The position numbers and the translations under genes are program-made. The notes beneath the pieces are model-generated. The model saw only the letters and a list, made by a program, of their open reading frames with translations, was not told the DNA's origin and did no database searches. Positions 1 to 29,380 of a DNA stretch of 29,380 nucleotides are shown here, in pieces; the first letter of the stretch is position 1, and every line of letters begins with the position of its first letter. Source of the stretch: a virus. Where the stretch lies: IMG/VR virus record IMGVR_UViG_3300027976_000147, positions 1 through 29,380 of that record, one strand, 5' to 3'.

Positions 1-127
1 ATGATTTCTTTACATAATCCCAGGCCTCTTTATCATTATGAATAACAACTTCATAATCTTTAATATCTGTTTCCATTTGTGACTCCATTCGTCGTATTAC
101 GCTTTTGGATATAATTGGTTCATTCAT
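1..127 (-). CDS. Hypothetical protein, partial (runs off left edge)
   Basis: An open frame starts with ATG at 127-125 and stays open for 42 codons to the window edge. A GGAGAGG ribosome site lies just upstream, and the start overlaps the stop of the upstream gene as ATGA. The visible N-terminus is charged and contains a DKEAWDYVKKS stretch. This loosely resembles the NEQAWEFIHRS stretch near the start of the protein at 309-842, so the two may be distant relatives, but too little is visible to be sure. No function can be assigned. Confidence 0.6.
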   Translation of the reverse strand, partial: MNEPIISKSVIRRMESQMETDIKDYEVVIHNDKEAWDYVKKS

Positions 128-309
128 TGTATTCCTCTCCATATTATTTCATGAAGGCTAAGAATTTTCTCTCTTAACCGTTCTACTTCAGCAATCCATT
201 CTGTTAGTTTAACAATAGAGATATCAGGCTGAGCCATATCCCAACCATATGCGGAATACTGGTCTTTATGTTCTTGCATCTCTACAACGATATCTTTTTG
301 TTCACTCAT
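124..309 (-). CDS. Small hypothetical protein, coiled-coil C-terminus
   Basis: This 61-residue acidic protein has a second half (LTEWIAEVERLREKILSLHE) rich in spaced leucine, isoleucine, glutamate and arginine, as expected of a short coiled coil. It resembles the segments around EWADHMERLQAELE in the protein at 27209-27595 and EWADQVDALQAREAKG at 28867-29154, a pattern common in small phage accessory proteins. It shares one base with the stop of the gene at 309-842 and an ATGA overlap with the gene below. Function is unknown. Confidence 0.65.
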   Translation of the reverse strand: MSEQKDIVVEMQEHKDQYSAYGWDMAQPDISIVKLTEWIAEVERLREKILSLHEIIWRGIQ

Positions 310-842
310 TACCCCTCCATATGTCTTTTGCTAGTTCTTACAATTGATTTAATAACGGCTACAAACTGTTCTAGTGGAGGATCACTAAACCAAAGTCTGT
401 GCAATGATTCTTTGTCATAGGCTACGATAAAATCCTTTTCTGACTCATCAATTAATTCAAGCCCTTCAAAAAGAATAGAACCAAACCCATTAAATGCGAT
501 ATCCCAATCTTCAACAGGCATATCATCGTGAATCTTTTGAGCAAGGTTTATGATAAATTCACTGGAATTGTCCATTCCCCAATTAGGGTGTGACTCCATA
601 ATTATATTCATCACTTCTTCATCTGTACTCTTCATGCCCTCAATTTCAGGTTCATATTCATTATCATTAATCAACCAGCCAGCTGCACATTTAAGGGCAT
701 CTGATTCATCATCATCAGAATAACGATATCTACAAGCCCCCGCTAATCCTGGACCAGTAATTGATTTCTCTCCCTGACTTATTAATGATCTATGTATAAA
801 TTCCCAAGCCTGTTCATTATTGGTTATCTCTTTGGTATCCAT
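309..842 (-). CDS. Hypothetical phage protein with CAAGW motif
   Basis: This 177-residue acidic protein has an early CRYRY...ALKCAAGWLINDNEYEPEIEG region at about residues 37-70. That layout, a cysteine-tyrosine-arginine patch followed by C-A-x-G-x-L-I-x-D-x-x-Y-x-P-x-x-E-G, recurs in uncharacterised proteins of many phages. I know no biochemical role for it. The start follows an AGGAGGC ribosome site. The gene opens a cluster after the hairpin at 910-945 and overlaps the next gene by one base. Confidence 0.75.
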   Translation of the reverse strand: MDTKEITNNEQAWEFIHRSLISQGEKSITGPGLAGACRYRYSDDDESDALKCAAGWLINDNEYEPEIEGMKSTDEEVMNIIMESHPNWGMDNSSEFIINLAQKIHDDMPVEDWDIAFNGFGSILFEGLELIDESEKDFIVAYDKESLHRLWFSDPPLEQFVAVIKSIVRTSKRHMEG

Positions 843-909
843 ATCAATATGCCTCCTAATTGGCTATTGTAATCGTCTGTACGGTTTTCTAATGCTATAT
901 ATGGAGAAA

Positions 910-945
910 GGGGACTGGTTTCTAATAAATAGAAAACCAGTCCCT
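910..945 (-). terminator. Intergenic hairpin, possible terminator
   Basis: An 11-bp perfect inverted repeat (GGGACTGGTTT / AAACCAGTCCC) with a 12-base spacer lies between the stop at 962 and the start at 842. On the transcribed minus strand it is followed by CTTTCTCC rather than a pure T-run, so termination would be weak. It could instead stabilise a processed mRNA end. Confidence 0.5.
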
Positions 946-961
946 TATTTTAAACTACTTG

Positions 962-1207
962 TTAATTAATTCTGGAATCGACAGGTTGATCTTGATCAAA
1001 CGGATAGATATGTCCCATCTCACCATCAACATTTTTCATAAACAATGCGCCAGGCCCATTACCTTCATCATCTGCTGAAGGATAAATAACGGAACCGTTT
1101 GATAATACCAATGCTATTCCAGCACCGTAATCCCAGCCTTCATCGGTCATTTCATCTTTGGTTAAAAACCTAACACCTTCTATTTTAAGCCCGCATAATT
1201 TCATCAT
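962..1207 (-). CDS. Hypothetical protein, conserved SNGSVIYPSADDEGNGPG type
   Basis: This 81-residue acidic protein consists of an N-terminal strand-rich part and a central block at about residues 34-56 reading LVLSNGSVIYPSADDEGNGPG. Similar D-x-E-G-N-x-P-G blocks occur in small phage and bacterial proteins of unknown function. Two adjacent ATG codons are possible starts; the first overlaps the upstream stop as TAATG. It is the last gene before the hairpin at 910-945. Confidence 0.65.
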   Translation of the reverse strand: MMKLCGLKIEGVRFLTKDEMTDEGWDYGAGIALVLSNGSVIYPSADDEGNGPGALFMKNVDGEMGHIYPFDQDQPVDSRIN

Positions 1208-1455
1208 TAGTCCTCCTCTAAATCTAAACCTATTTGGGACATTATGTTATGCAGTAAAGATGTAATGTTGTCTGCTATATCATCTCTACTAAATAATTCT
1301 AATGGTTCCCAGATAAGGATTTGTTTGTTTCCATCCCTTATCATATTAATAATTTCATCTCCACTTATTTCTGTTGGGTGATCAGATAGAAAGAAGCCTA
1401 TCAATTCCCATTTAATTGCTTCCTCTATTTTACGAGCCTTAGATTGTGTGTCCAC
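1207..1455 (-). CDS. Hypothetical protein, GTG start
   Basis: The protein has about 82 residues, is acidic and appears mostly helical, with no recognised family. I choose the GTG at 1455-1453 as start because a full GGAGG ribosome site at 1465-1461 sits five bases upstream, immediately after the previous stop. An in-frame ATG at 1467 is possible but has only a weak GAAGAAG upstream and lies inside the previous gene. The stop shares one base with the next ATG. Function is unknown. Confidence 0.6.
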   Translation of the reverse strand: MDTQSKARKIEEAIKWELIGFFLSDHPTEISGDEIINMIRDGNKQILIWEPLELFSRDDIADNITSLLHNIMSQIGLDLEED

Positions 1456-1456
1456 T

Positions 1457-1711
1457 TTAACCTCCATCTTCTTCGGTATCAATATAACCATCTTCATCAA
1501 TTATAAATTGGCTTATAATATCCCAAATTTTAGCTTGCTCAAATTGTGTTTGGTCGCCAAATTCAATTGCAATTTGTTTCCAAACATTATCTTTAATATC
1601 CTTCCCATTATATTCTTCACCGAATTCTTCCTTAGTCCACCACGCAATACAAATTTCTTCATCTGGTTCGCGAAATGATAGCAAAGTAATTACATCTGAT
1701 ACCTTTGGCAT
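1457..1711 (-). CDS. Hypothetical protein, small acidic
   Basis: This 84-residue protein begins MPKVSDVITLLSFREPDEEI and continues with an aromatic AWWTKEEF patch and a strongly acidic tail. The hydrophobic start followed by a P-D-x-E and a tryptophan resembles small uncharacterised proteins of phage early regions. Its start overlaps the upstream stop as TAATG, and its own stop overlaps the ribosome site of the next gene, so the cluster is probably co-translated. Confidence 0.6.
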   Translation of the reverse strand: MPKVSDVITLLSFREPDEEICIAWWTKEEFGEEYNGKDIKDNVWKQIAIEFGDQTQFEQAKIWDIISQFIIDEDGYIDTEEDGG

Positions 1712-2052
1712 TATGACTCCTCTACGCTAAAAGCATTCTTAAACTCTAGATCATCCAGTAATGATTCCCATTTATTATCAACATCAGATATCAGGGCCTT
1801 AAAGTCTTTCAAAAGCTTTCCACCCAACCCAATTTTTGATAGTTCTTTTACATAAGATGTAAGGTTTATATCATTGCAATCAAAATGCTTAATGGTATTT
1901 GTTATCGGGTTTCTTATGTATAGAAACTCAGCACCCTTACAAGGTATCAATAAACTTGATGTACCATTTACCGCAGTCTGAATCAATTGCTGAGTTTCCG
2001 TCTTTACATCTTTCTTATCTGTAAATTTCTTTGGTGCTTTTTTAGTTGCCAT
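1711..2052 (-). CDS. Hypothetical protein with basic N-terminus
   Basis: This 113-residue protein has a lysine-rich N-terminus (MATKKAPKKFTDKKD), a middle part with apparent beta strands (residues about 30-60) and a helical acidic C-terminus. The ATG at 2052-2050 is preferred over an in-frame TTG two codons upstream. No clear ribosome site precedes it, and it overlaps the end of the upstream gene, so coupled translation is likely. The basic N-terminal tail could contact nucleic acid, but that is only a guess. Confidence 0.6.
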   Translation of the reverse strand: MATKKAPKKFTDKKDVKTETQQLIQTAVNGTSSLLIPCKGAEFLYIRNPITNTIKHFDCNDINLTSYVKELSKIGLGGKLLKDFKALISDVDNKWESLLDDLEFKNAFSVEES

Positions 2053-2275
2053 AAACAAGTATCCAATCTAGTAGTTTCCAGCCTTCTGAGCCATTTCTAA
2101 ATTCTTCTTCATCATCTTCAGAACCATAGAAAAAGGTTCTTAAATCATCTTCATCATCATGTTCTATTTCGCTAGGCTCTGGTAAAAAAGATATATATAC
2201 CTGCTCTACATGCTCTTCATCATCAAATAAAATTTGTGCTTCCGCACCTATTGCTTTACCTTCATTCATCATCAT
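2042..2275 (-). CDS. Hypothetical highly acidic protein
   Basis: The protein has about 77 residues, with acidic runs such as EIEHDDEDDL and GSEDDEEEF and an aromatic C-terminus (GWKLLDWILVYGN). Three consecutive ATG codons follow a strong GGAGGGGG ribosome site; the first is taken as the start. It overlaps its neighbours on both sides. Very acidic small phage proteins sometimes mimic DNA, but nothing here proves that role. Confidence 0.55.
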   Translation of the reverse strand: MMMNEGKAIGAEAQILFDDEEHVEQVYISFLPEPSEIEHDDEDDLRTFFYGSEDDEEEFRNGSEGWKLLDWILVYGN

Positions 2276-2504
2276 TTCCCCCTCCTGAGAGTAAATTAAT
2301 TCTCTCATCTAGTTGGCTAACTATTTTCTCTAATGTCTTAAGTCTATCCAATAATGCATTCATTGTAGTAAGAGCAAGATCAATATTTTTTAAAGACTGT
2401 TCATTACTTCTTTCAGTCATATCCATGATTTGTTTCATTTGAATAAGCATCATGTCTTGCCTATCATCATCCTTAAGGTAATCCTGATTAAGTTTAGTTG
2501 TCAT
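2262..2504 (-). CDS. Hypothetical coiled-coil protein
   Basis: This 80-residue protein shows a long heptad-like pattern from about residue 20 to 72 (QMKQIMDMTERSNE ... LLDRLKTLEKIVSQLDERINLL), consistent with a dimeric or trimeric coiled coil. No transmembrane segment or catalytic motif is visible. The C-terminus is glycine- and aspartate-rich. The gene overlaps both neighbours by 11-14 bases. It may be an oligomerising partner of an adjacent gene product, which is inference from context only. Confidence 0.6.
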   Translation of the reverse strand: MTTKLNQDYLKDDDRQDMMLIQMKQIMDMTERSNEQSLKNIDLALTTMNALLDRLKTLEKIVSQLDERINLLSGGGNDDE

Positions 2505-2895
2505 TCACTTCTCCATTCAAGTATTCGTCTTGTAAATATACCATTGCGCTATTAATTGCATCGTTAAGGTCATGAGTTACCATATCTAAATGCTCATCAT
2601 GAACCGCACCTCTATAGCAATCAAACCAGGGATTATTAATCCATTGACCACCTAAATGATCAATGTCTGCAATATCATTGTCTGTATACACTCCTGCTTC
2701 TTTAAACTGCTCACTATTTCTTATACTAATACCCTTGTATTCGATTCTCATTTCTCCATCGCAATAAATATCAATTGCCTTGCCCAAATGTCTTACTGTA
2801 TAAACATGAGCATGCCCATTTCCAGAACAATACCATTCGGCTAACAATTTATTATTAAATATAGATCTGTCTACGGGATAAATTGTAGTACCCAT
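2494..2895 (-). CDS. Hypothetical protein (conserved NPWFDCY type)
   Basis: This 133-residue protein is rich in aromatic and histidine residues, with a GNGHAHVYTVRHLG stretch near residue 26, a WINNPWFDCYRGAVHDEHLD stretch near 86-105 and a helical C-terminus. The N-P-W-F-D motif followed by a predicted DAINSAMVYL helix looks like a conserved core. I do not recognise a characterised family. It shares one base with the upstream gene's stop, in TAATG fashion. Confidence 0.65.
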   Translation of the reverse strand: MGTTIYPVDRSIFNNKLLAEWYCSGNGHAHVYTVRHLGKAIDIYCDGEMRIEYKGISIRNSEQFKEAGVYTDNDIADIDHLGGQWINNPWFDCYRGAVHDEHLDMVTHDLNDAINSAMVYLQDEYLNGEVNDN

Positions 2896-3329
2896 TAGAC
2901 CTCAAATTCTTGAACAAGTCGCTTTAGTTTATTTGTTATTTCACTGGCTGTTAAGTCAATGCTGGGGTTATTCCTTTTGAAATTCTTGACCCATTCAGTT
3001 CTGCTTCTCTCAGAATGGTTTGTTGATAAACCAATATACCCAACAAGAACTTCTTTTGTTAATGGAACATTTTCTATTTCATTATCTTCTGTCCATCTCC
3101 TTGTCAAAGATGTATCTAAAAGGGTTTCGCATATTTTTAAACGAGCAAACCATTCTGATACATTCCCATAAGTTATTGACCTTAACCCAACCATTCCACC
3201 GCCAAAGATTAAACCCTTCATTACGGGTTCAATATCAAATCCCTTTTCTCCAAATGAAGTTGTTTCTATCCAAGCATCTTCATTGCCAATATATTTCTTT
3301 ACTTTACTAAAATTATAATCCAGCGTCAT
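2895..3329 (-). CDS. Hypothetical protein
   Basis: This 144-residue protein contains a glycine-rich GLIFGGGMVGLRSITYG segment at about residues 40-56, then a helical part with SLTRRWTEDNEIE and a basic C-terminal helix region (TEWVKNFKRNNP ... NKLKRLVQEFEV). The later section around SNHSERSRTEWVK has the feel of a DNA- or RNA-contacting helical domain, but I cannot assign it. The gene overlaps the 3' end of the gene at 3313-3564. Confidence 0.65.
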   Translation of the reverse strand: MTLDYNFSKVKKYIGNEDAWIETTSFGEKGFDIEPVMKGLIFGGGMVGLRSITYGNVSEWFARLKICETLLDTSLTRRWTEDNEIENVPLTKEVLVGYIGLSTNHSERSRTEWVKNFKRNNPSIDLTASEITNKLKRLVQEFEV

Positions 3330-3564
3330 AAAATTCTCCTTCTAATGCATCATTTTCAAGTATAATTTCCATTGGGAATGTTTTTATATATCCAACCATA
3401 TCAAAATCACCATCATTTGGTAAATATGCTCCATATAGTCCAGCAACTCCATTTGCTAGTTCTTTAGCTTGTTCTTTTGTAGAAACAAAATTGCTAACTC
3501 CAACAACTGTTTGTTCTTTATAAAATACAATTGAATATTCTGATATATCATTGTCTTGTTTCAT
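3313..3564 (-). CDS. Hypothetical protein
   Basis: This 83-residue acidic protein has alternating strand-like and helix-like parts: an initial YSIVFYKEQTVVGVSNFVS strand pair, a helix around TKEQAKELANGVAGLYGAY, then an acidic end. The layout would fit a small alpha/beta domain. No family is recognised. An AAAGAAGCAAA stretch precedes the ATG. It sits 13 bases downstream of the stop of the DUF3846 gene. Confidence 0.6.
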   Translation of the reverse strand: MKQDNDISEYSIVFYKEQTVVGVSNFVSTKEQAKELANGVAGLYGAYLPNDGDFDMVGYIKTFPMEIILENDALEGEFYDAGL

Positions 3565-3577
3565 TTTGCTTCTTTCT

Positions 3578-3940
3578 TTAGAGGCTGAACTGTTCGTTTA
3601 AATCTTTGTGAAATTCTAAAAATTCAAGTATTTGTTTGTCTGTAAGACCGACTTGTTCCCCCTCTCCATCTTCACCTATATAAAGAACATCTCCCGCAAG
3701 AAAATCTTCAACAACAAAATTATTCATTTGATAAATTTTTGCACCCCAAAAAGCGGTAGCAAGTTTATTAATTCCTTTGCTAAATTTCCCTTCTTCATTA
3801 ACATACAAAGTTGAGCCTTTAATGAACATAACCCCTTCAATATATCCATCAACAATATGCTGCATCTCTTCTAAACTGAATTTTTTCTTTTTCTCAACGA
3901 CTTCGTATGTATTGTCTTCTTTTATAATTATTCCACGCAT
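3578..3940 (-). CDS. DUF3846 domain protein
   Basis: This 120-residue protein matches the DUF3846 pattern known from many phages: a first strand MRGIIIKEDNTYEVVE, then LEEMQHIVDGYIEGVMF, then an NEEGK block (about residues 65-69), a variable middle, and a closing GDVLYIGEDGEGEQVGLTD. The role of DUF3846 is not established. The ATG at 3940 follows AACAGGAGAAAC. An open frame continues upstream through the leader but lacks a ribosome site. The long hairpin at 3974-4123 forms its 5' leader. Confidence 0.8.
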   Translation of the reverse strand: MRGIIIKEDNTYEVVEKKKKFSLEEMQHIVDGYIEGVMFIKGSTLYVNEEGKFSKGINKLATAFWGAKIYQMNNFVVEDFLAGDVLYIGEDGEGEQVGLTDKQILEFLEFHKDLNEQFSL

Positions 3941-3973
3941 TGTAGTTTCTCCTGTTTGTTTTGTATATAAAAA

Positions 3974-4123
3974 ATAGATAACAAAATAGAGAACTAAGCA
4001 AAAAATATTTACGGAGATCCAATGACCCCTCCACATTTAACACATCTTGACATTACAAGCATGCGCATATTTTTCTTAGACAGAAAGGTTTGCCTTAGCC
4101 TAGTTCTCTATTTTATTATCTAT
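3974..4123 (-). repeat. 26-bp inverted repeat, RNA-level hairpin between tRNA and DUF3846 gene
   Basis: The arms at 3974-3999 and 4098-4123 are complementary over 26 positions. There are only two exceptions (3982/4115 and 3997/4100), and both become G-U pairs in minus-strand RNA, whereas in plus-strand RNA they would be A-C mismatches. The loop is 98 bases. The 5' arm starts two bases after the tRNA 3' end. The 3' arm is followed by TTTTTATATAC and then the leader of the DUF3846 gene. Roles as a processing stem, terminator or translation switch are all possible. Confidence 0.7.
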
Positions 4124-4125
4124 CG

Positions 4126-4199
4126 TGTATCCGTTGGGACTTGAACCCAAAATCTAATTTTTAGAAGAAATTTGCTTTATCCATTTAAGCTACGGATAC
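4126..4199 (-). tRNA. tRNA-Arg (anticodon UCU)
   Basis: A 74-base cloverleaf on the minus strand folds completely. The acceptor stem is GTATCCG/CGGATAC with discriminator A; the D stem is GCTT/AAGC with GG in the loop. The anticodon stem is AATTT/AAATT with loop CTTCTAA (anticodon TCT), and the T stem is TTGGG/CCCAA with loop TTCAAGT. No CCA is encoded. It would read AGA (and AGG by wobble), codons that are frequent in these AT-rich genes. It lies directly downstream of the promoter-like element at 4227-4282. Confidence 0.93.
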
Positions 4200-4226
4200 A
4201 TTTAACCATTACTCAAAGGACGAGAC

Positions 4227-4282
4227 AATGACCCACCCGTCTTTCTTTATCTTAATTCTCAGGCAAGTTGAGTAAATTTATT
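4227..4282 (-). promoter_or_regulatory. Promoter-like repeat element, copy 1 (upstream of tRNA)
   Basis: This 56-base stretch is nearly identical to 9483-9537, differing at only about six positions. On the minus strand both contain TTTACTCAA, then about 16 bases, then TAAGATAAAG, then CGGGTGGGTCATT. Both lie just downstream of a gene stop and upstream of a new transcription unit, here the tRNA. A TTTACT -35 with a TAAGAT -10 would fit a sigma70-type promoter, but a regulator site or conserved 5' leader is also possible. Confidence 0.55.
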
Positions 4283-4296
4283 TAGCCCTATTTCTG

Positions 4297-4824
4297 TTAA
4301 TTGTTTATAGACCAGTTCCTAAGTTTACCCTTCGTATTATCCATAAGATACTTTGCGACACTAAGATTGCAATCTATATCTAATAGACCTTCCACACTAG
4401 TACCACAAACATTTCTTGTTACAGTTTTCCAAGTGCTATTGACTTGAATAAGGCCTCTATCAATTGAGCCATCTTTATTCAAAGTCCAAATGACCTTGCC
4501 ATTCTTATCAAATTTAGCGTTTATTGCTTTTGGATTACACCTACTCTCTCGCCAAGCAATGTATGAAAATACATCTACTGGTAATCCATACTCTTCAAAT
4601 TTATGTTCCCATTGTGGACATCTTTTAGATGAATCCTTTGGGACTCTTTCATCAAATACCTTCACTTCTACTTTATCAATTGTGATACCAGGCTCAATTA
4701 CATTGCTTGATCGCGCAGCAACATATATTCTTTCTTCCTTCTCATAGCCATACGCAACTGTTGCTATTAACGCTACGCACAACATACTTATTGTAATTAC
4801 AATTATTGAAGTTTTTGTCTTCAT
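4297..4824 (-). CDS. Exported lytic transglycosylase-like protein (SLT fold)
   Basis: This 175-residue protein begins with a basic start and a hydrophobic segment (residues about 6-26), typical of a signal peptide or N-terminal anchor. The C-terminal part carries transglycosylase marks: IAWRESRCNP with E93 as the likely catalytic acid, then DRGLIQVN at 122-129, followed by a cysteine-containing end. Such enzymes cut the glycan strands of peptidoglycan, so a role in host envelope degradation or entry is likely. The ATG at 4824 follows AAGGAGGCAATA. Four cysteines in the exported part may form disulfides. Confidence 0.82.
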   Translation of the reverse strand: MKTKTSIIVITISMLCVALIATVAYGYEKEERIYVAARSSNVIEPGITIDKVEVKVFDERVPKDSSKRCPQWEHKFEEYGLPVDVFSYIAWRESRCNPKAINAKFDKNGKVIWTLNKDGSIDRGLIQVNSTWKTVTRNVCGTSVEGLLDIDCNLSVAKYLMDNTKGKLRNWSINN

Positions 4825-4995
4825 TATTGCCTCCTTAGTTTTGGGTTTGCGATAATTTCGCATTAGCATATTCTTTAGTGCATAACAACGGCAATCTACA
4901 ACTCTGCTATGTTATTACATGGTTTTTATCTTATAGTTTTCTCCTTTTTATACATGTTAGTACCATTAACCGTTACGCAATGTAGGCTTAGATGT
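4825..4995. other. Intergenic leader, no gene seen
   Basis: I find no convincing gene in these 171 bases. On the minus strand there is an AAAAAGGAG ribosome-like site at about 4940-4950, but the first ATG after it is followed at once by a stop, so this may be the remnant of a lost small gene. A short hairpin (TGCGA-AATTA-TCGCA) lies about 25 bases upstream of the transglycosylase ribosome site and could be an operator or mRNA structure. Confidence 0.4.
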
Positions 4996-5343
4996 TTATT
5001 CCTTAAGATCCTTCATTAAGTTAAACATTTCCCTAGCCGTTCCTTGATGCATAGATGGAATTAAAGACAGCCTCTGTCTTATTTCTGTATTGTAAGCGAA
5101 GGCGTACTTTTTAAAAGCATCTTTGACATCAATATCACTACCTTCAGCAATCGCACTTAAAAGAATGCCCATATGCAACATACAACCAAATATAACCCCT
5201 GGCATAAATACTGGGTCTGTACTCTGATCTGAATATGAATTAAATAAAGTATCGGCTACCGAAGGTGATTCGTCAACATAAGCAGAGAACATTTGAAACG
5301 CAATATCTGAATATAGTTCATCATTTTCGCTCAATTCCATCAT
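4996..5343 (-). CDS. Hypothetical helical protein
   Basis: This 115-residue, mostly helical acidic protein has a moderately hydrophobic middle (PGVIFGCMLHMGILLSAIAEG, split by polar residues) that is too short and too polar to be sure of membrane insertion. It follows an AAAAGGAG ribosome site and a good promoter at 5390-5418. Its gene lies between a small membrane protein and the transglycosylase, so a link to lysis is imaginable but unsupported by any motif. Confidence 0.65.
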   Translation of the reverse strand: MMELSENDELYSDIAFQMFSAYVDESPSVADTLFNSYSDQSTDPVFMPGVIFGCMLHMGILLSAIAEGSDIDVKDAFKKYAFAYNTEIRQRLSLIPSMHQGTAREMFNLMKDLKE

Positions 5344-5389
5344 TAAAACAACTCCTTTTCTTGGTCCGAGACCTTTTGGGTATTCATCA

Positions 5390-5418
5390 ATTATACACTA
5401 CCATCTTTATAAAATCAA
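5390..5418 (-). promoter_or_regulatory. Sigma70-type promoter for gene at 4996-5343
   Basis: On the minus strand a TTGATT box (5418-5413) is separated by exactly 17 bases from a perfect TATAAT (5395-5390). The -35 box overlaps the stop codon of the upstream 45-aa gene. The predicted start of transcription would leave a leader of about 40 bases containing AAAAGGAG. Confidence 0.7.
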
Positions 5419-5552
5419 ATTATAATGATCGCTAAAAGCCCCAATATCATTACGGGGAATATAACGATTGCTAAAGCCCCCGTAAAGGCGATAAATATCA
5501 TCGCTAAAAAACAGAACCAAATCATCCATAATGCGAATACAAAGCTTGACAT
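5415..5552 (-). CDS. Small membrane protein, 45 aa (holin-like?)
   Basis: ATG at 5552-5550 follows CTGGAGTGGCAAT, giving a GGAG ribosome site at good spacing. The protein starts MSSFVFALWMIWFCFLAMIF and is hydrophobic almost to its end, enough for one long or two short membrane helices with a tight turn around the central threonine-glycine. There are no charged residues at all. Together with the nearby transglycosylase, a holin or other membrane role is possible, but holins usually have charged ends, so this is tentative. Confidence 0.7.
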   Translation of the reverse strand: MSSFVFALWMIWFCFLAMIFIAFTGALAIVIFPVMILGLLAIIII

Positions 5553-5625
5553 ATTGCCACTCCAGTTTCTTGTGAAAATTATTTATGCGTCGTTTTTAAT
5601 TTATGATCTATTTGGCGCAAATTGG

Positions 5626-5654
5626 ATAACATAATTAGCGCAAAATAGAATCAA
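5626..5654 (-). promoter_or_regulatory. Probable promoter for small membrane protein gene
   Basis: A minus-strand TTGATT box (5654-5649) and a TGTTAT box (5631-5626) are 17 bases apart. The -35 sequence is identical to that of the promoter at 5390-5418. Two copies of GCGCAAA on the plus strand lie in and beside the element and could be regulator sites. It would drive the gene at 5415-5552. Confidence 0.5.
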
Positions 5655-5688
5655 CATTTTAATAATGTGTTTTTGACAATTTGGTTTG

Positions 5689-6027
5689 TTAATTTTCCTC
5701 CAATAGAGTTTTAATAATTATTTTGTTGTTTTTCTTCTTATCTGGAGATAAACCTTTATGAGCGAGGTCTGTGAAATATTCTATGTTCTTTTTTATCTCT
5801 CTATATGTTGAAGAATTAGGATTGTAAAAATATTCTTTAATATGCCCAGCGACACTCTCGCCAGATGTATATTCAAATATCCGCGCAAACCAATTTTCTA
5901 GTTTTACACCATATTGATCCTCACATATTCGAGACGCAATACCAACCGCTTCTTGAACAGAATTAGCAGTATCTATCTTAATCGGAATTCTAAACTCAAC
6001 CACATAGTAGTTATCAAACTTTGGCAT
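5689..6027 (-). CDS. Hypothetical protein, partner of the GHKL-like gene
   Basis: This 112-residue protein begins with beta strands (DNYYVVEFRIPIKIDTANS), then a helix (VQEAVGIASRICEDQYG), further strands with aromatic residues (NWFARIFEY), and a lysine-rich C-terminus. Its ATG overlaps the stop of the 551-residue gene as TAATG, so the two are translationally coupled and probably act together. No family is recognised. The lysine-rich tail could contact nucleic acid, which is speculation. Confidence 0.65.
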   Translation of the reverse strand: MPKFDNYYVVEFRIPIKIDTANSVQEAVGIASRICEDQYGVKLENWFARIFEYTSGESVAGHIKEYFYNPNSSTYREIKKNIEYFTDLAHKGLSPDKKKNNKIIIKTLLEEN

Positions 6028-7682
6028 TAAATCACCGTAACCTTTGGGTTTTCACTAACGCTTGTGTAATTGATATGAAAAGAATTTCCCGATTCAGAAG
6101 ACTCCATCTTACCAGAAACATCTTGAAAATTCTCAATCTCAAGATTTTCAATAGCGAAATTGATTTTTCCAATATTGACAATGTAGCCGTTAATTAATGG
6201 TGCTTTATTCATAGTATAACTGACACCACCAACTTCTGCTAAATCTTCAATGTTTACAGTAATGCTTTTATTTGTAACATTTACTAAAGCGTTGCTATAG
6301 TTAGAGCACATCAATTTTCCGATCCTGCGGTCTGCTAAATCCCTAAACTTTCTGCTAGTGAAATCTCCATCAGCAATACCAGTTTCAAAGTGATCGTGTT
6401 CATGAATTAAAGTTGCTACTAATTCATTAAGCTCACCATTAAGAGCGTGAGTTTTTTCAACCATTATTCGTATACCATCAGTGCCCCGACCAATACATAT
6501 TCCTAAAAGCATTTCTTGTTGCTTAGAAGTAAACACAGCAACAGGAATTTTCATATTCAAAAGACCTGGCTCAAACCTCGCGGCAATTTTCATTGCTTTA
6601 ACAAGTTTTGGGTAGTTATTGATGTTTGTGTCTATCTCATAATCAATTTCTTCCCCAGCAATATCTTTAATAGTCTTAACGCCAGCTTTTACCAATATAG
6701 CGTATATCATTTCAGAGTCTTGAACACAATATCTCAACCCTTTTTCTTTAATAAAGGTGATAATGCCTTCTTGTAAGTACTGTATTGGATTAACCAATAT
6801 GCAACCAACACCGTAATTTTTATTCCAAACAGTCAGCCACTCTGGATTTACTGACATTCCACTAATAAGGTTAGAACCAATATATTGAAATTCATAATGG
6901 TCGGCACTTTCTTCTGATGCCTCTAGATATCTTTTAATAATCCCATGATCACCGCACGAAACAATCCCTTTACCAATTTGGTACTGCATATCCCACTTGT
7001 CAGATATTGTCCTCATTTCGTTCAATTTGATTCTTGGAATCTCATAATCAAACAAAGACTTTTGACCATCAATATCATTTGTGAATGTTCTTACTGTTTT
7101 TGTATAAACATTCATGTGAGAATTATACGGTTCATAAAATACAATATTTTCTGTCGTATAGATAGGGTCTCTTTCTCCCAGGAAATGCTTATCATGTTCA
7201 TTATATATTTCCATCATTGCTGGAGATGCTGTAATATATACAGAAAACTCACCCTCAACTGGTTTTATATCTGTTTCAAATACAATTGACCTATCCCATT
7301 TCCCACCATTTGATGACGCTTCATCTATCGCATTAGATACTGCTTCACGATAAATTTGGAATTCATCTTCCCAACTTAATATTCCAGCATCAACCGTAAA
7401 TGAAGATGTTTTCTTATAGTCGCCATAATCATAAACGATACACTTGATTCCATCTTCAACTTCAACATCATAAAAAAGAGTATATGGACCATTACTGTCA
7501 TAACCAGTAAAACACCATTCTAATCCCATTCTAATAGCCGCAATCGGTGCATATTTAATACCTGAACCAAATTGCCCAATTGAATTGGGATCATTTCTTT
7601 TAGTTGATAGCCCAAGTTTCTCTAAAGATAACCTAGGCACTCCACTTGATGTATTCGTTATTTTTATTACTTTGTTAGTCAT
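6027..7682 (-). CDS. GHKL-like ATP-binding protein with HExxH metallopeptidase-like motif
   Basis: This 551-residue protein shows IGQFGSGIKYAP at residues 35-46, resembling the glycine lid of GHKL ATPases (compare Hsp90 GQFGVGF), and REAVSNAIDEA at 112-122, resembling the GHKL N-box (E-x3-N-A-x-D). The two motifs occur in the reverse of the usual order. LVATLIHEHDHFETG at 421-435 contains a zinc-peptidase HExxH. Similar uncharacterised ATP-binding proteins exist in phages and plasmids, as far as I recall. Ribosome site is AAGGAAGGG. It is coupled to the gene at 5689-6027. Confidence 0.65.
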   Translation of the reverse strand: MTNKVIKITNTSSGVPRLSLEKLGLSTKRNDPNSIGQFGSGIKYAPIAAIRMGLEWCFTGYDSNGPYTLFYDVEVEDGIKCIVYDYGDYKKTSSFTVDAGILSWEDEFQIYREAVSNAIDEASSNGGKWDRSIVFETDIKPVEGEFSVYITASPAMMEIYNEHDKHFLGERDPIYTTENIVFYEPYNSHMNVYTKTVRTFTNDIDGQKSLFDYEIPRIKLNEMRTISDKWDMQYQIGKGIVSCGDHGIIKRYLEASEESADHYEFQYIGSNLISGMSVNPEWLTVWNKNYGVGCILVNPIQYLQEGIITFIKEKGLRYCVQDSEMIYAILVKAGVKTIKDIAGEEIDYEIDTNINNYPKLVKAMKIAARFEPGLLNMKIPVAVFTSKQQEMLLGICIGRGTDGIRIMVEKTHALNGELNELVATLIHEHDHFETGIADGDFTSRKFRDLADRRIGKLMCSNYSNALVNVTNKSITVNIEDLAEVGGVSYTMNKAPLINGYIVNIGKINFAIENLEIENFQDVSGKMESSESGNSFHINYTSVSENPKVTVI

Positions 7683-7724
7683 AATGTGACCCTTCCTTTT
7701 TGTTGGGATATGTTTATTTGTGCT

Positions 7725-8486
7725 TTACAACGCCTTAAGTTTTTCTAAAATATGATTTGTGTGAAGTTCAGTATTGCCAGCATTACGCAATACTATATAA
7801 ATATCAGCAAGACTAAATTTCTTTTCTACAGTAGAAATTGCTACTTCTGAAGTAGCAACAAGTGGTGCTTCTACAATAGTATCTTCCTTAATTACTTTAA
7901 GAATGAATTTCTTTAGTTGATCGGTAATCGTTTCTTCAAACGGACTAACCTTCTCAGTCTCTGACGCATTTATCATCAAATCGTATCTAATTGTATCAAT
8001 GATGCAATTAGCAATAGATTTAGACAAAGAACAACCATTCGTTACAGAATATTGTTCTACCAAATTAGTAATTTCATCACTAATTTCATCTGACATGTCT
8101 GAGTTGTCTTTAATCATGCCCAAGATTTCATTTTCATATTTATCAATATCAAATTCCTCAAACACCTTTTCAGATAAATCATCCATATCCATATCTTCAA
8201 GAACTTTACTAACTAAATCGCTCATGTCAATATCATCAACAACTTTGTTAGCCAATCCGCTCATATCAATATTATCAACGACACTCTCTACCAATGTGTC
8301 CATATCAATTTCAGAAATTACATTGTCTGCTAGGTCAGGCATATCAATTTGATCCATCAAAAACGAACCATCAAACATCATTTTCATCTGTTCAATTGGA
8401 AAAGTCATTGTTGCTACAATGTCTTTTGATTTTACAGTTCCAGTATTAGACATATCTTTCTCCTCTGCAATGATTAATGTTTCCAT
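7725..8486 (-). CDS. Protein with six 13-residue tandem repeats
   Basis: This 253-residue acidic protein has residues 48-125 made of six 13-residue repeats such as DMPDLADNVISEI, DMDTLVESVVDNI and DMSGLANKVVDDI, with consensus D-M-x-x-L-x-x-x-V-x-x-x-I. The pattern predicts repeated short amphipathic helices, perhaps a scaffold or assembly rod. The C-terminus ends in a helical FSLADIYIVLRNAGNTELHT region. ATG at 8486 follows AACAGGAGAAACG; a longer reading frame upstream lacks such a site. The gene precedes the GHKL-like gene. Function is unknown. Confidence 0.7.
   Translation of the reverse strand: METLIIAEEKDMSNTGTVKSKDIVATMTFPIEQMKMMFDGSFLMDQIDMPDLADNVISEIDMDTLVESVVDNIDMSGLANKVVDDIDMSDLVSKVLEDMDMDDLSEKVFEEFDIDKYENEILGMIKDNSDMSDEISDEITNLVEQYSVTNGCSLSKSIANCIIDTIRYDLMINASETEKVSPFEETITDQLKKFILKVIKEDTIVEAPLVATSEVAISTVEKKFSLADIYIVLRNAGNTELHTNHILEKLKAL
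8112..8345 (-). repeat. Six 39-bp coding tandem repeats
   Basis: The DNA here encodes residues 48-125 of the protein at 7725-8486 as six units of 39 bases. The units are diverged at DNA level but keep the D-M-x-x-L-x-x-x-V pattern, which suggests selection on the protein rather than recent slippage. Confidence 0.75.
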
Positions 8487-8557
8487 ATTTATCGTTTCTC
8501 CTGTTTTAGTTGTGTATAAGTAATTGCCAGCATTATCTGTTCTTTCTAAGAATTCCT

Positions 8558-8956
8558 TCACTCAACGACCCCGTCTACTATATCTTGTGCATATCTCCAA
8601 ATTGAACTATCTTTTGAAACACTTCTTCTAGCCCCATCAAACCAATCTTGAAAATGATACTCTATTTTGTATATATCATTTTCATCGTCAATAAAAGCTT
8701 CAATAAAAGAAGAAGGACCGCCGCCACTTAATTCAATTCGGACTACAGTATTTTTACTTACTCCAGCCGCATATTCATAAATGGTATTCTCATCAATGCC
8801 TTCATCTTCAATTTGCTTTAACAATTTAGCATCATCATTGTCATCTTCAGTAAAGATGTCTTGATCAATCACTCTAAACAATAAGTCTAGATATTCTTCA
8901 CAGCCATCTAAACTTGCACCAATTCTATCTTCGCAACTACCTTCTTTAATCTTCAT
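8558..8956 (-). CDS. Hypothetical protein (LSGGGPSS / QDWFDGA type)
   Basis: This 132-residue acidic protein has an N-terminal helical part and a later beta-rich part with VVRIELSGGGPSSFIEAFID at about 71-90, followed by YHFQDWFDGARRS. The combination of a glycine-rich strand turn and an F-Q-D-W-F-D-G-A box recurs in uncharacterised phage proteins. The function is not known. The start overlaps the upstream stop as ATGA. Confidence 0.65.
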   Translation of the reverse strand: MKIKEGSCEDRIGASLDGCEEYLDLLFRVIDQDIFTEDDNDDAKLLKQIEDEGIDENTIYEYAAGVSKNTVVRIELSGGGPSSFIEAFIDDENDIYKIEYHFQDWFDGARRSVSKDSSIWRYAQDIVDGVVE

Positions 8957-9447
8957 AATGATTCAATCTCCTCTTGTAGTTTTCTACAATCTTCTAGGGT
9001 TTCTATTAGTCCAAAATTATCTCTCACTAAACGGAATAACTCTTTTACATAATGAGCAAACATATTGAATTTTTCAATTTCAATAGCATCTGCGATTGGC
9101 ATATTATCTGTTCCATTTGATTCTGGCGGAGTAACAAAATACCAAGTATCACTTAAATTCATTGGCATCGCCCAACCACCACTTCTTCCACTTTGAAAAG
9201 AACCATCATAACCACAAACTTTAGCAATTTCATTTTGTTTATTCCAAAATGAAGCATTTACCTCGTTATAAAGATATTCATAGTCTGCTTCTTTAATATG
9301 ATCGGGGCGAGATGGCGCATTATACCATTTTACATTAACCCCAAGATGACCTGTTGCTTTATGTATAAAGACATCGGGGATAAAACTATTTATCCCAAAA
9401 TACTTTCCTCTTAGATTATTAAATTTCTCAACCGCTTCCGTTTCCAT
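8953..9447 (-). CDS. Hypothetical protein
   Basis: This 164-residue protein contains a GSFQSGRSGGWAMPMNLSD stretch near its middle, followed by WYFVTPPES. It ends in a helical leucine- and glutamate-rich region. I do not recognise the family. ATG at 9447 follows GACAGGAGAAAAA. The reading frame continues 17 codons upstream into the promoter-like repeat at 9483-9537, but that part is better explained as leader. It is the first gene after that repeat. Confidence 0.65.
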   Translation of the reverse strand: METEAVEKFNNLRGKYFGINSFIPDVFIHKATGHLGVNVKWYNAPSRPDHIKEADYEYLYNEVNASFWNKQNEIAKVCGYDGSFQSGRSGGWAMPMNLSDTWYFVTPPESNGTDNMPIADAIEIEKFNMFAHYVKELFRLVRDNFGLIETLEDCRKLQEEIESL

Positions 9448-9482
9448 TTTTTCTCCTGTCGTGACGAAGTAAAGTTTGATGT

Positions 9483-9537
9483 AATGACCCACCCGCATTT
9501 CTTTATCTTAATTTTAAGGAATTTGAGTAAATTTATT
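9483..9537 (-). promoter_or_regulatory. Promoter-like repeat element, copy 2
   Basis: This 55-base stretch matches 4227-4282 at about 50 positions. It begins inside the stop codon of the upstream gene and ends about 35 bases before the ATG at 9447. The shared parts on the minus strand are AATAAATTTACTCAA, AATTAAGATAAAGAAA and CGGGTGGGTCATT. It probably starts the transcription unit that includes the repeat protein and the GHKL-like gene. Confidence 0.55.
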
Positions 9538-9925
9538 CGTACTGCCCTCTCGGGTCTATTGTTATTTCATGTCTTTTTTCACAATTCGGACATTCCCACC
9601 ACACTTCATCCTTATACGCTTCCTTAAGAACGACTCCAGAAAATCCACAATCATTATTTAAAGATGTTTCTTCTAGATAGATGCTTCCAAATATTCTTGA
9701 CATTTCTTCTAAATTGGAACGCATTTGGTTTTCCACCCATTTACTTCTCTCCTGAGTTAAAGAATTCAGCGCATAGTTGATAGTTACTAAGAGTTTTTCT
9801 ATATGCCTATCATCAACCATGTGATAATCAATTACATTCTCACAATCAAAATGCTCTTCAAATTCGTCACCCCCCGCAATTTCATATTCGTTACCAGTAA
9901 CCCCTGGCGGATAATTGTCATTCAT
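9533..9925 (-). CDS. Hypothetical protein with C-terminal zinc-ribbon-like pair
   Basis: This 130-residue acidic protein begins MNDNYPPGVTGNEYEIAG, an N-terminal signature that recurs at the start of various phage proteins. A helical middle (residues about 45-80) is followed by a CPNC knuckle near the C-terminus (WWECPNCEKRHEITID). C91 and the two knuckle cysteines with a histidine could bind zinc. ATG at 9925 follows AAAGGAGAAATT. The hairpin at 9948-9980 lies directly upstream of its ribosome site. Confidence 0.65.
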   Translation of the reverse strand: MNDNYPPGVTGNEYEIAGGDEFEEHFDCENVIDYHMVDDRHIEKLLVTINYALNSLTQERSKWVENQMRSNLEEMSRIFGSIYLEETSLNNDCGFSGVVLKEAYKDEVWWECPNCEKRHEITIDPRGQYE

Positions 9926-9947
9926 AATTTCTCCTTTAATAGTAAAT

Positions 9948-9980
9948 GGGGTTGGGACACCGATCAAATATCCCAACCCC
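9948..9980 (-). terminator. Strong GC-rich hairpin, terminator-like or translational control
   Basis: GGGGTTGGGA at 9948-9957 and TCCCAACCCC at 9971-9980 form a perfect 10-bp stem with a 13-base loop, in otherwise AT-rich DNA. On the transcribed strand it lies between the stop of the ParB-like gene and the ribosome site of the next gene, and is followed by ATTTACTATTAAAGGAG. The T-run is poor, so it may be a partial terminator or an mRNA end stabiliser. Confidence 0.55.
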
Positions 9981-9995
9981 AAGCTTTTGATTATA

Positions 9996-10934
9996 TTATT
10001 TTTTCATCCATACTTGCTGTGCTAGCAAGTTCATTGGATAATCAGCAAGCCTGTTCTTTGTTAATCTGCTATTATAAGCATTCACAATCATAAATGGAAG
10101 GGCAGTCGTTGTTACTTGGCTAACTTTACCGTTCATCATTGACTGAGCATTGGCAATAAGCGATGTTGGATTACCAAACTTACGCAAAGCCTTAACCATG
10201 CGATCAACATCAACTTGATCGCCATAACGATTAAACACAATCGCGACAGCAGAAATCAAAACATCTCTCATAACAGCAGATGAATCTCCATATGCTTGTT
10301 TAATAGAAGATAATGTCTTAAATAGAACTCTCCCACCAGCATTGCGATAAATACGCTTTACGGTTGAAACTGCCCTAAGTTTATTATCACCAGGTCCAAC
10401 ACCAATTTTCAAACCCAGCTTCTCAATAATTTTATTAATAGCAATAGTTTCTTCATCACCAGCAATAATGCCAGCTTTAAAGATTTCTCCTGGATTTGGC
10501 TTAGTATGTTCTTGATTCATCAAAGCAAAGATTTTTGCCTCTTCTTTAATAGTCAAATCAAAATATACTAACGCATTCACTACTGAATCAGTAAGCCCTT
10601 TTTGAAGCAAAGCATGAACTCTATGGCTACCGTCAATTACTGCGATAATTCCATTCTCACGCATTGAGCAAATAATAACCCCAAGAAGATCGGGATCAAA
10701 ATTCTTTGCAATTTTGTTTACTTTTGCCTTGATTGGGCTACGCTGATATGTATAATCAATCAGCAGATCAGAAATTTTAACCATAGAGGACATTTTTGAC
10801 ACATGACCTCTATTAAATAAAGCACCCATTTTTTCATCAGAAAAAATTGATACTGTTATATTATCTCTAATCTCTTGTTGGCTAACGGTGACATTGAAAT
10901 CTAATTCCATGTCCTGGACAATTTTGCTATTCAT
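9996..10934 (-). CDS. ParB-like nuclease-fold protein (DUF6551-like)
   Basis: This 312-residue protein has a ParB/sulfiredoxin-type core: VKISDLLIDYTYQRS at about residues 52-66, LGVIICSMRENG at 84-95 and the IDGSHRVHAL box at 100-109, followed by EEAKIFALMNQEHTKPNP. The rest is helical. The layout resembles the actinobacterial family DUF6551. ParB-like folds bind nucleotides and DNA or modify proteins; which applies here is unknown. No second partition gene is visible. ATG follows AACAGGAGAGCAAA in a leader similar to that of the gene at 8486. Confidence 0.75.
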   Translation of the reverse strand: MNSKIVQDMELDFNVTVSQQEIRDNITVSIFSDEKMGALFNRGHVSKMSSMVKISDLLIDYTYQRSPIKAKVNKIAKNFDPDLLGVIICSMRENGIIAVIDGSHRVHALLQKGLTDSVVNALVYFDLTIKEEAKIFALMNQEHTKPNPGEIFKAGIIAGDEETIAINKIIEKLGLKIGVGPGDNKLRAVSTVKRIYRNAGGRVLFKTLSSIKQAYGDSSAVMRDVLISAVAIVFNRYGDQVDVDRMVKALRKFGNPTSLIANAQSMMNGKVSQVTTTALPFMIVNAYNSRLTKNRLADYPMNLLAQQVWMKK

Positions 10935-10952
10935 TTTGCTCTCCTGTTGTAG

Positions 10953-11123
10953 TTATACACATTGTAATTGCTCTACTTCTGTAAATACCGTAGTCATTTT
11001 GCCGAACACAGTATTCAAAGATTCTCTATTTGCCATTAAATTCACAATTTGATTTGCTTCATCAATGTTATTTAGATCAATATAGATTTCTTTAACCACT
11101 CTTAATAGAAACGGTGTTTCCAT
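10953..11123 (-). CDS. Small hypothetical protein
   Basis: This protein of about 56 residues starts METPFLLRVVKEIYIDLNN and continues with a helix containing DEANQIVNLMANRESLN. It overlaps the end of the WhiB gene. An AAAGGAG site lies 13 bases upstream of this ATG. A TTG four codons earlier is too close to that site to be a likely start. No family is recognised. Confidence 0.5.
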   Translation of the reverse strand: METPFLLRVVKEIYIDLNNIDEANQIVNLMANRESLNTVFGKMTTVFTEVEQLQCV

Positions 11124-11385
11124 GTTTTTGTACAATCTCCTTTGCTGTTGTCAACGAAATGTTCACGGGAAAGAAATTATGATATCTCCTGCGTTCTCTT
11201 TGTGAAATGCCGCCCCAAATACCATATATTTCAGAAGACGATATTGCTTCTTTAAAGCATTCGGCAGCGACAGGGCATTTCTTGCAAAAAGATTTTGCTT
11301 TTCTAATGCCAGAAGTTGTTTCAGCAAAGAAATCCAAACCCGTTTTTGTTCGACATAATGCTGATTTTTTCCAATCATTACTCAT
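11092..11385 (-). CDS. whiB: WhiB-family iron-sulfur transcription factor
   Basis: This 97-residue protein carries the WhiB signature: C11, then C34-x2-C37-x5-C43 as ligands of a 4Fe-4S cluster, then GIWGG at 55-59 and a basic RERRR cluster at 63-67 for DNA contact. WhiB proteins bind the vegetative sigma factor or DNA and respond to redox state or nitric oxide. Phage versions, such as that of mycobacteriophage TM4, can interfere with host WhiB2. The family is restricted to Actinobacteria and their phages, so this gene points to the host. Its start overlaps the upstream stop as ATGA. Confidence 0.92.
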   Translation of the reverse strand: MSNDWKKSALCRTKTGLDFFAETTSGIRKAKSFCKKCPVAAECFKEAISSSEIYGIWGGISQRERRRYHNFFPVNISLTTAKEIVQKHGNTVSIKSG

Positions 11386-11762
11386 GACTCGCCTTCAAAA
11401 TCCCAATAAGGTAAATTTGCTGAATCTTTTTCAATTTCAATAAGTGCCTCATTTTTCATATAATCAAAATACTCAGTTCTATCATTATCATCCATGCTGT
11501 TAACAATGTTAATTATATGAAAACATAGTGCTATTAATGTTCCATATGCTCTATCTTCAATGAGATTTTCTTCTTCATCAAAAATACAATTAATTACTTC
11601 CATCATTGCGTGCATTCTAGAAGTTTCATCATTATAATCTATTTTTATCAAGATATCAGTTATCTTTACCATATCTAAATAATGATCAGTACCGTCAACA
11701 ATCCCATCAGGAATTGTCTCTCCCATGCTTTTCACCATTTCAAAGTCATTTGAATTAAACAT
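11382..11762 (-). CDS. Hypothetical acidic helical protein
   Basis: This 126-residue, strongly acidic protein appears helical throughout, with a moderately hydrophobic middle (AYGTLIALCFHIINIVNSMD, residues about 72-91) that looks like a buried helix rather than a membrane span. It is directly upstream of, and overlaps, the WhiB gene. It could be an accessory to that regulator, but no motif supports this. A GGAGAGC ribosome site precedes the ATG. Confidence 0.6.
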   Translation of the reverse strand: MFNSNDFEMVKSMGETIPDGIVDGTDHYLDMVKITDILIKIDYNDETSRMHAMMEVINCIFDEEENLIEDRAYGTLIALCFHIINIVNSMDDNDRTEYFDYMKNEALIEIEKDSANLPYWDFEGES

Positions 11763-11788
11763 TTATATGCTCTCCTTAAGCGTCATAA

Positions 11789-11863
11789 TTATACGAACCA
11801 TAAAACAAGAACTAGAATAACAACAAATGCTACCCCAAGTTGGAAAACTATATTAGCCATCAT
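11789..11863 (-). CDS. Tiny membrane peptide, 24 aa
   Basis: Two adjacent ATG codons follow GGGAGTGTAT, a good ribosome site. The 24-residue product, starting MMANIVFQLGVAFVVILVLV, is one uninterrupted hydrophobic helix ending WFV. Its ATG overlaps the stop of the upstream gene as ATGA, which supports real translation. Single-helix peptides of this size can regulate membrane enzymes or act in lysis; nothing decides between these here. Confidence 0.65.
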   Translation of the reverse strand: MMANIVFQLGVAFVVILVLVLWFV

Positions 11864-12366
11864 ATACACTCCCTGTTTGATTTAATTTTCACCCATTCTC
11901 CATTCTCATCCTCTATAGTATTACCATCACTATCGCATTCAAGTTTCACATCATACATTGAATTTCTAACCAGCTTCCCTTTTGTTATCTGTACATCTCC
12001 GCCAAATTCCATTCCCAACTCTTCATAATTCAAATGGAAATTCAATTCTGGAAATTGATTAGGTAACTGACCAAGAATAAATTCTAATCCTGGACCCCAT
12101 GCTGTATTATAAATCAATAGGATATTTTCACGACTAAGCATATATAATGCTGTATCATAATCACCCCATTTAGTCCCCCAATTATCATTAGCCCAATCAC
12201 ATTGTTTACTATCATCAATACCTTCTGGCATTGGCATTATTGTATTAAATATTGATACCTCTGGCTCGTTGGTTTCTTTATCAATTACAGAAACCTTGTC
12301 CAGAAATATTTGTATATTTTTTACACTACCAGTAATTGTTAATTCGTTACAACATATGTTAGGCAT
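11860..12366 (-). CDS. Api92/YubB-type ferredoxin-like domain protein (DUF1281-like)
   Basis: This 168-residue protein has the typical start MPNICCNELTITGSVKNIQIF, a WGTKWGDYD box at about 63-71, a TAWGPGLEFI box at 88-97 and an NYEELGMEFGG box at 113-123. This order (MPNWCxN, WGTKW, TAWxPP, YxExGxxFxG) defines the Api92-like/YubB family found on plasmids and phages. The role is unknown. It is coupled to the genes on both sides. Confidence 0.78.
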   Translation of the reverse strand: MPNICCNELTITGSVKNIQIFLDKVSVIDKETNEPEVSIFNTIMPMPEGIDDSKQCDWANDNWGTKWGDYDTALYMLSRENILLIYNTAWGPGLEFILGQLPNQFPELNFHLNYEELGMEFGGDVQITKGKLVRNSMYDVKLECDSDGNTIEDENGEWVKIKSNRECI

Positions 12367-13076
12367 TATAGTTCAACCTCACTATCATATTCTTCCATTT
12401 CATAGTCATCATCATATTCAGGTTCTACTTGATAATCAAAGCAAGCCTCGGATTTATGTCCATTACTTAAAACAATTTCACCGTCAGCAATTCTTGTTAG
12501 AACCTCAGATGCTATATTCGCTGTAATTTTGCTATACAAATATGCTGTCCATTCTTGATCTTGTAAATCACCATGCCATTGATCATAACCAAATCCATAT
12601 TCACGGGCTATCAATTGCCATACTGAACCTTGACCACAATAAAATAAATTATTCGCTTCATCATCGTTAATATCAAGTAAGTCAAGTGCTTGTTCAAAGA
12701 AATTTTCTTGTGTATAGGCTTCTAAGAAGTCATCATTGAAAATGAAATCATTATCAACAAGAATTACCCAACCAGCAACACAACCCGCTGTTTTACAAAT
12801 TCCTTCTTTAATCATGACAAATGGTTTTACTATTATGTTGTCAAGAGAGCAATCAATATCTACTTCATCTTCATGTTCAAGAACACGAGAAAGATCAATT
12901 CCTTTTCTGTATTCATCTGTAGACAATCCTTCAGATAGCAGTTCAATGCTATGATTATTGATACGATCAATTATTTCGTGCGTATCTAAACTAATCCATG
13001 TTCCCATGCTAAATGATTGGTTGTTGCCATGAATTTTTAATTGCTCTGCTACTTTTGTAAGTAATGCATTATTCAT
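12366..13076 (-). CDS. Hypothetical phage protein with CVAGW motif
   Basis: This 236-residue acidic protein contains CKTAGCVAGWVILVDN at about residues 96-111, then LDLLDINDDEANNLFYCGQG, and ends in a helix ANIASEVLTRIADG plus an acidic tail. The G-C-V-A-G-W box followed by a leucine-rich ...ALDLLxI...A..LF segment recurs in phages of Actinobacteria and other bacteria; the function is not known. The ATG at 13076 follows AAAAGGAGAAGATA. Confidence 0.75.
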   Translation of the reverse strand: MNNALLTKVAEQLKIHGNNQSFSMGTWISLDTHEIIDRINNHSIELLSEGLSTDEYRKGIDLSRVLEHEDEVDIDCSLDNIIVKPFVMIKEGICKTAGCVAGWVILVDNDFIFNDDFLEAYTQENFFEQALDLLDINDDEANNLFYCGQGSVWQLIAREYGFGYDQWHGDLQDQEWTAYLYSKITANIASEVLTRIADGEIVLSNGHKSEACFDYQVEPEYDDDYEMEEYDSEVEL

Positions 13077-13329
13077 TATCTTCTCCTTTTGTTGGGATTG
13101 CTTTGTCAAAGTGCTTATATTTATTTTTAATAGTGCTATTAAACATCATTCCAACTGAAGTTGTTGCAGACATTAACTCAAATACATCAAACATATCTAC
13201 ATTCTCATAATAATAAATATGATTGTTTTTAAATGTAACAGACAATTCACCGCTTCTAAATGGTATATCTCTATCATAAACAAATGATTTAAGTATTGAT
13301 GAATCAATGTTTGATACCGTTATTTTCAT
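13069..13329 (-). CDS. KTSC domain protein
   Basis: This 86-residue protein fits the KTSC domain: NIDSSILKSFVYDRD, then a short strand LSVTFKNNHIYYYENVD, then a helix and an SVGMMFNSTIKNKYKHF end. The family is small and usually found beside or within nucleic-acid enzymes, including a lysyl-tRNA-synthetase context that gave its name; it may bind RNA. The ATG at 13329 follows GGAAGGGCGAGA and overlaps the upstream stop as ATGA. Confidence 0.8.
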   Translation of the reverse strand: MKITVSNIDSSILKSFVYDRDIPFRSGELSVTFKNNHIYYYENVDMFDVFELMSATTSVGMMFNSTIKNKYKHFDKAIPTKGEDNE

Positions 13330-13538
13330 TCTCGCCCTTCCCAATCTATATCGCTAACACTTTTGAATATCAGTTCCTTCTGTTTATCAGTTATCCCTGG
13401 CACAATGTCATATATTTTGTCCATAATATCCCCTTCAATATATGCTTCCAAATCATCTGGAAGATCATAGTATGTTTCAAATGGGTTTACAAAAACCGTG
13501 AGGTAATCAAATACCACTGTTGCTCTTATCTCTTTCAT
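13326..13538 (-). CDS. Small hypothetical protein
   Basis: This 70-residue acidic protein begins with strands (MKEIRATVVFDYLTVFVNP) and continues with helices around DDLEAYIEGDIMDKIYDI and DKQKELIFKSVSDI. It looks like a small alpha/beta domain. No family is recognised. It overlaps both neighbours as ATGA, inside a run of coupled small genes. Confidence 0.6.
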   Translation of the reverse strand: MKEIRATVVFDYLTVFVNPFETYYDLPDDLEAYIEGDIMDKIYDIVPGITDKQKELIFKSVSDIDWEGRE

Positions 13539-14233
13539 TCTAACTCCAATTCTAATTGGTCAGGATTATTTCTTGATAATCTATTTGGGCTAAAATCATA
13601 TCTCTTTTGATTTGTTTCATCACACCATTTATCCCAAACTTCACTTGATTCTTCAGAACATAACTCTAAATTATAAATTGCTTGCATCAATTGGTTCTCT
13701 GATAGTTCTTCATGGACACAATCAACATTTAAATTAAAAACCAATTCTTCATATATTCTCACATACCAAGGTTCCAAATTAAGATTGTCTTGGTAAACAA
13801 GTTTCTCAATGCCCCAATATCCTTTAATTGTATTCATTGACTCTTCATATTGTAAATCACAATAATGATTTTCATCATAAATTGAATACCCGTCCAAATC
13901 GTTTTTCACTTCCATAGCGGCATAAAATGATTCAGATATTTTATATACTCCATCAACAACAATATACACTCGGCAAACCAATCTATCAAGCTCACCAACT
14001 GCCCAATGATTAAACGGCTCAATTCTAAAATCATCTGGGAACTTCTTCATCAATTCTTCTGATATTGTTGTAAAGTTAGATCTTTCTATTAGGTCAGACA
14101 TAGAATGTCTATCAACCCCACAAAAACCCCAAGTATCAAACATATCATCAGACCCCCAATAACCAAAATCTTCAGGTTTCTGAACCGCTTGTTTCGCATA
14201 CTTTTCTATATCTTTGATGTAATCTATGTCCAT
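13535..14233 (-). CDS. Hypothetical protein
   Basis: This acidic, aromatic-rich protein of about 232 residues has a first part (YGYWG-like FGYWGSDDMFDTWGFCGVDR at about residues 19-38) and a central part with YIVVDGVYKISESFYAA. No family is recognised. I place the start at ATG 14233, after AGAAGGGTTGTC. A longer frame beginning with GTG at 14284 would run through the terminator stem and is rejected. It is the first gene after that terminator. Confidence 0.65.
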   Translation of the reverse strand: MDIDYIKDIEKYAKQAVQKPEDFGYWGSDDMFDTWGFCGVDRHSMSDLIERSNFTTISEELMKKFPDDFRIEPFNHWAVGELDRLVCRVYIVVDGVYKISESFYAAMEVKNDLDGYSIYDENHYCDLQYEESMNTIKGYWGIEKLVYQDNLNLEPWYVRIYEELVFNLNVDCVHEELSENQLMQAIYNLELCSEESSEVWDKWCDETNQKRYDFSPNRLSRNNPDQLELELE

Positions 14234-14261
14234 TTGACAACCCTTCTTTAATCGGATATAT

Positions 14262-14287
14262 AAAAAAAAGGGGTGCCGAAGCACCCC
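14262..14287 (-). terminator. Rho-independent terminator
   Basis: On the minus strand GGGGTGC, a TTCG tetraloop and GCACCCC (14287-14270) are followed by eight T residues (14269-14262). This is a textbook intrinsic terminator for the unit ending with the gene at 14304-14777. Confidence 0.88.
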
Positions 14288-14303
14288 TTCTTTTGTTTTA
14301 TAT

Positions 14304-14777
14304 TTATTGTGTTTTTACTGAATTTATTAATGAAATAAGCGCTTCATTAAGCGGACCAGATGCTACACCATAATCAAACATCGGGTTTTCAATATCATCA
14401 CTAAAAACGATACTTGAACCAATTTGGTCATTAATCGTACCGCTACACAATAGCCGAACCCTTCTTTTTTGTGGATGCTGAGATGGAGCAGTATCTTTAT
14501 ATTTATCTAATTCATTTGCATCATCAATTGGCGCTGCCCAACCACAAGTCGCTAATGTAAAGATGTCGTATTCCTTCAATTTATAAGCCTCAGTTCCTAA
14601 TGACTGAAGCAAATCATAAACATCCCCCGCACTTTTAACTTGCTCAAACTGAATGTCATTATTTTCATCCAGCATAACACCATAAACGACTGCTTGTTTA
14701 GCGTCATCATTATATGGAACCAAATCGTTAATTTTGGCTATAGATTTCTCAAATACCTCTCTAGTTAATGTTTTCAT
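14304..14777 (-). CDS. Hypothetical protein (TCGWAAP / HPQKRRVRL type)
   Basis: This 157-residue protein has a middle block FTLATCGWAAPIDDANELD (about residues 73-91) and then SQHPQKRRVRLLCSG (99-113), with an acidic, helical C-terminus. The C-G-W-A-A-P box followed by H-P-x-x-R-R-V-R-L recurs in uncharacterised proteins of Actinobacteria and their phages, as I recall. It shares one base with the upstream gene and ends just before the terminator at 14262-14287. Confidence 0.7.
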   Translation of the reverse strand: MKTLTREVFEKSIAKINDLVPYNDDAKQAVVYGVMLDENNDIQFEQVKSAGDVYDLLQSLGTEAYKLKEYDIFTLATCGWAAPIDDANELDKYKDTAPSQHPQKRRVRLLCSGTINDQIGSSIVFSDDIENPMFDYGVASGPLNEALISLINSVKTQ

Positions 14778-15130
14778 TATTTTACTTGCTCCTTTGTTGT
14801 TATGTTGTTAAGACTTAATTCTTTAATTGCTTCTTCGTCCCAATTTTCTGGCAAATTACCTTCTACTTTGTATGCTAATTGAGTTTCAACTTCTGAATCA
14901 TCATTCCAATAAATTACAACTTCTCCATATGTACCAAAATCATGGGGAAACCATTTAATCGCAAATTTCATTTGACCAGTATTTGATACTTCTGGAAACA
15001 TTCTATATAATTGGTATCTATATGCTGTTAATTCTATATTTGCTCTTTTTCTGTAATCATAATCTTTGCTACCAAGTTGAGCGCAATCTTCATCACAAGG
15101 ACAAGACCCAATTTCCATATATTCAATCAT
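14777..15130 (-). CDS. Hypothetical protein with cysteine-rich N-terminus and FPHDFGTYGEV motif
   Basis: This 117-residue protein begins with three cysteines (GSCPCDEDCAQLG, residues 8-20), then a helical YRKRANIELTAYRYQLYRMF part and a beta part with KWFPHDFGTYGEVVIYW at about 79-95. The same order of a C-x-C-D-E-x-C box and an S/W-F-P-H-D-F-G-T-Y box is common in small plasmid and phage proteins without known function. Ribosome site is AGGAGAAATAAAT. Confidence 0.72.
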   Translation of the reverse strand: MIEYMEIGSCPCDEDCAQLGSKDYDYRKRANIELTAYRYQLYRMFPEVSNTGQMKFAIKWFPHDFGTYGEVVIYWNDDSEVETQLAYKVEGNLPENWDEEAIKELSLNNITTKEQVK

Positions 15131-15157
15131 TATTTATTTCTCCTAATTGTTAGTTGG

Positions 15158-15298
15158 TTAGTATTCTTTTTCATTCCAGTCCATATTATAATCAGCAGAA
15201 CCTATTGGCAAAACTAAGTTTTCATAACAAACACCACATTTACTTTCATATGGCTCTTCATCATAAAATTCATAACAATTCTGACATTGGAAATTCAT
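15158..15298 (-). CDS. Zinc-ribbon mini-protein, 46 aa
   Basis: ATG at 15298-15296 shares one base with the upstream stop (TAATG). The product begins MNFQCQNCYEFYDEEPYESK and continues with CGVC, so it has two C-x2-C knuckles 12 residues apart, sufficient for one zinc ion as in a zinc ribbon. The rest is acidic and aromatic. Such mini-ribbons often bind nucleic acid or act as adaptors of polymerase; the specific role is unknown. Confidence 0.7.
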   Translation of the reverse strand: MNFQCQNCYEFYDEEPYESKCGVCYENLVLPIGSADYNMDWNEKEY

Positions 15299-15471
15299 TA
15301 TTTATTTCTTTTGAACACTCTTGAAGAATATTTCAAATACTCTTCACCCCACAATGCCCAATCTGGATTCAATTCCAGATCCAATGCCCAGTCATATGGC
15401 TCTACTTTCTCTAATTCATTTCTTTTCCTAGATGATGGGTGATTTTGCCCTCCTTCATTAAAATTAGACAT
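15298..15471 (-). CDS. Small hypothetical protein, 57 aa
   Basis: ATG at 15471 overlaps the end of the upstream gene and follows GGAAGGGAATAGAA. The 57-residue product has a basic serine- and asparagine-rich start (SNFNEGGQNHPSSRKR), an acidic, tryptophan-containing middle (PYDWALDLELNPDWALWGEE) and a basic end. No family is recognised. Tight coupling to the zinc-ribbon gene downstream suggests they are made together. Confidence 0.6.
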   Translation of the reverse strand: MSNFNEGGQNHPSSRKRNELEKVEPYDWALDLELNPDWALWGEEYLKYSSRVFKRNK

Positions 15472-15667
15472 TTCTATTCCCTTCCAGCGCTTTTCTTATT
15501 TGTTGATTTATGTTCATTATATCCATTTGTTTACCAATTACATCATCACGCAATTCATTTGCGCGTTTCCAATAAATATTGGCTTCTTTAAGATTACCTT
15601 TGTTATAATAATCATCACCAATTTTTTGGTACTCTTCCCAATTCATTAATTCTTCATCTTGCCCCAT
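15464..15667 (-). CDS. Small TPR-like helical protein
   Basis: This 67-residue protein has a segment EEYQKIGDDYYNKGNLKEAN that matches the pattern of one tetratricopeptide helix pair (small residues and aromatic at the usual spacing), followed by another helix. A single TPR-like hairpin often mediates protein contacts. The start follows AAAGGATTAACA, two bases after the upstream gene. No more precise assignment is possible. Confidence 0.55.
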   Translation of the reverse strand: MGQDEELMNWEEYQKIGDDYYNKGNLKEANIYWKRANELRDDVIGKQMDIMNINQQIRKALEGNRNV

Positions 15668-15669
15668 TG

Positions 15670-15855
15670 TTAATCCTTTGTTAGAAGTTTACAAATTTTA
15701 ATTACCTTTTCTGTATTCCTGTGATTGCTATTATTAATTTGAACATTTCTCATAAGCCAATGGAGATCATTTAATCTAGCAAATGGAATATCCATAGATA
15801 AAGTAAGATTATTAAGTTCATTCAATAGCAAAATTTTTGTTTGACTGTCCATCAT
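15670..15855 (-). CDS. Small hypothetical helical protein
   Basis: This 61-residue protein is leucine- and asparagine-rich and appears to form two or three helices (KILLLNELNNLTLSMDI, then RLNDLHWLMRN). It ends in a basic helix. No domain is recognised. It lies in a closely spaced row of minus-strand genes, eight bases downstream of the gene at 15864-16241. Confidence 0.5.
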   Translation of the reverse strand: MMDSQTKILLLNELNNLTLSMDIPFARLNDLHWLMRNVQINNSNHRNTEKVIKICKLLTKD

Positions 15856-15863
15856 TATCCTTC

Positions 15864-16241
15864 TTATTTGGCTTCGTCAAAATAAACAACAAACTTAAAC
15901 TCAAGAAGTTTAAGGTCATCACATAAATTATTTTTGAGAATAGATGTCAATAGTCTAAACTCACGGATTTCGTCAAGAATAGCAATTTTGCCTCTCTTAT
16001 TGGCACGATTAACTTTAATCTTGACTAAGCAGTAAAGCAATTCTTGATCATTTTCCCCCCAATAAGTCCGATATGTTATCTCTTTTGTTCTTGAACCATA
16101 AGGGAAAAATGATTCTATTTTCTCTGCCTTTTCTTTAACTTCTAATTCACTCTCATCTATAAATTCAAATGAAAATTCATCTGTTAATTCAAACTGAGTT
16201 AAATGCTTAACTTCAGCAATATCAATATATTCAAATTCCAT
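15864..16241 (-). CDS. Hypothetical protein
   Basis: This 125-residue protein has an acidic first half (EFEYIDIAEVKHL ... ELEVKEKAEKIESF) and a beta-rich second half (ELLYCLVKIKVNRANKRGKIA, then LLEFKFVVYFDEAK). The alternation of strands would suit a small beta-sheet domain. No family is recognised. The start follows AGAAAGGTATCC. It is the second gene of the unit that begins after the long leader at 16658-17063. Confidence 0.6.
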   Translation of the reverse strand: MEFEYIDIAEVKHLTQFELTDEFSFEFIDESELEVKEKAEKIESFFPYGSRTKEITYRTYWGENDQELLYCLVKIKVNRANKRGKIAILDEIREFRLLTSILKNNLCDDLKLLEFKFVVYFDEAK

Positions 16242-16261
16242 AATGGATACCTTTCTATTAG

Positions 16262-16657
16262 TTAAAATTTTGTATATCGGATAGGATTATTGCTAATAAT
16301 AGTCTTTGTAATATCTATTTCTTCACCACGAATTCTTGCCGTATTGTTTACACTACCTACACCAGCAACCGTAATAATTCTTTTTTTCTGAGGTCCAAAT
16401 TTATTCGCAGACACATACGCATCTTTTGTAAAAGCAAAAACGGCATACCCACCCTCACGCTTACGCAAAAACAAGTCTTGATCACGAAATAATCTAGCAA
16501 GATAAGACAAACGCATTGCTTTACCATTAGTTAATACGGCAATAGTAAAAGTCTCACCATTTTCTTCATAATTTAGCACTTCTTTTACCTTGCCGTAATT
16601 ATAGTTTTTACCCGCAACAATGTGACCAACTAATGACCCAAAGATTTCTTCACTCAT
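16262..16657 (-). CDS. Hypothetical protein, first gene after the long leader
   Basis: This 131-residue basic protein starts with a likely beta-barrel-type segment (GSLVGHIVAGKNYNYGKVKE, then TFTIAVLTNGKAM) and continues with a basic LARLFRDQDLFLRKREGG region. That pattern would fit a small nucleic-acid-binding domain, but the family is not recognised. It is preceded by AAAGGAATTAGGAT and by a promoter and hairpin at 16698-16814, so its expression is probably regulated separately. Confidence 0.62.
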   Translation of the reverse strand: MSEEIFGSLVGHIVAGKNYNYGKVKEVLNYEENGETFTIAVLTNGKAMRLSYLARLFRDQDLFLRKREGGYAVFAFTKDAYVSANKFGPQKKRIITVAGVGSVNNTARIRGEEIDITKTIISNNPIRYTKF

Positions 16658-16697
16658 ATCCTAATTCCTTTCGTAAGTTGATTTTTTATATTAGTCA

Positions 16698-16762
16698 GGA
16701 TACGCAAAAAAGTTACACAATAAGTATTATTCATTGTGTAATAAATATCTTTTGCGTATTCC
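16698..16762 (-). repeat. Large two-part hairpin in 5' leader
   Basis: ATACGCAAAA (16700-16709) pairs with TTTTGCGTAT (16750-16759), extended by GG/CC at the base, and TTACACAAT (16713-16721) pairs with ATTGTGTAA (16733-16741) around an 11-base loop. An asymmetric internal loop separates the two stems. It sits between the promoter at 16786-16814 and the gene at 16262-16657, so it would be part of that mRNA leader. Confidence 0.7.
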
Positions 16763-16785
16763 TCAAGATATAGTTTTCTCATTAG

Positions 16786-16814
16786 GTTACAAGTCTAGCG
16801 GATAAAGTTGTCAA
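16786..16814 (-). promoter_or_regulatory. Sigma70-type promoter
   Basis: A perfect minus-strand TTGACA (16814-16809) is followed after 17 bases by TGTAAC (16791-16786), which matches four of six -10 positions. It would transcribe the hairpin at 16698-16762 and the genes from 16657 downward. Confidence 0.65.
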
Positions 16815-16863
16815 AGAAAACATCAGAGATTATATTTCTTTTGGATTGCAAAGATTTCTTTTT

Positions 16864-16890
16864 GGTCAGAAAAACGGTCAGAAAAACGGT
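16864..16890 (-). repeat. Tandem 12-bp repeat
   Basis: Two exact copies of GGTCAGAAAAAC (plus strand, 16864-16875 and 16876-16887) are followed by a partial GGT. They lie about 50 bases upstream of the -35 box of the promoter at 16786-16814, a place where an activator could bind. Confidence 0.7.
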
Positions 16891-17063
16891 GATAATTTAT
16901 CTAAAAAATTATATAAAAAATGGACGGTAAGCATGTAACATTACAAGCGTGTAATTTTGGCAACTGTGTTCTTTTATATTATGATTTATATAATGAAACA
17001 CCCAGCGTATTTTAACCAATATTTTAGCAAACTTTAGTATATTTTTTTCAGGCTATAAGCCTG

Positions 17064-17921
17064 TTATTTCTTTTTTGGTTTCTTAGACCGTTTTGTGTCT
17101 GCGACATCTTTCTTTTCTAAGTCTATTAAAAACTCGATAAGGTTCCCTGTAAAATTAAATCTACCTAAATGACTTAATTCAATTGAAGGATCAACCCAAA
17201 TCGCATTCCCCATATTTTGCCAATATCTTGCAAAGCCATAATCTTCTGATAGAAACCTTTTTTGCTCACTATCAACATAAGAATTAAACAGAGCATATGT
17301 ATATTTCTTCTCTTCATCATTTAAAGAACCAGTATCGTCATTGTATTTCAATTCAGGATAAGCATCCATCATTTTCTGAATCGCTTCTCTTTTAATCAAC
17401 ATAAACCCAGTTCCTGCGTCATATATAGCAAGAGCACCTTTATCTACTTTGATTTCATTACTTCCAGGCTTAACTGGATTGACAACAAATCTCGTTGATT
17501 TGCCAGATAATTTAGCAGGGTCAACCCCTTGCTTTGCAAAATCAGCAACCTTTTTCCAATTAATTTCTTTAATGGGATATGCTGCGGTTACAATATCTTT
17601 ATCTTGCCATAGAAGTTTAAGGATAGCCTCTGGCTCAAATCCAAGATCAACATCTATAAATAACATATGTGTGTGAATTGGGTTAGCCATAAACTTAGCA
17701 ACAAGCGTGTTCCTTGCGCGAGAGATTAAGGAATCGCTAACGGTAGCCATAGAAAACCGCATATTGTTTTCTTTTAAGTAAAGAGCTGTCTTGATAAAAG
17801 ACATAAAGAAAGGCTCAGTCAATTGTCTGTCATAACAAGGAAGCGCGAAAAACGGAACCCATTGACTCATCTGTTCTTGGGTAATTTCAATATTTTCTTC
17901 TTGAGTAGTAATCATATACAT
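17064..17921 (-). CDS. GT-A-type glycosyltransferase
   Basis: This 285-residue protein fits a GT-A glycosyltransferase: an early FFALPCYD segment, ISRARNTLVAKFM at about 66-78, the FIDVDLGFEPEAI metal-binding DxD region at 88-100, a TGFMLIKREA acceptor-side segment at 171-180, SEDYGFARYW at 225-234 and H251. Related phage enzymes add sugars to DNA, capsid or tail proteins. A lysine-rich tail (KRSKKPKKK) is unusual. No ribosome site precedes the start, which lies 12 bases after a terminator. Confidence 0.8.
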   Translation of the reverse strand: MYMITTQEENIEITQEQMSQWVPFFALPCYDRQLTEPFFMSFIKTALYLKENNMRFSMATVSDSLISRARNTLVAKFMANPIHTHMLFIDVDLGFEPEAILKLLWQDKDIVTAAYPIKEINWKKVADFAKQGVDPAKLSGKSTRFVVNPVKPGSNEIKVDKGALAIYDAGTGFMLIKREAIQKMMDAYPELKYNDDTGSLNDEEKKYTYALFNSYVDSEQKRFLSEDYGFARYWQNMGNAIWVDPSIELSHLGRFNFTGNLIEFLIDLEKKDVADTKRSKKPKKK

Positions 17922-17933
17922 CTATTATGACAT

Positions 17934-17972
17934 AAAAAAAAGCCCTCCGCTGATTAGACGGAGGGCTTTTTT
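17934..17972 (-). terminator. Rho-independent terminator (bidirectional in shape)
   Basis: GCCCTCCG (17942-17949) and CGGAGGGC (17959-17966) form an 8-bp GC-rich stem with flanking runs of eight A and six T bases, so it reads as a terminator on both strands. On the minus strand it ends the unit whose last gene is 17984-18340. Confidence 0.9.
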
Positions 17973-17983
17973 AATTTATTTTA

Positions 17984-18340
17984 TTACTTTGTCTTAACCT
18001 TTGACTTGATACCAGCAATTTCTTTTGCGCTAACGGCGACATTGTTATTAACAACAGTAATCGGAGTCTTTATGGTAACCAATTCTGTTGCTTTGAAGAA
18101 TAGAGAACCCTTAGTTGAATCAAAACGAACAACTGTTTTGAAACCCAATTTCTTAGCCTGGGCGCGAATTCTTTGTTGCATTGAATTGTAAGCATTACCA
18201 GCAGTAATTCCCTCAAGACTATACACAGTGCCATATTTTACCGACTCTTTAAGGGCACCAATAATCATAGTCAATTCTTCTGAATGACGACCAGCTCTTA
18301 CGATTTCTGGAAGGCTATCTACTTTATTTAGCTTTAGCAT
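17984..18340 (-). CDS. Hypothetical basic protein
   Basis: This 118-residue basic protein has a central YNSMQQRIRAQAKKLGFKTV helix-rich segment at about 66-85 and a SLFFKATE strand, then a variable lysine-rich tail ending KSKVKTK. The central part could be a small DNA-binding or wing-like domain, judged only by its base-rich helix followed by a beta hairpin. ATG follows AAACAGGAGAAAAA. It is the last gene before a strong terminator. Confidence 0.65.
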   Translation of the reverse strand: MLKLNKVDSLPEIVRAGRHSEELTMIIGALKESVKYGTVYSLEGITAGNAYNSMQQRIRAQAKKLGFKTVVRFDSTKGSLFFKATELVTIKTPITVVNNNVAVSAKEIAGIKSKVKTK

Positions 18341-18373
18341 TTTTTCTCCTGTTTTTGGTTTGTGGTTTTTCTG

Positions 18374-18404
18374 TACCTAAGCACACTACCAGCGTTAAAG
18401 TCAA
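18374..18404 (-). promoter_or_regulatory. Possible promoter upstream of 17984-18340
   Basis: A minus-strand TTGACT box (18404-18399) precedes CTTAGGTAC at the distance of a -10 element, though the -10 is poor. The spacer shares TGGTAGTGT with the spacer of the good promoter at 5390-5418. It would give the gene at 17984-18340 its own start within the 89-base gap. Confidence 0.35.
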
Positions 18405-18429
18405 AAACTACATCAAAGACGAAAAAATA

Positions 18430-18612
18430 TTATTTTTCTTTAGGAGACTCAACAGCCTTAGCATTGCTCGGAGCCGTTTCAGTAATATATTCCTTCAGCT
18501 TTAAATTTTCTGCACGAAGCACCGCAATATCGGTAGATAGAACAGAGTTTTGCTGGACTAATTGCTTTAGCACATCCTCATGTGTAATTTTAATATTATC
18601 TAGTGGATTCAT
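18430..18612 (-). CDS. Small coiled-coil protein
   Basis: This 60-residue protein has a leucine-patterned helix from about residue 12 to 43 (EDVLKQLVQQNSVLSTDIAV, then LRAENLKLKEYI), typical of a short coiled coil, followed by a disordered alanine, serine and lysine tail. ATG follows AAAAGGAGCAAGTAA. It lies directly downstream of the large terminase gene. Phage genomes often have small helical proteins here, but the function is unknown. Confidence 0.6.
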   Translation of the reverse strand: MNPLDNIKITHEDVLKQLVQQNSVLSTDIAVLRAENLKLKEYITETAPSNAKAVESPKEK

Positions 18613-18655
18613 TTACTTGCTCCTTTTCTAATTTGATAGTGTAGTGTATCATATT

Positions 18656-20383
18656 TTATAACTGTTCTAGCCATTGTTCAGCAGGAACATTTGTTTGGTT
18701 AAAACCTGGCGTGAACTGACCCATTTCATTACGAATTGTCACAGTGCCAAACTCTTCAATATCTTCATTGATTTCCCAAAATTTATCTGGAGATAATACC
18801 TCTATCTCAAACTCGGTATCAATAGCCATATTTTCCAGACAAGTAAATGTAGCGCCAGCAACAGCGTCAGCTAAATCTTTTGATCCATTATTGGGGTGAT
18901 CAATTCTATTATTAGAAAACAATCTTAATTTCAAAAGCTCTTCTTCAACCAATAATTCATTCCAATATCCACGCAATCTTGTATCATATATACAAGTCAT
19001 AAGAGTATCATAATCTGTTTTCTTAACGCTATGGAAATCTGCATTTATACCCTGAGATCTTAAGCTTTGAATCATCTCAATAGATTGCCATCTGTCAAAT
19101 GTAACCAGGCCCACATCAAATTTTCTACACAAATCAACAATCATTTGCCTAATAGATGCAAAGTTAATTTCTTTGTTTATAGAAGCTTCCCATGAATAAA
19201 CAAGATCAACATTTACAATAGGTAACTTTTCAACACCATTAATTGTCTTTACTTCTTTAAATCCAGGACAATGCACCATACTAAGCGCAGCCCTATCTCT
19301 TTTCAAGGCCAAGTCGATATGTATAAACCTTGTTTGACCATCTGTTTGGTTAAACCAATTATGGAATTTACCTTCTTCATCTACTGGGTCATCTCCATAC
19401 ATAAACGCTTTTCTTACTAAATCAGCATCTCTAAAGAAAGCGTCTTCCATATTAGGAGGCTCACATTCAAATCTAGCTCGCGCTTCTAATGGATTTCTAA
19501 TGTATTCTGATTCCAATTGTTCTCTTGTAATCGTTGGGTTAACTTCCCATGTTGATGCTTTTATTGACCAAGTTTTTGGCTCATTCTTTTCCCTGGAATT
19601 ATAATATCTTTGTTGAATAAAATCACCTTTATAGCGAGGGAATGATAGAAGAATAACTTTACCCGTTTCTGGGAATCGAGACATCACGGATAGCTTACTC
19701 ATATTGTAAATCGCGGACGCAGATCCTTTTGATCTAGTTTCCCCACGCAATTCCGCGTCTGTTTTAAAAGCCGCGATCTCATCCAAAATCACAGTCATAA
19801 CCTCATATCCTTCCCAACCTTCAGATTCAGAGTGACCAGAAAAACATCTAACTGGTCTTGAAAAGAAAAATATTTCTGATACTCTTGGTTCAAATCCAAC
19901 TTCATTAAAATACGGGGATCTAAGTAATAAGTTCTTAAATGGTTCAAAGAAAACTCTTTGAGCTTGTTGAGCATTAACAGCAAGATTAAGCAAGTCAATA
20001 TACACACCGTGAGCTTTGCCGTAATAGCCCATCGGATCTCTTAAGCAATGAATTAAGTATACAGTATAAGCCATAGATATTCTAGCACAATGATCTTTCC
20101 CAGATCCTTTACCTAACATGCAAATAACTTCATTAACAGTATAATTCTTATAAAGCTCTTTGCCCTTTTCTTCCCCATACATTGATATCATAGTTCTTTC
20201 TTTATAAATCTGTGTGCTATGCTTTACAATCTCTAGTTGAATATCGGAAAGCGGAGGTAAACCTAAAAATTTTTTATCTTGGACAAATGTTTGGATATCG
20301 ACAGGTGTTTCGATAAGATCATCTGAACGCAATAATCTATCAAAATCAGAAAGATCAAGGTTCATGCTCATGAAATCACTCAT
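18656..20383 (-). CDS. terL: Terminase large subunit
   Basis: The 575-residue packaging motor has the Walker A loop GKGSGKD at 91-97 and Walker B VILDE at 198-202, followed by a coupling-motif-like LLSFPR at 245-250. The nuclease half has acidic residues at D357 (FIHIDLAL), D430 (VTFDRW) and D503/D506 (SKDLADAVAG), as expected for the RNase H-like metal site that cuts concatemeric DNA. Length is normal for the family. It acts at the portal of the prohead with the small subunit, probably the product of the gene just upstream. Confidence 0.93.
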   Translation of the reverse strand: MSDFMSMNLDLSDFDRLLRSDDLIETPVDIQTFVQDKKFLGLPPLSDIQLEIVKHSTQIYKERTMISMYGEEKGKELYKNYTVNEVICMLGKGSGKDHCARISMAYTVYLIHCLRDPMGYYGKAHGVYIDLLNLAVNAQQAQRVFFEPFKNLLLRSPYFNEVGFEPRVSEIFFFSRPVRCFSGHSESEGWEGYEVMTVILDEIAAFKTDAELRGETRSKGSASAIYNMSKLSVMSRFPETGKVILLSFPRYKGDFIQQRYYNSREKNEPKTWSIKASTWEVNPTITREQLESEYIRNPLEARARFECEPPNMEDAFFRDADLVRKAFMYGDDPVDEEGKFHNWFNQTDGQTRFIHIDLALKRDRAALSMVHCPGFKEVKTINGVEKLPIVNVDLVYSWEASINKEINFASIRQMIVDLCRKFDVGLVTFDRWQSIEMIQSLRSQGINADFHSVKKTDYDTLMTCIYDTRLRGYWNELLVEEELLKLRLFSNNRIDHPNNGSKDLADAVAGATFTCLENMAIDTEFEIEVLSPDKFWEINEDIEEFGTVTIRNEMGQFTPGFNQTNVPAEQWLEQL

Positions 20384-20523
20384 GCTATTAAATCTCCAAA
20401 AGAATATTCATATAGATAGAGAGACATATTAACCAACATTTAAATTTTGAACCTTTATGAGGGGCTGTTTTAAACCCTTTACATAGACCTTTATAGGACA
20501 CATTTTTAGATTCATTTTATAGG
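20384..20523. other. Intergenic gap upstream of terL with TATAAAGGT-like repeats
   Basis: This 140-base gap has no convincing gene. On the minus strand it contains three related motifs, CTATAAAGGTC, CTATGTAAAGGG and TCATAAAGGTTC, within about 55 bases. A GGAGATTTAATAGC site precedes the terminase ATG. A 15-codon frame beginning at an ATG near 20430 ends in an ATGA overlap with terL, but its ribosome site is poor. Confidence 0.35.
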
Positions 20524-21069
20524 CTATTCCGCGTTCATAATTGCAAAAGCAATTTCCAATTCAGACCTGACTTCGTTTGCTATATTCGGATGTTTGGAAA
20601 TGACATCTCGAAGAATCATAGAAAGTATTTGATTAACATTCTCCGCCTTTTGCATTCTTGCAACATAAATGTTGTCGGCCTGGTTCCCGCTTAACAGTTT
20701 ATGAAGCTGAGCCTTCTTTGTAGCCAACTCTCCAGCCAGCTTTATAGCCTGTATTCTTGCGGGGATCATTCCATGATCTGTTGCTATGTTAACGGTTTCC
20801 CAGGCTTCCTTGCTTAACTGATCAAACTCTTGGAGAGCTTTAATTGTGTTAAACTGTAGTTTCTCTAAGAAATATGGATCGTTCTCAGCCTGTCTGTTTA
20901 ATATTTTCTTATATTCCAGAACACAAGATTTTATTTGATCAACAGTCATGGTCAACAAGGCGGCTATTTCTGTATTGCTATAACCTTTTACATAAAGCAG
21001 CCCAACATCTTCAACCTGCTTTAATTGATCTAGAAGAGATGGCTCTTCGTATTTTTCAATATTTGCCAT
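20524..21069 (-). CDS. Probable terminase small subunit (HTH protein)
   Basis: This 181-residue helical protein has VKGYSNTEIAALLTMTVDQI at about residues 27-46, a helix-turn-helix of the kind that lets small terminases bind the packaging site. A long helical middle (LEKLQFNTIKALQEFDQLSK ... AIKLAGELATKKAQLHKLL) would support ring assembly, and the C-terminus is helical and acidic. It is directly upstream of the large terminase in transcription order, which supports the call, although other DNA-binding roles are possible. Confidence 0.6.
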   Translation of the reverse strand: MANIEKYEEPSLLDQLKQVEDVGLLYVKGYSNTEIAALLTMTVDQIKSCVLEYKKILNRQAENDPYFLEKLQFNTIKALQEFDQLSKEAWETVNIATDHGMIPARIQAIKLAGELATKKAQLHKLLSGNQADNIYVARMQKAENVNQILSMILRDVISKHPNIANEVRSELEIAFAIMNAE

Positions 21070-22115
21070 AACCTATCAGAATACTCCTTTGAGACATGTT
21101 CCCATGTCATGTTCTTATTTATATATTTAGACGACTCAAATGTCTTATTAGAAACTTGCTCATAGTTATTAACTACATATAACATTTTATCACATAAATC
21201 ATCGAAATTTGGCTCCGCGAACATACCCGCATTGGAATATATCCCGTTACAATTTCTATAAGTCCAAGAATAATCAAGAGGGACTGACATGTTGGCAAAT
21301 TCAGTACAAGCCAATGCATTAGTACAGATAGTTGGTATTCCTTTTGCGATTGCTTGAAATGGGATTAAACCCCACCCTTCTCCAGCTGTTGGATAAAGCA
21401 AACAATTTGCTCTATCATAAAACAACCCTAATTCCTCAACAGATAATAAGTGATCAATAACTTCAATTTGTGGATGATCATAAATACTAGAAATCATAGT
21501 TTTGCCTTGCAATATCCTGGCATCTGCTGGGCCTGATGTTTTATATATTAACTTATATGCGGCATTACCCCTAAACAGCCTCAGAAAAGCGTCTACAGCC
21601 ATCTGGGAGTTCTTGCGGGTACTTGGAGAACCCATGCTCATAAAAACAAATTGTTCACCCACAGACCTTTTCTTGGGGTAAAACACACTTGGGTCAACGC
21701 CAAGCTTAAAATCATAAACGGGCCTGGTTATCCCTGAATTAATAAAAACATTTTTCATCTCTGCTGAAACTGTCCAAATTTCATTCATTTTATTACAACT
21801 ATCAATCCATCTACTTGGCAGCTTATTTTGCTCCCAGTATGTAAACCCTATTGTATAATTACTTTTAGACTCCATAAAGGTGTCAGGGGTACAATGGCTA
21901 ATTACAATATCTGCCTTACTCCATTCTATATATTGATAGCCAATATTAAGATCCCGTTGGATTTTAATAATTTCTTTGATATATTCAGCATTGTCAGATT
22001 GTTTTACAATATTTAACCCGCTATTTATTAATTGCGGAACCAACATCTCGCTTGTGTATCCATAACCAGTGTTTGGGTTGGTTATGACATTTTCTAAAAA
22101 AAGAATATCCTTCAT
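21030..22115 (-). CDS. Glycosyltransferase, GT-B fold (GT1/GT4-like)
   Basis: This 361-residue protein has the GT-B layout: an N-terminal Rossmann half starting FLENVITNPNTGYGYTSEML, a linker VYDFKLGVDPSVFYP at about 134-148, a second half opening with FVFMSMGSPSTRKN, and the donor-binding region YPTAGEGWGLIPFQAIAKGI at about 241-260 with the two glutamate-region positions of GT4 enzymes changed partly to glutamine. It probably moves a sugar from a nucleotide donor to a phage or host polymer. It overlaps the small terminase gene by 40 bases. Confidence 0.82.
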   Translation of the reverse strand: MKDILFLENVITNPNTGYGYTSEMLVPQLINSGLNIVKQSDNAEYIKEIIKIQRDLNIGYQYIEWSKADIVISHCTPDTFMESKSNYTIGFTYWEQNKLPSRWIDSCNKMNEIWTVSAEMKNVFINSGITRPVYDFKLGVDPSVFYPKKRSVGEQFVFMSMGSPSTRKNSQMAVDAFLRLFRGNAAYKLIYKTSGPADARILQGKTMISSIYDHPQIEVIDHLLSVEELGLFYDRANCLLYPTAGEGWGLIPFQAIAKGIPTICTNALACTEFANMSVPLDYSWTYRNCNGIYSNAGMFAEPNFDDLCDKMLYVVNNYEQVSNKTFESSKYINKNMTWEHVSKEYSDRLWQILKNTKSHLF

Positions 22116-22118
22116 CTT

Positions 22119-22886
22119 TTAAACTTCGTCAACTTCTTTCTCACGGAAACTTACTGGCACCCCAGCATCTTTTGCAAATACACCTAGTTCTTCATATGTA
22201 TAACCATGCAACTTGGTGAATTGAACTCTATAATTAAACCACCCCTGCACAGCCGTCCAAAATTTAGGATCTGTTTTCTCCTGTAATTCTTCTAGTTCAT
22301 CTGGGTCAAGGAAAAAACTAAGGACTCCCAGGGGCATATAGACTACTAAGTTATAACCAATGTCCTTCCCCTCAGAATATTCTTTTAAGAACTGCTGGAA
22401 CATTACAATCGTTTGATGAACTGAGTCGCCCGTGAAAAAATCAATCTCCCCGTTAGCGTTCCTAATTCTAGGACAATAATTATCAACACTTGTTATGGTC
22501 CCGAATGACCTACAAACCATCGGCCTATAGGCATAAATGGTACACCCCCCTTTGTAAAAGGCGCAGTGTCTTTTTGTTTCTCCACCAGGAACCCAGTCCT
22601 CATCATACATTGCTTCTTTGAGGTCAGAAACAACGCCATTCAACCAATCAGTCGCGCACTCCTGGCCTTTATCCTCAAGATATAAATAATATTGTTGCCT
22701 GAGTTTAAAAGCAATATTTGCGCATTCAGCCATGTGAATGACTAGTCCAATTCGACAACACTCGCCAGATCCAAGACATTTATATTTTGTCTGATTTTGT
22801 TTTGCTTCGATTACGCGGACTTGGTTATACACCATATCAACCTTGGCGAATAACGAAATGTCGCCTACAGTAACTGCTCTTCTCAT
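22119..22886 (-). CDS. YkgJ-family cysteine cluster protein
   Basis: This 255-residue protein shows the YkgJ (UPF0153) pattern: CLGSGECCRIG at residues 37-47, then RHCAFYKGGCTIYAYRPMVC and RSFG near 106-129, together giving the set of cysteines proposed to bind zinc or iron. Its relatives include the cluster of FliB lysine methylase and many proteins of unknown role. Location between two glycosyltransferases and DNA-processing genes suggests a modification step, but no methylase domain is visible. The start shares one base with the upstream stop. Confidence 0.8.
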   Translation of the reverse strand: MRRAVTVGDISLFAKVDMVYNQVRVIEAKQNQTKYKCLGSGECCRIGLVIHMAECANIAFKLRQQYYLYLEDKGQECATDWLNGVVSDLKEAMYDEDWVPGGETKRHCAFYKGGCTIYAYRPMVCRSFGTITSVDNYCPRIRNANGEIDFFTGDSVHQTIVMFQQFLKEYSEGKDIGYNLVVYMPLGVLSFFLDPDELEELQEKTDPKFWTAVQGWFNYRVQFTKLHGYTYEELGVFAKDAGVPVSFREKEVDEV

Positions 22887-23182
22887 TATCTACCTCGTCC
22901 TTGTTTTTTAAATTTGTTCATTTTTGCTATATCTCTCTTTCTGCTTTCCGCATTCAGTTGAGCCTGAGACTTCTGCCGAGTCTGTCCACCAGTTGAAAGC
23001 TTTCTCCCTTTTCCTCTAAACTTAAGTAAGTCATATTTCTTTACCCAGTTATAAATAGCTTGCGGTGTAATTTCTATATTGTAAGTTTTATGTAAATGTT
23101 TGCAAATGTCTGTTAAATTCATTCTTCTTTGTACATACATTTCATACAGGAACGCCCTGTCGCGGTAGGGTTCATTAGCCAT
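22886..23182 (-). CDS. Helix-turn-helix DNA-binding protein
   Basis: This 98-residue basic protein has an HTH from about residue 20 to 55: MNLTDICKHLHKTYNIEITP followed by QAIYNWVKKYDLL, as in recombinase- or terminase-small-subunit-type domains. The C-terminal third is a very basic, glutamine-rich tail. It could be a second candidate for the small terminase or a local regulator. It overlaps the genes on both sides by one base. Confidence 0.65.
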   Translation of the reverse strand: MANEPYRDRAFLYEMYVQRRMNLTDICKHLHKTYNIEITPQAIYNWVKKYDLLKFRGKGRKLSTGGQTRQKSQAQLNAESRKRDIAKMNKFKKQGRGR

Positions 23183-23772
23183 TATTTATTGACCTGAATT
23201 TTTGTTATCGCATACCATAAACCAATGCCTGCAGCATCAATAATATCATCATCATCTAGGTTAATGTCTCCTGTTTGGAAAAATTTACTTACAATCTCTC
23301 TGACGCGCCGCTTCCTTTCATTTTTTAATTTAGCGTGGATAGCGCCCTTCTTTCCATTGTTGGCGAATAACTCTGTATCTTTTTTGGATAATTTTTTATA
23401 TCCAATACCAGATTTCCATGTTAATGGGTTCACATCACAAACAACACAATTGCTAGAACTTAAAACTCCCCAAGAGTAACCGATTATGTAAGATATAATC
23501 CGACTAGTCTCAAAGTTTTGAACATAGATTGATTGTTCAATAATGCCATATCTGGGACTATAGGACTCCACGACAGTTTTCAACCCAGTATCTATTGCCC
23601 TAAATTTCATAGATATGTCTTTATCTTTTTTGTAATCAATTTTACCAGAAGCGACAAGAACTATCTTTTCTAAAGTTATGTCATACACAACCCAGGCAAG
23701 CGAATGCGAAGAAGGGTCTATTGCAATTATTCTTTCTGATTTTACACTTGAGACAATGCTTTTTATACTCAT
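23182..23772 (-). CDS. RuvC-like Holliday junction resolvase
   Basis: This 196-residue protein has a RuvC/RNase H-like layout: RIIAIDPSSHSLAWVVYD with D19, YGIIEQSIYV with E79, and INLDDDDIIDAAGIGLWYA at 170-188 with D176 and D179, the four acidic positions that hold two metal ions. Basic residues at 137-159 could grip DNA. It would cut branched recombination or replication intermediates before packaging, consistent with the RecA-like and terminase neighbours. Confidence 0.85.
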   Translation of the reverse strand: MSIKSIVSSVKSERIIAIDPSSHSLAWVVYDITLEKIVLVASGKIDYKKDKDISMKFRAIDTGLKTVVESYSPRYGIIEQSIYVQNFETSRIISYIIGYSWGVLSSSNCVVCDVNPLTWKSGIGYKKLSKKDTELFANNGKKGAIHAKLKNERKRRVREIVSKFFQTGDINLDDDDIIDAAGIGLWYAITKIQVNK

Positions 23773-24080
23773 TCAATGCCTCTTCTTACATCGCTTTCTT
23801 TCCAACCCCACCCGACAAGTCTTTTGACATAGGCTTCCCTTTTACATCTTTCACATATCTTTTCTTTATTATAAATTGATAAAACAGCGCCGCATTCATT
23901 TGTCTTGCAAATTCTTTTTTTATTTTTGTTCTTTTTCTTTTCGTAATAGTTGGCTAATAAATTTCTATTTGTTACAATCTTCCTGCATTCCGCAGAGCAA
24001 TATATAGCATTATAAACTTTCGCTTTAAACTCTTTACTGCATTCCTTATGCGCACATGTTCTCAATTCTTGGTCGTACAT
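23769..24080 (-). CDS. Small double zinc-ribbon protein
   Basis: This 103-residue basic protein has two cysteine sets: CAHKECSKEF with YCSAECRK (residues 9-34), and CKTNECGAVL with CERCKREAY (57-84). Each can hold one zinc. The lysine-rich linker between them (YYEKKKNKNKKR) suits nucleic-acid binding. No nuclease residues are apparent. It lies between the resolvase and the Cas4-like gene and may assist one of them. Confidence 0.7.
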   Translation of the reverse strand: MYDQELRTCAHKECSKEFKAKVYNAIYCSAECRKIVTNRNLLANYYEKKKNKNKKRICKTNECGAVLSIYNKEKICERCKREAYVKRLVGWGWKESDVRRGIE

Positions 24081-24100
24081 CGATTGTTTTGCAGATAAAG

Positions 24101-24844
24101 TTAAAACGATTCAACATCGTCACCCTTACCTTGCTTTCCTTCTGCCCAGCAGTGTTTCTTCAAATCACAAGCCCCGCAATTGGCGGAAGTTATCTTGTAA
24201 GGTTGAACAGGAATTTCTCCACTCGTATACGAGGCATGAATTTTCCTGTATTTCTTAAACAATTTTTCGATGAAATCCTTATCTTTCTCGATGTATATTG
24301 GCAAGATTTGTTGATTATTTTTATTTTCATAAATAACATATCCTGCGTCGAGATTTAGGCACTCCATATATATTTGGGCTTGTCGGTAATGTTCGTCTTT
24401 TGGTTTGTTGTGAAGTTGTCTATAATGAAACCCTTCAGCACTAATAGATTTTAATTCAATCAGCTTTTCTCCATACCAATTAATTATACCATCTGCGGTA
24501 CCCTCAATTGGGGGACTGCTATAAGAAACACTAATTTCTTCCGCCATTAAAATACCCATCTCTCGAAGATAACTATAAAGCCTGTCATGCACAGCATGAC
24601 CGTTATCAAAAATACGGTATGTTTGTGGATTAAAACTAGGAGTCACGCTAACTCCATCAAATAAATACCACCAATATCTAGAGCACTGATTTGTATAACT
24701 AGGGTGGAACCCGCTTACTTTCTTAAAACTAGGTTTATTTCTTAATGCCAAATGCTCATCAATGGCCTCAACAAGATCTCTCTCTTGTTCAACAACTATT
24801 GGTTTTTCCACTTTTGGCATTTTAAGATGTGCTAATGATTTCAA
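24101..24844 (-). CDS. Cas4/RecB-like PD-(D/E)XK nuclease with likely Fe-S cluster
   Basis: This 247-residue protein contains a nuclease core with H86 in NGHAVHDRL, D118 in EGTADGI, E130-L-K132 in EKLIELKS and Q156 in EHYRQAQIYM. One cysteine near the N-terminus (C54, NQCSRYWW) and three near the C-terminus (C223, C226, C232 in CGACDLKKHC) match the arrangement that binds a 4Fe-4S cluster in Cas4 and AddB. It probably trims DNA ends for recombination. No CRISPR array is nearby. Confidence 0.85.
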   Translation of the reverse strand: MKSLAHLKMPKVEKPIVVEQERDLVEAIDEHLALRNKPSFKKVSGFHPSYTNQCSRYWWYLFDGVSVTPSFNPQTYRIFDNGHAVHDRLYSYLREMGILMAEEISVSYSSPPIEGTADGIINWYGEKLIELKSISAEGFHYRQLHNKPKDEHYRQAQIYMECLNLDAGYVIYENKNNQQILPIYIEKDKDFIEKLFKKYRKIHASYTSGEIPVQPYKITSANCGACDLKKHCWAEGKQGKGDDVESF

Positions 24845-25161
24845 CTGTTTACTCCCTTTGCGGCTAATTTTAATGTATTTATATTCTCTGATAATGCTTC
24901 ATACATAGTTTTCCATATATCATTAACAAATTTATCTTGCTCACTCATCATTGTCGATCTTCTTTTAAACATTTGTGATTTGACAATCATTACAGTCCTG
25001 TACGCAGCCAGTATGTTTGCGTACTTAATAGCCTGCGCACCAAGATACCCTTCTGGGTGTTGTATAATATCTTCCACGATCCTCATGCACTCAAGAAATT
25101 CGTCTGCCTTATCACCCATATGGGCACTGAGGATTTCTCTATTTATTATAATATCTGGCAT
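24841..25161 (-). CDS. Hypothetical helical protein (YLGAQAIKYANILAAYRT type)
   Basis: This 106-residue, mainly helical protein has a core EGYLGAQAIKYANILAAYRT at about residues 37-56, which looks like a conserved phage segment, and a second helical part with KFVNDIWKTMYEALSENI. No catalytic residues are seen. It overlaps the Cas4-like gene as ATGA and is likely an accessory of the same DNA-processing block. Confidence 0.65.
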   Translation of the reverse strand: MPDIIINREILSAHMGDKADEFLECMRIVEDIIQHPEGYLGAQAIKYANILAAYRTVMIVKSQMFKRRSTMMSEQDKFVNDIWKTMYEALSENINTLKLAAKGVNS

Positions 25162-25358
25162 TAAATATCCTTTCTTAGGTCTTCAGTTTTGACTACTGCC
25201 TGTTTTACATTATCTTTATATCGACCGAAGCCAGCACTCCATTTCCATAAATAAAGACCAATATACCAATCCCCATGTTCAGAGGGAACGCCGTAGCCAA
25301 ATCCAAAGACTCTCCACCCGCTCAAATCGTCACAGAAAAATTTATTTTTCATATTCAC
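25161..25358 (-). CDS. Small hypothetical protein
   Basis: This 65-residue protein is rich in aromatic and glycine residues (GWRVFGFGYGVPSEHGDWYI, then GLYLWKWSAGFGRY), suggesting a compact beta structure. It is not hydrophobic enough in one run for a membrane protein. ATG at 25358 or at 25352 are both possible. The start lies within the end of the upstream nuclease-like gene. Confidence 0.6.
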   Translation of the reverse strand: MNMKNKFFCDDLSGWRVFGFGYGVPSEHGDWYIGLYLWKWSAGFGRYKDNVKQAVVKTEDLRKDI

Positions 25359-25692
25359 TTCCTTTTATCAACTCAACGAACACTTCCCACTCTATTATAG
25401 CAACCTTTGTCTCGGAATTCTCGCCTAAGACAACAGAAATACACGGGTATTTATAATTAGCATTCCACGCATCTTTACGCATCTTCAACCAGGATTTGTG
25501 ATTTAAAGTAAAAGACTTCCCATTATGCTTATAATCAAGAAGAAACTTGTGCAAAGAAGCGTCACCTTTATTAACGCCGCGCCCAGAGTTCTTGACAGGC
25601 TTTGCGTGATCACGCTTAATTTCTTCTTTCTCGGTGCGCTTAACGATGGGCCTCACAAGTTGTCCGAATCCAATAACCCTTTTGTTTACCAC
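25342..25692 (-). CDS. Probable PD-(D/E)XK phage nuclease
   Basis: A protein of about 116 residues. A basic N-terminus (VKRTEKEEIKRDHAKPVKNS) leads into GRGVNKGDASLHKFLLDYKH, in which G-D, then D-Y-K, fits the PD-(D/E)XK core, followed by SFTLNHKSWLKMRKDAW and a strand-rich end. Similar small phage proteins are annotated as Holliday junction resolvase-like or generic nucleases. The start is uncertain: GTG at 25692 follows CAGGAG at short spacing, while an earlier GTG at 25719 would overlap the previous gene by 80 bases. Confidence 0.58.
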   Translation of the reverse strand: MVNKRVIGFGQLVRPIVKRTEKEEIKRDHAKPVKNSGRGVNKGDASLHKFLLDYKHNGKSFTLNHKSWLKMRKDAWNANYKYPCISVVLGENSETKVAIIEWEVFVELIKGSEYEK

Positions 25693-25963
25693 ACTCTCCT
25701 GGCGCACTACAGACTTCACAAGTCACGGCTGACATATGCTCATACTTAGTGACAACGGCCTGCATCTCGTCCCACAATTCAGTTCTTGTATCAAAATAGA
25801 AACGGAGCGTGCCAAATTTTTCTTTAATCTGAGCAACCGTGAAGTCGGGGTCTATCTTAAGTAATTCGTCATAGCAATTGGTGACTATTTCAAGCCAGCC
25901 TTTGCGACATTGAATAGCCATCCCCCCAACATATATTAATTTATAATCATCTTCATTCGCCAT
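25640..25963 (-). CDS. Small protein with C-terminal zinc ribbon
   Basis: This 107-residue protein has an N-terminal helical and strand part (CRKGWLEIVTNCYDELLKID, FGTLRFYFDT) and a C-terminal CEVCSAPGECGKQKGYWIRT followed by CEAHR, a common zinc-ribbon end in small phage proteins. ATG at 25963 is preferred over one eight codons upstream because it leaves only a short overlap with the RecA-like gene. Role unknown; probably nucleic-acid binding. Confidence 0.65.
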   Translation of the reverse strand: MANEDDYKLIYVGGMAIQCRKGWLEIVTNCYDELLKIDPDFTVAQIKEKFGTLRFYFDTRTELWDEMQAVVTKYEHMSAVTCEVCSAPGECGKQKGYWIRTTCEAHR

Positions 25964-26870
25964 TAATAGCTTTCTCAATCTCGGCACCCTGTTTTTCAGT
26001 CAACTCGATAGCGCCCATGCCGTTCCACTTGCTATCCCCATAAGTATACCACGCTCCTTTGCGACTAATTATCTCCATTTCAACAGCAATGTCAATTACT
26101 TCACGGGCTTTATCAATTTGTCCTTCTTGCGGTAAAACATAATAATAACCACTTGATCCAATTGTAGGTACCTGCTTTGTTTTTTCAATAGTCCAAACAG
26201 CCCTCTGAGAAGTAATCTTATTTGTATTGTCCCGTTCCATTTCAGCCTTAGACATAGAAAGGAATAACTTAACAACATTGTGCATATTGTGGTGGACAGT
26301 ATTCCCCATCTTAGCCTTCGTAATGGCGAACATACCGCTTAAGTCAACAGTCTGGTGAGCAACAAACAGCATGATGTTCCTCTCTTTATGAAGATAATTA
26401 ACCAGCTTTTGCAGTAAGTATCCTTGCGAACGCGCCTGCAGACCCAGGGCCTTACCACTCTCGGGCTTATCATAAAACTCTTCCTTGATAATATTGGACA
26501 ATGAATCAAACAAGAAGATATGCTTCTCTTTATCATCATTAAGAAACCCAATAATGTTCTTCATAATATCTTCAACTGTTGTTGCCTGAATAATTACAAC
26601 ATCGCTAATATCAATACCGCACTTAGCGGCATACTCGTCATTGTAAGATGACTCAGAATCTATTATAATTGGGCGATAACCCATCTTCTGCGCCTCACCA
26701 ATAATTCTGAAGCACATAGTTGTTTTACCTACTGACGGAGTGCCCCAAAATAAATGGGTTGCACCAGAATTTAATCCACCACCCAGCGCCCTATTCAGCC
26801 CAATACTGGGGGTTGGGATGACATCATGCTGAGGCATAAGATCCCCGCGTCTTTTGTCAATAATTAGCAT
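25953..26870 (-). CDS. RecA-like recombinase ATPase
   Basis: This 305-residue protein has Walker A GTPSVGKTT at 43-51, a catalytic-type glutamate in IIIDSESSY (E73), Walker B HIFLFDSLSNI at 117-127 and an FVAHQT loop at 169-174. This is the RecA/RadA core, similar in size to phage UvsX- or Sak4-type proteins. It would bind single-stranded DNA and drive strand annealing or exchange. The start at 26870 follows AGAGGGAAAG; M12 after a GGGGA is a second choice. Confidence 0.85.
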   Translation of the reverse strand: MLIIDKRRGDLMPQHDVIPTPSIGLNRALGGGLNSGATHLFWGTPSVGKTTMCFRIIGEAQKMGYRPIIIDSESSYNDEYAAKCGIDISDVVIIQATTVEDIMKNIIGFLNDDKEKHIFLFDSLSNIIKEEFYDKPESGKALGLQARSQGYLLQKLVNYLHKERNIMLFVAHQTVDLSGMFAITKAKMGNTVHHNMHNVVKLFLSMSKAEMERDNTNKITSQRAVWTIEKTKQVPTIGSSGYYYVLPQEGQIDKAREVIDIAVEMEIISRKGAWYTYGDSKWNGMGAIELTEKQGAEIEKAINGE

Positions 26871-27058
26871 CTTTCCCTCTTTTCCATAAGCGCATTTACT
26901 GCCGATACAGCATCTAGCAGGTCACGCGAGCGACCATAACACTCGCTAAAAAATCTCATTTTCACGGTTATGTATACAACTTCTGAATTACCATCTTCAA
27001 GGCGGGTTGTTATCCCATCAATGATTAGGTTTTCTGTTTGATCATCTTTGGTTTTAAT
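26864..27058 (-). CDS. Small protein with apparent ATT start codon, 64 aa
   Basis: An open frame of 64 codons follows a strong AAAGGAGAACAAA ribosome site, but the codon at the correct distance is ATT (27058-27056). No ATG, GTG or TTG occurs in frame before codon 32, and a stop lies just upstream. The product (starting KTKDDQTENLIIDGITTRLE) has an alpha/beta look and ends KREC-like (EKRERC). Its stop overlaps the ATG of the RecA-like gene by seven bases. ATT starts are known but rare, as in infC. Confidence 0.6.
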   Translation of the reverse strand: MKTKDDQTENLIIDGITTRLEDGNSEVVYITVKMRFFSECYGRSRDLLDAVSAVNALMEKRERC

Positions 27059-27072
27059 TTTGTTCTCCTTTA

Positions 27073-27231
27073 TTATTTAACAATTGATATTTCGACATCA
27101 TCACAGAAGTCATTGAATATATGTAGCATCCGATCTTCGTCTGAGTTATTATCTTCGAGCTGGTTGTTAGAAATCCATTCGTTAAGACAGTCGCGGTGTA
27201 ATGATAATTCAACTTGCGTCATTAGGTTCAT
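27073..27231 (-). CDS. Small hypothetical acidic protein
   Basis: This protein of about 52 residues starts MNLMTQVELSLHRDCLNEWI and has an acidic second half. ATG at 27231 follows AGGAGACAGCA, a leader identical to that of the gene at 27209-27595; the frame upstream is open but lacks another good start. No family is recognised. Confidence 0.58.
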   Translation of the reverse strand: MNLMTQVELSLHRDCLNEWISNNQLEDNNSDEDRMLHIFNDFCDDVEISIVK

Positions 27232-27595
27232 TGCTGTCTCCTGTCTGTGGGGTTCTGCGGAATCTGTCTGTGACACTTGAAATCCGTTGGACATCACCTT
27301 TGAAATCATGTTTAACTAAAAAATATTCGTCGGCATAACTAGCCCAATCAACCAGACATTCTAAAGCGTCTTGTGCCGTCGCTAAAAGAATCGTTTGGTC
27401 TGCTTGTAGCCGTTCCACTTCGTCGGTGCGCGATGAGATTGTTGAGCGAGCCATGCCATGTAATCTGCGCTCTTTTTCTAACTCTGCTTGTAGCCGTTCC
27501 ATATGGTCAGCCCACTCATTAAAAGTATCAGTAGTGGGGCAACCCTCAAGCGCGTAAGCCCGAATCTCGGCGGCAATATCCACTGGTTCACTCAT
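27209..27595 (-). CDS. Hypothetical coiled-coil phage protein
   Basis: This 128-residue protein has a helical leader, then NEWADHMERLQAELEKERRL and DEVERLQADQTILLATAQDA, which repeat the pattern E-R-L-Q-A and suggest a coiled coil, followed by a variable tail. Such E-x-L-Q-A proteins are common among small phage accessory genes (Ea22-like in style). No function is known. ATG follows AGGAGACAGCA. Confidence 0.62.
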   Translation of the reverse strand: MSEPVDIAAEIRAYALEGCPTTDTFNEWADHMERLQAELEKERRLHGMARSTISSRTDEVERLQADQTILLATAQDALECLVDWASYADEYFLVKHDFKGDVQRISSVTDRFRRTPQTGDSNEPNDAS

Positions 27596-27608
27596 TGCTG
27601 TCTCCTAA

Positions 27609-28085
27609 TCATCGCAATCCTGCTTTATGAGCATAGCACATTGATATGATATTCATGGCGGTTTCAACAGGCATTTTATTATTATGATCTATCTCGGATG
27701 TCTCTTCAATGATGTCTTCTACTTCTCCATCAAACCCGTCATAAATAGTTTTGGTATTATCGGATTTAATAGCACTGTGCCAGTTGCTAACATATGTGCC
27801 CTCATATGACCATGCAGAGCCTTTCCCTGACACCCCTGAATACCCCTCAAAGTATTCATATTCATCATGTGTTTCCCAACAGACCCATACACCACAAAAA
27901 GCATTGAACTCAACTTCTTCCTCACCGAATAGAGCAGTAGCACTGGTAACAAACATACGCGGCTCCTGCTCAAACTTTACACCAGCAGATTTAATAACCA
28001 GCCTTCTATACCAGCACCCACTAAAGAAGTCGCCTATCTCCCACAGAACTCTATCAAAATACATCTGAATAATTTTCTTATTCAT
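27609..28085 (-). CDS. Hypothetical aromatic-rich protein
   Basis: This 158-residue protein is rich in tryptophan, tyrosine and acidic residues, with VWVCWETHDEYEYFEGYSGV at about residues 66-85 and a helical C-terminus (ETAMNIISMCYAHKAGLR). The first part (YFDRVLWEIGDFFSGCWYRR) is amphipathic and could touch a membrane surface, but is not a clear span. No family is recognised. It overlaps the stop of the DUF7695-like gene as ATGA. Confidence 0.6.
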   Translation of the reverse strand: MNKKIIQMYFDRVLWEIGDFFSGCWYRRLVIKSAGVKFEQEPRMFVTSATALFGEEEVEFNAFCGVWVCWETHDEYEYFEGYSGVSGKGSAWSYEGTYVSNWHSAIKSDNTKTIYDGFDGEVEDIIEETSEIDHNNKMPVETAMNIISMCYAHKAGLR

Positions 28086-28363
28086 TTCGTGTCATCATAT
28101 TCACAAAGATCAAAATAATCCGCATCCTTGCCAATTCCGCGCCTACTATAAGCAAGACCACCATCAACATAGATGCCCTTGTCTGAGTTTTGTGGACAGC
28201 CACAGGCTACCCAGTCATGGCGGTGTCTAGACTCAATGGTTGTATTACAGGTGCGGCAATGGGCAGCATTCCTTGTGAGTTGTCGGCGTACCACCTTTGG
28301 TACTTCGGGGTATCCAAGTATTGCGTTTGCCGCGATGAGATTTTCTGCTTCGTTCACATCCAT
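28082..28363 (-). CDS. DUF7695-like zinc-binding protein
   Basis: This 93-residue protein has NAAHCRTCNTTIESRHRHDW at residues 32-51, then CGCPQN and IYVDGGLAYSRRG at 64-76. The order H-C-x2-C, IES-x-H-R-H-D, C-x-C, VDGG-x-x-Y-x-R-R is the recurring pattern of a small family known from bacteria and phages as DUF7695. It probably holds one zinc ion; its role is unknown. The start follows ACAGGAA. Confidence 0.78.
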   Translation of the reverse strand: MDVNEAENLIAANAILGYPEVPKVVRRQLTRNAAHCRTCNTTIESRHRHDWVACGCPQNSDKGIYVDGGLAYSRRGIGKDADYFDLCEYDDTK

Positions 28364-28377
28364 TTCCTGTCTATTGT

Positions 28378-28866
28378 TTATAATAACTTTGACGGGTCAA
28401 TGAGAGTAATCTCTCGGCCCTCATGCTGAGCATAACGGACACAGTTCGCCGTTCCACCCTCGGAACCATCCCAAACGGCAATTAATAAATCACAATTATC
28501 CACCATGTATTTGTTGCGCTCGTCCATGCATGTAAAGTTATATGTTCCATTATGGACAAGTACTCTTTTATATGCCTTTTCTAACATAATTTTATATTTA
28601 TCCTGAGACTCTTTGGGCCATTTACTATCCTGACCCAGGCATGGAATTGCTACAAGATATGGTATCCCTAGTGAGTCGCAAATTGATGCAGCGTCTTGGT
28701 CTACGCCAAGAGCACCGCCAACAATAGCTTGACAGTTCGTGTAGTGACTAGCATAATACTGGACAACCTGAGTTATCTTTTGTATTACAGCCTGACGCAA
28801 AGGTGCATCTATGTTATAGCCACCAATCTTTGGTGGTCTGTGACCAGTAAATGCTATTGTATACAT
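28378..28866 (-). CDS. SLOG-family (DUF1273-like) nucleotide-binding protein
   Basis: This 162-residue protein has FTGHRPPKIGGY at residues 5-16, GGALGVDQDAASICDSLGIP at 50-69, a CMDERNKYMVDNCDLLIAVW region at about 113-132 and GSEGGTANCVRYA at 134-146. These are marks of the SLOG Rossmann-like fold, whose members bind nucleotide-derived ligands or process nucleotides. In phages they may sense or remove a signalling nucleotide in host defence, but substrate cannot be inferred here. Confidence 0.82.
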   Translation of the reverse strand: MYTIAFTGHRPPKIGGYNIDAPLRQAVIQKITQVVQYYASHYTNCQAIVGGALGVDQDAASICDSLGIPYLVAIPCLGQDSKWPKESQDKYKIMLEKAYKRVLVHNGTYNFTCMDERNKYMVDNCDLLIAVWDGSEGGTANCVRYAQHEGREITLIDPSKLL

Positions 28867-29154
28867 TTAGAGTCCTTTTTTAATAAATCTCTTTGCTTTA
28901 TTAACAGTCTTTTGAACAGTAGATATCACATAGTTATCGGCGGGGTCATCGAGTTCATGCTTTAAATCCTTGTAGGCGTATATTTCCACCTCATGCAGCA
29001 ATTCAGCGATGATTCTACGACCTTTGGCTTCCCTCGCCTGCAGCGCGTCCACTTGATCAGCCCACTCATTTATCATTACACATTGGCGGACAATTGGATA
29101 CAGTTCTTTACCAATTGATTTACGGTAGGCATAATCACGCATCTGCTCAATCAT
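28867..29154 (-). CDS. Hypothetical helical protein
   Basis: This 95-residue basic helical protein has a MINEWADQVDALQAREAKGR segment, similar in style to the EWADHMERLQAE segment of the protein at 27209-27595, suggesting related accessory genes. The C-terminus (VQKTVNKAKRFIKKGL) is a basic helix. It is adjacent to the SLOG gene, with a stop one base before its start. Ribosome site is AAGGAGAATAAC. Confidence 0.6.
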   Translation of the reverse strand: MIEQMRDYAYRKSIGKELYPIVRQCVMINEWADQVDALQAREAKGRRIIAELLHEVEIYAYKDLKHELDDPADNYVISTVQKTVNKAKRFIKKGL

Positions 29155-29168
29155 GTTATTCTCCTTCG

Positions 29169-29357
29169 TTATACCTGCATGCTAGCATTTAAATAGTCCG
29201 ATTCCTTTAAATTCTTTCGCTCTATGTAATTGTCTATGCTTATGATAGCAGAGTCAGACTCAACTTTGTATGAATCCATGCGAGTTAATGTCGGAGCTTC
29301 TTCAATTTTAGACAATCTTGCCGCATACCACTGCCCCTGTTTAACAATCCCTTTCAT
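29169..29357 (-). CDS. Small hypothetical protein
   Basis: This 62-residue protein has no recognised domain; its first part (GIVKQGQWYAARLSKIEEAP) is mixed and its second half contains two short strands and a polar tail. The start follows the weak TATATAAAG, with little upstream sequence in the window. Whether it is a true first gene of the unit or has a longer upstream partner cannot be seen. Confidence 0.5.
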   Translation of the reverse strand: MKGIVKQGQWYAARLSKIEEAPTLTRMDSYKVESDSAIISIDNYIERKNLKESDYLNASMQV

Positions 29358-29380
29358 CTTTATATATGCTCTAGGGAATA

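Follow-up and report, generated by a model that had tools for sequence, protein, structure and literature searches.

A conserved structured RNA behind tRNA-Arg in uncultured phages: apparently a new phage RNA family with a putative function

Introduction

The viral record IMGVR_UViG_3300027976_000147 of IMG/VR, analysed here over its positions 1 to 29,380 (29,380 nt in all, referred to as the window), carries a long inverted repeat between a tRNA-Arg gene and a DUF3846 gene. Does this repeat act as an RNA, to which of its two neighbours does it belong and what might it do? The original prediction, made from the letters of the window, regarded it as a structure that works in the RNA of the minus strand, and offered four roles: guiding tRNA 3' processing, ending transcription, protecting the downstream mRNA and housing a small structured RNA between the arms. 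The element is called RNA-d below; its helices are numbered P1 to P5.

Architecture of RNA-d in the window

The two arms of 26 nt each (3974-3999 and 4098-4123) enclose 98 nt, as had been predicted, and they rank first among the inverted repeats of the window. In minus-strand RNA the 26-bp stem contains exactly two G-U pairs, the same two positions that had been described as its only non-Watson-Crick ones; a 27th pair, also G-U, is possible at 4124/3973. The stem lies 1-2 nt from the tRNA, the end of which is placed by ARAGORN (4125-4199) and Rfam (4126-4199) one nucleotide apart, and on the minus strand it runs directly into six Ts (3974-3969); both the contact with the tRNA and the T-run had been foreseen. 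P1 forms the base, P2 is a short hairpin, P3 is of the GAAAAAUAU/AUAUUUUUU type, and the hairpins P4 and P5 stand above P3. The loop of P5 is UUCAU- or GUCAU-like in 10 of the 12 homologues described below and GUUGUA in L036 and L039. The features are as follows:

3974..4123, minus strand: RNA-d, the whole structured element from basal stem to basal stem (fold z -7.7; covariance model R1, 118.8 bits; 11 further distinct homologues)
4125..4199, minus strand: tRNA-Arg, anticodon TCT, directly upstream of RNA-d in the transcript (ARAGORN; Rfam RF00005, 65.5 bits at 4126-4199; the same tRNA-Arg(TCT) at every homologous locus)
4098..4123, minus strand: 5' arm of the basal stem P1, 26 nt (inner 11 bp, 4098-4108, family-wide with 100% of cells paired; outer 15 bp in the long-stem lineage only)
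3974..3999, minus strand: 3' arm of P1 (inverted-repeat search; pair counts)
4078..4095, minus strand: P2 hairpin with the invariant loop motif CCUUUC at 4083-4088 (CCTTTC in 12/12 in alignments A8 and A9; compensatory changes in the flanking pairs)
4067..4075, minus strand: 5' strand of P3, GAAAAATAT (partner 4000-4008; 100% of cells paired; 2 pairs changed on both sides)
4000..4008, minus strand: 3' strand of P3, ATATTTTTT (pair counts)
4040..4066, minus strand: P4 hairpin, variable in length and loop, with a covarying stem (6/10 pairs changed on both sides; 95.8% of cells paired)
4013..4032, minus strand: P5 hairpin with loop GGGUCAUUGGAU (2/3 modelled pairs changed on both sides; alignment A9)
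3969..3974, minus strand: run of six Ts after P1, terminator-like (sequence; four or more Ts in a row behind P1 in 12/12 homologues)
3578..3940, minus strand: DUF3846 gene, downstream (PF12957, 58.3 bits, E 9e-16; AGGAGA ribosome-binding site at about 3947-3954, outside the RNA fold)

The DUF3846 identity given to the downstream gene is thereby upheld, and its start is most likely the ATG at 3940. Folding the minus strand of 3940-4200, the check proposed for the repeat, gives a strong structure of -76.9 kcal/mol, compared with -47.9 +/- 4.4 for shuffled sequences (z -6.5, 0/200). RNA-d alone (150 nt) folds with a z of -7.7, and its plus strand is less stable than its minus strand (-42.5 vs -55.3 kcal/mol). 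With z values of about -6.5 to -7.7, the inverted repeat is confirmed as real and far beyond chance.

Distribution of the homologues

We searched IMG/VR phage contigs for homologues using DUF3846 (PF12957) and the upstream transglycosylase (SLT) gene as leads; L015, L016 and L168 were added through DNA pattern searches. Together with the window this gives 12 distinct versions of RNA-d (the others being L004, L005, L008, L015, L016, L031, L033, L036, L039, L040 and L168). All 12 have tRNA-Arg(TCT) upstream and the DUF3846 gene downstream, and each whole record holds a single copy. The covariance model R1 was built on 11 versions; L168, which was found by the conserved-motif pattern and left out of the model, scores 111.7 bits against it (E 2e-23). 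Bacterial genomes gave no match in a pattern search or in an SLT protein search, and named phages gave no significant match. A descriptor scan of all loci for P1 plus the CCUUUC hairpin returned the RNA-d locus and only three chance-like hits. A stretch of the window upstream of the tRNA (about 4226-4282, minus strand), which shares GGGTCATTG, was considered as a second copy and rejected: over 56 nt it repeats, with 89% identity, the stretch 9483-9537 (minus strand), which comprises the leader and start of ORF 9498-8953, and its own ATG is changed.

Concerning the host, the terminase is 40-43% similar to those of Streptomyces phages and the SLT protein resembles that of Actinomycetia phage DSL-LC01; these likenesses suggest that the host of the RNA-d phages is probably actinobacterial. 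The SLT proteins of L031 and L033 are 90-92% identical to that of L004, yet in RNA-d and DUF3846 they belong with the other, long-stem type, and this mixture suggests a recombination point between the tRNA and RNA-d.

Conservation of the structure

RNAalifold on a plain MAFFT alignment yields 50 consensus pairs, in 29 of which each side has changed at least once. In a model-fitted alignment, which leans toward structure where the MAFFT alignment is plain, 98.5% of cells are paired and 70 are double-changed, compared with 21.5 in shuffles (0/500); when the partners are slid as a control, pairing falls to 40-51%. The length of P1 depends on the lineage (11 bp in L004, L005, L008, L015 and L016; 26-27 bp in the six others measured). 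Its inner 11 bp pair in 12/12 versions, so none of these loci, which all keep the tRNA and the DUF3846 gene, has lost the pairing of the arms. At 11 of 27 P1 positions both partners differ between the window and L040, with pairing still complete. The compensatory changes expected in the arms of relatives are thus present. P1 contains 4-8 G-C pairs and is therefore A+U-rich.

The 12-member alignment contains 60 G-U cells and 2 A-C cells when read in the minus-strand sense, which identifies the minus (tRNA-sense) strand as the functional one. Together with the compensatory changes, this asymmetry bears out the proposal that the structure acts as RNA of the minus transcript. The letters kept at loops and junctions are CCUUUC, AAAUAUGC and GUNAAA; the letters of the inner core are better conserved than those of P1, and the core has compensatory changes of its own in P2, P3, P4 and P5. 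The 98 nt between the arms had been described as a loop; this part of the description does not stand, as they are branched and more conserved than the arms, while the option of a small structured RNA housed between them does, P2-P5 being conserved across the 12 distinct sequences. RNA-d is almost certainly a conserved, structured and functional RNA.

Three further readings of the core were considered. A conserved small ORF was rejected by eye, since neither the length nor the sequence of the frames that start from the conserved AUAUGC is constant from one homologue to the next. A kissing interaction between the P2 and P5 loops (AACC with GGUU), also judged by eye, fits L005, L031 and L033, not L040 or L008, and was likewise rejected. 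A systematic scan for further conserved pairing gave only low-complexity U-run/A-run alternatives and a UUUC (P2 loop)/GAAA (P3 strand) pairing, both devoid of two-sided changes.

Association with the tRNA or with DUF3846

Distant SLT relatives separate the two neighbours. Behind the same tRNA-Arg, L073 and L082 carry a smaller three-way junction and a T-run; this small element is closed by (A)GAACUAGG/CCUAGUUC and has a CCUUUC hairpin with loop CCCCCUUUC. Its position, P1 letters and CCUUUC hairpin suggest that it is homologous to RNA-d, and its comparison with R1 gave no significant match. Different genes follow the element in both relatives; their DUF3846 is part of an operon, 1.5-2 kb away, and is not preceded by any comparable element. 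Distant DUF3846 loci also give no match to R1. Because the L073/L082 element stays with the tRNA, and DUF3846 occurs elsewhere unaccompanied by it, RNA-d appears to go with the tRNA and not with DUF3846, which we consider quite likely; this reading depends on the homology of the small elements. Protection of the downstream DUF3846 mRNA, one of the predicted roles, is less well supported for the same reason. Guidance of tRNA 3' processing, another of them, does not hold as a general role: in L031, L033, L036 and L168 another hairpin or element lies between the tRNA and RNA-d.

These arrangements bear directly on the possibility that RNA-d is a cis-acting leader of DUF3846, in which the branched core would open or close a P1/U-run terminator in the manner of a riboswitch-like attenuator. 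RNA-d lies immediately upstream of DUF3846 in 12/12 versions, P1 and the U-run could serve as an attenuator, and the conserved junction and loop letters are what a binding site would show. Such a leader is nonetheless unlikely, given that in the window and the relatives the ribosome-binding site follows P1 and is not part of the fold, that L039 and L040 carry extra sequence between RNA-d and the gene, and that RNA-d always adjoins the tRNA or another hairpin behind it; the separation of the element from DUF3846 in L073 and L082 and the distant DUF3846 loci devoid of RNA-d count against it as well.

The constant neighbourhood of the tRNA could also mean that the stem guards transcript ends: once RNase P and 3' processing have excised the tRNA, it would shield the downstream mRNA at its new 5' end, and elements in front of the tRNA would protect the upstream 3' end. 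Stems start at most about 8 nt from the tRNA in 14/14 loci examined, even where the first element is a different one (L031, L033, L168, L036), and several relatives have structured elements upstream of the tRNA too. However, a plain stem would suffice for this purpose, and the invariant letters (CCUUUC, AAAUAUGC and GUNAAA) and the preserved four-helix architecture are left unexplained, so that we regard this role as rather improbable.

The transcript end

All 12 versions, which are related and not independent, have four or more consecutive Ts within 8 nt downstream of P1; the same holds at about 6% of window positions. L079, a further distant SLT relative, has a plain terminator-like hairpin behind tRNA-Arg. 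Like intrinsic terminators, RNA-d has a stem that leads directly into a U-run and closes a tRNA-containing unit, and in L079 an ordinary terminator occupies this place. Intrinsic terminators are short, G+C-rich hairpins with a small loop, whereas in RNA-d an A+U-rich stem encloses about 98-115 nt of conserved, branched RNA; a terminator consensus scanner, which covers short loops only, does not call P1. The predicted ending of transcription is plausible, given the T-runs in 12/12 versions and the terminator, or smaller stem and T-run, of the distant relatives; P1 and the U-run are rather likely a terminator or a transcript 3' end.

That RNA-d is a terminator and nothing else, its inner sequence being passively conserved among close relatives, is a narrower claim. 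It would account for the T-run in 12/12 versions and for the plain terminator of L079. It would not account for core letters that are kept better than P1, with compensatory changes in P2, P3, P4 and P5, at loci whose DUF3846 proteins are just about 45-49% identical between the window and the relatives, and it is therefore very unlikely. The long arms also resemble the terminal repeats of a MITE-like mobile element, but such an element or a chance repeat has next to no probability and was rejected, RNA-d being present as a single copy per record at a fixed position, with compensating arms and an extreme shuffle z.

TATATA-like letters (window 3964-3969) are found a few bases after the T-run in most homologues, and also in L073 and L079 before other genes; they may mark a local promoter. 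That they form a general phage promoter was rejected, since the combination of T-run and TATATA does not recur in the window or in a 106-kb relative.

The CCUUUC loop

The CCUUUC of the P2 loop is invariant (12/12) and exposed, and its reverse complement is GAAAGG. The tail of the usual 16S rRNA ends in the letters CCUUUC (the anti-Shine-Dalgarno sequence). RNA-d thus presents a conserved, exposed loop complementary to a Shine-Dalgarno hexamer. Among hexamers upstream of starts in the related loci, GAAAGG shows the strongest enrichment (23/89, the genes being partly homologous to each other); as a Shine-Dalgarno hexamer it is minor in the window (3/47 starts) and in the 106-kb relative (4/127). 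A search for an mRNA target site that covaries with the loop found none. RNAIII of S. aureus is an example of a small RNA with a C/U-rich loop that pairs with Shine-Dalgarno sequences. RNA-d shares with RNAs of this type an exposed pyrimidine loop complementary to a Shine-Dalgarno hexamer, invariant in its case; the loop is UCCC in the RNAIII type and CCUUUC in RNA-d. Pairing of the RNA-d loop as an anti-Shine-Dalgarno sequence is thus a tentative possibility, a lead and not a result.

Since the core loop and junction letters are conserved, and a plain terminator would have no need of them, we infer a small RNA with a partner. RNA-d would be transcribed from directly 3' of tRNA-Arg(TCT), on the same minus strand; P1 would clamp the multi-branched core of P2, P3, P4 and P5, and its 3' arm would lead into the U-tract. 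P1 and the U-run would form the 3' end of the tRNA-containing transcript, either by intrinsic termination or as a stop for 3' exonucleases, and the product would be a stable RNA of about 150 nt. Once released it might act in trans, the weaker step of the scheme, its CCUUUC loop pairing with GAAAGG-type ribosome-binding sites. As a whole, we give about an even chance to RNA-d being a phage small RNA linked to the tRNA, with a transcript ended by the basal stem and U-run. The bolder idea is speculative and probably wrong in its full extent: that RNA-d is the first of a new class of phage small RNAs, linked to tRNAs and encased by a terminator, which copy the 16S tail (CCUUUC), bind Shine-Dalgarno sequences and steer phage or host translation, as one of a modular RNA set around the tRNA.

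Other structured elements around the tRNA

Several other elements were seen around the tRNA, all studied less deeply than RNA-d. RNA-a is an 89-nt element between the SLT gene and the tRNA (L004, about 4505-4595, z -6.3 in context; equivalents in L015, L016 and L018), closed by TTTGGTATTAGAA/TTCTAATACCAA and followed in L004 by six Ts. RNA-b is an 82-nt three-way junction upstream of the tRNA (L004 4595-4685, L031 5174-5260, L168 4866-4948; z -3.1). Its invariant loop UUUUUGGUCAUU resembles the P5 loop of RNA-d, there is little covariation, and its third hairpin is swapped for a different one in L168. RNA-c lies just upstream of the tRNA (L004, about 4680-4752) and consists of two small hairpins, whose loops GGTTAAA and TTTAACC, compared by eye, are a possible kissing or pseudoknot pair. 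RNA-e is located between the tRNA and RNA-d (L036 5099-5183, L039 5061-5151) and has the hairpin loop CCCCTTTC; a 22-bit match to R1, which is weak, indicates that it may be a diverged paralogue of RNA-d. RNA-f (L040 4548-4610, 63 nt) is found between the SLT gene and the tRNA and is closed by TATACTGGG/CCCAGTATA; L042 has an RNA-f-like element and no tRNA within the stretch examined.

A short recurring module of the ACTCAA...ACATCTCAAAATAACTGGAGTTCA-like type is present after RNA-d in L039 (about 5316-5390) and L040 (about 4862-4915) and before RNA-d in L033 (about 5437-5490), as if modules swapped places. The locus as a whole looks like a modular tRNA/small-RNA cassette. In the 106-kb relative, L166, the region 100001-103033 holds many TGTAATATTACA-like repeats, and its long intergenic stretches fold very stably on the minus strand (z about -8 to -9.5, from 12 shuffles each).

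Relation to known phage RNAs and significance

In an Rfam 15 search of the window and five relatives only the tRNA reaches the gathering threshold, and a permissive Rfam search gave nothing near any family's own threshold. The GOLLD, HEARO and ROOL models have no match in the window or the relatives, and a literature search brought up no paper recognised as describing RNA-d. It therefore looks like a new phage RNA family, with a putative function.

RNA C and RNA D of phage T4 are stable small RNAs of its tRNA cluster. By description they can be likened to RNA-d as phage small RNAs beside a tRNA gene and co-transcribed with it; RNA-d differs in its branched core with the CCUUUC loop and in belonging to unrelated phages. 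GOLLD is an Rfam family that occurs in phages and close to tRNA genes (PMC12286853, PMC6582537). Like RNA-d, it is a conserved, ornate phage RNA tied to tRNA genes and has no assigned function, but it is several times larger and has an Rfam family, whereas RNA-d matches no Rfam model.

Why phages keep structured RNAs beside tRNAs, as in T4 RNA C and D and GOLLD, is a long-open question, and RNA-d is a compact case of it: each phage has a single copy, its invariant loop is clear and a partner sequence can be put to the test. It represents an apparently undescribed, strongly supported RNA family in uncultured phages whose RNA regulation is almost unstudied. If the anti-Shine-Dalgarno reading is true, RNA-d would be a phage RNA that acts on translation initiation.
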